Of a DNA stretch of 64,000 bases, positions 1 through 64,000 are shown one piece after another. The DNA lies in assembly GCA_030447905.1 (NCBI GenBank), contig JAUJNZ010000001.1, forward strand, positions 20,199 to 84,198. The letters are read 5' to 3'. The first letter of the stretch is position 1. Each line of letters begins with the position of its first letter. This DNA comes from Thermoleophilaceae bacterium (lineage in GTDB: Bacteria > Actinomycetota > Thermoleophilia > Solirubrobacterales > Thermoleophilaceae). Below the pieces are notes generated by a model. That model did not search any database, was not told the DNA's origin, and was given only the letters and a program-made list of their open reading frames with translations. The translations under genes were made by a program, and so were the position numbers.

Positions 1-2
1 AC

Positions 3-1268
3 AGCGGAGCAGAGACACGCCCGGGCCTCACGCGCCTGGTCCACGAGATCGATGACGTCGAGCTCGGGGAGGAGACCGGGCTCGAGGGAGGACGGCTCAC
101 GGTCTCGGCGGAGGAGGCCCAAGGGCTCGTCGCGGACCCTGCGCTGGCCGAGGTGTCCGTGTCGTGGGTCAGCCCGGGCGAATCCGCACGGATCGTCAAG
201 GTGCTGGACGCGGTCGAGCCACGGGCGAAGGGAGACGGCGCAGGCGGCGTCTTTCCGGGCTTTCTCTCGCCCGCTCGCCCGGTGGGCCTCGGCACGACGC
301 ACGTCCTGCGTGGCGCCGCGGTCGTCGCCGCCGGCTACCTCCCGCGCGCCCAGGAGTCCGTCGTGGAGATGTCGGGAGAGGCCGCACAGCTCTCCCCGCT
401 CGGCTCGACGCACAACCTCGTCGTCGAGTTCGAGCCTAGCTCCGACGCGTCCTGGGAGGACGTGGACACGGCGCTCAGGCGCGGGCTCCTCAAGCTCGCC
501 GTCCGCCTCGCCGAAGCGGCGCTCGAGGCAGATCCCACTGCGGTGGAGGAGCTTCCGGCCGCCCCGGCGCAGGCGCAGGACGACCGTCCGCGGGTGGCGG
601 CGATCACCAACCTCCAGACCCAGGGCACCTTCAAGGACGTGTTCGTCTACGGCAGCAGCATGGCGGGGTCGCTGCCGACGCTGATCGATCCGAACGAGCT
701 CGAGGACGGCGCGGTGGTGAGCGGCCAGTACGGCCACCCCGGGCTCAAGAACCCGACCTACATCCACCAGAACCATCCCGTGGCGGCGGCGCTGCGAGCG
801 AGCGAGGAGGCCGAGCTCGGGGGCGTGATCATCTGCCCCGAGCCGGTCGACCAGGCGCAGAAGGAACTGGTGTCCGCGCTGGCCGCACGCCTGTGCAAGA
901 CCTGCGGCTTCGACGCCGCGATCGTGACCAAGGAGGGCGGCGGCAACGCCGACGCGGACATCGCCCTGAAGGTCGACGCGCTCGAGGAGATCGGCATTCC
1001 CGCGGTGGGGCTGTTCGCGGAGATGGCGGGGAGGGAGGGCACCGCCCCGCCGCTCGTCGCTCCCCCCACCAAGGCCACGGCCATGGTGAGCACCGGCAAC
1101 TACGACGAGGAGCTCGAGCTCGGTGAGGTCGAGCGCGCGCTCGGTGGCGAGCGGATCGACCTGCGCGACGTGGACGCCCACGAGGCGATGGAGATTCCGC
1201 ATGCGGCGATCTACTGCGCGCTGAACCCGCTTGGCTGGGGGCGCTTGACCTGCGAGGATGCCACCTGA
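3..1268 (+). CDS. grdE: Glycine/sarcosine/betaine reductase component B, GrdE/GrdG-like proprotein (5' partial)
   Basis: The reading frame is open at the window edge, so the first few residues are missing. In the Grd family this protein supplies the alpha and beta subunits of substrate-binding component B and, in clostridia, self-cleaves at an Asn-Cys bond to make a pyruvoyl group. Family features visible here are the N-terminal LARGE-subunit-like block ending in LDAVEPRAK, the KNPTYIHQNHPV block, the KEGGGNADAD block and the VSTGNYDE block. At the expected cleavage site, VSG-Asn-Cys of the clostridial proteins (from memory), this protein has VSG-Gln-Tyr (positions 726-731). If that alignment is right it cannot form the Cys-derived pyruvoyl cofactor. 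Its TGA overlaps the grdB ATG by one base, so the genes are translationally coupled. Family assignment is firm; substrate is unknown. Confidence 0.85.
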   Translation, partial: SGAETRPGLTRLVHEIDDVELGEETGLEGGRLTVSAEEAQGLVADPALAEVSVSWVSPGESARIVKVLDAVEPRAKGDGAGGVFPGFLSPARPVGLGTTHVLRGAAVVAAGYLPRAQESVVEMSGEAAQLSPLGSTHNLVVEFEPSSDASWEDVDTALRRGLLKLAVRLAEAALEADPTAVEELPAAPAQAQDDRPRVAAITNLQTQGTFKDVFVYGSSMAGSLPTLIDPNELEDGAVVSGQYGHPGLKNPTYIHQNHPVAAALRASEEAELGGVIICPEPVDQAQKELVSALAARLCKTCGFDAAIVTKEGGGNADADIALKVDALEEIGIPAVGLFAEMAGREGTAPPLVAPPTKATAMVSTGNYDEELELGEVERALGGERIDLRDVDAHEAMEIPHAAIYCALNPLGWGRLTCEDAT

Positions 1269-2520
1269 TGCGCATCGTCCACTACATCAACCAGTACTTC
1301 GCCGGGGTCGGCGGCGAGGAGGAGGCCGGCCGAGGACCGGAGCTGCGCGAGGAGGCTGTCGGCCCCGGGAAGCGGCTCCAGTCCCTTATCGGCGACGAGC
1401 ACGAGATCGTCGCGACGGTCTTCTGCGGCGACGACTACGCGGCCGGGACGGCCGAGGCTGCCGAGGAGATCCTCTCCCTGACCGATGACCACGACCCGGA
1501 GCTTGTCGTGGCCGGCCCGGCCTTCACCAGCGGTCGCTACGGCGTCGCCTGCTCGGCCGTGGTCGCCGCGGCGCACGAGCGCGGCCTCAAGGCGATCGCC
1601 TCGATGCACGAGGACAACCCGGGCCTCCAGGACGCGGGCGCCGCGCCCGTCATCGAGAGCGGCGAGAGCGCGCGGAGGATGAAGGGCACGATCGAGCGCC
1701 TGGCGGCCGCGGTCCAGAAGCTCGCCGCCGGCGAGCACCTCGGAGAGGAGGACGGGCGCATCTCGCGGCCGCGGCGGGTCAACGTGCTCGCCGACGCTCC
1801 CGCCGCCGCGCGCGCTGTCGAGCTCGTGCTTGCCCGCCTGGGCGGCGACACCGAGCGCACCGAGCTCAGACCGCCCGACTTCGACCAGGTGACGCCGGCG
1901 GGCCCGGTCGAGGACCTCTCGGAAGCGAGCGTCGCCCTGGTCACCGAGGGGGGGCTGGTCCCCGCCGGCAACCCCGACGGGCTCGAGTCCTCGCGCGCCA
2001 CGCTCTGGCTTCGCTATTCGCTCGAGGGGCGCGACTCGCTCCCCGAGGGGGAGTTCGAGTCGGTCGACGGCGGCTTCTCCACCGAGGCGGCGAACGAGGA
2101 TCCGGACCGCATGGTGCCGCTGGACGTGGCCCGCGAGCTCGAGCAGGAGGGCGCGATCGGACGCCTGCACCCCGAGTACCTGGTGACGACGGGCAACGGC
2201 ACCGCCGTGGCCTCGGCCAAGCACTTCGGCGTCGAGTGGGCCGTGGAGCTGCACAAGGCGGAGGTCCAGGCGGCGATCCTGACGGCGCCGGGATCCCCAC
2301 CGTCGTCCTGAGCAACCTGGTCTCGATCGCAGAGCGGGTGGGTGCCCCGCGGATCGTTCGTACGCGGGGGATTCCCTTCCCTACGGGCGATCCCTCGCTC
2401 GACTCCGAGGAAGAGCGCGAGTGGCGGCGACAGCTGATCGACAAGGCGCTCGAGGCGCTCTCGACCAGCGTCTCGGGGCCGACGGTATTCGATCCGGCGG
2501 GCGAGGCGCAGCCCGCGTGA
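1268..2520 (+). pseudogene. grdB: Reductase component B selenoprotein subunit GrdB, disrupted at the expected Sec site
   Basis: The first frame begins MRIVHYINQYFAGVGGEEEA, a typical GrdB/GrdF/GrdH start, and runs to about 2287, ending AILTA. The C-terminal part resumes in another frame at about 2287 (AGIPTVVLSNLVSI) and ends at TGA 2518-2520. In canonical GrdB the intervening block is roughly 18 residues with Sec followed by a Cys-rich TRCGATM-type stretch and KEIER. That block, with its UGA and SECIS, is absent here. The frame change needs a loss of 1 mod 3 bases, consistent with about 52-55 missing bases. The break sits near codon 340, where Sec is expected (about 350). Either the gene is dead or the assembly has lost a hairpin-forming segment. 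The flanking protein is well preserved. Confidence 0.8.
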
Positions 2521-2553
2521 CGACAGGACGAGCGACGTCCGGGAAGGGGAACG

Positions 2554-4008
2554 ATGGGCAGTGACCTGAGCGAGCAGGGGGCGGTGGTCTCGCAGGCGAG
2601 GCAGGTCCTCGCCCACGCCCCCGGCATGGTCCGCCACGGATCGAAGCCCGCGCGGGAGCTTGACTCGGATCCCGACCTCGCCGAGCCGCTGTTCGGAAGC
2701 CTCCGCACCTTCGAGGAGGCGGTGGCCTACCCGCCCAACCAGGCGTTTCTGGGCGCCCTCCATCCGCGCGAGCTCCCCGAGCGCCCGTGGACGTCGGCGA
2801 GCGCGGACGGCGCCGAGCGCTTCACCGCTCACGGCGAGCACATGCCGGAGGAGGAGCTCCTCGGGCTGATGGCCGCGGTCGACGAGTTCGAGCTCCTGAC
2901 CCTGGGAGAGGAGCTTTCCGAGCGGGCCGCCTCAGCGCTCGGCCGGCACCCGCTCGCGGAGAGCCTCGACCTCGACCGCCTCGCTGCGGTGACCGGCGAC
3001 GCCGAGGAGGCCGCCGAGCGGCCCGGCTCGCTGCCGCTCCACCTCGGCGGCGACCACCTGGTGGGAGCGGTCCACCGCGCCGACGAGGAGGATGCCTCCC
3101 TCGCGGCGTACGTGCTGCTCGAGAACCTGGCGGCGAAGGCCACCGCCACGCTGGCGCTCCATCATCTGGTGCGAGGGGCGGGGGTCGATCCCGGCTCGAT
3201 CGACTACGTGATCGGCTGCGGCGAGGAGGCCATCGGCGATCGCTACCAGCGCGGCGGTGGGAACCTGGGCAAGAGCGTGGCCGCGGCGGCAGGACTGGGG
3301 AACGCCTCGGGCGCCGACGTGAAGAACTTCTGCGCCGCGCCCATCGTGGCCCTGGCGACGGCCGCCAGCCTGGTGAGCGCCGGGGTGTTCGAGCGCGTCG
3401 CGGTGGTGGCCGGCGGCTCGCTCGCGAAGCTCGGCATGAAGTTCCAGGGCCACCTGAAGCACGAGATGCCCGTGCTCGAGGACGTGCTCGGCGGCGCCGC
3501 CGCGCTCGTGGAGCGCGACGACGGCGGCTCGCCGCGCATCAGGCTCGACGCGGTCGGCCGCCACACGGTCGACGCCGGCGGCTCGCAGGACCGGATCATG
3601 CAGGCGCTCGCGGTGGAGCCGCTCGAGCGTGTCGGCGTCGACATGCTCGACGTCGACGACTACGCGACCGAGCTCCACAACCCCGAGGTGACCGAGCCGC
3701 AGGGCTCGGGCGACGTCCCCGAGCGCAACTACAAGGTCATCGCCGCCCTGGCGAAGCGCCGCGGCGAGATCGAGGGCGACGACATGGACAGCTTCGTGGC
3801 CGAGCGCGGGATGCCGGGATACTCACCGACCCAGGGCCAGATCGCGTCGGCGGTCTGCTACCTGCCGCACGCCTGCCGGCGGCTCACCGAGGAGGGCGGG
3901 GCCGAGCGAGTGCTGATGCTGGCCAAGGGCAGCCTGTTCCTGGGCCGGATGAGCGAGCTCTCGGACGGCATGAGCGTACTGCTGGAGCGAAACCCGAACG
4001 GAGGTTGA
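2554..4008 (+). CDS. grdC: Glycine/sarcosine/betaine reductase component C, beta subunit GrdC
   Basis: 484 residues with a thiolase/FabH-like fold in the second half. In the family, component C takes the carboxymethyl-selenoether from GrdA and releases acetyl phosphate. Seen here are the core VKNFCAAPIVALATAASL with a probable nucleophile Cys260, the YVIGCGEEAIGDRYQRGGGN block and the MPGYSPTQGQIASAVCYLPH block near the C terminus. The start ATG follows a purine-rich GGGAAGGGG site. The partner alpha subunit GrdD, which normally follows grdC, is not here: the next gene is thioredoxin, one base after the stop. GrdD may lie upstream of the window or be absent, so acetyl phosphate formation cannot be assumed. 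Confidence 0.88.
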   Translation: MGSDLSEQGAVVSQARQVLAHAPGMVRHGSKPARELDSDPDLAEPLFGSLRTFEEAVAYPPNQAFLGALHPRELPERPWTSASADGAERFTAHGEHMPEEELLGLMAAVDEFELLTLGEELSERAASALGRHPLAESLDLDRLAAVTGDAEEAAERPGSLPLHLGGDHLVGAVHRADEEDASLAAYVLLENLAAKATATLALHHLVRGAGVDPGSIDYVIGCGEEAIGDRYQRGGGNLGKSVAAAAGLGNASGADVKNFCAAPIVALATAASLVSAGVFERVAVVAGGSLAKLGMKFQGHLKHEMPVLEDVLGGAAALVERDDGGSPRIRLDAVGRHTVDAGGSQDRIMQALAVEPLERVGVDMLDVDDYATELHNPEVTEPQGSGDVPERNYKVIAALAKRRGEIEGDDMDSFVAERGMPGYSPTQGQIASAVCYLPHACRRLTEEGGAERVLMLAKGSLFLGRMSELSDGMSVLLERNPNGG

Positions 4009-4009
4009 G

Positions 4010-4348
4010 ATGGGAGAGATCGTCGAGGCAGATCGCGACAACTTCTGGGACATCGTCGGGGAGGGCACGGTTCTGGCCGACTTCTGGGGTCCGGACTGCG
4101 AGCCGTGCAAAGCCCTTGACCCCGAGGTCAAGCGCTTGGTCGAGGAGCGGCCGGAGCTGCGCGTGGCTAAGGTAGAGGCACCGAACGCGCGGCGGGTGTC
4201 CATAGACCTCAAGGTGATGGGCCTCCCCACGTTCCTGCTCTTCCGCGACGGAGAGGAGGTGGCTCGGCTGAGCGATCCGGAGCTGACGCCGCCGCAGCTG
4301 GAGGAGTGGCTGAAGGAGAACTACGACCAGCAAGAAGATGGGAGGTGA
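4010..4348 (+). CDS. trxA: Thioredoxin of the glycine-reductase operon
   Basis: 112 residues, a single thioredoxin domain. The active site is DCEPC (Cys30, Cys33) after FWGP, unlike the usual WCGPC; atypical CxPC sites occur in thioredoxins linked to grd operons. The cis-Pro loop is GLPTFLLF. It probably passes electrons from TrxB to the selenoprotein GrdA. The ATG begins one base after the grdC stop, and the grdA ribosome-binding site overlaps this gene's 3' end, so the three are cotranscribed. Confidence 0.88.
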   Translation: MGEIVEADRDNFWDIVGEGTVLADFWGPDCEPCKALDPEVKRLVEERPELRVAKVEAPNARRVSIDLKVMGLPTFLLFRDGEEVARLSDPELTPPQLEEWLKENYDQQEDGR

Positions 4349-4354
4349 GGGAAT

Positions 4355-4821
4355 TTGCTCGAGGGTAAGAAGGTAGTCGCCCTGGGCGAGCGGGACGGCA
4401 TCTCGGGGCCGGCGATCGAGGCGTGCATCGAGGCGGCCGGCGGCGACGTCGTCCTGTCCGCCACCGAGTGCTTCGTCTGAACGGCGTCAGGAGCAATGGA
4501 CCTGGGAAGCCAGGAGAAGATCAAGGACCTCGCCGACGAGCATGATCGAGACAATCTCTTGGTGGTGCTGGGTGCGCCGGACGACGAAGCCGCAGAGATT
4601 GCGGCGGAGACGATCATCTTCGGCGACCCGACCTACGCGGGTGCATTGACGGAGGCCCAGTTGGGTCTCGACGTATACCACGTGCTGGAGGAAGACATAA
4701 GAGCGAGATCCCCGACGACGTCTGGGAGGAACAGGTCGGGGTGATGGCCGACACCTTGGAGGCCCAGGACCTGGCCGAGGCCGTCGGGGGCATGCGCGCC
4801 AAGGACGACGAGGACGCCTAG
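4355..4821 (+). CDS. grdA: Selenoprotein A (GrdA) with in-frame UGA (Sec42) and a late 1-base frameshift
   Basis: Starts at TTG 4355, nine bases after a GGAGG site. The N-terminal half matches GrdA: GKKVVALGERDG, then SATECFV followed by TGA at 4478-4480, giving the C-x-x-U redox motif (Cys39, Sec42). Translation continues in frame through AMDLGSQEKIKDLADEHD and GDPTYAGALTEAQLGLDVYH. At about 4697-4701 one base is missing (ATAAGAGC where ATAAAGAGC would keep the frame). The conserved tail SEIPDDVWEEQVG resumes in another frame and ends at TAG 4819-4821. GrdA is the carrier protein that takes the carboxymethyl group as a selenoether. The frameshift may be a sequencing error at an A-run, or a real lesion matching the damaged grdB. 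Confidence 0.82.
4478..4511 (+). promoter_or_regulatory. Bacterial SECIS-like hairpin after the grdA UGA codon
   Basis: Directly after the UGA there is an outer stem GGC (4483-4485) / GCC (4509-4511) and an inner stem CAGG (4488-4491) / CCTG (4501-4504), closed by the nine-base loop AGCAATGGA. Position and size match bacterial SECIS elements, which lie within the coding sequence just 3' of UGA and are bound by SelB. The coding sense (TASGAMDLGSQ) is also the conserved GrdA sequence, so both constraints act here. No folding energy was computed. Confidence 0.6.
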
Positions 4822-4831
4822 TGGAGGTCAC

Positions 4832-5827
4832 GTGAGCGAACAGGACATCGAGAACCTCATCATCATCGGCAGCGGTCCGGCGGGTTTCACGGCTGCCCTG
4901 TACGCATCGCGCGCGAACCTGGAGCCGCTCATGTTCGAGGGCTACAGCTGGGGCGGACAGCTCCGGACCACGGGCGACGTCGAGAACTATCCCGGCTACC
5001 CCGACGGCGTCGGAGGCGCGGACATGATGGACGACCTCCGCAAGCAGGCGGAGCGCTTCGGGACCCGGATCGTGAGCGAGGACGTCACCCGCCTCGAGCT
5101 GTCGAGCGAAGGCTCGCTGCACGGGGTCTTCGTCGGCGACCGCGAGTACCGCGCCCAGGCGGTGATCCTGTCCATGGGCGCCGAGCCGAAGAAGCTCGGC
5201 ACGCCCGGTGAGCAGGAGCTATCGGCGCGCGGCGTGTCCTACTGCGCGACCTGCGATGCGGCCTTCTTCGAGGATATGCCCACGCTGGTCGTCGGCGGGG
5301 GCGATACCGCGATGGAGGACGCGTTCTTCCTGGCCAAGTTCGCCAGCGAGGTGACGGTCGTCCACCGCCGCGACGAGTTTCGGGCCTCGAGGGTCATGCT
5401 CGACCGCGTCCGGGAGCTCGACAACGTGGAGTTCCTCACTCCGTACGTCGTCGACTGCTTCGAGGACTCGAACGGCACGCTGGGGCGGGCGCGGCTCCGC
5501 CATGCCGACAGCGACGAGGAGCGCGAGCTCGAGGTCGACGGCGCCTTCGTCGCGGTCGGGCACACACCCAACTCGGAGCTCGTGGAGGGCAAGCTCGAGC
5601 TGGACGACGCCGGCTACGTGGTGACCGAGGGCAAGTCCACGAAGACCAAGCTGCCGGGGGTGTTCGCCGCCGGAGACCTCGTCGACCACACCTACCGCCA
5701 GGCGGTCACCGCTGCGGGGTCGGGCTGTCAGGCGGCGCTCGACGCCGAGTGGTACCTGCGCGACAGCCCACCGTCTCAGGAGGCCCACTGGGTCTCCGCC
5801 GACGAGGTGGAGGCGACGACGGGTTAG
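4832..5827 (+). CDS. trxB: Thioredoxin reductase (NADPH), grd-operon type
   Basis: 331 residues in the usual low-Mr TrxB layout: FAD-binding GSGPAGFTAALYASRANL near the N terminus, redox CATC (Cys138, Cys141), NAD(P)-binding GGGDTAMEDA, VVHRRDEFRAS (the HRR typical of NADPH preference) and the second FAD motif GVFAAGDLVD. Start GTG 4832 sits six bases after GGAGG. It would reduce the operon thioredoxin and, through it, GrdA. It is the last gene of the operon. Confidence 0.95.
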   Translation: MSEQDIENLIIIGSGPAGFTAALYASRANLEPLMFEGYSWGGQLRTTGDVENYPGYPDGVGGADMMDDLRKQAERFGTRIVSEDVTRLELSSEGSLHGVFVGDREYRAQAVILSMGAEPKKLGTPGEQELSARGVSYCATCDAAFFEDMPTLVVGGGDTAMEDAFFLAKFASEVTVVHRRDEFRASRVMLDRVRELDNVEFLTPYVVDCFEDSNGTLGRARLRHADSDEERELEVDGAFVAVGHTPNSELVEGKLELDDAGYVVTEGKSTKTKLPGVFAAGDLVDHTYRQAVTAAGSGCQAALDAEWYLRDSPPSQEAHWVSADEVEATTG

Positions 5828-5838
5828 GACGGCGCGAG

Positions 5839-5858
5839 AAACCGATTCCTTGGGGTTT
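5839..5858 (+). terminator. Weak hairpin after the grd operon
   Basis: AAACC (5839-5843) pairs with GGTTT (5854-5858) around a ten-base loop just after the trxB stop, and the 3' arm ends in TTT. The stem is short, so this is only a candidate intrinsic terminator. Confidence 0.25.
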
Positions 5859-5952
5859 ACCACCGTGGAGTGGAGCGCCGTACCTGGGGCTTTCGACTCG
5901 GCGCTGGCCCTCAACGCCCTGGGGCGGCCACCGTCCTCCCTGCCCGCCGCCT

Positions 5953-6150
5953 CTCCGCGGTCTCGCAGCGCCAGGTAGATCACGATCAGCGAGCAGGGCA
6001 GTTGAAGCACTCCCGCGGCGCCGAGGAGGGGATGGCCACGAGGACGCCGTATGCGAGCCACACGGGCGCGTTGAAGGCCACCAGGGCCCACATGCCGATC
6101 GACGCGTCCGCCGCCGACACCTCCCGGTCCCTGAGCATCCGTGCGGCCTG
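5953..6150 (-). pseudogene. Relic of a SemiSWEET/PQ-loop membrane protein
   Basis: On the minus strand, QAARMLRDREVSAADASIG is followed by MWALVAFNAPVWLAYGVL in one frame, and GAAGVLQLPCSLIVIYLALR continues in the next. Joined, these give two membrane helices in the arrangement of SemiSWEET/PQ-loop proteins, with a rule-like RDxS segment before helix 2. The frame change lies at about 6027-6037 and would be repaired by one extra C in the CCCC run. The first helix and a start codon are absent because the sulfotransferase gene ends at 6180 just upstream, and the second frame has no nearby stop. This is a truncated, decaying gene filling the 350-base interval after trxB. Confidence 0.5.
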
Positions 6151-6153
6151 AGT

Positions 6154-6177
6154 CTCCCCCTGGCATGCGAGGGGGAG
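6154..6177 (-). terminator. 24-base near-palindrome downstream of the sulfotransferase
   Basis: CTCCCCCT (6154-6161) and AGGGGGAG (6170-6177) flank GCATGC, with one G/G mismatch pair. It begins three bases after the minus-strand sulfotransferase stop, so it may end that transcript, but no U-tract follows. It could also be a protein-binding site. Confidence 0.35.
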
Positions 6178-6179
6178 CG

Positions 6180-6917
6180 TCAAGCGCTCCGGCCGGCTCT
6201 CGCCAGGGCGACCATCTTCTCGTAGTACTCGAGGCAGCTTGCGTAGATAGCCGCGTCCACACCCTCCGGACGTCCGGGCTCGAGGCCCGCCGGCGGAGGT
6301 GTGATCCCCGTGCTCGCCGCAACGTCGCCGTGCCACTCCTCCCAGCGCCTCCAGTCGGAGAGCATTCCCGGCTGCCAGGTCAGCGACTCGGGCCGGTACG
6401 AGAGGTCGACCCGCCGGCAGTAGTCTTCGAGAACGGCCGCGGGGGACCGGCGCAGCTCCTCCCCATCGACGACGATCAACTCGTCGTCGGACGCCTCCAG
6501 AGCGAGGTTCATCAACCGGTACTGCTGCTCGAAGCCCGCCTCCTGCGGCCCGAAGTCGGGCATCAGCCGCTTCAGCGATGGCAAGGTGAGGCCCGGGTGT
6601 CGAAGGATGAAGGTGTTCTGGAAGTTCTGGACGAGCTCCCGGTCGAGGCAGGGGGAGGCGTGGTAGGCCATGTCCTTGACGAAGACGGTCCCCTCCTCGG
6701 TCGAGGCGATGAGGTCTTGCACGACCCGCTGCCACTCGGCCCCTGAAGTTTCCGCGCCGGGCCCGGCGAAGCGGTCGCTGGCTCTCTCCTCGCTGAAGTA
6801 GTACGGCCCGGAGAAGGGCTCGGAGAAGACGATCAGGTCGCCACGGGCCCTCATCGCCCGCTCGAACGCGGTGGAGACCGAGCGCGGCACCGCCCACAGG
6901 ACGATCGGCGGCCTCAT
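6180..6917 (-). CDS. Sulfotransferase family protein
   Basis: 245 residues from ATG at 6917, chosen because the recognisable fold begins there (MRPPIVLWAVPRSVSTAFER); upstream codons are low-complexity Arg/Ala. PRSVSTAFERAM matches the 5'-phosphosulfate-binding loop of PAPS-dependent sulfotransferases, and the TFILRHPGLTLPSLKRL segment matches the 3'-phosphate-binding Arg/Ser region. It would transfer sulfate from PAPS to an unknown acceptor. It stands alone, antisense to its neighbours and divergent from pcm. Confidence 0.75.
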   Translation of the reverse strand: MRPPIVLWAVPRSVSTAFERAMRARGDLIVFSEPFSGPYYFSEERASDRFAGPGAETSGAEWQRVVQDLIASTEEGTVFVKDMAYHASPCLDRELVQNFQNTFILRHPGLTLPSLKRLMPDFGPQEAGFEQQYRLMNLALEASDDELIVVDGEELRRSPAAVLEDYCRRVDLSYRPESLTWQPGMLSDWRRWEEWHGDVAASTGITPPPAGLEPGRPEGVDAAIYASCLEYYEKMVALARAGRSA

Positions 6918-7048
6918 TTCGGTGTCGGGGGTGGCTGGGTCAACCCGGGCCAGGACCTCGGCCGCGGGCGTCGTCCCTCCTCGGCCGGCGGCGCTCTCAG
7001 AGCGTTCGGAGCATTGCCTGCGGCCCCGAAGGGCAAACCCGACTCGAC

Positions 7049-7696
7049 GTGGTACGTCGTCGGCCATCGACCCCGGCGGAGCTCGCCGACCTCGTGGCCG
7101 CGCGCGGCGTGCGCGACGCGCGGGTGCTCGCGGCGGTCCGGACGGTACCGCGCGCCGCCTTCTCGCCTCCCGGGGAGCGGGACGGCGCCTACGAGGACGT
7201 GCCGCTCGCCATCGGCCACGGGCAGGTGACTTCCCAGCCATCGCTCGTCGCCTCGATGGTCGAGGCGCTCGCGCTGTCGGGAGAGGAGCGGGTGCTCGAG
7301 GTCGGCACCGGACTGGGCTGGCAGACCGCCCTGCTCGCCACGCTCGCGGGCGAGGTCTGGAGCGTCGAGCGTTTTGCCGAGCTCGCCGACGCGGCTCGCG
7401 AGAGCCTGGCCGCCGAGGGCATCGAGAACGCCCACGTGGTCGTCGGCGACGGCAGCGAGGGACTCCCCGAGCACGCCCCCTTCGAGGCCATCGTCGTCAC
7501 CGCCGCCCACTCCGCGGTGCCGCCGCCCCTCGCCGAGCAGCTCACGCTCGGTGGGCGCCTCGTGCAGCCGATCGGCACCGGTGGCGAGGAGGAGGTCGTC
7601 CTCTTCGAGCGCGAGCGGGACGGGCTCGTGCGCCGGTGCACGCTGGTCGGCGCCCGCTTCGTCCGCCTGTACGGGCGCCACGGTTTCGCCGAGTGA
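7049..7696 (+). CDS. pcm: Protein-L-isoaspartate O-methyltransferase
   Basis: 215 residues, the usual length for bacterial Pcm. Motifs: RAAFSPPGERDGAYEDVPLAIGHGQVTSQPS (active-site loop with GQ.TSQP), SAM motif I VLEVGTGLGWQTALLA, and AIVVTAAHSAVPPPLAEQL. It methylates isoaspartyl residues to start repair of aged proteins. GTG 7049 is the first start that leaves the family N terminus intact; there is no strong ribosome-binding site, and the 130-base gap to the divergent sulfotransferase must hold both promoters. Confidence 0.9.
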   Translation: MVRRRPSTPAELADLVAARGVRDARVLAAVRTVPRAAFSPPGERDGAYEDVPLAIGHGQVTSQPSLVASMVEALALSGEERVLEVGTGLGWQTALLATLAGEVWSVERFAELADAARESLAAEGIENAHVVVGDGSEGLPEHAPFEAIVVTAAHSAVPPPLAEQLTLGGRLVQPIGTGGEEEVVLFERERDGLVRRCTLVGARFVRLYGRHGFAE

Positions 7697-7820
7697 CGCG
7701 GGCCGCCCTTCAGCCCGGGTTCGCGCCGACGGGCTTCGCGACCGTTTCGCGCGGTCCTGCGCTCGTAAGGGGTCGTCGCTTGCGTGGCATTCGGCCCGAA
7801 GGGGTATCCTCACCCCAACA

Positions 7821-7842
7821 GGGCCCCAACACGTTGGGCCCC
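7821..7842 (+). promoter_or_regulatory. GC-rich hairpin in the leader of a small ORF
   Basis: GGG-C-CCCAAC (7821-7830) pairs with GTTGGG-C-CCC (7833-7842) around a two-base centre, with one C/C mismatch. It ends five bases before the GGAGGAGG ribosome-binding site of the small ORF at 7860. A possible -10 element, TATCCT (7805-7810), lies just upstream. It may be a translational control element or an operator. Confidence 0.35.
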
Positions 7843-7859
7843 ACACGGAGGAGGCGAAG

Positions 7860-7979
7860 GTGCTTTCCAAGCTGATGAGGTTTGCAGCCGCCAAGCGACT
7901 GTTCGACATGGTGAGGGGTCGCCGGGCCGGCCACCCGCCGGCGGGCGGCCGGCCGCCGGGGCGCCGCCGCCGGCTCTAG
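7860..7979 (+). CDS. Small basic protein of 39 residues, unknown function
   Basis: GTG 7860 follows a strong GGAGGAGGCGAAG site with good spacing. The product starts MLSKLMRFAAAKRLFDMVRG, an amphipathic basic helix, and ends in an Arg/Pro/Gly-rich tail (GRRRRL). I do not recognise a family. Support comes from the strong ribosome-binding site, the helix-like N terminus and a leader with a hairpin and candidate promoter. Against it, the tail is low complexity and could be chance in GC-rich DNA. A membrane- or nucleic-acid-associated peptide is possible. Confidence 0.5.
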   Translation: MLSKLMRFAAAKRLFDMVRGRRAGHPPAGGRPPGRRRRL

Positions 7980-8017
7980 GCAGCTCGACGCCAGCGCGGG
8001 GCGCGTCGCGACGGTAC

Positions 8018-8023
8018 TAGACT
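8018..8023 (+). promoter_or_regulatory. Candidate -10 element (TAGACT) for the MaoC gene pair
   Basis: TAGACT fits the actinobacterial TANNNT -10 pattern. It is 50 bases before the GTG at 8074, which has its own GGAG site, so this would be a leadered transcript. No clear -35 is visible. Confidence 0.35.
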
Positions 8024-8073
8024 GACGCGCCGCCGCGCCGGGTCACCGGCGCCAACCGCGATCCGGAGGTGCC

Positions 8074-8514
8074 GTGGCCGGGGACACGACCGTCGTCGGG
8101 AAGAGCTTCGAGCCCTTCGAGTACGAGGTCGGGCGCGAGAAGATCCGCGAGTACGCCCACGCCGTCGGGGAGACGAACCCCGTCCACTTCGATCCCCAGG
8201 CGGCTCGCGAGGCGGGCTTTCGCGCCGTGGTCGCGCCACCGATGTTCGCCGTCGTCTACTGCGGCGGGGCGATGGCTACGGCCCTGCTCGACCCCGCGGT
8301 CGGGATGAACTTCGCCATGGTGGCCCACGGGGGCCAGGAGTTCGCCTGGTCTGACCTCGTGTACGCCGGCGACACCATCACCACCACCGCCTCTGTCCGC
8401 GACATCTCCGCCCGCGACAGCCTGAAGTTCTTCGTCTTCGACTCGGTGTCGGTCAACCAGGACGGACTCGAGGTGGTTCGCGGCACCTGGACCAACATCG
8501 AGCGAGGAGTGTGA
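8074..8514 (+). CDS. MaoC-like dehydratase, HadA-type N-terminal half
   Basis: 146 residues with a hot-dog fold pattern: YAHAVGETNPVHFDPQAA near the N terminus, APPMFAVVY in the middle and HGGQEFAWSDLVYAGD as the later strands. It resembles the non-catalytic partner of heterodimeric (3R)-hydroxyacyl-ACP dehydratases: the hydratase motif reads GETNPVH, without the catalytic Asp that the downstream partner has. Start GTG 8074 follows GGAG. Its stop overlaps the next start (GTGA), as expected for obligate subunits. It may serve fatty-acid elongation or a related acyl pathway. Confidence 0.8.
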   Translation: MAGDTTVVGKSFEPFEYEVGREKIREYAHAVGETNPVHFDPQAAREAGFRAVVAPPMFAVVYCGGAMATALLDPAVGMNFAMVAHGGQEFAWSDLVYAGDTITTTASVRDISARDSLKFFVFDSVSVNQDGLEVVRGTWTNIERGV

Positions 8515-8906
8515 GCTTGGACATGCGCCCGGGCGAGCAGCTCCCCGAGCTCCGGGTCACCCCCGACCGCTACCTGCCCCACCGCTACGCGGGCGCCTCG
8601 GGCGACTTCAACCCGATCCACATCGACCCCGAGGCCGCCAAGCAGGTCGGCCTGTCCTCGACGATCCTGCACGGTCTCTACACGATGGCCCTCGTCGCGC
8701 GCGCCAACGTCGCCGCCGCCGGCGGCGACCCGCGGGCGCTCAGGCGCCTGGCGGTCGAGTTCCGCGGCATGGGGTTCCCCGAGAAGGAGATCGTCGTGCG
8801 GGGGACGGTCCGCGAGACCTCGGACGGGCGAGTCCTGATAGACACCGAGGCCGAGCAGGACGGCGACCGAATCGTCCGCAACGCGGTGGCCGAGCTGGCC
8901 GGCTGA
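8511..8906 (+). CDS. MaoC-like dehydratase, HadB-type catalytic half
   Basis: 131 residues carrying the full hydratase motif GASGDFNPIHID with probable catalytic Asp32 and His37, followed by LHGLYTMALVARA. It overlaps the upstream HadA-like gene by four bases and should form a heterodimer with it. The expected reaction is dehydration of (3R)-hydroxyacyl thioesters. The chain-length preference cannot be read from the sequence. Confidence 0.82.
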   Translation: MSLDMRPGEQLPELRVTPDRYLPHRYAGASGDFNPIHIDPEAAKQVGLSSTILHGLYTMALVARANVAAAGGDPRALRRLAVEFRGMGFPEKEIVVRGTVRETSDGRVLIDTEAEQDGDRIVRNAVAELAG

Positions 8907-8960
8907 GGCGCCTCGGCCGCGCCGCTGGGCGCACTCCGCGCGGCCCGCCACAATAGGGGG

Positions 8961-9991
8961 ATGGACTCCGCGCTCAGCCCCCGCCAGGCCGACGTGCTGC
9001 GCGAGCTCGTCGAGGGCCATCTCGAGCTCGGCGTCCCCGTCGGGTCGAAGTGGCTGTCGGAGCGGGCCGGCCTCCCGTGGGGTCCCTCGACGGTGCGCGC
9101 CGAGCTCGCCCGCCTCGAGGAGCTCGGCCTCCTCCAGCACCCTCATACCTCGGCCGGGCGGGTGCCCACCGACCGCGGCTACCGCCACTACGTCGACGAG
9201 CTGCTCGAGCCGGGCGCGCTGCCCGCCGTCCGGCCCGCCCTCGAGCTCGATCTCGTGCGCCAGGAGGTCGACGACGCCGTGCGTGCGACCACCGAGCAGC
9301 TCTCGCAGGTGACCAACCTGTTGGCGATCGTCTCCGCGCCGCCGATCGCCACCACGACGATCCGCCGCGTCGAGGTCCTGCGCCTCCAGCCTCAGGTCGC
9401 GATGGTCGTCGTCATCACGTCCACGGGCGGGGTCTCGAAGCGCGTGGTCAGCTACGAGCGGCCCGTCGACCCGGGGCTCGTCGACTGGGCGGCGAGCTAC
9501 CTCAACGAGCAGCTCGGCGGCATGGGGCTCGGCGCCCGCATGCTCCACGGAAAGCTCGTCGACCCGAGCCTCTCGGAGACCGAGCGGCAGTTCCTCGACT
9601 CGGTGGCGCCCGCGTTCACCGAGCTCGAGGCCACCGCCGAGGACGCCCTCTACGTCGAGGGCACCTCGCGGCTGCTCGCCGAGGACCGCTTCCAGGAGCT
9701 CTCCCAGATCGAGGACCTCCTGCGCCTGCTCGAGCAGCGCGTCACCCTGCTCTCGCTCCTGCGCCGCGCGCTCGACGAGCCGCGCGTCTACCTGCGGATC
9801 GGCGGCGAGAACGAGGCTCCCGAGCTCCAGTCCCTGAGCGTCGTCGCGGCCGGGTACGGAGTGCCGTCCAGAAACCTCGGTGCGGTCAGCGTGGTCGGGC
9901 CGACGCGGATGGACTACGCGACGGCGATCGCCACCGTGCGCGAGGCCGCGGCGGAGCTGTCGCGGGTCGTCGGATCGATGTGGAGCGCGGC

Positions 9992-9995
<4 letters not shown>
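8961..9995 (+). CDS. hrcA: Heat-inducible transcription repressor HrcA
   Basis: 344 residues. The N terminus is the HrcA winged helix (LSPRQADVLRELVEGHLELG, then STVRAELARLEELGLLQHPHTSAGRVPTDRGYRHYVD). The C terminus has the GAF-like block with PSRNLGAVSVVGPTRMDY. HrcA represses chaperone genes through CIRCE operators. No CIRCE inverted repeat is visible upstream; only a lone GCACTC half-site lies near 8930. CACAAT ends six bases before the ATG and may be a -10 of a leaderless transcript. The stop overlaps the dnaJ start (GTGA). Confidence 0.95.
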
Positions 9996-11134
<1,139 letters not shown>

Positions 11135-11168
11135 GCTTGCGCGCGGCGCCCGCGCCGGCGCCGCGCTC

Positions 11169-12020
11169 GTGATACGCCTCGCCGTGCGGGCGCCGGCGGC
11201 GGCGGGAGAGCAGGTGCTGGCCGCGCTGCTCGAGCTCGCGCCGGCCGGCGTCGAGCAGGTCGACGGCGAGGAGTTCGTCGAGTTCGGGCTCTATGGTGCA
11301 CCGGGTGAGCTGCCGGCGCTCGGCGAGGGCGCGGCCGAGGTCGGCGGCGTGACCGTCACCGTCCGCGGCGAGCAGGTCGCCGACGACTGGGCCGAGCGCT
11401 GGCGGCGCTTCCACCGCCCGGTGCTCGTGGCCGGGCGGCTGTACGTGCGCCCGCCCTGGGAGCAGCCCGCGCTGCGTCCGGGGATCGAGGAGGTGGTGAT
11501 CGACCCGGGGCAGGCCTTCGGGACGGGGACCCACCCGACGACCGAGGCGTGCCTCGAGCTGCTCGTCGAGCTCGCGGGCGGGGCGCACCACCCGCGCCGG
11601 CGCCGGCGCCTCGGTTCGCTCGCCGATCTCGGCTGCGGCTCCGGAGTGCTCGCGATCGCCGCGGCCAGGCTCGGCTTCGGACCGGTCGTCGCGGTCGACG
11701 CCGACCTCGCGGCGCTCGACGCGACCGAGCGCAACGCGCGCGACAACGGGGTGGCGCTGGAGGGCGTCGAGCGGGTCAACCTGCGCGACGACGATCCGCC
11801 CCGGGCCGACGTCATCGTGGCCAACCTGATGCGCCCGCTGCTGCTGCGCCTCGCCCCGCGGCTCCTCGCACGGCCCCCGCGCGCGGCGATCGTCTCCGGA
11901 CTGCTCGACGAGGAGGCCGACGAGGTCGTGGCCGCGTTCGCTCACGTGCTCGCCGAAGAGCGGCGGATCAGCCGCCGCGGCTGGAGCACGGTTCTCCTCA
12001 CCGGCGGGAAGGCGGCCTGA
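11169..12020 (+). CDS. prmA: Ribosomal protein L11 methyltransferase
   Basis: 283 residues. GQAFGTGTHPTTEACLELL is the PrmA signature, followed by SAM motif I LADLGCGSGVLAIAAA, VDADLAALDATERNA and the VIVANLMRPLL post-motif (N-[IL]-pattern). It trimethylates L11. GTG 11169 keeps the short ferredoxin-like N-terminal domain. It follows dnaJ by 34 bases and converges with the antiporter gene, four bases away. Confidence 0.92.
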   Translation: MIRLAVRAPAAAGEQVLAALLELAPAGVEQVDGEEFVEFGLYGAPGELPALGEGAAEVGGVTVTVRGEQVADDWAERWRRFHRPVLVAGRLYVRPPWEQPALRPGIEEVVIDPGQAFGTGTHPTTEACLELLVELAGGAHHPRRRRRLGSLADLGCGSGVLAIAAARLGFGPVVAVDADLAALDATERNARDNGVALEGVERVNLRDDDPPRADVIVANLMRPLLLRLAPRLLARPPRAAIVSGLLDEEADEVVAAFAHVLAEERRISRRGWSTVLLTGGKAA

Positions 12021-12024
12021 TCCC

Positions 12025-13821
12025 TCACCCCAGGGCCCGCTGGGACACCACGCCCGCCGCCTCCTGCCACCAGGCTCGCGCCTCGGGCTCGGATGCCCGG
12101 GCGATGCGCTCGCGGCAGTAGCGCAGCAGCTGGCGCGATCCTCCGACGGCCACGAGCCCGTCGCCCGTGATCGCAAAGCGTCTGTCTTCGAGCTGGACGA
12201 GTGCGCCCGCCTCATCGCGACGGGTGCGGAGGCGGCGCACCACCGGCACCCCGCCGATCGACTCCGGGCTCGCCGGCTCGCCATCGGCCGTCTGCCAGGG
12301 CCTGACCGTGAAGATCGTCGCCCGTCCGGCGGGGCGCATCCCGGGCTCCTCCGCAACCTCCAGCGGCCCGTCGCGCCAGCGCTCGAACAGCGCCTCGACC
12401 TCCCCCCGCGCACGCTCGCGGGCGAGGATGTGGAGGATGTCGCCGGTCTCGATCCGTGTCGAGCCGCGGGGCAGCAGGGCCTCCTCTCCGCGCACGATCA
12501 CGCTGACCAGCGCGTCGCGGGGAAGCCCGAGCTCGTTGACCACCCGGCCGACCGCCGCCTCGCCCTCCCCCACCGGATACTCGACGACCTCGGCCCCGAG
12601 CCGGCGGATGGTCCCCACCTCGATCAGGGGCCGGGGCAGGGCGGGCTCGGCCGCGGTGACCGAGAGCGCCCGCGCCAGCGGCTCGAAGGTCGCGCCCTGC
12701 ACGAGCGTCGAGGTCAGGACCACGAAGAACACGATGTTGAAGAACTCGTCGGCCTGCGGCACGCCCTCGATCACCGGAAAGGTGGCGAGCACGATCGGGA
12801 TCGCCCCGCGCAGCCCCGCCCACCCGATCAGCAACGACTCGCGCGGGGGAAAGCGCCCTACCCGGGTGGCCACCAGCGCGGCGAGCGGTCGCGCCACCAG
12901 GGCGAGCGCCGCGGCGAGCAGCAGTCCCTCGCCGGCGATGTCGAGCAGGCTGCTCGGGAACACGAGCAGTCCGAGCGTGAAGAAGAGGACGATCTGGCTG
13001 ACCCACCCCAGGCCGGCGTGGAAGTCGGTGATCGTGCCTCTGCCCGGCACCGGCGAGCCGCCGAGCGCGAGACCGGCCAGGTACACGGCGAGGAACCCGG
13101 AGCCCTCGAGCACGTCGGCCGCGCCAAAGGCGATCGCCGCGGTGGCGATCGAGGCGACCGGGTAGAGACCGCTCGAGACAAAGCGCACCCGCCGGAAGGC
13201 GAGCACCGACAGCCGCCCCAGTACGAGCCCGACCACCGCGCCGATGGCGAGCTCCTCGACGAACAGCAGGGCCATGTCCGCCAGCCCGTAGCGAGGTCCC
13301 TCGATCCACTCGATGAAGCCGATCACGAGCAGGATCGCGATCGGGTCGTTGAGGCCCGACTCAGCCTCGAGCACCCGCGCGATCCGGCGCTTGAGGCTCG
13401 AGCCGCGCAGCACCGAGAAGATCGCGGCGCTGTCGGTCGAGGCGACGATCGAGCCGAGCAGCAGCGCCGGCAGGACCGGAAGGTCCAGCAACAGGGCCGC
13501 CGCCAGGGCCACGAGCCCGGCGGTGGCGAGGGTGCCGACGGTCGCGAGCGATACCGCGGGCCATAAGACCGGCCGGATCTCCGACCATCCGGCCGCGAGC
13601 CCGCCCTCGAACAGGATCAGCACGAGGGCGATCACGCCGATCGTGCGCGTCAGCTCGAAGTCGTCGAACTCGATCAGGGCGAGGCCGTCGGAGCCGATCG
13701 CCATGCCGAGGACGAGGAAGAGGACGAGGCCGGGCACCCGCAGCCGCCCCGCGGCCAGCGCGGCGGCGATTCCGAGCGCGAGCAGCGCCCCGGTGACGAG
13801 GATCAGGGCGCCGTCGGTCAT
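12025..13821 (-). CDS. Cation/proton antiporter (CPA1, NhaP2/CvrA-like) with RCK C-terminal domain
   Basis: 598 residues. About twelve hydrophobic segments include the family blocks SIVASTDSAAIFSVLRGS and ESGLNDPIAILLVI, which carry the ion-binding acidic residues (TDSAA, NDP). The cytosolic tail (VVEYPVGEGEAAVGRVVNEL to GDILHILA) is an RCK_C domain, which in this family gates transport by ligand binding. It probably exchanges K+ or Na+ for H+. ATG 13821 begins directly at the first membrane helix. A TAGACT box lies ten bases before the start. Confidence 0.88.
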   Translation of the reverse strand: MTDGALILVTGALLALGIAAALAAGRLRVPGLVLFLVLGMAIGSDGLALIEFDDFELTRTIGVIALVLILFEGGLAAGWSEIRPVLWPAVSLATVGTLATAGLVALAAALLLDLPVLPALLLGSIVASTDSAAIFSVLRGSSLKRRIARVLEAESGLNDPIAILLVIGFIEWIEGPRYGLADMALLFVEELAIGAVVGLVLGRLSVLAFRRVRFVSSGLYPVASIATAAIAFGAADVLEGSGFLAVYLAGLALGGSPVPGRGTITDFHAGLGWVSQIVLFFTLGLLVFPSSLLDIAGEGLLLAAALALVARPLAALVATRVGRFPPRESLLIGWAGLRGAIPIVLATFPVIEGVPQADEFFNIVFFVVLTSTLVQGATFEPLARALSVTAAEPALPRPLIEVGTIRRLGAEVVEYPVGEGEAAVGRVVNELGLPRDALVSVIVRGEEALLPRGSTRIETGDILHILARERARGEVEALFERWRDGPLEVAEEPGMRPAGRATIFTVRPWQTADGEPASPESIGGVPVVRRLRTRRDEAGALVQLEDRRFAITGDGLVAVGGSRQLLRYCRERIARASEPEARAWWQEAAGVVSQRALG

Positions 13822-13888
13822 GGGGGCGGCCAGTCTATGAGTCGCCGGCCGCCTCCCGCGGACGCACAGCGGGCGCTCGGGCGACCGC

Positions 13889-13894
13889 TAGGTT
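13889..13894 (+). promoter_or_regulatory. -10-like TAGGTT six bases before the permease start
   Basis: TAGGTT fits TANNNT and ends six bases before ATG 13901, which has no Shine-Dalgarno site. That spacing puts the transcription start at or next to the A of ATG, as in a leaderless mRNA. Confidence 0.45.
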
Positions 13895-13900
13895 CGGGCG

Positions 13901-15154
13901 ATGGTCGCCGCCGCCGCCGTGTTCGTCGTCGCGCTTGCCGTCATCGCCTCCGAGCGCGTGCACCGCACCAAGGTCGCGCTGCTCGGTGCGGTGATCGTGA
14001 TCCTGATCGGCGTGATCGAGCAGGAGGCGGCGATCGAGGCGATCGACTTCAACACGATCGGCCTGCTCGCGGGGATGATGCTGATCGTCCGCGTCACCGA
14101 GCCGACCGGCGTCTACAACTACCTGGCGATCCGGGCCGGCCAGATCTCCCGGGGACGTCCCCTCGCGGTGGTGGTCGCGCTCGCCGGGACCACGGCGCTG
14201 CTGTCGGCCTTCCTCGACAACCTGACGACCGTCCTGCTGATGGTGCCGATCACGCTGTTTCTGGCCGACACCCTCGACATCGCGCCGCTGCCGCTCGTGA
14301 TCATCGAGATCATCGCCTCGAACCTCGGCGGAACCGCGACGCTGATCGGCGACCCGCCGAACATCCTCATCGCCGGGGCGACCCAGCTGACCTTCCTCGA
14401 CTTCCTGGTCAACCTCGCCCCGATCGCGTTCGTCGCGCTCGTGGTCGTGACCGGGGCGCTCTACCTCGTCTACCGCCCTCGCCTGCGGTCGCCCTCCGAC
14501 GCCCGCGAGCGGGTTATGAGCCTCGACGCGCGCCGCTCGATCGAGGACGCGCGCGAGCTGCGACGCAGCCTGCCCGTGCTCGTGCTCACCATCCTCGGCT
14601 TCTTCGCGCAGGGGGCGCTCGGGCTCGAGCCGGCGACGATCGCGCTCGCCGGCGCCGCCGTGATGCTTCTGGTCACCCGCCAGTCGGTCGAGGAGGCCCT
14701 GCGGGGGATCGAGTGGCCGACGCTCTTCTTCTTCATCGGCCTGTTCGTGATGGTCGGCGCGCTCGAGGAGACGGGTGGAATCGAGCGGATCGCCCAGGCG
14801 CTGGGCTCGGTGACCGGAGGCGAGCGCACCGCCGAGCTGCTCGGCATCACGTGGCTCTCGGCGGCCGGCTCGGCCGTGGTCGACAACATCCCGTTCACGA
14901 CGACGATGATCCCGGTCGTCGAGGAGCTGCAGCTCGACGCCGGCGACGACGCCTACTGGTGGGCGCTCGCCCTCGGCGCCTGCTTCGGCGGCAACGCCAC
15001 GATCGTGGCCGCGGCGGCCAACGTCGCGGCGGCGGGGATGGTCGAGCGAGCCGGCATGCGGATCACGTTCGTCCAGTTCCTGCGCGTCGGGGTGCCGGTG
15101 ACGATCGCTTCGGTCGCGCTGGCGACGGGGTACATTGTCCTGCGGTACGTATGA
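13901..15154 (+). CDS. SLC13/ArsB-like anion permease
   Basis: 417 residues, almost wholly hydrophobic, in the ArsB/NhaD/CitM superfamily. Diagnostic blocks are FLDNLTTVLLMVPITLFLA and ASNLGGTATLIGDPPNILI, with a mirrored second-half pair AVVDNIPFTTTMIPVV and GACFGGNATIVAAAANV. It exports or imports a small anion; the substrate cannot be assigned. Its stop overlaps the start of a CBS-domain gene (ATGA), which suggests regulation of the carrier by an adenylate-sensing partner. Confidence 0.85.
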   Translation: MVAAAAVFVVALAVIASERVHRTKVALLGAVIVILIGVIEQEAAIEAIDFNTIGLLAGMMLIVRVTEPTGVYNYLAIRAGQISRGRPLAVVVALAGTTALLSAFLDNLTTVLLMVPITLFLADTLDIAPLPLVIIEIIASNLGGTATLIGDPPNILIAGATQLTFLDFLVNLAPIAFVALVVVTGALYLVYRPRLRSPSDARERVMSLDARRSIEDARELRRSLPVLVLTILGFFAQGALGLEPATIALAGAAVMLLVTRQSVEEALRGIEWPTLFFFIGLFVMVGALEETGGIERIAQALGSVTGGERTAELLGITWLSAAGSAVVDNIPFTTTMIPVVEELQLDAGDDAYWWALALGACFGGNATIVAAAANVAAAGMVERAGMRITFVQFLRVGVPVTIASVALATGYIVLRYV

Positions 15155-15621
15155 GCCCGCGCACCCTCAGCGAGTCGATCCTTCGCGAGGCGCCGCTTCT
15201 CAGCGCCCACGAGCCGACGGGCGAGGCCGTCGAGCGGATCGTCGCGAGCGGGCTGCCGGCTCTTCCCGTGGTCGACGCCGGCGAGCGCCTCTGCGGCATC
15301 TTCGGCGAGCGGGAGTTCATCGCCGCGCTCTTCCCCGGCTACCTCGGAGAGCTCCACTACGCCCACTTCGTCACGCGGGCGATCGACGACCAGCTCGACC
15401 GCCGGGCCGAGTGCCGTGCGGCGCCCGTCGAGCGGTACATGAACACCGAGCACGTCGACGTGGGGCTTGACTTCTCCGACGTCGAGCTCGCCGAGACCTT
15501 CCTGCACCATCGCGTGTTGATCGTCCCGATCACCGAGGACGGCCGGGTCCGAGGTGTAATCGCTCGGCCCGACTTCTTCACGGCGCTCGTCGAGCGGTTC
15601 TCCGAGCGGTCTATGCGCTGA
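15151..15621 (+). CDS. CBS-domain protein coupled to the permease
   Basis: 156 residues comprising two CBS motifs: VERIVASGLPALPVVDAGERLCGIFGEREF in the first half and AETFLHHRVLIVPITEDGRVRGVIARPDFF in the second. There is no other domain. Such pairs bind AMP, ATP or SAM and often regulate transporters. The four-base ATGA overlap with the permease gene supports a functional pair. Confidence 0.82.
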   Translation: MSPRTLSESILREAPLLSAHEPTGEAVERIVASGLPALPVVDAGERLCGIFGEREFIAALFPGYLGELHYAHFVTRAIDDQLDRRAECRAAPVERYMNTEHVDVGLDFSDVELAETFLHHRVLIVPITEDGRVRGVIARPDFFTALVERFSERSMR

Positions 15622-15642
15622 ATCGCCGTCGCGGAGCGGCCC

Positions 15643-15648
15643 TACACT
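15643..15648 (+). promoter_or_regulatory. -10-like TACACT before yqeY
   Basis: TACACT ends eight bases before ATG 15657. A GGAGG also falls in this spacer but is only three bases from ATG, too close for normal use, so leaderless initiation is plausible. This would drive yqeY-phoH-ybeY-era. Confidence 0.42.
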
Positions 15649-15656
15649 GGAGGCCG

Positions 15657-16102
15657 ATGTCGATCCTCCCGCAGGTGCAGGCCGACGCCGCCTCCGCGCT
15701 GAAGTCCGGGGAACGTGAGCGCGCCCGGGCCCTGCGGCTCGTGGTCTCCGAGCTGCAGAAGGCGGCCAAGGAGGCCGGCGGGGACGACAGCGGCGAGGTT
15801 GCCGTGCTGCGCCGGGAGCGAAAGCGCCGCCTCGAGGCCGCCGACGCCTACGGCGACGCCGGCCGCACCGACCTGGCAGAGGCCGAGCGCTCCGAGGCTG
15901 CGCTGATCGAGGCCTACCTGCCCGCCGAGCTCTCCGACACAGAGCTCGAGGCGCTCGTGGGCGATGCCGTCGCCGAGTCGGGCGCGTCGTCCGCGAAGGA
16001 GATGGGCCGGGTGATGTCGATCGTCATGCCGCGGGTCGAGGGCCGCGCCGACGGGCGCCGCGTCAGCGCCGCCGTCCGCGAGAAGCTTCAGGGAGCCGCC
16101 GC

Positions 16103-16106
<4 letters not shown>
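15657..16106 (+). CDS. yqeY: YqeY/GatB-tail family protein
   Basis: 149 residues with the complete YqeY domain: a helical N-terminal part ([23 protein letters not shown]) and the GatB-like tail ([51 protein letters not shown]). The domain resembles the tRNA-binding tail of GatB, but its role alone is uncertain. It overlaps phoH and stands first in a probable yqeY-phoH-ybeY-era operon. Confidence 0.9.
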
Positions 16107-17077
<971 letters not shown>

Positions 17078-17092
17078 GCGCCGGGAGCTGCC

Positions 17093-17476
17093 ATCGCCGA
17101 CTCGATCGAGATCGAGGTCCAGGGCGCCCACCCCGACCGATCGCAGCGCGCGGCCCGGGCGACGCTGCTGGCCGCGGGAGTCAGAGACGGCCACCTCGCG
17201 ATCTCCTTCGTCGACGCAGAGGCGATCCGCAGCCTCAACGCCGGCCACCGGGGCGTCGACCGGCCGACCGACGTGCTCTCCTTTCCAGTCGACGGCGCCG
17301 GCTTCACCGCCGGGCCGCGAGAGCTCGGAGACATCGTCATCTGCCCAGCGCACACCGCGGACCTCGAAGAGGCCGTCGTCCACGGCGTCCTCCACCTCTG
17401 CGGCTACGACCACGAGCACGGCGACGGCGAGATGCTCGCCCTCCAGGCCCAGGTCCTGGGGAGCCTGCGGGCGTGA
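17093..17476 (+). CDS. ybeY: Endoribonuclease YbeY, apparent AUC start codon
   Basis: The frame carries a whole YbeY: IEIEVQGAHPDRSQRAARA, then FVDAEAIRSLNAGHRGVDRPTDVLSFP, then the zinc site HGVLHLCGYDHEHG, ending SLRA. It acts in 16S rRNA 3'-end maturation and ribosome quality control. Between the in-frame phoH TAG (17075) and the first conserved strand there is no ATG, GTG, TTG or CTG. The best candidate is ATC 17093, five bases after GGGAG. The next ordinary start, GTG 17270, would remove half the protein. Alternatives are readthrough from phoH, which is in the same frame, or a sequencing error. The stop overlaps era (GTGA). Confidence 0.82.
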   Translation: MADSIEIEVQGAHPDRSQRAARATLLAAGVRDGHLAISFVDAEAIRSLNAGHRGVDRPTDVLSFPVDGAGFTAGPRELGDIVICPAHTADLEEAVVHGVLHLCGYDHEHGDGEMLALQAQVLGSLRA

Positions 17477-18405
17477 ACGCTGCGCACCCCCCCAACCCCT
17501 CCGCGGCTGGCGGGGCCGGCACCAGAGCCGGCTTCGTCGCGCTCGCCGGACGGCCGAACGTCGGCAAGTCGACGCTGCTCAACCGGATCGTCGGGGCGAA
17601 GGTCGCGATCGTCTCTCCGCGGCCCCAGACCACCCGCCGCGCCATCCGCGGGATCGCGACCGGCGAGGACTGGCAGCTCGTGCTCGTCGACCTGCCCGGC
17701 TCGCAGCGACCGCGCGACGCCCTCACCGAGCGCATGCAGCGCCGCACCGAGCGCGAGCTTCGCGACTCGGACACCGTGCTCTTCCTCCTCAACGGCGAGC
17801 AGGAGGTGGGCCCCGGCGACCGCTTCATCGCGGCGGCCGCGACCGCCGCCGGAATCCCGTGCGCGGTGGCCGTAAACAAGGTCGACGCCCTCGACCACCC
17901 GCGCACGGTCGCGGCATTGAGCGCGGCCGCGGAGCTCGAGCTCCCCCCCGAGGCCGAGATCTTCCCGATCTCGGCACGCACCGGCGCAGGCGTCGAGGCC
18001 CTCCTCGAGGCGCTCGTCGCCCTCGTCCCGGAGGGCCCCTACCTCTACCCCCCCGCCGAGACCACCGACCTCCCGGCCGAGGTGCGCCTGGCCGAGCTCG
18101 TCCGAGAGCAGGTCCTCGCCCGCACGCGCCAGGAGCTGCCGCACGCCGTCGAGGCCGAGGTGGAGGAGATCGATGATCGCCCGGGCGGCGCCCTGGTCGT
18201 GCAAGCGCATCTCTGGGCCGAGTCCGAATCGCAGAAGTCGATCCTCGTCGGGCGCGGCGGGGGCATGGTCCGAGCGATCGGCACCGCGGCGCGAAGGGAG
18301 ATCGAGACGCTCACAGGACGGCGCGTTCATCTCGACCTCACCGTGCGCGTGCGGCGGGCCTGGCGCCGGGACGAGACGCTGCTCGACCGGCTCGGGATCG
18401 AGTGA
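17473..18405 (+). CDS. era: GTPase Era
   Basis: 310 residues: G1 GRPNVGKST, G2 region RPQTTRRAIRGI, G3 DLPG (family usually DTPG), G4 NKVD, G5 SARTG, and a C-terminal KH domain with VERDSQKSILVG-like WAESESQKSILVGRGG. Era binds the 16S rRNA 3' end and assists 30S assembly, which fits its coupling to ybeY. GTG 17473 overlaps the ybeY stop. The first 15 residues are a Pro/Ala-rich extension. Confidence 0.95.
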   Translation: MNAAHPPNPSAAGGAGTRAGFVALAGRPNVGKSTLLNRIVGAKVAIVSPRPQTTRRAIRGIATGEDWQLVLVDLPGSQRPRDALTERMQRRTERELRDSDTVLFLLNGEQEVGPGDRFIAAAATAAGIPCAVAVNKVDALDHPRTVAALSAAAELELPPEAEIFPISARTGAGVEALLEALVALVPEGPYLYPPAETTDLPAEVRLAELVREQVLARTRQELPHAVEAEVEEIDDRPGGALVVQAHLWAESESQKSILVGRGGGMVRAIGTAARREIETLTGRRVHLDLTVRVRRAWRRDETLLDRLGIE

Positions 18406-18437
18406 GCGGGCGTCCGAGCACCCGCACGGGCGGCTCG

Positions 18438-18443
18438 TAGAAT
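18438..18443 (+). promoter_or_regulatory. -10-like TAGAAT before hisIE
   Basis: TAGAAT is close to the sigma-70/SigA consensus and ends nine bases before ATG 18453. No Shine-Dalgarno site is present, so a leaderless or near-leaderless mRNA is likely for the his/trp cluster. Confidence 0.5.
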
Positions 18444-18452
18444 CGTCGGACG

Positions 18453-19094
18453 ATGGGAGTGGACGCGACCCGACATGACGGACGCGGCGTTTCGGCCCAG
18501 GGGGTCGTCTTCGACGCGCAAGGCCTCGTGCCGTGCGTCGTCCAGGACGCGCGCACCGGCGAGGTGCTCACGGTCGCCTACATGAACGTTGAGGCCCTCG
18601 AGCAGACGCGCGCGACCGGCGAGACCCACTTCTTCAGCCGCTCGCGCGGTGAGATCTGGCACAAGGGCGAGACCTCGGGCAACATCCAGCGCGTGCGAGC
18701 TCTGCGGTTGGACTGCGACGGCGACGCCCTCGTGGCGCTCGTCGACCCGGCCGGACCCGCCTGTCACACCGGCGAGCGCACCTGCTTCCATCGCGGCGAA
18801 GCCGAGCCCGTCCCCGCCGAGGCGCTCGCGGCGCTCGAGCGGATGATCACCGAGCGCCGCGGAGGCGAGGCAGACGGCCGGTCCTACACCCGCGAGCTGC
18901 TCGCCGATCCGGCGCGCATCGGCGCCAAGGTCCGAGAGGAGGCCGAGGAGGTCGCCCGCGCGGCCGCCGAGGAATCCGACGAGCGCGTGGGGGAGGAGGC
19001 CGCCGACGTCCTCTACCACCTCGCCGTCCTGATGGCCGCGCGCGGCCTCTCGCTGGGCGACGCCCTCGCCGAGCTGAACGCCCGGCGGCGCTGA
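18453..19094 (+). CDS. hisIE: Bifunctional phosphoribosyl-AMP cyclohydrolase / phosphoribosyl-ATP pyrophosphatase
   Basis: 213 residues. The HisI half has [31 protein letters not shown] and the metal-binding DCDGDAL...CHTG.RTCF pattern. The HisE half has [16 protein letters not shown] and [14 protein letters not shown]. It performs steps 2 and 3 of histidine synthesis. The fused form is usual in many bacteria but not in most actinobacteria, which often keep separate hisI and hisE. It lies 12 bases before trpE. Confidence 0.93.
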
Positions 19095-19106
19095 GGTGGC
19101 TCGCAC

Positions 19107-20630
19107 GTGAGCGTGCCTGCGGCCGCCGAGCGCGCCCGCGACCTGGTCGTCGAGCCGAACCTCGAGGAGGCCCGCGAGCTCGCCCGCGACCACACGGTCG
19201 TGCCCCTGCGCCATACCTTCATCGACGACTGCGAGACCCCGGTCGCCGCCTACCTCAAGCTGCGCGGCGACGGGCCGTCGTTCCTGCTCGAGTCGGCCGA
19301 GCAGGGCCAGCGCTTCGGGCGCTGGTCGTTCGTGGGGGTGCGCCCGCGGACCACGCTTCGTCTCGACCGGGGGGTCCTGACCGTGGGCGGGAAGCCGCGC
19401 GAGTACGCCGACCCCTACCGCGCCGTGGCCGAGGAGCTCGCGCGCTATCGGCCGGCGCCCTTGCCCGGCGACGGGCCGCCGTTCGCGGGAGGAGCAGTCG
19501 GCCTGTTCGCCTACGACCTCGTGCGCCACGCCGAGCCTGCGGTGGGGGAGCGCAATCCCGACGAGCTCGCACTGCCCGACCTGGCGCTCGCCATCTCAGA
19601 CGTCCTGCTCGCCTTCGACCACTTCACCCACGAGGTCACGGTGATCGCCAACGTCTTCGCCGAGGAAGGTGACGCGAACGACTTCGAGTCCGTATACGCG
19701 ACGGCCATCTCCGCGATCGCCGAGACGCGCGAGCGCCTCGCCGCCCCGGTTCCGCGGCCCGCCCGGGAGAGCCGCCGCGAGCCGCCGGGGTTCGGAGCGT
19801 CGAACCTCGGCGCCGCCGGCTACGCCGCCGCGGTCGAGCGCGTCCAGGAGTACATCCGCGCCGGCGACTGCTACCAGGTCGTTCCGAGCCAGCGCTGGAG
19901 CGCCGAGGCGCCCGTCGAGGCCTTTTCGGTCTACCGCGGGCTGCGCACGGTCAACCCGAGCCCGTACATGTACTTCCTCGACTTCGGCGACTTCGAGATC
20001 GCCGGGGCCTCGCCGGAGTCGCTGGTCAAGGTCAATGGCCGCCGTGCCGAGCAGCGCCCGATCGCCGGCACCCGGCCGCGGGCCGCCACCGCCGAGGCCG
20101 ACCTCGCCGCCGCCCGCGAGCTGCTGGCCGACGAGAAGGAGCGCGCCGAGCACGTCATGCTCGTCGACCTCGCCCGCAACGACCTCGGGCGGGTGTGCGA
20201 GTACGGCTCGGTGCGCGTCGACGAGCTGATGGTCGTCGAGACCTATTCCCACGTGATGCACATCGTCTCTTCGGTGTCGGGCACGCTCGGCGATGGGGTG
20301 ACCGCCATGGACGCGCTGCGCGCCTCGCTGCCCGCGGGCACGCTGTCGGGCGCGCCGAAGGTGCGGGCCATGCAGATCATCGACGAGCTCGAGCCGGTGT
20401 CGAGGGGCCCATACGGCGGCTCGGTCGGGTACCTTTCGTTCTCGGGCGATCTCGACTCGTGCATCTACATCCGCTCCGCCGTTATCAAGGAGGGGCGCAT
20501 CCACCTCCAGGCCGGCGGCGGCATCGTCGCCGACTCCGATCCCGAGGACGAGGTGCAGGAGACCGAGGCGAAGGCCGGTGCGGTCCGGGCGGCGATCGAG
20601 CTCGCCTGCCGTCAGGAGGACTGGGCGTGA
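19107..20630 (+). CDS. trpE: Anthranilate synthase component I
   Basis: 507 residues. The LLES motif (residues 60-63) marks the tryptophan feedback site. The catalytic half has ERVQEYIRAGDCYQVVPSQRW, GASPESLVKV, RPIAGTRPRG-like RPIAGTRPRA, HVMLVDLARNDLGRV, LPAGTLSGAPKVRAM and GGSVGYLSFSGDLDS. It makes anthranilate from chorismate with TrpG. The stop and the trpG start form TGATG. No attenuator or leader peptide is visible in the 12-base gap after hisIE. Confidence 0.96.
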   Translation: MSVPAAAERARDLVVEPNLEEARELARDHTVVPLRHTFIDDCETPVAAYLKLRGDGPSFLLESAEQGQRFGRWSFVGVRPRTTLRLDRGVLTVGGKPREYADPYRAVAEELARYRPAPLPGDGPPFAGGAVGLFAYDLVRHAEPAVGERNPDELALPDLALAISDVLLAFDHFTHEVTVIANVFAEEGDANDFESVYATAISAIAETRERLAAPVPRPARESRREPPGFGASNLGAAGYAAAVERVQEYIRAGDCYQVVPSQRWSAEAPVEAFSVYRGLRTVNPSPYMYFLDFGDFEIAGASPESLVKVNGRRAEQRPIAGTRPRAATAEADLAAARELLADEKERAEHVMLVDLARNDLGRVCEYGSVRVDELMVVETYSHVMHIVSSVSGTLGDGVTAMDALRASLPAGTLSGAPKVRAMQIIDELEPVSRGPYGGSVGYLSFSGDLDSCIYIRSAVIKEGRIHLQAGGGIVADSDPEDEVQETEAKAGAVRAAIELACRQEDWA

Positions 20631-21199
20631 TGCGCGTGCTCGTCCTCGACAACTACGACTCCTTCACCTGGAACCTTGTCCAGTACGTGGGCGAGCTCGG
20701 TTGCGAGCTCGAGGTCGTCCGCAACGACGAGCTGCGAGCCGAAGAGCTGCTCGCGCGGCGGCCCGACAAAGTGGTGGTCTCCCCGGGACCCTGCTCGCCG
20801 GCCGAGGCCGGCATATCGACCGAGGCGATCCGCCGCCTGGCCGAGGCCGGAGTGCCCACCCTGGGCGTGTGCCTCGGCCACCAGGCGCTCGCGGCGGCCT
20901 TCGGGGGGCGAGTCGTGCGCGGCGAGCCGGTTCACGGCAAGGCGGCCGAGGTCACCCACGACGGACGGACGATCTTCCGCGGCCTCGGGAGCCCGCTCGT
21001 TGCGGCCCGCTATCACTCGCTGGTCGTCGACCCGGCCCTGCCCGACTGCCTCGAGCGCTCGGCGACCGCGAACGGGACCGTGATGGGCCTCCGACACCGC
21101 GAGCTCCCCGCCGAGGGCGTGCAGTTCCACCCGGAGTCGGTGCTGACCCAGGACGGGCGCCTGCTAATGCGAAACTTCATCGCGGCGCCCGCCTCATAG
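20630..21199 (+). CDS. trpG: Anthranilate synthase component II (glutamine amidotransferase)
   Basis: 190 residues, a class I glutamine amidotransferase: LDNYDSFTWNLVQ at the N terminus, PGPCSPAEAG, the nucleophile in GVCLGHQA and the His-Glu pair in GVQFHPES. It delivers ammonia to TrpE. A standalone TrpG of normal length; the ATG overlaps the trpE stop by one base. Confidence 0.96.
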   Translation: MRVLVLDNYDSFTWNLVQYVGELGCELEVVRNDELRAEELLARRPDKVVVSPGPCSPAEAGISTEAIRRLAEAGVPTLGVCLGHQALAAAFGGRVVRGEPVHGKAAEVTHDGRTIFRGLGSPLVAARYHSLVVDPALPDCLERSATANGTVMGLRHRELPAEGVQFHPESVLTQDGRLLMRNFIAAPAS

Positions 21200-21202
21200 C
21201 AC

Positions 21203-22249
21203 GTGCCCAACCCCGTTCTCACGGCGGCCATCGACCGCCTCAGCTCGGGACGTGAGCTCACGGCTCCCGAGTCCGCCGAGGTCCTGCGGGAGGTCATGGA
21301 GGGCCGCGCCTCCGAGGTCCAGTCGGCCGCCTTTCTGATCGCCCTGCGGGTAAAAGGAGAGACCGTCGAGGAGCTCGCCGGGCTTGCGTTGACCATGCGA
21401 GAGCTCAGCGTCGCGGTCGAGGTGGCCCCCGCGGTAGCCGGCGAAGGCCTGCTCGACACCGCCGGTACGGGGGGAGGGCGGCCGACCTTCAACGTCTCGA
21501 CCACGGCGGCGCTCGTCGCCGCCGGCGCGGGCTGCCGCGTGGCCAAGCACGGCAACCGCTCCTCGACCGGCCTCTCGGGCTCGGCCGACCTGCTCGAAGC
21601 CCTCGGGGCGCGGATCGACCTCGAGCCCGCGGCGATCGCTCGGTGCGTCGAGGAGTGCGGCTTCGGCTTCATGTTTGCCCCGCTTCACCACACCGCCATG
21701 CGCCACGTCGTCCCGGTGCGCCGGGAGCTCGCCGTCCGAACCGTCTTCAACTTCCTCGGCCCGATCACCAACCCCGCGAGGGCGGACCGGCAGGTGATCG
21801 GCGTCTCGGATCCGGCCTACCTCGACCTGGTCGCGGGCGCGCTCGCAGCCCTCGGTGGCTCGCGGGCCCTGGTAGTGTCGAGCGAGGATGGCCTCGACGA
21901 GATCAGCGTCTCGGCCCCGACCCGCGCCGTCGAGTTGCGCGACGGCGAGCGCCGTCACCTGCGGGTCCTCCCCGAAGAAGTCGGCTTACCGGCCGAGCCG
22001 CGTGAGATCCTCGGCGCCGGTACGCCCGAACGAAACGCCGAGCTCGCCCGCGCGGTCCTCGGTGGCCACCCCGGCCCCGAGCGCTCGGTGACCGCGCTGA
22101 ACGCGGGCGCGGCGATCTACGTGGCCGGCCGCGCCGAGGATTTGGCGAGCGGGGTCCGGGCCGCGGAGGAGGCGATCGACTCGGGCGCCGCGACCGCCGT
22201 GCTCGAGCGCTACGTGGAGGCGACCCGCCGGCTCGCTCCTGCCTCGTGA
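21203..22249 (+). CDS. trpD: Anthranilate phosphoribosyltransferase
   Basis: 348 residues with the family blocks LDTAGTGGGRPTFNVST (PRPP binding), VAKHGNRSSTGLSGSADLLEALG, FMFAPLHHTAMRHVVPVRREL and TVFNFLGPITNPA. It attaches phosphoribose to anthranilate. GTG start 21203 lies three bases after the trpG stop, and the 3' end overlaps trpC (GTGA). Confidence 0.96.
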   Translation: MPNPVLTAAIDRLSSGRELTAPESAEVLREVMEGRASEVQSAAFLIALRVKGETVEELAGLALTMRELSVAVEVAPAVAGEGLLDTAGTGGGRPTFNVSTTAALVAAGAGCRVAKHGNRSSTGLSGSADLLEALGARIDLEPAAIARCVEECGFGFMFAPLHHTAMRHVVPVRRELAVRTVFNFLGPITNPARADRQVIGVSDPAYLDLVAGALAALGGSRALVVSSEDGLDEISVSAPTRAVELRDGERRHLRVLPEEVGLPAEPREILGAGTPERNAELARAVLGGHPGPERSVTALNAGAAIYVAGRAEDLASGVRAAEEAIDSGAATAVLERYVEATRRLAPAS

Positions 22250-23043
22250 GCGTCCGGCTCGAGCCCATCCTCGAGGCGACCCGCCAGCGGGTCGAGCGCT
22301 GCCGGCGCGAGCTCTCGGAAACCGAGCTCGAGGGACGGATCGAGCTCGGCCGCGAGGGTCGGCCGTTCCGCGAGGCGCTGTCGCGGCCGGGTACGTCGGT
22401 CATCGCCGAGCACAAGCGCCGCTCTCCGTCGGCGGGCACGCTGCGGGAGGGCGTCTCGGTGCAGGAGATGACGATCGCCTACGAGCGCGGAGGAGCGGCC
22501 GCCCTCTCGATCCTCACCGAAGAGGAGCACTTCGGCGGCTCGCTGGAGGACATGCGCGAGGCGATCGCCGTGACCGATCTTCCCGTCCTGCGCAAGGACT
22601 TCACGATCGACCGCTACCAGCTCCTCGAGGCCAAGGCGACGGGCGCCGACGCCGTCCTGCTCGTGGTCGGGGCGCTCTCGCCGGAGCAGCTCGCCGACCT
22701 CCACGCCGAGGCCCGCCAGCTCGACCTCGACGCGCTGGTCGAGGTCCACGACCACCGCGAGCTCGATGCCGCACTCGAGCTCGACGCCGACGTTGTGGGG
22801 ATCAACAACCGCGACCTGACCGACTTCAGCGTCGACGTGCGGCGGACCTTCGACCTGCTCGCCGACGTGCCGGCCGGGAAGACCGTGGTCTCCGAGTCGG
22901 GGATCTTCGAGCGCGCGCAGATCGAGGAGCTCGAGTTGGTCGGCATCGACGCCGTGCTCGTGGGGGAGACGCTGATGCGCGCGGCGGACCCGGAGGCGGC
23001 GGTGCGGGAGCTGGCGCGGACCGAGGAGCCGACGCAGGGCTGA
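22246..23043 (+). CDS. trpC: Indole-3-glycerol phosphate synthase
   Basis: 265 residues, a TIM barrel: VIAEHKRRSPSAG (usually IAEIKR.SPS), LTEEEHFGGSLEDM, LPVLRKDFTIDRYQLLEAKATGAD, VVGINNRDLTDFSVD and SESGIF. It closes the indole ring from CdRP. It is the last gene of the first trp block; the other half (trpFBA) is 6 kb downstream. Confidence 0.95.
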   Translation: MSVRLEPILEATRQRVERCRRELSETELEGRIELGREGRPFREALSRPGTSVIAEHKRRSPSAGTLREGVSVQEMTIAYERGGAAALSILTEEEHFGGSLEDMREAIAVTDLPVLRKDFTIDRYQLLEAKATGADAVLLVVGALSPEQLADLHAEARQLDLDALVEVHDHRELDAALELDADVVGINNRDLTDFSVDVRRTFDLLADVPAGKTVVSESGIFERAQIEELELVGIDAVLVGETLMRAADPEAAVRELARTEEPTQG

Positions 23044-23081
23044 GGGCTGGCCTAGTCGGGTCGACCGCCGGAGGCGGTATC

Positions 23082-23087
23082 TAACAT
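23082..23087 (+). promoter_or_regulatory. -10-like TAACAT before moxR
   Basis: TAACAT ends eight bases before ATG 23096. A TCGACC about 15-16 bases upstream could serve as a poor -35. This suggests the moxR block has its own leaderless promoter and is not only read through from trpC. Confidence 0.45.
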
Positions 23088-23095
23088 CGGCGGAG

Positions 23096-24049
23096 ATGGC
23101 GAGCGCTCGCGAGCTCCGACGCGCCGGCGTCGCCTCCCTCGGCGCCCGCCTCGCCGCCAACGTCCGCCGGGCCATCAAGGCCGACGACGAGGTCGTCCGC
23201 GACGTCCTGGTCGCCCTGCTCGCCGAGGGCCACGTGCTGATCGAAGACCACCCGGGGGTGGGAAAGACCGCCCTGGCTCGGGCGCTGTCGCGCTCGGTGG
23301 CCGCCGAGTACGCGCGCATCCAGTGCACCGCCGACCTGCTCCCCTCAGACGTCGTGGGCACGAGCGTCTTCAACCAGCGCGAGACGCGGTTTGAGTTTCG
23401 CCCCGGCCCGGTGTTCGCCAACGTCGTGTTGGTCGACGAGGTAAACCGCGCGTCGCCGAAGACCCAGTCGGGCCTGCTCGAGTGCATGCAGGAGGGCCAG
23501 GTGACCGTCGACGTGCACACCCACGAGCTCGCCCGCCCGTTCCTCGTCATCGCCACCCAGAACCCGCTCGACTACGAAGGCACCTACCCGCTTCCCGAGG
23601 CCCAGCTCGACCGCTTCATGGTCCGCGTCTCGCTCGGCTATCCCGCCCCCGACGACGAGGCCGAGATGCTCGCCGACCACGGCTCGGGCGATCGCGTGCT
23701 CGAGCTCGGGGCGGTGTGCGACGTGGGCGAGGTGGTGGCCGCCCAGACCGCGGTCGCCCACGTGCACGCGAGCGATGCCCTGCGCCGCTACGTGGTCGCG
23801 GTCTTAGACCACACCCGCGCCGACCCGCGCACCGACCTCGGAGCGAGCCCGCGCGCGGGCCTCATGCTGCTGCGCGCCGCCAAGGCCCACGCGGCACTCT
23901 CAGGTCGCGACCACGCCCTTCCCGACGACGTCCAGGCGCTCGCGGGGTCGGTGCTCTCACACCGGCTGATGCTCGCGCCCGAGATCGCCCTCTCCGGCGG
24001 GGCCGCCGCCGTGGTGGGCGACGCCGTGGAGCGCGTGCCGGCGTTGTAG
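23096..24049 (+). CDS. MoxR-family AAA+ ATPase
   Basis: 317 residues. Walker A is EDHPGVGKTALARALSRS and Walker B is VLVDEVNRASPKTQSGLLECMQEGQVTVD. Sensor 1 lies in FLVIATQNP and the MoxR-specific EGTYPLPEAQLDRFM follows. MoxR ATPases act as chaperones or assembly factors with DUF58 partners. The next two genes, DUF58 and a membrane transglutaminase, complete a very common conserved trio. This one lies inside the trp gene set. Confidence 0.93.
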   Translation: MASARELRRAGVASLGARLAANVRRAIKADDEVVRDVLVALLAEGHVLIEDHPGVGKTALARALSRSVAAEYARIQCTADLLPSDVVGTSVFNQRETRFEFRPGPVFANVVLVDEVNRASPKTQSGLLECMQEGQVTVDVHTHELARPFLVIATQNPLDYEGTYPLPEAQLDRFMVRVSLGYPAPDDEAEMLADHGSGDRVLELGAVCDVGEVVAAQTAVAHVHASDALRRYVVAVLDHTRADPRTDLGASPRAGLMLLRAAKAHAALSGRDHALPDDVQALAGSVLSHRLMLAPEIALSGGAAAVVGDAVERVPAL

Positions 24050-24055
24050 CGACCA

Positions 24056-25153
24056 GTGGGCCGCGCCGTCTCAACCGCGCTGCTTGGCGGCGTCCTCCTC
24101 CTGGTCGCGGCCGCGTTCGGGCCGGCTCCGATGCTCGTCCCCGGGGCTGCCCTCCTGCCCCTGGGAGTCGCCGCTGCGATCTGGGTGTCGTGGGCGGCTC
24201 GCGGCGCCCGGGTCGAGCGCCGGCTCGCGGTGACCCGGACCGTCGAGGGCGAGCCGGTCGCCATGACCCTCGAGGCGCGCACGCCCGTCGCGCCCCCACC
24301 GGGCAGCGAGCTCGTCGAGCCGTTGCTGGCCGACGCCTCCCGTTCCGCGGGTGGGCACCGCGTCCAGCAGCTCGCCGCCGAGATGAGCTTTCCGCGTCGA
24401 GGGCGGGTGCGGCTCGAGCCGGCCCTTCTGCGCGTGCGGGACCCGTTGGGGCTGGCCCTTCGGGAGGTCCGCTCGCCGGCGCTCGAGCTGCTGGTCCTGC
24501 CGCGCATCGAGGCTGTTCGGGTCGGGCGGGGCGGACCGGCACCGAGAGGTCCGCTCGCCGCGCCGGCGCCTGTCGTGACCGATGCCGTCGAGGTCGAGGT
24601 CGATTCGCTGCGCGAGGCCCCGGCCGAGGCTCCCGCCGCCCGGATCCACTGGCCGGCCGTCGCCCGTACCGGAGTCCTCATGGAGCGGACCCTGGTCCCT
24701 GAGTCGGATCGCCGGCCGCTTGTGATCCTCGACGCCTCGGCTCCCGAGTCGCCCGATGCGCTCGACAGCGCGGTAAGAGCGGCGGCCTCGTTGTGCGTGT
24801 GGCTGGCCCGCGCGGGCGGCTGCGAGCTGCTTCTGCCCGGCGACCGCCGGCCGGCCACGATCGACGCCACGCTGACTGCGTGGCCGGCGCTGCACGCGCG
24901 GCTCGCGCTCGTCGATGCGGGCGGGTCGACGCCCGCCCCCGCTCGTCCCGGGCGCGCGGGGTCCATCCTCTGGGTCGCCGCCGGGGCGCCCGGCCGGGCC
25001 AGTTCCCGAGCGCTAGCGCGGAGCCTGGCCCGCGCGGGGGCCGGCGAGCGCTACGTCGTCGCGCCCGGGCCGCCTGGGTCGGGGGCCGCGTTTGCGGTCG
25101 GGGGCTGCCACGGAAGGCGGCTCGAACGCAGCTACCGGCGCTCGGCCGCGTGA
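24056..25153 (+). CDS. DUF58 domain membrane protein
   Basis: 365 residues from GTG 24056. Two N-terminal membrane helices are followed by an extracytoplasmic beta region and the DUF58/vWA-like block around ARTGVLMERTLVPESDRRPLVILDASAPE. DUF58 proteins accompany MoxR ATPases, possibly as their substrates or receptors. The typical metal-site residues are only partly present. It starts seven bases after moxR and overlaps the transglutaminase gene (GTGA). Confidence 0.82.
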   Translation: MGRAVSTALLGGVLLLVAAAFGPAPMLVPGAALLPLGVAAAIWVSWAARGARVERRLAVTRTVEGEPVAMTLEARTPVAPPPGSELVEPLLADASRSAGGHRVQQLAAEMSFPRRGRVRLEPALLRVRDPLGLALREVRSPALELLVLPRIEAVRVGRGGPAPRGPLAAPAPVVTDAVEVEVDSLREAPAEAPAARIHWPAVARTGVLMERTLVPESDRRPLVILDASAPESPDALDSAVRAAASLCVWLARAGGCELLLPGDRRPATIDATLTAWPALHARLALVDAGGSTPAPARPGRAGSILWVAAGAPGRASSRALARSLARAGAGERYVVAPGPPGSGAAFAVGGCHGRRLERSYRRSAA

Positions 25154-27498
25154 TCGCGTCGGCGTCGCGGCCCGAGCGCGTCGCGCTCCTGCGCCTCGCG
25201 GCGTTTGCACCGCTGTGCGCGTTCGCGGCGGCGCACTGGGCGGCGCTCGTCTCCGACCCGCCCGGCTGGCGCCTGGCCGCGGTGGTCGGCGTGGCCACCG
25301 CCTGCGGCGGCGGGCTCTGGGCCAGCGCCCGGCTCGACGGTCGCGGCGCGGGGTCGGCGAGGATCGCGCGCACCCTCACGGTGGCGGCCTGCGCGGCAGC
25401 CGCCCTCGCGGCGATCGGCCTCCCCCTGAGCCTGCTCGCGCCCGGCGGCTGGAGCGAGCTCAGTGCCGGCCTGGGCGCTGGGTTCGACGGCCTGGTCAAC
25501 GTCGAGTGGCCCTACGACGGCGATGACGCGTGGGTTCGCCTGACCGTGCTGCTGGCCGTCCCCCTCGTCGCCATCGTCGCGGCGGCGCTTGCCTTCTGGC
25601 CGCCGGCCCCGGGAGCCGGCGGCGAGGTTGTCGCCGTGCGCCAGGCCGCCGCGCTCGGCGTGCTCCTCAGCTTGATCGGCGTAGCCGCCGCGGAGCGCCC
25701 GCTGCCCGCGGCCCTCGGCCGCGGGGCGCTACTGCTCTTGCTCCTGGCCGCCTGGCTCTTCCCGCCGGGGCTGCCACGCCTGCGGGTCAAGGTCGCGCTC
25801 GCCGCGGGAGCCTCGGTGCTCGCCGCGGGGCTTGTCTCGTTGCCCCTGGCCACGGCACTCGAGCCCGACCGCCCGTGGATCGACTACCGCTCGTGGGAGC
25901 TGTGGGGAGGAGGAGGGTCGCCGGCCGGGAGCTTCGATTGGGACCACAGCTACGGCCCGATCGACTGGCCGCGCACCGGCGAGACCATGCTCGAGGTCCG
26001 CTCGCGGCGGCCTCAGTACTGGCGCGTCGAGGCGCTCGACCGCTTCGACGGCTACGCATGGCGATCGTCGGGACCGCGCCCGGCGGAGGGCGCCGCGGTC
26101 GAGTTGCCGCTCGCCACCGGCCTCGAGGACCGCTGGCGCGAGCGCCTGGGCTTCACCGTCCGGGGCCTGCGCAGCGGGCTGCTCGCCGCGGCGGGGACCC
26201 CTCTGGCCGTAGAGGGCGCTGGACTCGTCTCCGTATTTTCCGACGGGACGGCCGAGACGCCCGGGAGGTCGCCCGGTCCGGGCGAGTCCTACGGCGTCAG
26301 GGCCTACGTGCCCAATCCGAGCGCGCGCGAGATGCGGGCCGCGGCCGGGCCGTCGCCGCCCTTTGCGCGCGACTACACCGAGATCGACCTGCCCGCCGAG
26401 GCGCAACCCGGGCAGATGGACATGGAGCCGGCCGGCACCGTGGGTCCGCTTGCCGGGAGGCCCACGCCGCTCGAGCGAGTCAACCTCGGCGTCGGCGACG
26501 GCTCTGCGCCGGCCGAGCCGCGAGCGGAGGCGCGCCTACTCGCCTCGCCCTACGCCGGCGTTTACCGGCTGGCAGGCCGACTCGCCCGCGGGCGAGCGAC
26601 GTCCTACGACAAGGTCCGGGCGATCGAGCGCCACCTGCGCCGGTCCTACGACTACGACGAGCGACCGCCGGTCCGCGAGCACCCGCTCGCCGCGTTCCTG
26701 CTCTCAGACCGGGCCGGCTACTGCCAGCAGTTCTCGGGCGCGATGGCGCTCATGCTGCGAATGGCCGGAATCCCCGCCCGGGTGGCGACCGGCTTCGCGC
26801 CTGGGCTGCGCCAAGGGCGTGGGCGCTGGCGGGTGCGCGACCTCGACGCCCATTCGTGGGTCGAGGTGCTGTTTCCGGGGATCGGCTGGGTGGCCTTCGA
26901 CCCGACGCCCTCGAGCGCGCCGGCCGAGCGGCCCGGCGACGACGTCGAGGCCGACGCCGCGGCAAGCGCATCCGCCGCGGGCGGCGAGGCCCGACGGCCG
27001 CGCCCCCGCGAGGCGCAGCCCGACCGCCGTCCGACCGTCGACAGGCTCCAGGCCGAGCGCCGGTCTCAGGGTGAGGACGGCGACTCGCCGGTCACCGCCG
27101 CGGCGCTCGCGGGCGTGCTGCTCGGCGTCGCCCTGGCCGCCGGCGCGTGGCGGCTCGGCCCGATCGCCCGGCTGCGGCCCCGCGCCCGGCGCGAGCGCAC
27201 GCCTGAGGAGGAGGTCGCCGAGCTCCGTGCCGCGCTCGAGCGGCTCGGCTACGAGGTCCGGTCGCAGACCACGCTCGCCGAGCTCGAGCACCGGCTCGAC
27301 GAGCGTCCCGGTCCGGCGGCGGCCCGCTACGTGCGGCGCCTGCGCGAGCGTCGCTTCGCTCTCCCCGCGCCGGGTGGCTCTCCGCCGCGCCTCGACCGCC
27401 GCGCCCTGCGCCGCGCGCTCACCGCCGGGCTCGGGCCCCTCGGGCGGCTGCGCGGCTTCCTCGCCCTACCGCCCGAGGCGCTCGCTCCGCGCCGCTGA
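25150..27498 (+). CDS. TgpA-like membrane protein with extracytoplasmic transglutaminase domain
   Basis: 782 residues. The first third has about seven membrane helices, and a large outer region follows. The transglutaminase core has a Cys-His-Asp triad in GYCQQFSGAMALML, DAHSWVEVLF and GWVAFDPTP. A further helix near residue 660 precedes a cytosolic C-terminal DUF4129-like tail. It probably processes or crosslinks cell-envelope protein together with MoxR and DUF58. GTG 25150 overlaps the DUF58 stop. The segment 26930-27070 is Ala/Arg/Pro rich. Confidence 0.88.
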   Translation: MIASASRPERVALLRLAAFAPLCAFAAAHWAALVSDPPGWRLAAVVGVATACGGGLWASARLDGRGAGSARIARTLTVAACAAAALAAIGLPLSLLAPGGWSELSAGLGAGFDGLVNVEWPYDGDDAWVRLTVLLAVPLVAIVAAALAFWPPAPGAGGEVVAVRQAAALGVLLSLIGVAAAERPLPAALGRGALLLLLLAAWLFPPGLPRLRVKVALAAGASVLAAGLVSLPLATALEPDRPWIDYRSWELWGGGGSPAGSFDWDHSYGPIDWPRTGETMLEVRSRRPQYWRVEALDRFDGYAWRSSGPRPAEGAAVELPLATGLEDRWRERLGFTVRGLRSGLLAAAGTPLAVEGAGLVSVFSDGTAETPGRSPGPGESYGVRAYVPNPSAREMRAAAGPSPPFARDYTEIDLPAEAQPGQMDMEPAGTVGPLAGRPTPLERVNLGVGDGSAPAEPRAEARLLASPYAGVYRLAGRLARGRATSYDKVRAIERHLRRSYDYDERPPVREHPLAAFLLSDRAGYCQQFSGAMALMLRMAGIPARVATGFAPGLRQGRGRWRVRDLDAHSWVEVLFPGIGWVAFDPTPSSAPAERPGDDVEADAAASASAAGGEARRPRPREAQPDRRPTVDRLQAERRSQGEDGDSPVTAAALAGVLLGVALAAGAWRLGPIARLRPRARRERTPEEEVAELRAALERLGYEVRSQTTLAELEHRLDERPGPAAARYVRRLRERRFALPAPGGSPPRLDRRALRRALTAGLGPLGRLRGFLALPPEALAPRR

Positions 27499-27554
27499 GC
27501 CGAGCTCGAGCGAAGTTTTATCGCCAGTTAACCCATCCCGCCTAGAAAGAACTC

Positions 27555-28790
27555 GTGACCAAGTCGGCCAGGGCTCAGACCGTCCTCTCCGGTGTCCTCG
27601 GAGGTCTCGTGGTGCTCATCCTCGGAGCCATCCTGATCGCCACCGGAATCATCGACACGGGCGACGAGAGCTCGGAGCCGATCATCTCGCAGAGCCCGAT
27701 CGTCCAGCCCGCCGTGGACGAGGACGGCGACGGCTCGACCGTCAACGAGATCTACCGCCGCTCAGAGCGGGGGGTCGTCTTCGTCGAGGCCCGGGGGCGG
27801 ACCAACACGTCGCCGTTCGGGCTTCCCGACCGAGGCGGTGACGCGGCTTCGGGCAGCGGCTTCGTGATCAGCGACGAGGGCTTCATCGTCACCAACGCCC
27901 ATGTCGTCGAGGGGTCGAGGGACGTGCGGGTGCGCTTCGGGGAGCCGGGCGACGACGAGAGCATCGACGCCCGCGTCGTGGGCGCCGATCCCTCTACCGA
28001 CATCGCCGTCTTGAAGATCGACATCGACGAGGACAAGCTAGACCCACTGCCGCTCGGCGATTCGTCGAAGCTCAAGGTCGGCGACCCGACGATCGCCATC
28101 GGCAACCCGTTCGGATTCGACCAGACGGTGACCACGGGGATCGTCTCTGCGCTTCAGCGCCAGATCCCCGCCCCCAACAACTTCTCGATCGACGACGTCA
28201 TCCAGACCGACGCGTCGGTCAACCCCGGGAACTCGGGCGGCCCGCTGCTCGACGCCGCCGGCCGGGTGATCGGCGTCAACTCACAGATCGCCACCGGCGG
28301 ATCTCAGGGCTCGGTCGGCATCGCCTTCGCCGTCCCGGTAAACACCGTCAAGGAGGTCGTCCCCCAGCTCGAGGAGGACGGCAAGATCGAGCGGCCCTAC
28401 ATCGGCGTGACCACCGCCCCCGTGGCCGACCTCGCCCGCGACCTCAACCTGCCCGCTAAGCGCGGGGCTCTCGTCCAGGACGTCCAGCCGCGCAGCCCGG
28501 CCGCGCGAGCCGGACTGCGCGCCGGGCGTACCCGCACCCAGGAGGGGATCACCCTCGGCGGCGACCTGATCGTGGGCATCGACGGCCGCAACGTCGCCAG
28601 CCCCGAGGACGTGGCCGCGGCGATCGAGGACAACAAGCCCGGAGACTCGATCGAGATCGAGTTCCTGCGCGGCCGGACTCGCGAGAGCGTCACCCTCGAG
28701 CTCGCCCCCCGGCCCGCCAGCGCCGGCGGAGCCGATCCGAGGGAAGGCCTGCGACCGCCGGAGGACGACGACGTGCTCCCCTTGCCCTGA
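27555..28790 (+). CDS. Membrane-anchored HtrA/DegP-like serine protease with one PDZ domain
   Basis: 411 residues. One N-terminal membrane helix (LSGVLGGLVVLILGAILIA) and an acidic linker precede the trypsin-like domain with His116 (TNAHVV), Asp149 (STDIAVL) and Ser227 (NPGNSGGP), then a single PDZ domain. It is probably a stress or quality-control protease outside the membrane. The GTG start follows TAGAAA by six bases. It is the last gene of the block between trpC and trpF. Confidence 0.93.
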   Translation: MTKSARAQTVLSGVLGGLVVLILGAILIATGIIDTGDESSEPIISQSPIVQPAVDEDGDGSTVNEIYRRSERGVVFVEARGRTNTSPFGLPDRGGDAASGSGFVISDEGFIVTNAHVVEGSRDVRVRFGEPGDDESIDARVVGADPSTDIAVLKIDIDEDKLDPLPLGDSSKLKVGDPTIAIGNPFGFDQTVTTGIVSALQRQIPAPNNFSIDDVIQTDASVNPGNSGGPLLDAAGRVIGVNSQIATGGSQGSVGIAFAVPVNTVKEVVPQLEEDGKIERPYIGVTTAPVADLARDLNLPAKRGALVQDVQPRSPAARAGLRAGRTRTQEGITLGGDLIVGIDGRNVASPEDVAAAIEDNKPGDSIEIEFLRGRTRESVTLELAPRPASAGGADPREGLRPPEDDDVLPLP

Positions 28791-28882
28791 TTCAAGCTCG
28801 CGCGGGCGACGGGGGTGGGCTCTCATGCGCCGGCCCGCCCTCCGTCAGCCGCGCCCTTGAGCCCGGTGGCGCGACTCCGACT

Positions 28883-28912
28883 GAGGAGGAGCCGCGCGCC
28901 GGGCTTCCTCTC
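28883..28912 (+). terminator. Stem-loop between htrA-like gene and trpF
   Basis: GAGGAGGAGCC (28883-28893) can pair with GGCTTCCTCTC (28902-28912) with one mismatch and two G-U pairs around an eight-base loop. There is no U-tract. It may end the htrA transcript or regulate trpFBA. The surrounding 185-base gap has no convincing leader peptide with Trp codons. Confidence 0.4.
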
Positions 28913-28977
28913 TCTGGCGACCAGCGTCGCGCAGCCGTGGCATGGGGCTTCCGGGGCGTGCCTGCCACCATGAGCCT

Positions 28978-29663
28978 GTGCAGCCCGTGAAGGTCAAGAT
29001 CTGCGGCATCGCCCGCCCCGAGGACGCGCGCCAGGCGGTGGAGCTAGGTGCCTGGGCGCTCGGCCTGATCTTCCATGCGCCCAGCCGACGCCGCTGCGAC
29101 CCTTCGGTCGCCGAGGAGATCGCCGCCGAGCTGCGGCGGGAGGTCGCGCTCACGGGCGTGTTCGTCAACCGGACGCTCGAGGAGGTCACGGAGGTCGCCG
29201 ACCGCTGCTCGCTCTCGATCCTCCAGCTCCACGGGGACGAGGGGCCCGCCTACTGTCGCGAGGCCGCCCGACGCACCGGCGCTCGAGTCATGAAGGCAGT
29301 TCGCGTCACCGACGCGTCGGCCCTGCGCGCGCTCGCGGCGTGGCAGGTCGATGTCCACCTGCTCGACGCCCACGTGCCCGGGCGCCGCGGCGGCACCGGC
29401 GAGACCTTCAACTGGGAGCTCGCGGGCGCTCATCCCGGCGGCACGCCGATCGTCCTCTCCGGTGGGTTGAACGCCGAGAACGTCGGGGCGGGGATCGCCG
29501 CCGTGCGGCCGTTCGCCGTCGATACCGCGAGCGGGACCGACTCCGCTCCGGGACGCAAGGACCCGGCGAAGGTCCGCGCGTTCTTCAGGGCCGTCGCCGC
29601 GGCCTCGCAGCGGCTCGAGACTCCGGTCGTCGGCCTGGAGCCTGAGCATGCCGGAGCGGGTCC

Positions 29664-29667
<4 letters not shown>
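28978..29667 (+). CDS. trpF: Phosphoribosylanthranilate isomerase
   Basis: 229 residues from GTG 28978 (GTG 28987 is an alternative). Motifs: [12 protein letters not shown] with the catalytic Cys, [18 protein letters not shown], the aspartate loop [19 protein letters not shown], and [10 protein letters not shown] / VDTASGTD. It converts PRA to CdRP. The C terminus extends about 25 residues beyond the fold. Its end overlaps trpB (GTGA). Confidence 0.94.
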
Positions 29668-30915
<1,248 letters not shown>

Positions 30916-30923
<8 letters not shown>

Positions 30924-31692
30924 CCGGATCGCCGCCGCCTTCGCCGGCCACGGCCGCCGGGCGGCGCTCATGCCCTACCTGATGGGCGGCTATCCCAACC
31001 TCCCCACCTCCCACGCGGTGGCCGAGGCCTGCGCCGACGCGGGCGCGGACCTCGTCGAGCTCGGCGTTCCCTTTTCGGACCCGCTCGCCGACGGCCCGAC
31101 GATCCACGCCGCGGCCTCCGAGGCACTGGCCGCGGGCACGACCGTCGATGACGTCCTGGGCGTCTGCGAGGGAGTCGCGGCGCGGCTGGCGGTGCTGCTC
31201 ATGGTCTACGCCAACACGATCCTCGCCGGGGGTGCGGAGGCCTTCGTCGGGCGGGCCGCCAGCGCCGGAGCCGCGGGGCTGATCGTCCCCGACCTCCCTC
31301 ACGACGAGGCGGCGGAGCTGCGGGCCGCCTGCGACTCGCGCGGGTTGGCGCTCGTGCCCCTCGTCGCGCCGACCACGGCGGCCGACCGGCTCGCGGCGAT
31401 CGGCCAAGACGCGCGGGGGTTCGTGTACACGGTCTCGCTTACGGGGACGACCGGGGAGCGAGGGGAGCTCCCGGCGGAGCTGTCCAGCCTCGTGGAGCAA
31501 GTCCGCGCGGCCGCCGCGCCCACCCCGGTCGCCGTCGGCTTCGGGATCGCCACGCCCGAGCAGGCGCGCGGGGTGGGAGAGATCGCCGACGGGGTGATCG
31601 TCGGTAGTCGTGTGGTACGGGCCGCGGGCGACGGCGGGGCGGCGGCGGTGCGCGAGCTCGTCGGGGAGCTGGGGCGCGCGCTCGAAGGCTAG
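30916..31692 (+). CDS. trpA: Tryptophan synthase alpha chain
   Basis: 258 residues from TTG 30916. Motifs: [13 protein letters not shown], the catalytic Glu and Asp in [30 protein letters not shown] and [13 protein letters not shown]. It cleaves indole-glycerol phosphate. It overlaps the trpB 3' end, as expected for subunits made in equal amount. Confidence 0.95.
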
Positions 31693-31734
31693 GCCCCGCC
31701 CTCGCTCCGCTCTCGGCCCGCCGCAATCGTCGGA

Positions 31735-31740
31735 TAGGCT
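31735..31740 (+). promoter_or_regulatory. -10-like TAGGCT before a small membrane gene
   Basis: TAGGCT ends seven bases before ATG 31748, which has no Shine-Dalgarno site; the spacing fits leaderless transcription. Confidence 0.4.
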
Positions 31741-31747
31741 CCGCCGC

Positions 31748-31915
31748 ATGGCCGTCCTCTGGGCACTGCTCGTCGGGCTCGTGGTCTGGATCGCCCTGTG
31801 GGCGATCGGGGTGAGCGCCTTCGACGCCTTCCTGCTCCTGGTTGCGCTCGTGACCGGTGCGGCGGCGTGGCGGCTCTTCAAACCCCACCTAGAGCGCCAG
31901 CTCGGCCGGTCCTAG
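31748..31915 (+). CDS. Small two-helix membrane protein of 55 residues, unknown function
   Basis: The protein is two hydrophobic helices (LWALLVGLVVWIALWAIG and FLLLVALVTGAAAW) with a short basic tail (RLFKPHLERQLGRS). No family is recognised. The start ATG 31748 is supported by its own -10-like box and by the hydrophobic segment beginning right after it. It follows trpA by 55 bases. Confidence 0.6.
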   Translation: MAVLWALLVGLVVWIALWAIGVSAFDAFLLLVALVTGAAAWRLFKPHLERQLGRS

Positions 31916-31921
31916 ACGCCG

Positions 31922-31952
31922 CTCGGGGCCCGCAGACCTCGCGAGCCCCGGG
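31922..31952 (+). terminator. GC-rich hairpin after the trp/small membrane genes
   Basis: CTCGGGGC (31922-31929) pairs with GCCCCGGG (31945-31952), eight pairs including one G-U, around a 15-base loop, starting seven bases after the small-gene stop. It lacks a T-run. It is a plausible transcript end for the trp cluster. Confidence 0.4.
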
Positions 31953-32243
31953 GATAGCGCGGCGACGCTGACCTTCACGTCGGGTCGAACTCCCGCATCA
32001 AGTCGATGAGCGCCGCTCGCGCCGCTCGCTTTGCCGGAAGACGAGGACCGCACGCCGTCAACCCGAATAGACCTCACGCCGGCGGTTTCACCTTGGGGGG
32101 AGAAGCCCGCCCGGTCGTGGCCTTAGTGAATCGAGGCGCCGCTCGATCGAATCTTCGGAGGCTCGAGCGCTCGCCCGGCCGCCCTCGCTGTCACGCGGTA
32201 AGGGCGGTACGCCGCCCTGCCTCGGATACGCGAAGGAGACCTG
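31953..32243 (+). other. Non-coding interval upstream of the subtilase gene
   Basis: The 328-base interval between the small membrane gene and the subtilase holds no credible gene: open frames there lack ribosome-binding sites and protein-like composition. It contains the terminator-like hairpin at 31922-31952, the tetraloop-type hairpin at 32201-32218 and presumably the subtilase promoter. No clear -35/-10 pair was found. Confidence 0.5.
32201..32218 (+). promoter_or_regulatory. Perfect 7-bp hairpin in the subtilase leader
   Basis: AGGGCGG (32201-32207) and CCGCCCT (32212-32218) flank the four-base loop TACG. It ends 26 bases before the start codon, with the GAAGGAG ribosome-binding site in between. 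It could stabilise the mRNA, control translation or be an operator. Confidence 0.4.
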
Positions 32244-33578
32244 TTGAGCACGCCTGCCCGCCGCCGGCCGTTAGCCCCTGGGCTGACCCGAATACTGGCG
32301 ACCCTGGCCACCGCGGCCTTGGCCGCCCTGACGAATGCCTCCTCGGCGACCGGGCAGACCGACAGCACGGTCACGCGGGAGATCATCGTCAAGCGCGAGC
32401 GCGGACTCTCCCTGACGGAGCAGGCCGAGCTCCGGGACCGGGTCGATGCCGAGCTGGTCCAACAGCTCCAGCCGGGTGGCATGGAGCTCGTGCGGGTGCG
32501 CCGAGGAGGCGTCGGCGTAGCCCTTGGCGAGCTACGTCGCGACCCAAGCGTCGTCTACGCCGAGCTCAATCGCGCCGTAGCCCTCCAGGGCGCCGAGCCT
32601 CTGTTCGGCCGACTCTGGGGATTCCGCAACATCGGCCAGGCGATCGGGGGCGTCAAGGGAAGGACGGACGCCGACGCAGACGTGGACGCCGCCTGGAAGG
32701 CAAGTCGTGGGTCCGGCGAGGTCGTCGCGATGGTCGACAGCGGGATCAACCTCGAGCACGAAGACTTGCGCGACGTCGTCCGGCGGAATCCGGGTGAGTC
32801 GGGCGCCGGGAGGGAGGCCAACCGTCGCGATGACGATCGCAACGGGTACGTCGACGATTGGCGCGGCTGGGATTTCACGGGCCACGGTGACGGCGACAAT
32901 CGTCCGGCCGACTACAACGGCCACGGTACTCACACCGCGGGGACGGTCGCCGCCGAGGACAACGGCCGGGGCGTCGTGGGTGTGGGCTCCAGAACGCCGA
33001 TCGTTCCACTCCGGGTGACCGATGCGCTCGGCCGCGGCAAGCTCTCCGACCTCGTTCGGGCCTTCGACTACGCGGGGCGGCTCGGGACCCGAATCGTCAA
33101 CGCGAGCGTGGGCGCCGGCGGGACCAGTCGCGCCCTACGCGACGTCATGGCAAGCCACTCGCAGACCCTCTACGTAACCGCCGCCGGGAACTCGGGACGG
33201 GATGTCGACGCGACTCCCCAGACGCCCTGCGCGGAGGCCTCTCCCAACGTCATCTGCGTCGGCGCCTCGACCAACCGCGAGCAGGCCGCCGGGTTCTCCA
33301 ACTACGGAGACCGCTCGGTCGACCTCTTCGCGCCCGGACTCGGGGTGCTGTCGAGCTATCGAGGCGGAGGCTATGCCTACCTCTCGGGTACCTCGATGGC
33401 GGCACCTCACGTCGCCGGTGCCTTGGCGCTCATGCGCGCGCGGGCCGCGCGCCGCGACGCTCCGTTGCTCAAGGCGGCCCTGCTCCGCCGAGCCGACCGC
33501 CGCGCCGCCTACTCAGGCCGCTCGGTCAGCGGGGGTCGTCTGAACGCCGCGCGCGCGGTCGCCGCCACCGGTCGCTAG
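32244..33578 (+). CDS. Secreted subtilisin-like serine protease (S8)
   Basis: 444 residues. A basic, hydrophobic signal peptide (to about residue 37) and an I9-like propeptide (about 40-115) precede the S8 domain with Asp165 (VVAMVDSGIN), His227 (YNGHGTHTAGT), oxyanion Asn316 (AAGNSG) and Ser384 (SGTSMAAPHVAGA). It should be exported, self-activated and active outside the cell. The start is TTG 32244 after GAAGGAG. It has no C-terminal anchor. Confidence 0.93.
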   Translation: MSTPARRRPLAPGLTRILATLATAALAALTNASSATGQTDSTVTREIIVKRERGLSLTEQAELRDRVDAELVQQLQPGGMELVRVRRGGVGVALGELRRDPSVVYAELNRAVALQGAEPLFGRLWGFRNIGQAIGGVKGRTDADADVDAAWKASRGSGEVVAMVDSGINLEHEDLRDVVRRNPGESGAGREANRRDDDRNGYVDDWRGWDFTGHGDGDNRPADYNGHGTHTAGTVAAEDNGRGVVGVGSRTPIVPLRVTDALGRGKLSDLVRAFDYAGRLGTRIVNASVGAGGTSRALRDVMASHSQTLYVTAAGNSGRDVDATPQTPCAEASPNVICVGASTNREQAAGFSNYGDRSVDLFAPGLGVLSSYRGGGYAYLSGTSMAAPHVAGALALMRARAARRDAPLLKAALLRRADRRAAYSGRSVSGGRLNAARAVAATGR

Positions 33579-33666
33579 GTCGAAAATTCGAATCGATCCG
33601 GGGGGCGAATCCCGCTCATCCGCGACTTAGGTGTTCGGAGTCGGTCCCCGTCGGCAAAGGAGCCAC

Positions 33667-34152
33667 ATGTCCCCCCCATCTCGAAACCGCACGATCTTCC
33701 CCGCCGCGGCCCTGATGCTGCTCGTCCTCGCACTTCCAGGCGCGGGACTTGCCGCCGACAGCTCGGAGACGGGTACGTCCGAAGACTCCTCGGCAGGCGC
33801 GGGTGCCGACGACGGCAGCGTCTTCTGCGACCCGGCCACGCTCCCCGAGGGAGCCATCTGCTCCCTGACTCCGGATAAGGGTCCCGCCGAGTCAGACGCT
33901 CCGGCCCAGGCCCCGCGGGGCAAGGCGAGTGCCGAGCGGCTCCCCGTCTCCGCAGCAGATCCTGGGGAAGGTGAGACAGGAGGGGGCGAGACGGCAGGTA
34001 GTGCCTCGGCGACGCCGACCGGCGACGTTGGAAGCGTTCCACTCGCGCGCACGGGCTTGCGCGTGTGGGTAGCCGTGGTCCTCGGCGCCTCTCTGCTCTT
34101 GGGCGGCGTGAGCCTGCGCGCCGCGCCGCGGAGCGGTCGGCTCCACGGCTGA
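33667..34152 (+). CDS. Sortase-anchored surface protein with LARTG signal
   Basis: 161 residues from ATG 33667, preceded by AAAGGAG. A signal peptide (AAALMLLVLALPGAGLAA) is followed by a low-complexity acidic Ser/Gly/Glu region with two Cys (54 and 65). The C terminus is a cell-wall sorting signal: LARTG (126-130), a hydrophobic stretch VWVAVVLGASLLLGGVSL and a basic tail. LAxTG is the motif used by class E sortases of GC-rich actinobacteria. The function of the exposed region is unknown. Confidence 0.75.
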   Translation: MSPPSRNRTIFPAAALMLLVLALPGAGLAADSSETGTSEDSSAGAGADDGSVFCDPATLPEGAICSLTPDKGPAESDAPAQAPRGKASAERLPVSAADPGEGETGGGETAGSASATPTGDVGSVPLARTGLRVWVAVVLGASLLLGGVSLRAAPRSGRLHG

Positions 34153-34182
34153 GCCCCGGTGTCAGTGGCCAGGTCGGGTTGG

Positions 34183-34203
34183 CGCCGCGTGTGCTCTGCG
34201 GCG
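34183..34203 (+). terminator. Hairpin between convergent surface-protein and pfkA genes
   Basis: CGCCGC (34183-34188) pairs with GCGGCG (34198-34203) around a nine-base loop in the 55-base gap between two convergent genes. It could serve both strands. It has no T-run. Confidence 0.3.
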
Positions 34204-34207
34204 TGGC

Positions 34208-35236
34208 TCACCCGAAGAACGCGCGCGCCACCTCGAAGTCCTCGTCGGTCACCGTCCGCAGGCTGGCCACCGCCTCCTCGAGGCGCACGAGCTCGACTCG
34301 CATCGACCGCAAGGAGGCCATCTGACCCCAGCGACCTCCATCGGCGGCGTCAATCGCCGCGACCCCGAGACGGGTGGCAAGCACGCGGTCGAAGGCGGTC
34401 GGCGTGCCTCCGCGCTGGACGTGCCCGAGCACGGTGGCCCGCGTCTCGAACCCGGTCCGGTCCTCGATCTCGCGCTCGAGGCGCTGGCCTATGCCGCCGA
34501 GCCGGGCGTGGCCGAACTCGTCGGTCGCCGCGCCGAGGACCTCCATCGTCCCCTCGCTGGGAGTGGCGCCCTCGGCGACCACGATGATGGCGAAGTAGCG
34601 TCCGCGGGCGTGGCGGCGGCGGATCAGCCGGCAGACCTCGTCGATATCGAACGGCCGCTCGGGGATGAGGATTACGTCGGCGCCGCCGGCGATCCCGGAG
34701 TAGAGGGCGATCCAGCCCGCGTGGCGGCCCATGACCTCGACGACGAGGTTGCGGTGGTGGCTCTCGGCGGTCGAATGGAGGCGGTCGATGGCGTCGGTCG
34801 CGATCTGGATCGCCGTGTCGAAGCCGAAGGTCAGGTCCGTGCCGCCGAGGTCGTTGTCGATCGTCTTCGGCACGCCGATCACCGGCAGTCCAGCGGAGTG
34901 CAGCTTGGCGGCGGCCCCGAGCGTGTCCTCGCCACCGATGGCGATCAGGCCGGATAGTCCCAGCGACTCCATGGTCTCGCGGATCCGATCGGCCGCATCC
35001 CCGCGCGCGAGCGGGTTAGTCCGTGAGGAGCCGAGAATGGTCCCGCCGCGAGGCAGGATTCCGCGCGTCGACTCGATCGTCAGCTCTTGATAATCGCTCT
35101 CGAGGGGTCCCCGCCAGCCGTCGCGAAAGCCCACGAAGGCGTGTCCGTACCCGTCGATTCCCTTGCGCACGACGGCGCGGATGACCGCGTTCAGACCGGG
35201 ACAGTCGCCTCCACCTGTCAGGACCCCGATGCGCAT
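34208..35236 (-). CDS. pfkA: 6-phosphofructokinase with PPi-type active-site residues
   Basis: 342 residues. TGGGDCPGLNAVIR binds the phosphoryl donor, PKTIDNDL is the catalytic loop (Asp127 as base), and MGRHAGW and HVQRGGTPTAFDR bind fructose 6-phosphate. Positions equivalent to E. coli Gly104 and Gly124 are Asp104 (GGED) and Lys124 (PKTID). This pair marks pyrophosphate-dependent or mixed-substrate group III enzymes rather than classical ATP enzymes. The donor therefore cannot be assumed to be ATP. The gene is single and divergent from a substrate-binding lipoprotein gene. Confidence 0.92.
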   Translation of the reverse strand: MRIGVLTGGGDCPGLNAVIRAVVRKGIDGYGHAFVGFRDGWRGPLESDYQELTIESTRGILPRGGTILGSSRTNPLARGDAADRIRETMESLGLSGLIAIGGEDTLGAAAKLHSAGLPVIGVPKTIDNDLGGTDLTFGFDTAIQIATDAIDRLHSTAESHHRNLVVEVMGRHAGWIALYSGIAGGADVILIPERPFDIDEVCRLIRRRHARGRYFAIIVVAEGATPSEGTMEVLGAATDEFGHARLGGIGQRLEREIEDRTGFETRATVLGHVQRGGTPTAFDRVLATRLGVAAIDAADGGRWGQMASLRSMRVELVRLEEAVASLRTVTDEDFEVARAFFG

Positions 35237-35436
35237 GGAAGGCGTCTAACATATCCCGTGAGCTGCCGCAGCGAGCGCGCGACGGGCGCGCGCCGGTCGT
35301 GCGCTCCGCCGCCACGACGATTAGGATGTTTCGCCCGGGTCTGGAGCCCCCTGGCCCCGCGGCGCTCGACGGCGCGCTTCCGGCTCGCGAGGACTCGCCC
35401 CTCGAGCCGGTGCAAGGCAACGGAGAAGGAGGCAAC

Positions 35437-36822
35437 GTGGGTCGGTCTCTAGCTTGGCGCATCGCCGCTCTCGCGGCGGCCCTCGTCCTGTTGTCGCTAC
35501 CCACGTTCGGCTGTGGCGAGGAGGGAGGCGGGGGCGGTGGAGGCGGCGGAGGCGAAGAAGCCGGCGGCAACCCCGCGACCGCACGCTTCGAACTGACCGT
35601 CGGCGACCTGCTTCCGCTCACCGGGGATCTCTCCCCGTTCGGGCCGCCTGGGCGCAAGGCTGCGGAGCTCGCCGTCGAGCAGGCACGTGACGCGCTGGAC
35701 GAGGCCAAGGTGGACGGCGTCAGCGTGAAGGTCCAGCACGCCGATACCCAGACGAACCCCCAGGCGGCGGTCTCCGCGGCACGGCGCCTGCTCGCCGGCG
35801 ACGCCACCTGCCTCGCCGGCGCCTGGGCATCGGCCGACACCATCCCGACCGCCCAGTCGGTGGCAGCGCCGCAGCAGACGCCGCTCATCTCGCCGGCGTC
35901 GACGAGCGCTCAGATCACGACGCTCGAGGATGAGGGCTTCGTCTTTCGGACCGCCCCCTCCGACAACTTGCAGGGCGAGACGCTCGCCGACATCGTCGAG
36001 CAGGAGCTTCGCGGAGCGAACAAGACCATCTCGGTGGCCGGGCGAAACGATGCCTACGGCCAAACACTCGTCAACAGCTTCCGCCGCGCGTGGGAGGCCA
36101 AGGGCGGGCGGCTCACCGGCGGGCCGGTGCTCTACGACCCCGAGCAGCCGAACTACAACTCCGAGGCCGAGCGGATCGTCGCGGGCGACCCCGACGGTTA
36201 CGTGATCGCTGACTTTCCAGAGACCTACTCCCGCATGGGCGCGGCGCTCGTACGCGGGGGCGGCTTCGACGCGGGGAACCTGTTCGTGACCGACGGCCTG
36301 GCCGGGGAGGACCTGCCCGAGAGCATCCCCGGCGAGGCGCTCGAGGGTGCGCGCGGAACCCGCCCGGCCACCCCCGAGGAGGGCGACGCCCCCCGGGCCT
36401 TCGACCGCCTCTACTCGCGGTCGGACTTGCCGCCAAAGGTACGTCAGACCTTCGACGCGCAGAACTTCGACGCAACGATGCTGTGCTTCCTGGCCGCTGT
36501 GGCCGCCGGCTCGAACCAGGGTCAAGCTATCCAGGGACGGATGCGCGACGTGAGCGCCCCGCCGGGCCGCGCGGTCAGCTTCGAGGATCTCGGCGACGCG
36601 CTGCAGGCCCTGCGCGAGGGTCAGGACATCGACTACCAAGGTGCCTCGGGGCCGATCGACCTCGACGGCCAGGGCGACCCGACCGCCGCGACCTACGAGG
36701 TGTTCGAGTACGGGGCGAACCGAACCTTCAAGGTGACGCGGCAGGTCGAGGCCCGACAGGGCCAGGGCGTGACCGAGTCGAGCCCGAGTCCCGCGGACGG
36801 GGAGGGCGGGGAAGCGCCCTAG
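35437..36822 (+). CDS. Branched-chain-amino-acid-type substrate-binding lipoprotein
   Basis: 461 residues from GTG 35437, chosen over an upstream ATG because GGAGAAGGAGG precedes it and the lipoprotein signal begins there. The lipobox ends at Cys26 (LPTFGC), followed by a run of Gly as a flexible linker. The rest is a periplasmic-binding type I fold: VGDLLPLTGDLSPFGPPGRKAAELAVEQA, QAAVSAARRLL, PLISPASTSAQIT and DFPETYSRMGAALV. It probably binds an amino acid or other small ligand. No permease or ATPase genes are adjacent. Confidence 0.85.
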   Translation: MGRSLAWRIAALAAALVLLSLPTFGCGEEGGGGGGGGGGEEAGGNPATARFELTVGDLLPLTGDLSPFGPPGRKAAELAVEQARDALDEAKVDGVSVKVQHADTQTNPQAAVSAARRLLAGDATCLAGAWASADTIPTAQSVAAPQQTPLISPASTSAQITTLEDEGFVFRTAPSDNLQGETLADIVEQELRGANKTISVAGRNDAYGQTLVNSFRRAWEAKGGRLTGGPVLYDPEQPNYNSEAERIVAGDPDGYVIADFPETYSRMGAALVRGGGFDAGNLFVTDGLAGEDLPESIPGEALEGARGTRPATPEEGDAPRAFDRLYSRSDLPPKVRQTFDAQNFDATMLCFLAAVAAGSNQGQAIQGRMRDVSAPPGRAVSFEDLGDALQALREGQDIDYQGASGPIDLDGQGDPTAATYEVFEYGANRTFKVTRQVEARQGQGVTESSPSPADGEGGEAP

Positions 36823-36905
36823 CCCGCGGGCGCGAGGTGGCTCGACACGCCGCAACGCCGGCTGGGAAGGCGATCGGCGAGGTTGCGCCGCCATGACGAG
36901 TTGGG

Positions 36906-37826
36906 TCAGCCACCGCGGCCGGTGGCCGCCCTAAGCGCCGGCTCGAGCTCCGGCCGGCGGAAGCGGTAGCCGAGCTCCGTGAGGCGGCGCGGCACCACGT
37001 TGGCGCCGGTGATGACCATTTGCGCCATCTCGCCGTACACCAGCCTGAGCGCCAAGGCGGGAACGGGCAGGACCGCCGGGCGACCGAGCACTCGCCCGAG
37101 CGCCTTCGACAGCTCGCGGTTGGTCGCCGGGTTCGGGGCGGTGACGTTCACCGCCCCGCGCGCGTCGTTGCGGTCGAGGCAGAAAAGGAGGGCACCGACG
37201 ACGTCGTCGAGGTGCACCCAGGGCACGTACTGGTCGCCGCCGGCCACGGGACCCCCGACGCCCGCCTTGAAGAAAGGGAGCATGGTTCCGAGTGCACCGC
37301 CCCGCGGGGAGAGAACCACCCCGGTACGAGGAGTCACGACCCGCACGCCGAGCTCGGCGGCTTTCATGGCCTCTCCCTCCCAGGCGGCGACGACGTCGGC
37401 CAGGAACTCGCCGCGGACGGGGTCGGCGCTCTCGTCGGCGGGCTCGCGACCGCGCGGGTAGATACCCTCGCCCGACTGCGAGACGAGGACGCCAGGGCGC
37501 GGCTCGGCGGCGGCGAGACCTCGCACCAGGTTCGCGGTCCCGAGTACGCGCGAGTCGCGGATCTCGCGCTTGGCCGCGTCGCTCCAGCGCTGCGCGAGCG
37601 GCTCGCCGAGCAGGTGGACGACGCCGTCGCGGCCGGCGAGGGCCTCGGCCGGAGCGGGCTCGGCCTTCGGATCGCCCCAGGGGGCGGCTTCGATCGCCCC
37701 TCCGAGGATCTCCCGGGCGCGCTCGGCGTCGCGGGAGAGCACGGTCACCTCGTCGCCGCGGGCGTGCAGCTCGGCGACGAGCGCTCGCCCGATCGTTCCC
37801 GTGGCGCCGGTGACGGCGACCCTCAA
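36906..37826 (-). CDS. TIGR01777-type NAD-dependent epimerase (SDR)
   Basis: 306 residues. The Rossmann motif VTGATGTIGRALVAELHARGDEV starts the protein, GVVHLLGEPLAQRWSDAAKREIRDSR follows, and the C-terminal DUF1731 block (LGRPAVLPVPALALRLVYGEMAQMV and GYRFRRPELEPAL) is typical of this atypical SDR subfamily, whose substrate is unknown. The start is TTG 37826. It lies 37 bases downstream of the malic enzyme gene on the same strand. Confidence 0.85.
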   Translation of the reverse strand: MRVAVTGATGTIGRALVAELHARGDEVTVLSRDAERAREILGGAIEAAPWGDPKAEPAPAEALAGRDGVVHLLGEPLAQRWSDAAKREIRDSRVLGTANLVRGLAAAEPRPGVLVSQSGEGIYPRGREPADESADPVRGEFLADVVAAWEGEAMKAAELGVRVVTPRTGVVLSPRGGALGTMLPFFKAGVGGPVAGGDQYVPWVHLDDVVGALLFCLDRNDARGAVNVTAPNPATNRELSKALGRVLGRPAVLPVPALALRLVYGEMAQMVITGANVVPRRLTELGYRFRRPELEPALRAATGRGG

Positions 37827-37863
37827 CGCCGCCTCGCCGCCCCCGACAGGAGGCTTGTCACGC

Positions 37864-39387
37864 TCAGGCCGCCGAGGTCAGCTCGGACCCGACGGTCGCC
37901 TCCGCGTCGCCCGCCGCCGTGTCCTCGAGCCCCGGCCCGACCGCGGCGCCCGCGCCGGGCGGGGGCACGGACGGCGTACGGACCACGCCCTCCCGCTCGG
38001 CCTCGCGGGTCACCGCCTCGGCCACCGCCTGGCTCACGCGTCGGTCGAAGACGCTCGGGATGACGTAGTCGTCGGAGAGCTCGTCGTCGGCCACCACGCT
38101 CGCGATCCCCTCGGCCGCGGCCAGCTTCATCTCCTCAGTGATCGCGGTGGCGCGAGCGTCGAGGGCGCCGCGGAAGACCCCGGGGAAGGCGAGCACGTTG
38201 TTGATCTGGTTCGGGTAGTCCGAGCGGCCGGTGGCCATCACGCCCGCGTAGGGCAGAGCGGCCTCGGGCGAGATCTCGGGGTCGGGGTTGGCCATGGCGA
38301 ACACGAAGGGGTCCTCAGCCATGCGGCCGAGGTCCTCCGGGCGGACCATGCCCGGTCCCGACAGCCCCACGAAGAGGTCGGCGCCCTCGAGGACCTCGGC
38401 GGGCGAGCCCGTGCGCCCCTCGCGGTTCGTGTGCTCGGCGAGCCACGTCTTTCCGATGTTCATGGACCCGTCCCGGAAGTCCGCCCGACCGGTGTGGATC
38501 GCCCCCGCGCGGTCGCAGGCAACGATCGAGCGCACCCCCGACTCGAGCAGGATTCGCGCCACGGCGACCCCGGCGGCCCCGGCTCCGACCATCACCGCGT
38601 CGATCTCGGCGATCCGGCGGCCGGTGAGCCGGCACGCGTTCTTGAGCGCGGCGAGCACGACGATCGCCGTGCCGTGCTGGTCGTCGTGGAAGACGGGGAC
38701 GTCGAGCTCCTCCTTAAGCCGGCGCTCGATCTCGAAGCAGCGCGGCGAGGAGATGTCCTCGAGGTTGATGCCGCCGAAGCTGGGCGCGATCCGCGTGACC
38801 GCGCTCACGATCTCGTCGGGGTCCCGCGAGTCGAGGCAGATCGGGAAGGCGTTGACGTCGGCGAACTCCTTGAACAGCACGGCCTTGCCCTCCATCACCG
38901 GCAGCGCCGCCTCGGGACCGACGTCGCCGAGGCCGAGGACCGCGGTTCCGTCGGTCACCACCGCGACGGTGTTGCGGCGGATCGTGTAGTCGCGCGCCCG
39001 GGCCGGATCGGCGGCGATCTCGAGGCAGACTCGCGCCACTCCCGGCGTGTACGCCATGGCGAGGTCGTCGCGCGTCTTGACCGGGCTCTTGAGCCCGGTG
39101 TGGATCTTGCCGCCCTTGTGGAGCTCGAGCGTGCGGTCGGTTCGCTCGATCAACCGGGCGCCGTCGAGCCTCTCGATCGCGGCGAGCACGTCGCGCCACT
39201 GCTCCTCGCTCGCGCAGTCCACGGTGAGCTGGCGCAGAGTGTGGCGCTCGCCCTGCTCGAGGATGTCGACGGCGCCGATCTGGCCGCCGGCGCGGCCGAT
39301 CGCCGAGGTCAGGTCGCCGAGCGTGCCGGGGCGGCGCTCGAGCTCGACCCGGAGGATGAGCGAGAACTGTGCGCTGGTGGTGGCCAT
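37864..39387 (-). CDS. NAD(P)-dependent malic enzyme with N-terminal ACT domain
   Basis: 507 residues from ATG 39387, chosen because the ACT domain ([20 protein letters not shown] to [13 protein letters not shown]) begins there. The catalytic part has [17 protein letters not shown] (with the Tyr), the metal-site region [34 protein letters not shown] for the cofactor and [12 protein letters not shown]. It decarboxylates malate to pyruvate. The ACT domain suggests allosteric control by a small ligand. The C terminus is extended by an Ala/Pro-rich tail. Confidence 0.93.
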
Positions 39388-39431
39388 GGCGACGGCCCGC
39401 GCCGCGACGTTCTCCCGAGGCGGGTGGCTGC

Positions 39432-39459
39432 ATCTTACCCCTGCAAGGTGGCTGGACAA
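39432..39459 (-). promoter_or_regulatory. Candidate promoter of the malic enzyme gene
   Basis: On the minus strand TTGTCC (39459-39454) and TAAGAT (39437-39432) are separated by 16 bases, a good -35/-10 pair. A leader of roughly 40 bases would precede ATG 39387. The polA promoter-like element lies back to back on the other strand. Confidence 0.5.
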
Positions 39460-39502
39460 GCGCGCGAATCACCTGCTCCGGCCCGGCGCGGGAGGCCGGA
39501 CC

Positions 39503-39508
39503 TAAGAT
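39503..39508 (+). promoter_or_regulatory. -10-like TAAGAT before polA
   Basis: TAAGAT ends eight bases before ATG 39517, with no Shine-Dalgarno site in between, as expected of a leaderless transcript. Confidence 0.45.
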
Positions 39509-39516
39509 CACCGCAG

Positions 39517-42177
39517 ATGTCCGCCGCCCCTGCCCCCGCCCCCGAGCCCTCCGAGTCGGAGCTGCTGCTGATCGACGGCAACAGCCTCGCCTATCGCGCG
39601 TTCTTCGCGCTCCCGGAGACGATCGCGACGTCACGCGGCTTTCCGACCAACGCGATCTTCGGCTTCGCCTCGATGCTGGTCAAGATCCTCGACGAGCACG
39701 GCCACCGACCGACGCTCGTCGTCTGGGACGCGGGCATGTCGGGCCGCGAGGCGGTTTACGAGCCCTACAAGGCCCAGCGGACGTCCCGACCAGACCTGCT
39801 CGCCGAGCAATGGCCCCACCTCGCCCCGCTCGTCGAGGCCTTCGGATACCGCAACATCAGGGTGGCGGGCTACGAGGCCGACGACGTGATCGCCACGCTC
39901 GCGTCCCGCGCTCGCGAGGCAGGCCTCGAGGTGACGATCGTCACCGGCGACCGCGACGCGCTCCAGCTCGTCGAGCCAGGGGTGTCGGTCATGGCGACCA
40001 GCCGCGGCATCACCGAGACCAAGCTCTACGAGCGTCAGACGGTGATCGACCGCTACGGCATCCCGCCGGAGTTGATCCCCGACTTCTACGGCCTCAAGGG
40101 CGACACCTCCGACAACATCCCCGGCGTCCCCGGGATCGGCGACAAGACCGCCGCCCAGCTCCTGCAGCGGTTCGGCGATCTCGAGAACGTGCTCGAGAGC
40201 GTCGACGAGATCTCGGGGGCCAAGCGCCAGGAGAACCTGCGAAACCACGCCCAGGACGCGCGCGTGTCGAAGCAGCTGGCCACCGCCCAGCGCGACGTCG
40301 ACGTCGACATCGACCTGCGCGAGTGCGCAGCCGAGCGCCCCGACCGCTCGCAGCTGCGGTCCTTCTTTCGGGAGTTCGAGCTGCGAGACCCGCTGCGGCG
40401 CCTCGAGGAGGCGCTCGGCGGGGGGGACGAGGCGCCGCCCGCCGAGCACGCGCAGCTCGAGCTCCGCGCGCGGGCGGTGGAGGTGCCGGCGGCCGAGCTC
40501 GCGCGTCTGGGCGGAGAGCTCGCCACGCTCGCGTCCGAGCGGGACGGGGCGCAGGACGGTGAGCCGTCGGCGGACGGGGCACCCGGCCGCCGCCCCCGGC
40601 CCGAGCTGCGCTTCGCCGCCTACGACGGGGGCGACGAGGTCCTCACCGGCGAGGCCGAGACCGTCGCCGCGCTCGCCCTCGCCTGGGGCGAGCGGCCCGT
40701 GGTCGCCCACGATTGGAAGTCGATCGCCCGGCTCGACCAGGGGGTGGGAGCGTTCGACGCCGGCCCCCCGCTCGCACACGACACGAGCGTGGCCGCGTAC
40801 CTGCTCGATCCGGCCCGCCGGGCCTATCCGCTCTCCGAGCTGACCGCCGAGCAGGAGATCGGCGCGCGCGTCGAGGGCGGGGACGGCCTCGCCGAGCGAG
40901 CGATGGTCACGCGCGCACTCGCCGAGCGACAGCGCGCCGAGATCGCCGCTCGGGGGCTCGAGCGCCTCCTGCACGAGGTCGAGCTGCCGCTCGTCGAGGT
41001 GCTCGTGGCCATGGAGGCGGCGGGCATCGCCATCGACGTCGGTCGCCTCGCCGAGATCGGGGCGGGGTTCGAGGCGCGCATCGCCGCGCTCGAGCACGAG
41101 GTCTTCGCGCTCGCGGGCGAGGAGTTCACGATCGGATCGCCGCAGCAGCTCGCCGAGGTCCTGTTCGAGCGCCTGGGGCTTTCGCGCAAGCGGCGCGGAA
41201 AGACGGGCTTCTCGACCGACGCGCGGGTGCTCGCCGCGATCCGCGACGAGCATGCGATCGTCCGCAAGGTCGAGGACTGGCGCGAGCTCACGAAGCTCAA
41301 GAACACCTACCTCGACGCCCTGCCCGAGCTCGTCGACGACCGCGACGGGCGCCTGCACACGACGTTCAACCAGACGACGACGACCACCGGGCGGTTGTCG
41401 AGCACCAACCCGAACCTCCAGAACATTCCCGTGCGCTCCGACGTCGGGCGTGAGATCCGCGCCTGCTTCATCGCCGCGCCCGGCTCGCGCCTGCTGTCGG
41501 CCGACTATTCCCAGGTCGAGCTGCGGGTGCTCGCTCACATCGCCGGCGAGGACGCGCTCAGGGAGATCTTCAAGCGCGGCGAGGACGTGCACACCGCGAC
41601 CACCGCCGAGATGTTCGACATACCCCTCGACCGGGTGGACAAGCGCCAGCGCGACCGGGCCAAGATGATCAACTACGGCATCGTCTACGGCCTCTCGGCC
41701 TACGGGCTCGCCGACCGGCTGCAGATCCCCCAGGAGGAGGCCCAGGAGTTCATCGACCGCTATCTCGGCCGCTTCCCGCGCGTGCGCGACTTCATCCGCG
41801 ACACGATCGCCGGGGCCCTCAACGACGGCTGCGTGACGACGCTCTTCGGGCGCACGCGCCGCATCCCCGAGCTGCGCGCCCGCCAGCGCCAGACCCAGCT
41901 CCTGGGCGAGCGGCTCGCGGTGAACACGGTGATCCAGGGCACCGCGGCGGACATCATCAAGCTCGCCATGGTCCGCTGCCAGCGCGCCCTCGCCGGCGCC
42001 GGACTCGCTACCCGGCTCGTGCTCCAGATCCACGACGAGCTCCTGTTCGAGGCGCCGGAACCCGAGCTTGACGCCGCCTCCGAGCTCGTCCGGCGCGAGA
42101 TGACCGCAGCGTTCGACCTCGATCCGCCGCTCGCGGTCGACCTCGGCTCCGGGCTCAACTGGCTCGAGGCCAAGTGA
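39517..42177 (+). CDS. polA: DNA polymerase I, proofreading domain apparently inactive
   Basis: 886 residues. The 5'-nuclease domain (LLIDGNSLAYRAFFALP, TGDRDALQLV, YGLKGDTSDNIPGVPGIGDKTA) is intact. The middle domain lacks the DxE exonuclease I motif (FAAYDGGDEVLTG instead), so 3'-5' proofreading is probably lost. The polymerase domain has motif A LLSADYSQVELRVLAH, motif B with NYGIVYGLSAYGL and motif C LQIHDELLFEAP. The O-helix residue equivalent to Taq Phe667 is Tyr, as in mycobacterial Pol I. The start overlaps no gene; it is divergent from the malic enzyme gene. Confidence 0.96.
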   Translation: MSAAPAPAPEPSESELLLIDGNSLAYRAFFALPETIATSRGFPTNAIFGFASMLVKILDEHGHRPTLVVWDAGMSGREAVYEPYKAQRTSRPDLLAEQWPHLAPLVEAFGYRNIRVAGYEADDVIATLASRAREAGLEVTIVTGDRDALQLVEPGVSVMATSRGITETKLYERQTVIDRYGIPPELIPDFYGLKGDTSDNIPGVPGIGDKTAAQLLQRFGDLENVLESVDEISGAKRQENLRNHAQDARVSKQLATAQRDVDVDIDLRECAAERPDRSQLRSFFREFELRDPLRRLEEALGGGDEAPPAEHAQLELRARAVEVPAAELARLGGELATLASERDGAQDGEPSADGAPGRRPRPELRFAAYDGGDEVLTGEAETVAALALAWGERPVVAHDWKSIARLDQGVGAFDAGPPLAHDTSVAAYLLDPARRAYPLSELTAEQEIGARVEGGDGLAERAMVTRALAERQRAEIAARGLERLLHEVELPLVEVLVAMEAAGIAIDVGRLAEIGAGFEARIAALEHEVFALAGEEFTIGSPQQLAEVLFERLGLSRKRRGKTGFSTDARVLAAIRDEHAIVRKVEDWRELTKLKNTYLDALPELVDDRDGRLHTTFNQTTTTTGRLSSTNPNLQNIPVRSDVGREIRACFIAAPGSRLLSADYSQVELRVLAHIAGEDALREIFKRGEDVHTATTAEMFDIPLDRVDKRQRDRAKMINYGIVYGLSAYGLADRLQIPQEEAQEFIDRYLGRFPRVRDFIRDTIAGALNDGCVTTLFGRTRRIPELRARQRQTQLLGERLAVNTVIQGTAADIIKLAMVRCQRALAGAGLATRLVLQIHDELLFEAPEPELDAASELVRREMTAAFDLDPPLAVDLGSGLNWLEAK

Positions 42178-42183
42178 GCGGCG

Positions 42184-42636
42184 TTGGATAACCAAGGCCT
42201 CGCCGTCCTCGCCACCGTCGCGGCCGGAGGCTTTATCGCCCTCCAGGCGCCGATCAACGCGACGCTCGGCCGCGCGATCGCTTCGCCGATCGCCGCAGCC
42301 TCGATCTCCTTCGCGGTGGGTACCGCCGCGCTCGTCGGCATCGCCCTCGTGTTCTCGGGCGGCTACGGCGGCGTGGGCGGAGCGCGGGAGCTCGGCTGGG
42401 TCTACTTCACCGGCGGCCTGCTCGGCGCGGTGTACGTCACGACCGCGCTCGTGACCGTGCGCATCCTCGGCGCCGGCGCGGTCACCGCGGCGACCGTCAC
42501 CGGGCAGCTCGTGACCTCGCTCGCGCTCGACCGCCTCGGGGCCTTCGGCCTGGCCGAGCGGCCGCTATCGCTGGAACGCCTGCTCGGCGTCGCCCTGCTC
42601 GCGGCGGGGACCTTCCTGGTGGTTCGCGGACGCTGA
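42184..42636 (+). CDS. YdcZ/DUF606-family membrane protein (DMT superfamily)
   Basis: 150 residues with about five membrane helices. AAGGFIALQAPINATLGRAIASPIAAASISFAVG is the DUF606 signature, and GGLLGAVYVTTALVTVRILGAGAVTAATVTGQL follows. The family is placed in the drug/metabolite transporter superfamily; substrates are unknown. The start is TTG 42184, six bases after the polA stop. Confidence 0.85.
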   Translation: MDNQGLAVLATVAAGGFIALQAPINATLGRAIASPIAAASISFAVGTAALVGIALVFSGGYGGVGGARELGWVYFTGGLLGAVYVTTALVTVRILGAGAVTAATVTGQLVTSLALDRLGAFGLAERPLSLERLLGVALLAAGTFLVVRGR

Positions 42637-42648
42637 CCGCTCTCCTGG

Positions 42649-42666
42649 CTCGGGCGAACGCCCGAG
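42649..42666 (+). terminator. Perfect hairpin between convergent genes
   Basis: CTCGGGC (42649-42655) and GCCCGAG (42660-42666) flank the loop GAAC. It sits in the 74-base gap where the YdcZ-like and geranylgeranyl-reductase-like genes converge, so it probably terminates both. It lacks T-runs, as is common in GC-rich actinobacteria. Confidence 0.5.
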
Positions 42667-42710
42667 TGCTCGGCGGGGCAGCGGAGTAGACGCGACGCCG
42701 CGGCGGCGGC

Positions 42711-43904
42711 CTACCCGGACTGGGGAGTCGCCTCCAGCCCCGCCCGCATCCCCTGGCCGCCCGCGCCGGGCGGGCGGCCGTTCGAGTTCCCACCCCCGGC
42801 GAACGACGGCGGGGCGATCGCGATGTAGTGGCCGAACGACCAGTCGACGAGTCGCTTCGTGCCCACGGCGCGGATCACCTGCCAGAGCACGGGGGGCGGA
42901 AGTCGCGGCACGAGCCGCTGCAGCAGCAGCATCGACTCGAAGGCGCGGCGATGTGAGGCGCTGAAGGCGGCGTAGCGGCGCAGCGCCGCCTCACGCGTGG
43001 AGCGTCCCTCGACGACCGCCCTCAGCTCGCGCCCGCAGGCGATCCCGAAGTAGAGCGCGGTGCGGATGCCCTCGGCGGTCAGCGGCAGGCAGTGGCCGGC
43101 CGAGTCGCCCGCGAAGAAGATGCCGTCCTCGGCGGCGGGGCGCAGGCGATGGGGTATCCAGTTGCCTTGGTAGCGCACCGCATCGACATCGAGGTCGTCG
43201 GCGAGGCGAACCGTCGAGTCCTTGACGTGGAATCGCGGGTCGAAGGACCCGACGCCCACGCGTAGCTCATCGTGGGCGGGGAAGCTCCACGAGTAACCGG
43301 CGGGCACGTAGGATCGATCGAACCAGATCTCGAGGTCGTCGCCGTTGCCGCCGGGATGGACCTCGAGTCCGCGCGAGAGCGGGGCGTCGGGGGGCTGGTA
43401 GCCGCCGTCCGGTCCGGCGAGCACGCGTCGCCAGCCGAGTGCGTCGACTACGAGCGGCGCCGAGAGCTCGCCGCGATCGGTGTGCACAGTCGTCCCGTCC
43501 CGGCCCTCGATCTTGGCGGTCTCGAAGACAGCGTCGTTCTGATCGTCGAGCAGCCCGCAGAGGGTCGCGTAGTCGAAGGTCGAGAAGGTGAACGGAAGCC
43601 GGTAGCGCGACGATCCGTACGGGGTGTGTACGACCAGGTCCGGGAAGGTCTGGCGCACCGAAGCCGTCAGACCCAGTGCTTCGAGCCAGGACGTCGGCGC
43701 CGCGCACGCCGAGGTCTGCCGCTCGCCGATCTCGTAACGGTCGAGCATGAGCACGCGCGGGGCACCGCCGGCGCCGGTCGGCCCCGCACCGGCGAGCTCG
43801 CGCGCCACGGCGAGCCCCGCGAAGCTCGCACCGCAGACGACCACGTCGAAGCCGCCGGAGAGATCGGTCCGCTGGGCCCCGCGCTTGGTTCGCCGCCTCG
43901 CCAT
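42711..43904 (-). CDS. FAD-dependent geranylgeranyl-reductase-like oxidoreductase
   Basis: 397 residues. FAD-binding DVVVCGASFAGLAVARELA is near the N terminus, VVDALGWRRVLAG is in the middle, and GIFFAGDSAGHCLPLTAEGIRTALYFG is the second dinucleotide motif typical of this family. Such enzymes saturate isoprenoid chains or act on other hydrophobic substrates. It may modify a quinone or carotenoid side chain. Its ATG is preceded by TAGCCT at leaderless spacing. Confidence 0.8.
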   Translation of the reverse strand: MARRRTKRGAQRTDLSGGFDVVVCGASFAGLAVARELAGAGPTGAGGAPRVLMLDRYEIGERQTSACAAPTSWLEALGLTASVRQTFPDLVVHTPYGSSRYRLPFTFSTFDYATLCGLLDDQNDAVFETAKIEGRDGTTVHTDRGELSAPLVVDALGWRRVLAGPDGGYQPPDAPLSRGLEVHPGGNGDDLEIWFDRSYVPAGYSWSFPAHDELRVGVGSFDPRFHVKDSTVRLADDLDVDAVRYQGNWIPHRLRPAAEDGIFFAGDSAGHCLPLTAEGIRTALYFGIACGRELRAVVEGRSTREAALRRYAAFSASHRRAFESMLLLQRLVPRLPPPVLWQVIRAVGTKRLVDWSFGHYIAIAPPSFAGGGNSNGRPPGAGGQGMRAGLEATPQSG

Positions 43905-43913
43905 CGACTGCCC

Positions 43914-43919
43914 AGGCTA
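43914..43919 (-). promoter_or_regulatory. -10-like TAGCCT before the geranylgeranyl-reductase-like gene
   Basis: On the minus strand TAGCCT ends nine bases before ATG 43904, with no ribosome-binding site. It lies back to back with the rpsA element at 43980. Confidence 0.4.
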
Positions 43920-43979
43920 TCGGGCCGCGGACTCCCGCACGGGCGCACCCTTCGCGCCGCGAACCCGCCACCAGAGCGC

Positions 43980-43985
43980 TACCCT
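43980..43985 (+). promoter_or_regulatory. -10-like TACCCT before rpsA
   Basis: TACCCT ends eight bases before GTG 43994 with no Shine-Dalgarno site, so a leaderless rpsA mRNA is plausible. Confidence 0.4.
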
Positions 43986-43993
43986 AAGCGCTC

Positions 43994-45427
43994 GTGGCCA
44001 CCGCCGAGGCACCCGCTCCTGCCCGCACCGTAGAGGGCTCCGACGGCCTCCTGCTCGAGATCGACGGGCAGGTCGTCCCCAACTACGACGCGACGCTGAT
44101 CGCCTTCGACGAGGGCGACGTCCTCACCGGCCACGTCGTGCGCATCGACAAGGACGAGGTCCTGATCGACGTCGGCTACAAGTCCGAGGGGGTCATACCC
44201 CAGAAGGAACTCTCGATCCGCAAGTCGGTCGACGCCTCGCAGGAGGTGGCGCTCGGGGAGGAGGTCGACGCGCTCGTCCTCACCAAGGAAGACCAGGACG
44301 GCCGCCTCATCCTGTCCAAGAAGCGCGCCCGCTTCGAGAAGGCGTGGCGACGAATCGAGGCCGCGGCCGAGTCCGGAGAGCCGGTCGAGGGGACGGTGAT
44401 CGAGGTCGTCAAAGGCGGTCTGATCGTCGACCTCGGGGTGCGCGGGTTCCTGCCCGCCTCGCTCGTCGACATCCGCCGGGTACAGAACCTCGATGACTTC
44501 ATGAGCCGGCCGATCGAGTGCAAGGTCATCGAGCTCAACCGCTCTCGCAACAACGTCGTGCTGTCGCGCCGTGCCGTGCTCGAGGAGGAGCGCAAGGAGG
44601 TCCGCCAGCAGATCCTCGAGCGCCTCCAGCCGGGCATGGTCGTCGAGGGGTCGATCTCGAACATCGTCGACTTCGGAGCGTTCGTCGACCTGGACGGCAT
44701 AGACGGCCTGATCCACATCTCGGAGCTCTCCTGGAGTCACGTCAACCATCCCTCCGAGGTGCTGTCGATCGGCCAGACCGTGCCCGTCAAGGTGCTCGAC
44801 ATCGATCGCGACCGCCAGCGCATCTCGCTCGGCCTCAAGCAGACCCAGGAGGACCCCTGGCAGCGGGTCGTCGATACCTACTCGGTAGGCGACGAGCTCG
44901 CGGGACGGGTGACCAAGGTCGTGACCTTCGGCGCTTTCGTCGAGGTACTCGACGGCGTCGAGGGGCTCGTGCACATCTCCGAGCTCGCTCAGCACCACGT
45001 CGAGAACCCCCGCGAGGTGGTCAACCAGGGCGACGAGGTCGGGGTCAAGATCCTCGAGATCGACTCCGACCGCCGCCGGCTCAGCCTGAGCGTCAAGCGG
45101 GTCGAGGGCCAGACGCCGTCGCCGGGCTCGGATCCGACACCGGGCGCCGAGTCGGAGTCGGGCGACCTCGACGAGGTGCCCGAGCTCGGCTTGTCCGATG
45201 ACGTCTTCGCCGGCGACGCTGCGGCGGGCGGGGGAGGACCCGGCGGGGCCGAGGGCGACGAGCCCGTGGTCGCCGAGCCGGCCGAGGAGCTGCCGGAGGC
45301 GGCCGTGCCGGCCGAGGAGGTCGCGACCGCCACCGGGGTGGCGCCGCCGCCCGCCTCCGAGCAGCTTGCAAGCGGCGCCGAGTCCGCGCCGGCCGACGCC
45401 GACGGCTCGGACCCCGACGCTCCTTAG
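43994..45427 (+). CDS. rpsA: 30S ribosomal protein S1
   Basis: 477 residues with four S1 RNA-binding repeats: [64 protein letters not shown]...GLIHISEL and [17 protein letters not shown]...GLVHISEL. Four repeats is usual for actinobacterial S1. An acidic, Ala/Pro-rich tail of about 105 residues follows. It helps mRNA binding, although leaderless mRNAs may not need it. coaE begins two bases after the stop. Confidence 0.95.
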
Positions 45428-45429
45428 CC

Positions 45430-46041
45430 GTGGCCACGGGTGCGACCGAGGGGCGGTTGCCCTTCGTCGGCCTGACCGGAGGGATCGCGGCCGGGAAGTC
45501 CGAAGCGCTGCGAGCGCTCGAGGAGCTCGGCGCGGCCACGATCTCGAGCGACGGGGTGGTCCATGAGCTGTTGGCCACCGACGAGCTGCGAGACCTGCTC
45601 GCCGCCCGCTTCGGCGACGCGGTGGTCCAAGACGGTCAGGTCGACCGCGCCGCCGTGGCGGAGGTCGTGTTCGCTGAGCCCGAAGCCCGCGAGTGGCTCG
45701 AGCAGGAGCTGTGGCCGCGAGTAGATGAGCGGATCGCGGTGTGGCGCGACCAGCTCTCCGACCGCCCGGACCCTCCGCTCGCCGGCGTGGTCGAGGTTCC
45801 CCTGCTGTTCGAGGCCGGGATGGAATCGGGCTTCGACGCGACCGTCGCTATTGTCGCGGCGGACGAGCTGCGCGACGAGCGCGCGGCGGCGCGAGGCCAT
45901 GCGGGTGTCGACTCGCGCACCAGGAGGCAGCTCTCGCAGAGGGAAAAAGCGGATCGAGCGGACTTCGTGGTCGAGAACGACGGCGATCTGGTCGATCTGG
46001 AGCGGAAGATGTCGCAGATACTGGACGAGGTGACCAGGTGA
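45430..46041 (+). CDS. coaE: Dephospho-CoA kinase
   Basis: 203 residues. P-loop GLTGGIAAGKSEALRAL is followed by ISSDGVVHELLA (usually DAD.IAR) and VVEVPLLFEAGMESGFD, the CoaE lid region. It phosphorylates dephospho-CoA, the last step of CoA synthesis, linking it with the pantothenate genes at 56.9-60.0 kb. GTG 45430 is two bases after rpsA, an arrangement common in actinobacteria. Confidence 0.95.
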   Translation: MATGATEGRLPFVGLTGGIAAGKSEALRALEELGAATISSDGVVHELLATDELRDLLAARFGDAVVQDGQVDRAAVAEVVFAEPEAREWLEQELWPRVDERIAVWRDQLSDRPDPPLAGVVEVPLLFEAGMESGFDATVAIVAADELRDERAAARGHAGVDSRTRRQLSQREKADRADFVVENDGDLVDLERKMSQILDEVTR

Positions 46042-46757
46042 GCGCCCCCGGTACAGAGGTGAGGACGCCGCGGCGACCCGCCCGGGCCGGTGGTGGCTCG
46101 ATGGGGGCCGGACGCGGCGGGGCGGGCGCGCGTCCCGACGGATACCACCAGCGCCGGCGCCGCCATCGGCCCCGGAGGACCCGGGGGCTCGTAGCGATTG
46201 CGGTGGTCCTCCTCCTCGGTGGGCTCGCCGCCATCATCGCCGCTCGGGAGGATCGCCTCTCGGACGCCGTGCGGGAGATAACCCTGCCGCTGCGCCACGA
46301 GGACATCATCCGCCAGCAGGCCGAGGACAAGGACCTCGACCCCGCGCTCATCGCCGCCGTCATCTACGAGGAGTCCCGCTTTCGCGACGCGACCTCGCGC
46401 GCGGGCGCGAAGGGGCTGATGCAGATAGTGCCGGCCACCGCCCGGTTCATCGCGAGCCGGTCGGGCGGCACGGCCTTCGAGCTGCGCGACCTTGGCACCC
46501 CACAGGTCAACATCGCCTACGGCTCCTGGTACCTGCGCTACCTGCACGACCGCTACGACGAAGAGGAGGAGCTCGCGATCGCCGCCTACAACGCCGGCGA
46601 GCGCAATGTCGACCGATGGATCGAGAACGCCGGTGGGGCAGACGAGTTCGACGCCGAGGAGCACATCGGCTTTCCCGAGACCCGCTCGTACGTCGCGGGA
46701 GTGATCGAGCAGCGCGACGAGTACGCCGAGCACTACGAGCGCGAGCTGGGGCTGTAG
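46038..46757 (+). CDS. Membrane-anchored lytic transglycosylase (SLT domain)
   Basis: 239 residues from GTG 46038, overlapping the coaE stop. A basic Gly/Arg-rich cytosolic segment and one membrane helix (LVAIAVVLLLGGLAAIIAA) precede the SLT domain: YEESRFRDATSRAGAKGLMQIVPATA with the catalytic Glu, GSWYLRYL and AIAAYNAGERNVDRWI. It should cleave peptidoglycan glycan strands outside the membrane. Confidence 0.92.
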   Translation: MSAPGTEVRTPRRPARAGGGSMGAGRGGAGARPDGYHQRRRRHRPRRTRGLVAIAVVLLLGGLAAIIAAREDRLSDAVREITLPLRHEDIIRQQAEDKDLDPALIAAVIYEESRFRDATSRAGAKGLMQIVPATARFIASRSGGTAFELRDLGTPQVNIAYGSWYLRYLHDRYDEEEELAIAAYNAGERNVDRWIENAGGADEFDAEEHIGFPETRSYVAGVIEQRDEYAEHYERELGL

Positions 46758-46780
46758 CGCCGGGCCCGCTTGAGCGGCAC

Positions 46781-47221
46781 TCAACCTTCCGACGCTCGCC
46801 AGCAGAGCACGCGCTCGGGCCGCAGCCGGATCAGCGGTCCCTTGGGGGGTCCCTCGGCGTAGGGCCGGTACTTGGCGCGCAGCGCCTCGAGGGCCGGTCG
46901 CTCCACGTCCCCGGTGCCGACCTCGAAGAGCTCGACCGATCCGATCGCCTGGACCCACGCGAGCCGGCTCCAGTCGTCCTCGTAGTGGTCGGCGCACAGC
47001 GCCGCCTCGGGTCGCCGGAGCAGGTAGCGCACGCGGGCGGGCGGCTTGCGCTTGGGCTTCTGGTCGATGGCCGTCCACAGGCTGTCATCAGCGATGGCGA
47101 AGGTCACGGGGAGAACCCGCGGACGGTCGCGATCGTCGAGGTAGGACAGGTGTCCGAGCGGTGCGCGCGCGAGCAGCTCGTGCGCCCAGCGGGGCAGCTC
47201 CGAGAGGTCCGAGGCGGCCAT
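46781..47221 (-). CDS. PPOX-class F420-dependent oxidoreductase, Rv0121-like
   Basis: 146 residues from ATG 47221. The split-barrel flavin/F420 fold shows RAPLGHLSYLDDRDRPRVLPVTF, then IDQKPKRKPPARVRYLLRRPEAALCADHYEDDWSRLAWVQ and the end GPLIRLRPERVLCW. This matches the Rv0121 group of F420-dependent PPOX proteins. The substrate is unknown. A good promoter lies just upstream, and the gene is divergent from an LLM-class F420-type oxidoreductase. Confidence 0.82.
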   Translation of the reverse strand: MAASDLSELPRWAHELLARAPLGHLSYLDDRDRPRVLPVTFAIADDSLWTAIDQKPKRKPPARVRYLLRRPEAALCADHYEDDWSRLAWVQAIGSVELFEVGTGDVERPALEALRAKYRPYAEGPPKGPLIRLRPERVLCWRASEG

Positions 47222-47227
47222 GGTGCG

Positions 47228-47255
47228 AGGATAGGTCCGCACAGACGGCGAACAA
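47228..47255 (-). promoter_or_regulatory. Promoter of the PPOX gene, leaderless spacing
   Basis: On the minus strand TTGTTC (47255-47250) and TATCCT (47233-47228) are 16 bases apart. TATCCT ends six bases before ATG 47221. This is the most complete promoter in the window, with both boxes and leaderless spacing. Confidence 0.55.
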
Positions 47256-47268
47256 AGGGAGCGCACAG

Positions 47269-48150
47269 ATGGACGTGGGCATCGGCCTGCCGAACGCGAT
47301 ACCGGGGCTCGACGGCAGGCGCCTCGTCGACTGGGCCCAAAGCGCGGAGGGTCGCGGCTTCTCGACCCTCGGCACGATCGACCGGCTCGTCTATCCCAAC
47401 TACGAGTCGCTCGTCGCCCTGGCCACCGCCGCCGCGGTGACCGAACGCGTGCGGCTCATGACCGACATCCTGATCTCGCCCTTGCGCAACAACACGCCCC
47501 TGCTCGCCAAGCAGGCCGCGAGCGTCGACAACATCTCGGGCGGTCGGCTCGTGCTCGGCCTCGCCGTCGGCGTGCGCGACGACGACTACAAGGCGAGCGG
47601 CATCGACTTTGCGGCGCGCGGGCGAATTCTCGACGAGCAGCTCGCCGAGATGAAGCGCCTCTGGTCGGGCGAGCCGGTCGACGGCCTCGGCGGGGTCGGG
47701 CCGGAACCGGCGCGCGAGGGCGGCCCGGAGATCATGGTCGGCGGCGGGGTCAAGGCCGCCTACCGCCGGGCCGCCCAGTACGGCACCGGCTGGACGATGG
47801 GCGGCGGAACCCCGGACCAGCTGCGCGAGGGTCGCCAGGCGCTCGACGCGGCGTGGGCCGAGCACGGGCGCAGCGGGAGCCCCCGCGCCTCTGCCTTGAC
47901 CTACTTCTCGCTGGGCCCGAACGCCGAGGAGAACGCACGAAGCTATATCCATAACTACTACGGGGCCATGGGCGAGGACACGGCCAGCATGATCGCCGAA
48001 TCGGTGGCGACCGACGAGGACACCGTTGCGGGCTACGCCCAAGCCTTCGAGGACGCCGGTGCCGACGAGGTCGTCTTCTTTCCGTGCTCGACGGATGTCG
48101 AGCAGGTGGAGCTGTTGGCCGGGGCGCTCGGGAACCGGCTCTCCTACTGA
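47269..48150 (+). CDS. LLM-class (luciferase-like) F420-dependent oxidoreductase
   Basis: 293 residues from ATG 47269, preceded by AAAGGGAG. A luciferase-like TIM barrel: VGIGLPNAIPG at the N terminus, LVALATAAAVTERVRLMTDI, LLAKQAASVDNISGGRLVLGLAVG and RGRILDEQLAEMKRLWSGE, then GGGVKAAYRRAAQYGTGW. It probably uses F420 or FMN. The substrate is unknown. It converges with a broken membrane gene, overlapping by a few bases. Confidence 0.88.
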   Translation: MDVGIGLPNAIPGLDGRRLVDWAQSAEGRGFSTLGTIDRLVYPNYESLVALATAAAVTERVRLMTDILISPLRNNTPLLAKQAASVDNISGGRLVLGLAVGVRDDDYKASGIDFAARGRILDEQLAEMKRLWSGEPVDGLGGVGPEPAREGGPEIMVGGGVKAAYRRAAQYGTGWTMGGGTPDQLREGRQALDAAWAEHGRSGSPRASALTYFSLGPNAEENARSYIHNYYGAMGEDTASMIAESVATDEDTVAGYAQAFEDAGADEVVFFPCSTDVEQVELLAGALGNRLSY

Positions 48151-49237
48151 AGCCGCAGCTCCCGCGGCGCCTTGAAGGCGTAGGCCGAGCGCAGGTCGTT
48201 CGTAAACCACACGTGGGTCATCGGGAGCCCGTTGCCGGTCTCGTGCCCGTGCCAGCGGATGATCGGTCCTCCGAGCCTGGGCGGGCGCGGGGTTGGAAGT
48301 CGGTAGACCGCGGCGACGAGGCGGCACCCCGAGCAGTCCCGGTCTTGCGCGGATTCGAGTAGACGAGCGTCTCGATTCGGCATCCATCAGCGTCGCCGCC
48401 GCTCCACGCGGGTCGCGAGGCGTCGAGGACCACGTGGTCGGTGCGGAACTTGTGGTTGGTCAGGTGCCAGAGCCCGGTCCGCGAGCTCACCCCGTAGCCG
48501 CGTGCCCTCGCGCCGCCTACCGTCTCGACCCCCATGTGGGCCGTACACCTCTTGCTGTTGAGCCAGAGCCTCCGTGCCTCGGCCCGCTGCTCGGGGGTTG
48601 CCTGCGCCAGGTCAGGATACTGGGGGGCGTCCCCGTGCGCGCCGTGACCGTGGGCGGGAGGACGCCGGGCGGGGGATGCCGGCCGGGAGGATGCGCGCCG
48701 TGGTCGCCCACTGCTCCGGCGGAGTGGCCGCCCGCGCCATGGGCACCGACCACGGCGCGTGTCCGCCCGCTTCGGGCGGGTGAGTCGCCCCGCCGGCTCC
48801 GACCGCCGCAAGCCCCAGCACGCCAAGAGCCAACGAGAACGCCGCCGGTGCCATCCGGTCGCCGGGGACGCGCGAGACCTCGCCGCTGGCGAGCACTACG
48901 ATCGCCGCCTCGAAGGTGAGTGCCGCGACCCCGGCGGGGTCGGCCCACTGGCCGACGTGATCGGCGAGCTGGGGCAGGCCGACCGATCGGCTGAGCAGGT
49001 AGCCGACCATCGCGCCCAGGGAGAGCATGCCGGCGATCCGCCAGGCCACCGAGGCGTGGCGGCCGCCGAGCAGGAGGATGGCCGCGGCGTCGAGCCCGCG
49101 ATCAGGAGGATGAAGGCGGCGCCCATGTACGGCGCCTCCTCGAGCTTGTGTCCTAGTTCGAGGATGTGGGTGGCCGCCATGCCGAGGAGGCACAGAGCAC
49201 CGAGGGCCTCGGTGGTCAGGCGGTTCCCGGCCTCGAC
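48144..49237 (-). pseudogene. Membrane protein with conserved C-terminal domain, broken by three frameshifts
   Basis: Reading down the minus strand, one protein appears in alternating frames. Membrane helices (ALCLLGMAATHILELGHKLE, AAFILLIAG) change frame near 49096. LDAAAILLLGGRHASVAWR continues through SLGAMVGYLLSRSVGLPQLA to ARAATPPEQWATTARI and changes frame near 48680. HGHGAHGDAPQYPDL leads to GLWHLTNHKFRTDHVVLDAS and changes frame near 48345. CSGCRLVAAVYR and HVWFTNDLRSAYAFK end at 48144. The first and third breaks would be repaired by one G in a GGG run. No normal start codon is seen near 49237. Family and function are not recognised. It is a decayed gene or a cluster of sequencing errors. 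Confidence 0.6.
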
Positions 49238-49527
49238 TCGAGTGCGGCGCCCCGCTGGCCTCTCCGGGAGGTGGGATGGGCGGCGGTCTGCCCGCCGCGG
49301 TGTGAGCCGTCCCCACCGCTTCGGAGCCGAGGCGAGACGAGGAACGCTCCCGGAAGGCTGGTGCGGGAGAGGCGGGCGGGCGGGCACCCCAGCGGGGCCG
49401 AGCGACATTGGCGGGCACGTATAGCAGTCCCAGAGGGCGCTTCGCGCCCGCGCGAGGGCCGTGGCCACTGTCTCGTCTAGAGTGCCGCCGCACCGGCGTC
49501 CGAGGGGGAACGGGTGGACCTCGCAGG
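49238..49527. other. Interval without a convincing gene
   Basis: About 290 bases between the broken membrane gene and the next small membrane gene. Open frames are Pro/Arg/Gly-rich and lack ribosome-binding sites. It may hold the missing 5' end of the broken gene. TAGAGT near 49477 is a possible -10 for the gene at 49528. Confidence 0.4.
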
Positions 49528-50037
49528 GTGACCGTGGGAGATCGAATCGCCGCGGGAAGCGGCGTTGCGCTCTTCGTCAGCCTGTTCCTCGACTGGCTCG
49601 AGGAGCTCACGGCTTGGGAGCTGTTCGCGTTCGTTGACGTGCTCCTGGGTTTGCTCGCCTTCACCGCCGTGGTGCTGGCGCTCGCCCGAGGCGCGGGCGC
49701 CCACCCTCCCAGATGGGCGCTGGTCCAGGTGGGAGTCGTCGCGCTCACCCTGACCCTCGCGTTCCTGATCGAGGGCGCGGAGCAGGCGACGGGCATCTGG
49801 GTCTGTGCCGTGGCGGCGGCTGGCATCCTCTACGGGGGCGCTCTGGTTCCCCGCCCCGAGGCTCGGCCCCGACGGCCCCAGCGGTCACGGCCCCGGGCGG
49901 AGGAGCGCCGGACCCGGCCGCGGGAGGAGCGGCCCGCGGGTCCGACCGACCCGTCGCAGGGGCAGCACTCGCCTGCCCCTGAGGCCCCGCCGAACCGCCC
50001 GCCAGGAACGGGCGAGGACCCCACCAAAGGTCGCTGA
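49528..50037 (+). CDS. Small membrane protein with Arg/Pro-rich tail, unknown function
   Basis: 169 residues from GTG 49528 (GTG 49534 is an alternative). Four hydrophobic segments (ALFVSLFLDW, LFAFVDVLLGLLAFTAVVLALA, LVQVGVVALTLTLAFLI, GIWVCAVAAAGILYGGAL) are followed by a basic, Pro-rich cytosolic tail of about 60 residues. No family is recognised. It lies immediately before uvrB but has a separate promoter region. Confidence 0.65.
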   Translation: MTVGDRIAAGSGVALFVSLFLDWLEELTAWELFAFVDVLLGLLAFTAVVLALARGAGAHPPRWALVQVGVVALTLTLAFLIEGAEQATGIWVCAVAAAGILYGGALVPRPEARPRRPQRSRPRAEERRTRPREERPAGPTDPSQGQHSPAPEAPPNRPPGTGEDPTKGR

Positions 50038-50090
50038 CGCTCGACATACGCCTCTACCTCGCGACCGAGGGACCTGCCCGTGAGGGCTGA

Positions 50091-50096
50091 TAGGTT
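50091..50096 (+). promoter_or_regulatory. -10-like TAGGTT before uvrB
   Basis: TAGGTT ends nine bases before GTG 50106. There is no Shine-Dalgarno site. No LexA-type palindrome is visible. Confidence 0.42.
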
Positions 50097-50105
50097 CGCT
50101 GAAAC

Positions 50106-52118
50106 GTGCCCGAGTTCCGTGTCAACCCCGCCTATCGCCCCGTCGCCGACCAGCCGAAGGCCCGGGAAGAGCTGAGCGCCGGCCTCCGCGCCGGCGAGCG
50201 CTTCCAGACGCTCCTCGGAGTCACGGGCTCTGGCAAGACGGCCACGATGGCCTTCACCCTCGAGCAGGTCCAGCGGCCGGCGCTCGTGATCGCCCACAAC
50301 AAGACGCTCGCGGCGCAGCTCTGCAACGAGTTCCGAGAGTTCTTCCCCGACAACGCGGTCGAGTACTTCGTCTCCTACTACGACTACTACCAGCCCGAGG
50401 CCTACGTCCCCCACCAGGACCTCTACATCGAGAAGGACTCCTCGATCAACGAGGAGATCGACCGCCTGCGCCACGCCGCCACGAGCGCCCTCTTCGCCCG
50501 CCGCGACGTGATCGTGGTGGCGAGCGTCTCGTGCATCTTCGGCATGGGCTCGCCCGATAAGTACGACGCCCAGACCCTGACCCTGCGCCGCGGCGAGGAC
50601 CTCGACCGCGACGGCGCCCTGCGCAAGCTCGTCGACATGCAGTACTCGCGCAACGACCAGGCGCTCGGGCGCGGCTCCTTTCGAGTCAGGGGAGACACGC
50701 TCGAGGTCTTTCCGGCCTACGCCGAGTCGGCCTACCGGGCCTCGTTCTTCGGCGACGAGATCGAGGCCGTGCAGCACTTCGACCCGCTCACCGGCGAGGT
50801 CTACGACGAGCTCGAGCACGCCACGATCTGGCCGGCGACCCACTACGCGACCGACCGCGAGACCATCGAGCGCGCCGTGGGCGAGATCCGCGACGAGCTC
50901 GAGGCGCGCACCAAGGAGCTCGAGTCTGAGGGCAAGCTGCTCGAGTCCCACCGGCTCCGCCAGCGCACGCAATTCGACATGGAGATGCTGCGCGAGCTCG
51001 GCTTCTGCAACGGGATCGAGAACTACTCGCGCATCCTCGACGACCGGGCGCCCGGCGAGCGTCCGTTCTGCCTGCTCGACTTCTTTCCCGACGACTTCGT
51101 CTGCTTCATCGACGAGTCCCACCAGACGGTGCCCCAGATCGGCGGCATGTACGAGGGCGACCGCTCCCGCAAGCAGACGCTCGTCGACTACGGCTTTCGT
51201 CTCCCGAGCGCGCTCGACAACCGCCCGCAGACCTTCGACGAGTTCCTCGCCCGAGTCTCCCAGACGGTCTTCGTCTCGGCCACGCCGGGCGACTTCGAGC
51301 GCAACCACGCCTCGCGCATCGTCGAGCAGATCGTCCGTCCCACCGGGATCGTGGACCCCGAGGTGGAGGTCCGGGCCACCAAGAACCAGATCGACGACCT
51401 CATGAACGAGCTGCGCGGACGCTCCGAGCTGGGCGAGCGGGCGCTCGTGACCACGCTGACCAAGAAGATGGCCGAGGATCTCACCGACTACCTGCTCGAG
51501 TACGGCTTCAAGGTCCGCTACCTGCACTCGGAGGTCGACACGCTCGAGCGCATCCAGATCATCCGCGAGCTGCGGCTCGGGGAGTTCGAGGTGCTCGTGG
51601 GGGTGAACCTGCTCCGCGAGGGCCTCGACCTGCCTGAGGTCTCGCTCGTGGCCATCGTCGACGCCGACAAGGAGGGCTTTCTGCGCGGGGAGACCTCGCT
51701 CATCCAGACGATAGGCCGCGCCGCGCGCAACGTCGAGGGCCGCGTGATCATGTACGCGGACCGAGAGTCGGCGGCGATGCGCCGCGCCATCGAGGAGACC
51801 GACCGCCGGCGCGAGATCCAGGTCGCCTACAACGAGCGCCACGGCATCACCCCGGAGACCGTGCGCAAGGCGATCTCCGACATCGGCGACTTCCTGGCGC
51901 TCGAGTCCAAGGTTCCCGCGCGCGAGGGCCGCCGGGCGCGCGGGCGCGCCGCCGAGGCCGCCCGCATGTCCCCCGAGGAGATAACGCGCACGCTCGTCGA
52001 GCTAGAGGAGGAGATGCTCGCCGCCGCCGACGACCTCCGGTTCGAGTACGCTGCCAAACTGCGCGACGAGATCAAGGGGTTGAGGCGCGAGCTCGACGAG
52101 GTCCAAGCCGAGGCGTAG
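50106..52118 (+). CDS. uvrB: UvrABC system protein B
   Basis: 670 residues. Walker A is [15 protein letters not shown], the beta-hairpin is [18 protein letters not shown], and the helicase motifs are [30 protein letters not shown] and [15 protein letters not shown]. The C-terminal UVR motif ([28 protein letters not shown]) binds UvrC. It is the damage-verification helicase of nucleotide excision repair. It is followed by a DivIVA-like gene and then uvrA. Confidence 0.97.
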
Positions 52119-52167
52119 CTCCTCAAGCCGGGAGGAACGGACCGCCGTCGAGGAACAAGGGGATGCG

Positions 52168-53193
52168 ATGAGGCTTGACCGCAACACGATCGAGCGCACG
52201 GACTTCTCGAGCGCGCGGCGAGGCTACGAGCCGAGCGAGGTCGACGCCCACCTGCGCGAGGTCGCGGACGCGGTGGAGGACCTGCGGGCGCAGCTCGAGA
52301 CCCAGGCCGAGCAGGCCTCGAGCCTGTCCGGGGCGGCCAGCGAGCGCCTCCGTTTGATTCTGGACGCCGCCGAGGCCAGCGCCAACGAGATCCGGTCCGA
52401 CGCCGAGGACGAGGCCCGGCAAGCCGTGCGCGAAGCGCGGCGGGAGGCACGCGCGACGACCGAGGAGGCCGAGCGCCGCGCGAGCGAACGCGAGGAGGAG
52501 GCCGAGCGTCGCGCCCGCCAGCGCGAGGAAGAGAGCGAGAGCGCCAGCTCCGAGCAGCTGCAACTGATGGAGGAGCGCACCCAAGCGCTGTTGCGCCGCG
52601 CGGACTCGCTCGACGACGAGTTCGAGGCCCTGCTCGAGCGGATGCGCAGTGCCGCCGGAGGGGCGATCGACGGACTCCGTGGGGAGGCCGAGGCACTCCG
52701 AGCCGAGCTGGAGGAGGCCGCGGGCTCGAGCAGCGCGACGGGCACGCGCCGGCCGTCGGGGCCGCCGGCGGACGAGGGTGACGCCGACCTGTACGACACC
52801 GCGGTCGTCGAGCCGAGCGTCGGGGCCGAGCCGTCCGGCGACGAGGCGCTTCCCGAGCCGGAGTCCGGGCCCGATGAGGTGTTCGTCGAGGAGGAGGAGG
52901 AGGAGGAGGAGGAGGAGCTAGAGGAGGAGCTCGTCGTCCTCGAGGAGGAGGACGAGCTGGTCCCCGAAGAGACGGAGGCTCCGCCCGCACCGCCAGAGCG
53001 CCGAACCGCACGATCGTCAGCTTCCGGCGGCTCGAGCCCGACCGCCGACGTCGAGGGGGCCCGCCTGATCGCCCTGAACATGGCGCTCAGCGGGTCGCCG
53101 CGGTCCGAGACCGCCGACTACCTGCGGGACACCTTCGGACTCGAAGACGACGCGCTGCTCGACGACGTCTACGAGCGCGTCCAAGCCTCCTAG
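52168..53193 (+). CDS. DivIVA-like coiled-coil protein encoded between uvrB and uvrA
   Basis: 341 residues. The N terminus has the DivIVA/GpsB pattern ([34 protein letters not shown]). A long heptad-rich coiled coil (about residues 45-190, [24 protein letters not shown]) follows, then an acidic tract with ten consecutive Glu (241-250) and further acidic clusters. A distinct C-terminal block ([41 protein letters not shown]) looks like a small helical domain. It may act in polar growth or septum placement. Its position in the uvr cluster is notable. Confidence 0.78.
52888..52917 (+). repeat. (GAG)10 trinucleotide repeat in the DivIVA-like gene
   Basis: Ten uninterrupted GAG codons encode ten Glu; CTA-GAG-GAG-GAG follows. 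The pure repeat could change in length by slippage without breaking the frame. Confidence 0.9.
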
Positions 53194-53254
53194 ATAAGCC
53201 GCGCAACCCGCGACTTTCCCGCGCCACAGACCGGGGGACCTCCGCCGCCGGCCC

Positions 53255-53260
53255 TAGACT
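53255..53260 (+). promoter_or_regulatory. -10-like TAGACT before uvrA
   Basis: TAGACT ends seven bases before GTG 53268, with no Shine-Dalgarno site, the classic leaderless spacing. Confidence 0.45.
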
Positions 53261-53267
53261 CAAGGGT

Positions 53268-56198
<2,931 letters not shown>

Positions 56199-56292
56199 GA
56201 GTGGAGACCGTCCGGGGCATCCGCGAGGGGCGCGCCGCGCGGCATGGAAGCTGGACCGGCGGACGGCGCGTCACGGTCGCGAGCGGTGACGG

Positions 56293-56928
56293 GTGAAGAG
56301 CCTCGATCCCCGCCTCAAGCTCTACCTCCAGAAGTGGCGCTGGTATGAGCGCAACACGCTGCCCTGGCGCCGCGCGCGCATCCACCTCCACATGCTCCGC
56401 CGCGAGGCCTTCGTCCGCTGGCCGGTGCAGGGCAACGTGCTCGAGGCCCTCGACGACGGCCGGCTCGAGGTCGGTCCCCACACCGTGCTCGAGCCGCAGT
56501 GCTGGATCACGATCGCCCCGGAGGGGCGGTTACGGATCGGGACCGGGTGCTTGCTCAACATCGCCACGATGGTGGCCGCTCAGCACGAGGTGACGATCGG
56601 CGACCACACGATGCTCGCCAACGGCTGCTTCGTCTCGGACGCCTCGCACCGCTTCGACGACCCGGCCGTGCCGGTCCCGTGGCAGGGCTTCGCCTCGAAG
56701 GGACCTACGCACATCGGTCCGAACTGCTGGCTCGGGGCGAACGTGGTGGTCGCGAGCGGGGTGACGGTGGGGGAGCGTTGCGTGATCGGGGCGAACTCCG
56801 TGGTGACCCAAGATCTACCGGAGCGGGTGGTCGCGGCGGGGGTCCCGGCGCGGGTGATCCGAGCGATCGAGTACCCGGTCGCGCTCGACGCCGCCCCGCC
56901 CGAGGCCACCGACGTGGGGGCGGAGTGA
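56293..56928 (+). CDS. Hexapeptide-repeat acyltransferase (left-handed beta-helix)
   Basis: 211 residues from GTG 56293. After a basic N-terminal region, repeats run from LEPQCWITIAPEGRLRIGTGC through NIATMVAAQHEVTIGDHTMLANGCFVSDASHRF to GPNCWLGANVVVASGVTVGERCVIGANSVVTQDLPE, a WbbJ/maltose-O-acetyltransferase-like pattern with the catalytic His in DASHRF. It probably acetylates a sugar or envelope component. It converges with panB. Confidence 0.83.
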   Translation: MKSLDPRLKLYLQKWRWYERNTLPWRRARIHLHMLRREAFVRWPVQGNVLEALDDGRLEVGPHTVLEPQCWITIAPEGRLRIGTGCLLNIATMVAAQHEVTIGDHTMLANGCFVSDASHRFDDPAVPVPWQGFASKGPTHIGPNCWLGANVVVASGVTVGERCVIGANSVVTQDLPERVVAAGVPARVIRAIEYPVALDAAPPEATDVGAE

Positions 56929-56941
56929 GGGACTTCGCGCC

Positions 56942-57892
56942 TCAGCTTCGGTCGACCGCTCCGCGTCCGAGTCGCTCGTAGGGTCGCTCGAAACCTCCGG
57001 AAGCGACGCTCTCGACGAGCGCCCGCAGCCGCGTGGCCTCGTCGGGCGCCATCGTGTAGCCGTGCTCGGGCGCGGGGTATCGGCGCGTGCGCACGTCGTC
57101 GGCGAACGCCCTCACACCCTCGACCATCGCCTCGCGGACCCGCCCGTAGCGCTTGACGAACCGGGCGGCGTGGCCGTCGTGGATGCCGAGCAGGTCGTGG
57201 AAGACGAGCACCTGGCCGTCGGCCGCGGGGCCCGCGCCGATGCCGATCGCCGGCACCGAGAGCCGGGGCATGAGCACGTCGGTCATGTCGCTCGGGATGG
57301 CCTCGAGAACGACCGCGAAGCAACCGGCGTCCTCGAGCGCGAGCGCATCCTCGACGACCTCGAGCGCGCGCTCGGCCGTCCGTCCCTGCGAGCGGTAGCC
57401 GCCGAGCGCGGTCGCCGTCTGCGGAGTCAGCCCGACGTGCCCCATGACCGGGATGCCGGCCGCCACGATCCCCCGCGCGCGCGCCACCGAGGAGCCGCCG
57501 CGCTCGAGCTTGACCGCGTCGCAGCCGGCCTCCTTGACGAACCGCTGGGCGGTCCGCACGGCGTCCTCGTCCGACGCTTCGTAGGACCCGAAGGGCAGGT
57601 CGCCGACGAGCAGGGGGGTGGTGAGCCCGCGGCGCGCCGCCGCCGCCAGCATCAGCATCTCCTCGACCGAGACCGGCACGGTGCTCGGGTAGCCGAGCAC
57701 CGTCATCGCCGCCGAGTCGCCGACGAGCACGACATCGACGCCGGCGGCCTCCGCCACCTGGGCGCTCGGGTAGTCGTAGGCGGTGACCATGGCGATCGGC
57801 TCGCCGAGCGCCTTCTTCTCGGCGAGCGTGGTCAGGGTCACCGCCGGCCGCTTGGCCCGGGGAGCGGGGGAGATGCGGGCGCCGGCGCTCAC
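56942..57892 (-). CDS. panB: 3-methyl-2-oxobutanoate hydroxymethyltransferase
   Basis: 316 residues from GTG 57892. Motifs: [26 protein letters not shown] with metal-binding Asp, [34 protein letters not shown] and [14 protein letters not shown]. It makes ketopantoate in pantothenate synthesis. Its start overlaps the panD stop (GTGA), so panC-panD-panB are coupled. Confidence 0.95.
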
Positions 57893-58269
57893 GCCAGCAG
57901 CTCCCCGACGGCGTCGTCCACGCCGACGAGCGCGTTCTCGGCGTTCACGTGCACGACGCGCGGCTCATAGGCCTCGAGCTCCGCTCGGTCGTAGCCCGCG
58001 TAGGAGACGACGATGATCGTGTCGCCGGTGTGGACCAGGCGGGCGGCCGCTCCGTTGATCCTGATCTCCCCCCCGCCGCGCTCGCCGGCGATCGTGTAGG
58101 TCTCGAAGCGGGCACCGTTGTCGATGTCGAGCACGTGGACGAGCTCGTGCTCGAGCATGTCGGCGGCCTCGAGCAGGTCGCGGTCGACGGTGATCGACCC
58201 GACGTAGTGGAGGTCGCTCCCGGTGACGCGGGCGCGGTGGATCTTCGACTTGAGCATGGTCCGGATCAC
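57889..58269 (-). CDS. panD: Aspartate 1-decarboxylase
   Basis: 126 residues. GTG 58269 is chosen because it gives [22 protein letters not shown] and puts the self-cleavage pair at Gly24-Ser25 (VGSIT), the position in E. coli PanD; an ATG four codons on is weaker. Other blocks are [32 protein letters not shown] and [10 protein letters not shown]. It makes beta-alanine through a pyruvoyl group. It overlaps both panC and panB. Confidence 0.94.
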
Positions 58270-59153
58270 GGGCTGCTCCTGGTGACTGGGGGAGAGGGAA
58301 CCGGCTGCTCCGGGGCGCGGAGGATGACGTTGTCGATCAGGCGGGCCGGTCCGACGCGGGCGGCGACGCACAGGAGCGTCGACCCGTTGACGCGGGCGAC
58401 GACGGAGAGATCCTCCGCCGAGCGAAGCTCCAGGTAGTCGGGCTCGAGTCCGCCCGCCTCGAGCTCGTCGCGGGCCGCGGCGACCACGCGCTCGGCGTCG
58501 AGCTCGCCGGCTGCGACCAGACCCTCGGCCGCGCGCAGGCCCCGGCTCAGCGCCAGCGCCCGCTCCCGCTCGCCGGCGCTCAGATAGACGTTTCGAGAGG
58601 AGAGCGCCAGGCCGTCGTCGTCGCGGACGGTGGGGAGGACGTCGACCCTCACCGGGAAGTCGAGATCGCGTACGAGCCTGCGGATCACCAGCGCCTGTTG
58701 GGCGTCCTTCTGGCCGAAGAGGGCGACGTCGGGACCGACCATGTTGAACAGCTTCGCCACCACGATCGCGACGCCGCGGAAGTGCTCGGACCCCCGCTGG
58801 GCGGGGTCGCCCTCGAGCTCACGCGTGAGCCCGCCGACCTCGACGGTGGTGTCGAAGCCGGGCGGGTAGACCTCCTCGACACCGGGCGCGAAGAAGAGGT
58901 CGGCGCCGGCCTCGCGGGCGAGCTCGGCATCGCGGCGCTCGTCGCGCGGATAGGCGTCGAGATCCTCGTCCGCCGCGAACTGAGCGGGATTGACGAAGAT
59001 CGACACGACGAGGGTGGCGCTCTGGGCGCGAGCGTGGCGCACGAGCTCGAGATGGCCCTCGTGGAGGCCACCCATGGTAGGTACGAGCGCGATCGGGCGC
59101 GGCGCGTCGGCGAGCCCGGTCCTCAACGCCGCCACGGTCCGGACCACCCTCAC
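58266..59153 (-). CDS. panC: Pantothenate synthetase
   Basis: 295 residues from GTG 59153. Motifs: [20 protein letters not shown] (ATP site HEGH), [44 protein letters not shown] and [11 protein letters not shown]. It joins pantoate and beta-alanine. The start overlaps the upstream DUF2520 gene and the stop overlaps panD. Confidence 0.95.
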
Positions 59154-60004
59154 GCGGCGGCCTCCAGCGGCGGCTGGGCGTGCGCCGGGGCCAGCGAGCG
59201 CGTTCGCTCGACCAGCGCGTCGAAGAGGGCGAGCAAGGCGGGATCGACCGCAGCCACCGCTTTCCGCTGGGATGTCACCGTGAGCTCGTCGCCGCGGGCC
59301 ACCGGGCCGGTGAGGGTCTGCTCGGGACCGTCGGCCGCCCAGTTGTCGACGGTCTGGCGCACGAGCGGAACGAGCATCGCCCGCGCGTCCTCGCGCGCGA
59401 ACCCGGCGCCGCCGGCGACGGCCTCGGCGGTGGCTTCGAGCGTGACCAGGAAGTTCGAGGCGATCGACGCGGCAGCGTGGTAGCTCGCGCGCTGGGCGTC
59501 GGCGATCTCGAGTGCCTCCATGCCGAGCCGGCGTGCTAGACCGGCTGCGGCCGCCGCGGCCGCCGGGCTCGAGCCGGCGATGGCACAGCCCGCGCCCGCA
59601 AGCGCGGGGGCGACCGCGCCCGAGAAGGTCTGAAGCGGGTGAAGCCCGAAGAGCTCGCTGCCGGCGCGCCGGGCCGGCTCCAACGCCGACAGCGGCATCG
59701 CGCCGCTGGCGTGGCCGACGAGCCGAGCCCCCCGGGCGCCGGCGACGACCGCCGCCGCCGCCGCCGAGATCTCGGCGTCGGGCACGCAGAGGAGGACCGC
59801 CTCGCCCGATGGCGCCTCGCCGCGTCCGGCGGGCCCGTCGACCGCGAGCCCGGACTCGCGAAAGGCCGAGGCGAGCGCGGTGCCGACCCGCCCCCGGCCG
59901 ATCACCCCGATGCTGCGAACCTCGGGCGCACCGAGCGCGTCCGCGGTCTCGGCGGCACCGGGGAGGGGCGTGTGGGGCGCGTGGGGCGTGTGGGGCTCGC
60001 TCAT
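59150..60004 (-). CDS. DUF2520/Rossmann-like oxidoreductase of the pantothenate operon
   Basis: 284 residues from ATG 60004 (an ATG three codons upstream is possible). The Rossmann motif is IGVIGRGRVGTALASAFRESG, followed by LLCVPDAEISAAAAAV and HASGAMPLSALEPARRAGSELFGLHPLQTFSG, the DUF2520 signature, and a helical C-terminal domain with SYHAAASIASNFLVTL. The fold is related to ketopantoate reductase. With no panE in the cluster, this is a candidate for that step, but that is an inference. The N terminus has a short His/Thr/Pro repeat. Confidence 0.82.
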   Translation of the reverse strand: MSEPHTPHAPHTPLPGAAETADALGAPEVRSIGVIGRGRVGTALASAFRESGLAVDGPAGRGEAPSGEAVLLCVPDAEISAAAAAVVAGARGARLVGHASGAMPLSALEPARRAGSELFGLHPLQTFSGAVAPALAGAGCAIAGSSPAAAAAAAGLARRLGMEALEIADAQRASYHAAASIASNFLVTLEATAEAVAGGAGFAREDARAMLVPLVRQTVDNWAADGPEQTLTGPVARGDELTVTSQRKAVAAVDPALLALFDALVERTRSLAPAHAQPPLEAAA

Positions 60005-60089
60005 GCGAGACACGATCTGGATGGGGGAAGGCGGTCCGCTCCTTCGGGGGTAGCGGCCACGGCAGAGGATAGCGCCGCCGCTCTTGGCC

Positions 60090-60095
60090 TACGGT
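60090..60095 (+). promoter_or_regulatory. -10-like TACGGT before the uracil-DNA glycosylase
   Basis: TACGGT ends six bases before GTG 60102, which supports that start over the in-frame TTG 60084 that would lie upstream of the box. Confidence 0.38.
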
Positions 60096-60101
60096 TGGGG
60101 C

Positions 60102-60809
60102 GTGCGCTCCCGCCCCGCCGAGGACCGCCGGGCCGAGCTCGTCGCGCTCTATCGCGAGCTCTCCGGGGAGCACGCGTGCCCGCTTATGGCTCACCGGACG
60201 CAAATCGTGTTCGGCTCGGGCAACGCCGACGCCCAGCTCATGTTCATCGGCGAGGCCCCCGGCGCCGAGGAGGACCGCCGGGGCAAGCCCTTCGTCGGCC
60301 GCGCGGGCAAGCTGCTCGACCGTCTGCTCGAGGAGATCGGCATGAGTCGCGAGGACACCTTCATCGCGAACGTCTTGAAGTGCCGCCCTCCCGGCAACCG
60401 CGACCCGCTCCCCGAGGAGATCGAGGAGTGCAGCCCGTACCTCTTCCGCCAGGTCGCGCTCATCGAGCCGCTCGTGGTCTGCACGCTCGGCAACTTCTCC
60501 ACCAAGCTGCTGACCGGCGAGCCGACCGGCATCACCAAGGTACACGGCCGTCCCCAGACACGTGAGCTCGGAGGCCTCACCGTGCAGCTCTACCCGATCT
60601 TTCATCCCGCCGCCGCCCTGCGCACCGACGCGGTCCGAGAGCTCCTGCGCGAGGACTTCGCGCGGATACCCGGCCTGCTCGAGGAGGCGCGTTCCCGCGC
60701 CGTCCCACCCGCGGCGGCGCCCGAGCTCGGTCCGGGCCTCCCCAAGGACGAGGCGCCGCCGGCCGGGTCGGGCGCGCCCGAGCCTCCCCAGCTCGACCTC
60801 TTCGAGTAA
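60102..60809 (+). CDS. Uracil-DNA glycosylase, family 4 (Fe-S)
   Basis: 235 residues from GTG 60102. Motif A is [20 protein letters not shown] and motif B is HPAAALRT. Four Cys in [22 protein letters not shown] and VVCTLGN fit the 4Fe-4S site of thermostable family 4 enzymes. It removes uracil from DNA. The tail is Pro/Ala-rich and ends QLDLFE, which resembles a sliding-clamp-binding peptide. The stop overlaps tsaE by one base. Confidence 0.9.
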
Positions 60810-61273
60810 TGGCCGTCCCGGTGGTGACGCGTCTTCTGACCACGAGCCCCGAGGAGACCGAGACCGCCGGGGCCTCGCTCGCCGGACGGTTGCGCCCGGG
60901 TGCCGTGGTCCTCGTCGGCGGTGAGCTCGGAAGCGGCAAGACGACGCTCGTCCGCGGGGCCTGCCGGGCGCTCGGGGTCGTCGAGCCCGTGACCAGCCCC
61001 ACCTTCACGATCGGACAGCTCTACCGCGGCGACGGCTCACTGGAGGTCGCCCACCTCGACCTGTACCGGCTCGGCACCCTCTCCGGCGAGGACCCCGCCC
61101 TGCTCGGCGACTACCTGACCCCGGAGCGGATCGCGTTCGTCGAGTGGCCGGCGCTCGCCGAGCCCGAGCTCGGCGAGCCCGTCCCGGGCGTCCGGCTCGC
61201 CGCGCGGGTGAGGATCGAGCACGCGGGGGCCGACCGGCGCGCGATCGAGGTCGCCGAGCCCGATGGGTCGTGA
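60809..61273 (+). CDS. tsaE: tRNA threonylcarbamoyladenosine biosynthesis ATPase TsaE
   Basis: 154 residues. P-loop LVGGELGSGKTTLVRGACRALG, then VTSPTFTIGQLY and VAHLDLYRLG, and FVEWPALAEPEL as the Walker B-like end. It works with TsaB and TsaD in t6A37 formation on ANN-decoding tRNAs. It overlaps tsaB (GTGA). Confidence 0.94.
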   Translation: MAVPVVTRLLTTSPEETETAGASLAGRLRPGAVVLVGGELGSGKTTLVRGACRALGVVEPVTSPTFTIGQLYRGDGSLEVAHLDLYRLGTLSGEDPALLGDYLTPERIAFVEWPALAEPELGEPVPGVRLAARVRIEHAGADRRAIEVAEPDGS

Positions 61274-61953
61274 ACTTGCTCGGCCTCGATACCTCGACGG
61301 CGGCCACCGCGGCGTGCCTGCTGCGCTCCGGCGGCGAGGCCTTCGAGGTCATCCCGAGCGCCTCGGATCTCACCGCCCCGCCCGCCCACACCCGCGAGCT
61401 CATGCCCGCGCTCGCGAGGGTCCTCGGCGACGCCGGGCTCGGCTTCGCAGACCTCGACGCGGTGGCGGCGGGAATCGGGCCGGGAACCTTCACCGGGCTG
61501 CGGATCGGGATCGCCACGGCGCGGGCGCTCGCCGCCGCCCGTGGGCTCCCGCTCCACCCGGTTTCCTCGCTCGCCGCGCTCGCTGCCGGGGCCGATGCCC
61601 CGCTGGTGCTGGCGGCGATCGACGCGCGCCGGGGCGAGGTCTTCGCCGCCCTCCACGACGAGGCCGGGGAACGGTGGGTGCCATTCGTGGTCCGGCCCGA
61701 GCTGCTCGCTGAGCGCCTGCGGGAAAGCGCGCTCACCCCGCTGGCCGTCGGCGACGGCGCGGTACGCTACCGGGGGGAGCTCGAGGCGGCCGGCGCCCGG
61801 ATCCCACCCGACGACTCTCCCCGACACGTCGTCCGCGCGCTGGCGGTCTGCCGGCTGGCGGCACGGGTGGCGCCGGTGGCGCCCCAGGCCGTCGTCCCCC
61901 ACTACCTGCGCATGCCCGACGCCGTCCCTGAGCCGCAGACTCGCCGACCATGA
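61270..61953 (+). CDS. tsaB: t6A biosynthesis protein TsaB
   Basis: 227 residues from GTG 61270, an ASKHA fold without its own catalytic metal site: NLLGLDTSTAATAACLL, HTRELMPALARVL, AGIGPGTFTGLRIGIATARALA and AIDARRGEVFAAL. It is the scaffold for TsaD and TsaE. It overlaps rimI (ATGA). Confidence 0.93.
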   Translation: MNLLGLDTSTAATAACLLRSGGEAFEVIPSASDLTAPPAHTRELMPALARVLGDAGLGFADLDAVAAGIGPGTFTGLRIGIATARALAAARGLPLHPVSSLAALAAGADAPLVLAAIDARRGEVFAALHDEAGERWVPFVVRPELLAERLRESALTPLAVGDGAVRYRGELEAAGARIPPDDSPRHVVRALAVCRLAARVAPVAPQAVVPHYLRMPDAVPEPQTRRP

Positions 61954-62420
61954 CTCAGCCCGCCGCGACCCAGACCGAGCCGCTCACCATCCGCCGCCTC
62001 TCGATCGCCGATCTCTCCCAGGTGATGGCCATCGAGCGGCGCGCGTTCACGGCGCCCTGGTCGCTCGCCATGTTTGGGCTCGAGCTCTCGAAGCCGTCGG
62101 GCATCTCCCTCGCCGCCCTGTCGGGCCGGCGGATCGTCGGCTACCTCGTGTGCTCTCGGTACGACACCGTCTGGCACTTGATGAACATCGCGGTTGAACC
62201 CGAGCGCCGCCGCAGCGGCATCGCCACCGCCCTGCTCGCCGACCTGTTCGCGCGAGCCGATCGGCCCGGCGAGAAGTACACGCTCGAAGTGCGTCCGTCG
62301 AACCTCGCGGCCGTATCCATGTACGAGCGCCTCGGCTTCCGCTCCGCCGGTCGCAGGCCCGGCTACTACCACGACAACCGCGAGGACGCCATGATCATGT
62401 GGCGGACGGCCGGGGAGTGA
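61950..62420 (+). CDS. rimI: Ribosomal protein S18-alanine N-acetyltransferase, RimI-like
   Basis: 156 residues, a GNAT fold: IRRLSIADLSQVMAIERRAFTAPWS at the N terminus, acetyl-CoA site VEPERRRSGIATALLADLF and the end SNLAAVSMYERLGFRSAGRRPGYYHDN. It lies between tsaB and tsaD, as in many bacteria. Its true acceptor may differ from S18. Confidence 0.92.
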   Translation: MTQPAATQTEPLTIRRLSIADLSQVMAIERRAFTAPWSLAMFGLELSKPSGISLAALSGRRIVGYLVCSRYDTVWHLMNIAVEPERRRSGIATALLADLFARADRPGEKYTLEVRPSNLAAVSMYERLGFRSAGRRPGYYHDNREDAMIMWRTAGE

Positions 62421-62421
62421 A

Positions 62422-63453
62422 GTGATCCTCGCCCTCGAGACGAGCTGCGACGACACCTGCGCCGCCGTCGTGACCTCGGCGGGGGAAGTCCGCTCGAACG
62501 TCGTGGCCTCGCAGGGGCTGCTGCACGAGCGCTACGGCGGCGTCGTCCCCGAGATCGCGTCGCGACGCCATCTCGAGCTCGTCGACGCGGTGACGAGCGA
62601 CGCGCTCGAGAGGGCGGAGGTGGCGCTCGACGAGATCGACCAAGTCGCGGCGACCCGCGGCCCCGGGCTGATCGGTGCCCTGCTCGTCGGCGTGTCGAGC
62701 GCCAAGGCGCTGGCCGCGGCGCGCGGGCTCCCGCTGGTCCCCGTCGACCATCTGCACGGGCACGTCGTGGCCAGCACGCTCGGCCACGACCCGATCGAGC
62801 CGCCGTACCTCTGCCTGGTGGCGAGCGGCGGACACACGTTCCTGGCCCGGGTCGACGAGCCGAGCTCCTATCGCGTCCTCGGGCAGACGCTCGACGACGC
62901 CGCCGGGGAGGCCTTCGACAAGGGCGCACGCCTGCTCGGCCTCGGCTACCCGGGCGGCCCGGCGATCGACCGCCTCGCGCGGGCGGGGGACCCCACCGCC
63001 TTTGACTTCCCGCGCTCGCTCCCGGGGGGAAGGGAAGACGGCGCGCATCTCGACTTCAGCTTCAGCGGGCTCAAGACCTCGCTCCTCTATCGGGTTCGCG
63101 AGCTGGGTTCCGAGGAGGCCGAACGGCGTCGACCCCACCTCGCCGCCTCCTACCAGCGGGCGATCGTCGACGCGCTGGCCGCCCGGACCGAGCAGGCGCT
63201 CGACCAGGAGGGGCTCGACCGGCTCGGGCTCGGGGGAGGTGTCGCGGCCAACTCGGAGCTGCGGCGGCGCGCCGAGGAGCTGAGCGTCACCCGAGGCGTG
63301 TCGCTGTGGGCCCCAGAGCTCGCGCTCTGCACCGACAACGCCGCGATGATCGCCGCCGCGGCCCGGTTCCTCGAGCCGTTGCCCTACCCCGAGTACCTCG
63401 CCCTCGACGCCTCGGCGCGTCCCGCCACCCCACCGACCACGGCGGCGGCATGA
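62422..63453 (+). CDS. tsaD: tRNA N6-adenosine threonylcarbamoyltransferase TsaD
   Basis: 343 residues from GTG 62422. LALETSCDDTCAAVV opens the ASKHA fold. VDHLHGHVVAS supplies the metal-binding His110 and His114, LVASGGHTFL and GEAFDKGARLLGLGYPGGP follow, and LGLGGGVAANSELR and LCTDNAAMIAAAA close it. It transfers threonylcarbamoyl to tRNA A37. It overlaps the glutaredoxin-like gene (ATGA). Confidence 0.95.
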   Translation: MILALETSCDDTCAAVVTSAGEVRSNVVASQGLLHERYGGVVPEIASRRHLELVDAVTSDALERAEVALDEIDQVAATRGPGLIGALLVGVSSAKALAAARGLPLVPVDHLHGHVVASTLGHDPIEPPYLCLVASGGHTFLARVDEPSSYRVLGQTLDDAAGEAFDKGARLLGLGYPGGPAIDRLARAGDPTAFDFPRSLPGGREDGAHLDFSFSGLKTSLLYRVRELGSEEAERRRPHLAASYQRAIVDALAARTEQALDQEGLDRLGLGGGVAANSELRRRAEELSVTRGVSLWAPELALCTDNAAMIAAAARFLEPLPYPEYLALDASARPATPPTTAAA

Positions 63454-63695
63454 CTCGGGTCACGCTCTACGGCAGGCCCGGGTGCCACCTCTGCCAGGAC
63501 GCCCGGGCCGCGGTGGCCGCCGCCCGCACGCGGCGCGACTTCACACTCGAGGAGGTCGACATCTCGCTCGATCCACGGCTCGCGCGCCGCTACGGCGAGC
63601 GGATCCCCGTGGTCGCGATCGACGGCACGGACGCGCTCGAGCTGCGGTTCGGGCCCGATGAGCTCGTCCGGCGGCTCGATAGAGTGAACGCGTGA
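63450..63695 (+). CDS. Glutaredoxin-like protein (DUF836)
   Basis: 81 residues from ATG 63450: VTLYGRPGCHLCQDARAAV with CxxC (Cys12, Cys15), VDISLDPRLARRYGERIPVVAIDG with the cis-Pro. This is the DUF836 glutaredoxin-like group, of unknown partner. It overlaps both tsaD and rex, and redox sensing by Rex next door is suggestive. Confidence 0.88.
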   Translation: MTRVTLYGRPGCHLCQDARAAVAAARTRRDFTLEEVDISLDPRLARRYGERIPVVAIDGTDALELRFGPDELVRRLDRVNA

Positions 63696-64000
63696 CGCTG
63701 CAGGAGTCCCATCCGGGCGGGCTCGGGCTGACCGAGTCGGGCCTCGACCGCCTGTCGCTGGGCGTCGCGGCGCGCCTCTCGCGGTACCTGCAGGTCCTGA
63801 CCCAGGCGCAGAAGATGGGTCGCGAGACGATCTCCTCCCAGGAGCTCGCCGACTACACCCACGTCAACTCAACCCAGATCCGCCGCGACCTGTCCGGCTT
63901 CGGCAAGTTCGGCAAGCGGGGCGTGGGCTACAACGTCGACGCTCTGCTGGTGCAGATCCGCCGGATCCTGCGCACGAGCGGCCAGCACAACATCGCCCTG
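63692..64000 (+). CDS. rex: Redox-sensing transcriptional repressor Rex (3' partial)
   Basis: The first 103 residues are in the window. The winged helix is LSRYLQVLTQAQKMGRETIS, SSQELADYTHVNSTQIRRDLSGFGKFGKRGVGY, the Rex DNA-binding signature, followed by VDALLVQIRRIL. The NAD(H)-binding half lies beyond the window. Rex senses NADH/NAD+ and represses respiration or fermentation genes. GTG 63692 overlaps the preceding gene (GTGA). Confidence 0.93.
   Translation, partial: MTLQESHPGGLGLTESGLDRLSLGVAARLSRYLQVLTQAQKMGRETISSQELADYTHVNSTQIRRDLSGFGKFGKRGVGYNVDALLVQIRRILRTSGQHNIAL

What the first reader, a model, noticed from the sequence alone, without database searches (positions are those of the whole stretch)
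723..740. GrdE homologue lacks the Asn-Cys pair expected at the pyruvoyl self-cleavage site
In clostridial GrdE/GrdG the precursor cleaves at Asn-Cys inside a GDAIVSGNC-type segment followed by a K-N-x-T-Y block, leaving a Cys-derived pyruvoyl group essential for substrate binding. Here the aligned segment reads VVSG-Gln-Tyr-GHPGLKNPTY: flanks conserved, Asn-Cys gone. The protein may bind a different substrate, use different chemistry, or belong to an undescribed actinobacterial branch of Grd-like reductases. The clostridial sequence is recalled, not aligned with a tool.
Basis: partly seen in the sequence, partly recalled or inferred. Interest (0 to 1): 0.78.

Follow-up and report, generated by a model that had tools for sequence, protein, structure and literature searches.

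The report
Actinobacterial GrdE-like protein without pyruvoyl site
Oxygen-breathing soil-type actinobacteria carry a selenium-dependent reductase system related to clostridial glycine reductase, but all 22 sequences of its branch lack the residues that make the pyruvoyl cofactor and none of the 19 genomes checked has the acetyl-phosphate subunit GrdD, so it probably acts on a different, still unknown substrate.

Summary
Window 723-740 encodes G-Q-Y-G-H-P in a full-length PF09338 (GrdE-type) protein, at the columns where glycine and sarcosine reductases have Asn-Cys and D-proline reductase has Thr-Cys. The change is a fixed trait: 22 of 22 related actinobacterial sequences read GQ[YF]GHP and form one clade (100/100 support), and no other Cys is invariant in them. 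The clade lies outside GrdE+GrdG+GrdI. In 21 of 21 complete relatives the partner GrdB keeps selenocysteine but has lost the first Cys of its CxxC (UGTGTRC against UGTCTRC). GrdA and GrdC are present; GrdD is absent from 19 of 19 genomes, against 7 of 7 fermenting controls that have it. All 19 host genomes encode a haem-copper oxidase and SelB. Lack of Asn-Cys is not unprecedented: it is reported for betaine GrdI and fluoroacetate FarE, and I see Ser-Phe in GrdI-type proteins here. Most likely this is a pyruvoyl-independent Sec reductase for an alpha-substituted carboxylate that needs no Schiff base; the substrate is unknown. The window's own grdB lacks 55 nt including the Sec codon, probably an assembly error, because 55 is also the length of exact contig-end overlaps on this scaffold.

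The parts
3..1268 (+). grdE-like gene (PF09338), intact; starts 16 nt upstream of the window
   Evidence: ORF; Pfam 326 bits; upstream sequence in L002
723..740 (+). Gly-Gln-Tyr-Gly-His-Pro at the columns of the Asn-Cys self-cleavage site
   Evidence: codons read; alignments
1268..2520 (+). grdB-like gene (PF07355), in two frames: the junction near 2285-2287 lacks 55 nt, Sec codon included, compared with sister locus L020
   Evidence: likely assembly error
2554..4008 (+). grdC-like gene (protein C beta subunit), passes NF040746; Cys260 invariant, Cys435 found only in this clade
4010..4348 (+). thioredoxin (motif WGPDCEPC)
4355..4744 (+). grdA, selenoprotein A, TGA (Sec) at 4478-4480 in ECFVUTASGAMD; 1-nt frameshift near 4698 compared with L020
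4832..5827 (+). thioredoxin-disulfide reductase
   Evidence: TIGR01292 356 bits, cut-off 343

Best explanation
The protein is the large subunit of a substrate-binding 'protein B' in an actinobacterial reductase related to glycine reductase, and it works without self-cleavage and without a pyruvoyl group. Proposed mechanism: the substrate is an acetate-type carboxylate with a leaving group on the alpha carbon that needs no Schiff-base activation. It binds at the GrdE/GrdB interface, where the conserved Tyr/Phe stands in place of the cofactor. Sec of GrdB displaces the leaving group, the carboxymethyl group passes to Sec of GrdA (CxxU), thioredoxin and thioredoxin reductase supply electrons, and the acyl group ends on Cys260 of GrdC. 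Because GrdD is missing, the acyl group is released by another route than the known GrdD-dependent acetyl phosphate formation. Shown here: absence of the site, the clade, the operon, the Sec codons, loss of the GrdB CxxC, absence of GrdD, terminal oxidases in the hosts. Inferred: substrate class, the role of the aromatic residue, the release route.
For: Site GQ[YF]GHP in 22 of 22 clade members with no invariant Cys. Single clade at 100/100. Operon order E-B-C-Trx-A conserved across several families. Sec codon with UGTGTRC in GrdB of all 21 complete relatives; CxxU Sec in GrdA. GrdC Cys260 invariant. Trx and TrxR next door. SelB over cut-off in 19 of 19 and tRNA-Sec in 18 of 19 genomes, own genome included; SelD and SelA beside the operon in a Solirubrobacteraceae MAG. 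Precedent: FarE and GrdI work on substrates that cannot form a Schiff base and lack the Cys; FarB lacks CxxC (PMC10838667). GrdI-type GSF proteins were confirmed here through their partner GrdH over cut-off.
Against: No substrate, transporter or regulator gene is conserved next to the operon, so the substrate class rests on analogy alone. Nothing shows that the protein is made or active. Four relatives (L043, L045, L047, L048) have no grdA or trx beside grdEBC. The window's own grdB and grdA reading frames are broken as assembled. The stretch around the site is modelled with low confidence (block mean pLDDT 60).
Confidence: 0.6

Rival explanations
1. It is a betaine (or other quaternary ammonium or sulfonium) reductase, with the Tyr/Phe forming part of an aromatic cage as Phe might in GrdI.
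For: Betaine cannot form a Schiff base; GrdI-type proteins read GSF with Phe at the Cys column; an aromatic residue at this column recurs in most non-pyruvoyl groups.
Against: QY+GrdI as one clade is rejected (p-AU 0.0076); GrdB scores 377-389 against the GrdH cut-off of 775; GrdI partners keep CxxC while this clade lacks it. The flanking genes showed no recurrent neighbour; a betaine transporter was not searched for by profile.
Confidence: 0.15
2. It is a reductive dehalogenase of a haloacetate, like FarBE for fluoroacetate.
For: FarB lacks CxxC and FarE lacks the pyruvoyl Cys, the same pair of absences as here (PMC10838667).
Against: FarE profile score 126.6 against a cut-off of 675; the farA and farC partners (antiporter, radical SAM) were not recognised among the neighbours, though not every neighbour was annotated. 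HAD-fold genes beside grdA in three loci belong to a broad family and are no evidence for dehalogenation.
Confidence: 0.12
3. The system reduces glycine after all, with the pyruvoyl group dispensable or replaced by another carbonyl, for example in GrdB.
For: Some work places a second carbonyl in GrdB and gives the pyruvoyl a maintenance role (PMC9908766); GrdA, GrdC and Trx are those of glycine reductase.
Against: All GrdE- and GrdG-type proteins sampled keep Asn-Cys apart from one Asn-Ser; GrdB scores 383-408 against the glycine-specific cut-off of 602. The Ser of the STUG motif proposed as a carbonyl precursor is Ala (ATUG) in most of this clade.
Confidence: 0.12
4. In this strain the locus is a decaying relic: grdB lost its Sec region and grdA is frameshifted.
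For: 55-nt deletion in grdB and 1-nt deletion in grdA compared with L020 (the 55 nt read and summed over).
Against: 55 nt equals the exact contig-end overlap at three of eight scaffold gaps on this contig, one of them inside grdE, so the deletion is probably an assembly error; grdE differs from L020 mostly at third codon positions (40 against 14 and 12); 21 relatives are intact.
Confidence: 0.15

Closest known systems
GrdE of glycine reductase protein B (Clostridia)
   Same: PF09338 over full length, paired with a Sec GrdB, operon with GrdA, GrdC and thioredoxin
   Different: no Asn-Cys; about 35% identity; no GrdD; partner GrdB without CxxC; hosts with terminal oxidases
GrdI/GrdH of betaine reductase
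   Same: no Asn-Cys, aromatic residue at the Cys column, Sec in the B subunit
   Different: motif GSF-MPC/A; separate clade (p-AU 0.0076 against grouping); GrdH keeps CxxC
FarE/FarB fluoroacetate reductase (Synergistota)
   Same: reported to lack both the pyruvoyl Cys and the GrdB CxxC (PMC10838667)
   Different: 126.6 bits against a cut-off of 675; different neighbours; no FarE sequence could be aligned here
GVY, GAY and GEY groups of PF09338 in other actinobacteria (L003, L004, L017, L018, L095, L096, L098)
   Same: no pyruvoyl site, Sec GrdB with UGTGTRC or UGTSTRC; GrdD not found in those genomes that were checked
   Different: separate branches with other motifs; GrdC keeps Pro at the Cys435 position where seen

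Membership tests
GrdE (glycine reductase protein B, pyruvoyl subunit) | full-length PF09338 match | tested here: met
   326 bits, residues 15-417
GrdE (glycine reductase protein B, pyruvoyl subunit) | Asn-Cys self-cleavage pair | tested here: not met
   Gln-Tyr/Phe in 22 of 22 clade members
GrdE (glycine reductase protein B, pyruvoyl subunit) | groups with known GrdE | tested here: not met
   GrdE+GrdG+GrdI form a clade at 100/98 without it
GrdE (glycine reductase protein B, pyruvoyl subunit) | in vivo cleavage and carbonyl N-terminus | not testable with these tools
   needs protein
Glycine reductase complex | Sec-containing GrdB | tested here: inconclusive
   Sec in 21 of 21 complete relatives; the window copy lacks the stretch
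Glycine reductase complex | UxxCxxC motif of GrdB | tested here: not met
   UGTGTRC in all 21 complete relatives
Glycine reductase complex | Sec GrdA with CxxU | tested here: met
   NF040748 174 bits, cut-off 130; CFVU
Glycine reductase complex | GrdC | tested here: met
   NF040746 559 bits, cut-off 450
Glycine reductase complex | GrdD | tested here: not met
   0 of 19 genomes over cut-off against 7 of 7 fermenters at over 560 bits
GrdI/GrdH betaine reductase | clade with GrdI, GrdH profile | tested here: not met
   p-AU 0.0076; 377-389 bits against 775
GrdG/GrdF sarcosine reductase | NF040793 / NF040794 cut-offs | tested here: not met
   213.8 against 780; 432-448 against 800; these cut-offs are strict, a GrdG-like control also missed them
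FarE fluoroacetate reductase | NF053623 cut-off | tested here: not met
   126.6 against 675
PrdA D-proline reductase | TIGR04480 cut-off and Thr-Cys | tested here: not met
   53.2 against 700; Gln-Tyr at the site

The most novel reading that the evidence does not exclude
A new type of Sec-dependent reductase in aerobic actinobacteria that needs neither the pyruvoyl cofactor nor GrdD. It acts on a substrate not yet known for this family and passes the acyl group from GrdC, perhaps through the clade-specific Cys435 (Pro in other GrdC), to an acceptor other than phosphate.
Probability: 0.35. Interest if true: 0.75.

Novelty: new variant of a known kind. Interest (0 to 1): 0.55.

Why it matters
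Glycine reductase is a textbook enzyme of anaerobic amino acid fermenters, and the role of its pyruvoyl group is still argued over. A whole clade that has both selenoproteins but not the pyruvoyl site, the GrdB CxxC or GrdD, in genomes with terminal oxidases, is a natural experiment. It separates what Sec chemistry needs from what glycine chemistry needs, and it points to an unrecognised selenium-dependent reaction in soil-type actinobacteria.

Tried and rejected
Alternative cleavage site elsewhere in the protein: no invariant Cys in the clade; the invariant Ser/Thr are mostly shared with canonical GrdE. Membership in GrdI, GrdG, FarE or PrdA: rejected by profile scores, and GrdI also by the tree. 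Solved homologues: none by sequence, and no PDB fold match at E 0.001 or better for the AlphaFold model (pLDDT 84). Substrate from neighbours: the only genes conserved across families are grdE, B, C, trx, A; HAD hydrolase, FAD oxidoreductase and prephenate dehydratase genes recur only in small subsets. Bacterial SECIS by folding 40 nt at the UGA: no stronger than shuffles, uninformative. Which state is ancestral (Asn-Cys or aromatic) could not be decided: the PrdA outgroup sits on a branch of 4.9 changes per site.

Full report
Observation. Window bases 723-740 read GGC CAG TAC GGC CAC CCC (G-Q-Y-G-H-P) in frame +3 of an ORF open from the window's first bases to 1268. The gene probably begins with GTG 16 nt upstream, behind a 100-N scaffold gap. 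Pfam places the whole protein in PF09338 (326 bits). It occurs once in the genome.

Alignment. Relatives were collected from the own phylum and class (16 of 396 and 15 of 399 genomes), from named MAGs, from the order of one relative and from the phylum of Candidatus Formimonas (94 of 299 genomes). In 126 non-identical sequences the window's Gln-Tyr falls on Asn-Cys of GrdE and GrdG-like proteins and on Thr-Cys of PrdA. The closely related actinobacterial sequences read GQYGHP (15) or GQFGHP (7) without exception. Outside the pyruvoyl groups the Cys column is usually aromatic: GSF, GNY, GVY, GEY, GAY. No Cys is invariant in the 22 sequences and no candidate for another self-cleavage site was seen. 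I conclude that this protein does not form a Cys-derived pyruvoyl group at this site.

Tree. With the site's columns left out, the 22 sequences form one clade (SH-aLRT 100; 100/100) on a long stem. GrdE, GrdG and GrdI together form a clade at 100/98 without it. Holding the clade together with the GSF group is rejected (p-AU 0.0076). The GSF group is betaine GrdI by its partner: the adjacent B subunits score 819 and 802 bits against the GrdH cut-off of 775. GrdI and the QY clade therefore lack Asn-Cys on separate branches. Whether each lost it or never had it cannot be settled with PrdA as a very distant outgroup.

The rest of the system. Most relatives share the order grdE-grdB-grdC-trx-grdA. 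GrdB has an in-frame TGA (Sec) in all 21 complete relatives, and the motif is UGTGTRC in all of them; glycine, sarcosine and betaine types have UGTCTRC. GrdA has ECFVU or ACFVU. GrdC passes its profile, keeps Cys260 everywhere and has a further Cys435 (CY[LVM]PH) only in this clade, where other GrdC that cover the stretch have Pro. GrdD, the subunit that completes acetyl phosphate formation (own knowledge of the glycine reductase literature), is not found over its cut-off in any of 19 clade genomes; the same search finds it at over 560 bits in 7 of 7 fermenters, and misses it in 7 of 7 other actinobacteria with non-canonical GrdE. SelB is over cut-off in 19 of 19 and tRNA-Sec in 18 of 19 genomes; in the own genome they lie at C1:11038-12105 and C24:158581-158672. 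In Solirubrobacteraceae locus L022, selD and selA lie beside the operon. All 19 genomes encode a haem-copper oxidase subunit I; three fermenting controls do not. The hosts are thus probably aerobes, unlike the classical owners of glycine reductase.

State of the window's own copy. Compared with L020 (95% identical GrdE), the window's grdB lacks 55 nt that include the Sec codon, and grdA lacks 1 nt near 4698. On the same scaffold, 3 of 8 N-gaps are flanked by exact 55-nt overlaps, one of them within grdE itself. That is the pattern of a k=55 assembly, and a loss of exactly 55 nt is most simply an overlap trimmed twice. I hold the grdB break to be probably artificial, but reads would be needed to prove it; the grdA frameshift is not explained by this.

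Prior knowledge. Bednarski et al. 2001 (cited in PMC10838667 and PMC10298544) describe cleavage of GrdE and PrdA; PMC9908766 shows the pyruvoyl groups in C. difficile by mass spectrometry and reports the view that the pyruvoyl in GrdE keeps GrdB active. PMC10838667 states that FarE lacks the cysteines for pyruvoyl formation, as does GrdI, and that FarB lacks CxxC. So a GrdE homologue without the site is known; a clade in aerobic actinobacteria lacking the site, the GrdB CxxC and GrdD was not found in the papers searched. The search covers only the open-licence library.

Mechanism. The parts kept are those that carry the carbon group: Sec of GrdB, Sec of GrdA, Cys260 of GrdC, and the thioredoxin pair. 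The parts missing are those tied to amine activation (pyruvoyl), to protecting or reducing the GrdB Sec (CxxC), and to making acetyl phosphate (GrdD). This fits a substrate whose leaving group is good without a Schiff base, and an acyl product released differently. The steps after GrdA and the substrate are inference. Confidence: no Cys-derived pyruvoyl at this site, about 0.95; working Sec reductase in the clade, about 0.8; different substrate class from glycine and sarcosine, about 0.6.

Noticed in passing
window 2283-2287 (grdB): 55 nt missing compared with L020, removing the Sec codon and shifting the frame; same length as the exact contig-end overlaps at three scaffold gaps of C19. Probably an assembly error.
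   Followed up: yes
window 4698 (grdA): One base fewer than L020 in a short A run (ATAAGAG against ATAAAGAG), frameshifting the last part of GrdA.
   Followed up: partly
L002 12100-12199 (just upstream of window base 1): 100-N scaffold gap inside the 5' end of grdE, with the same 55 nt on both sides.
   Followed up: yes
window 3856-3858 (GrdC residue 435): A Cys invariant in the GrdC of this clade, where other GrdC sequences covering the stretch have Pro; the clade lacks GrdD.
   Followed up: partly
L003, L004, L017, L018, L095, L096, L098, L155-L158, L161, L163: Several further uncharacterised GrdB/GrdE pairs with Sec but no pyruvoyl site, each with its own motif; most, not L155-L158, have Gly or Ser in place of the first Cys of the GrdB CxxC.
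   Followed up: partly
L043, L045, L047, L048: grdEBC without trx and grdA beside it; whether grdA lies elsewhere in these genomes was not tested.
   Followed up: no
L044, L046, L138: HAD-fold hydrolase gene next to grdA in members of two families.
   Followed up: no
L002 2393-9792: By reading only: a molybdopterin oxidoreductase / nitrite reductase-like gene pair, a glutamine synthetase-like gene and a nitrate transporter-like gene upstream of the operon, as in nitrate assimilation.
   Followed up: no
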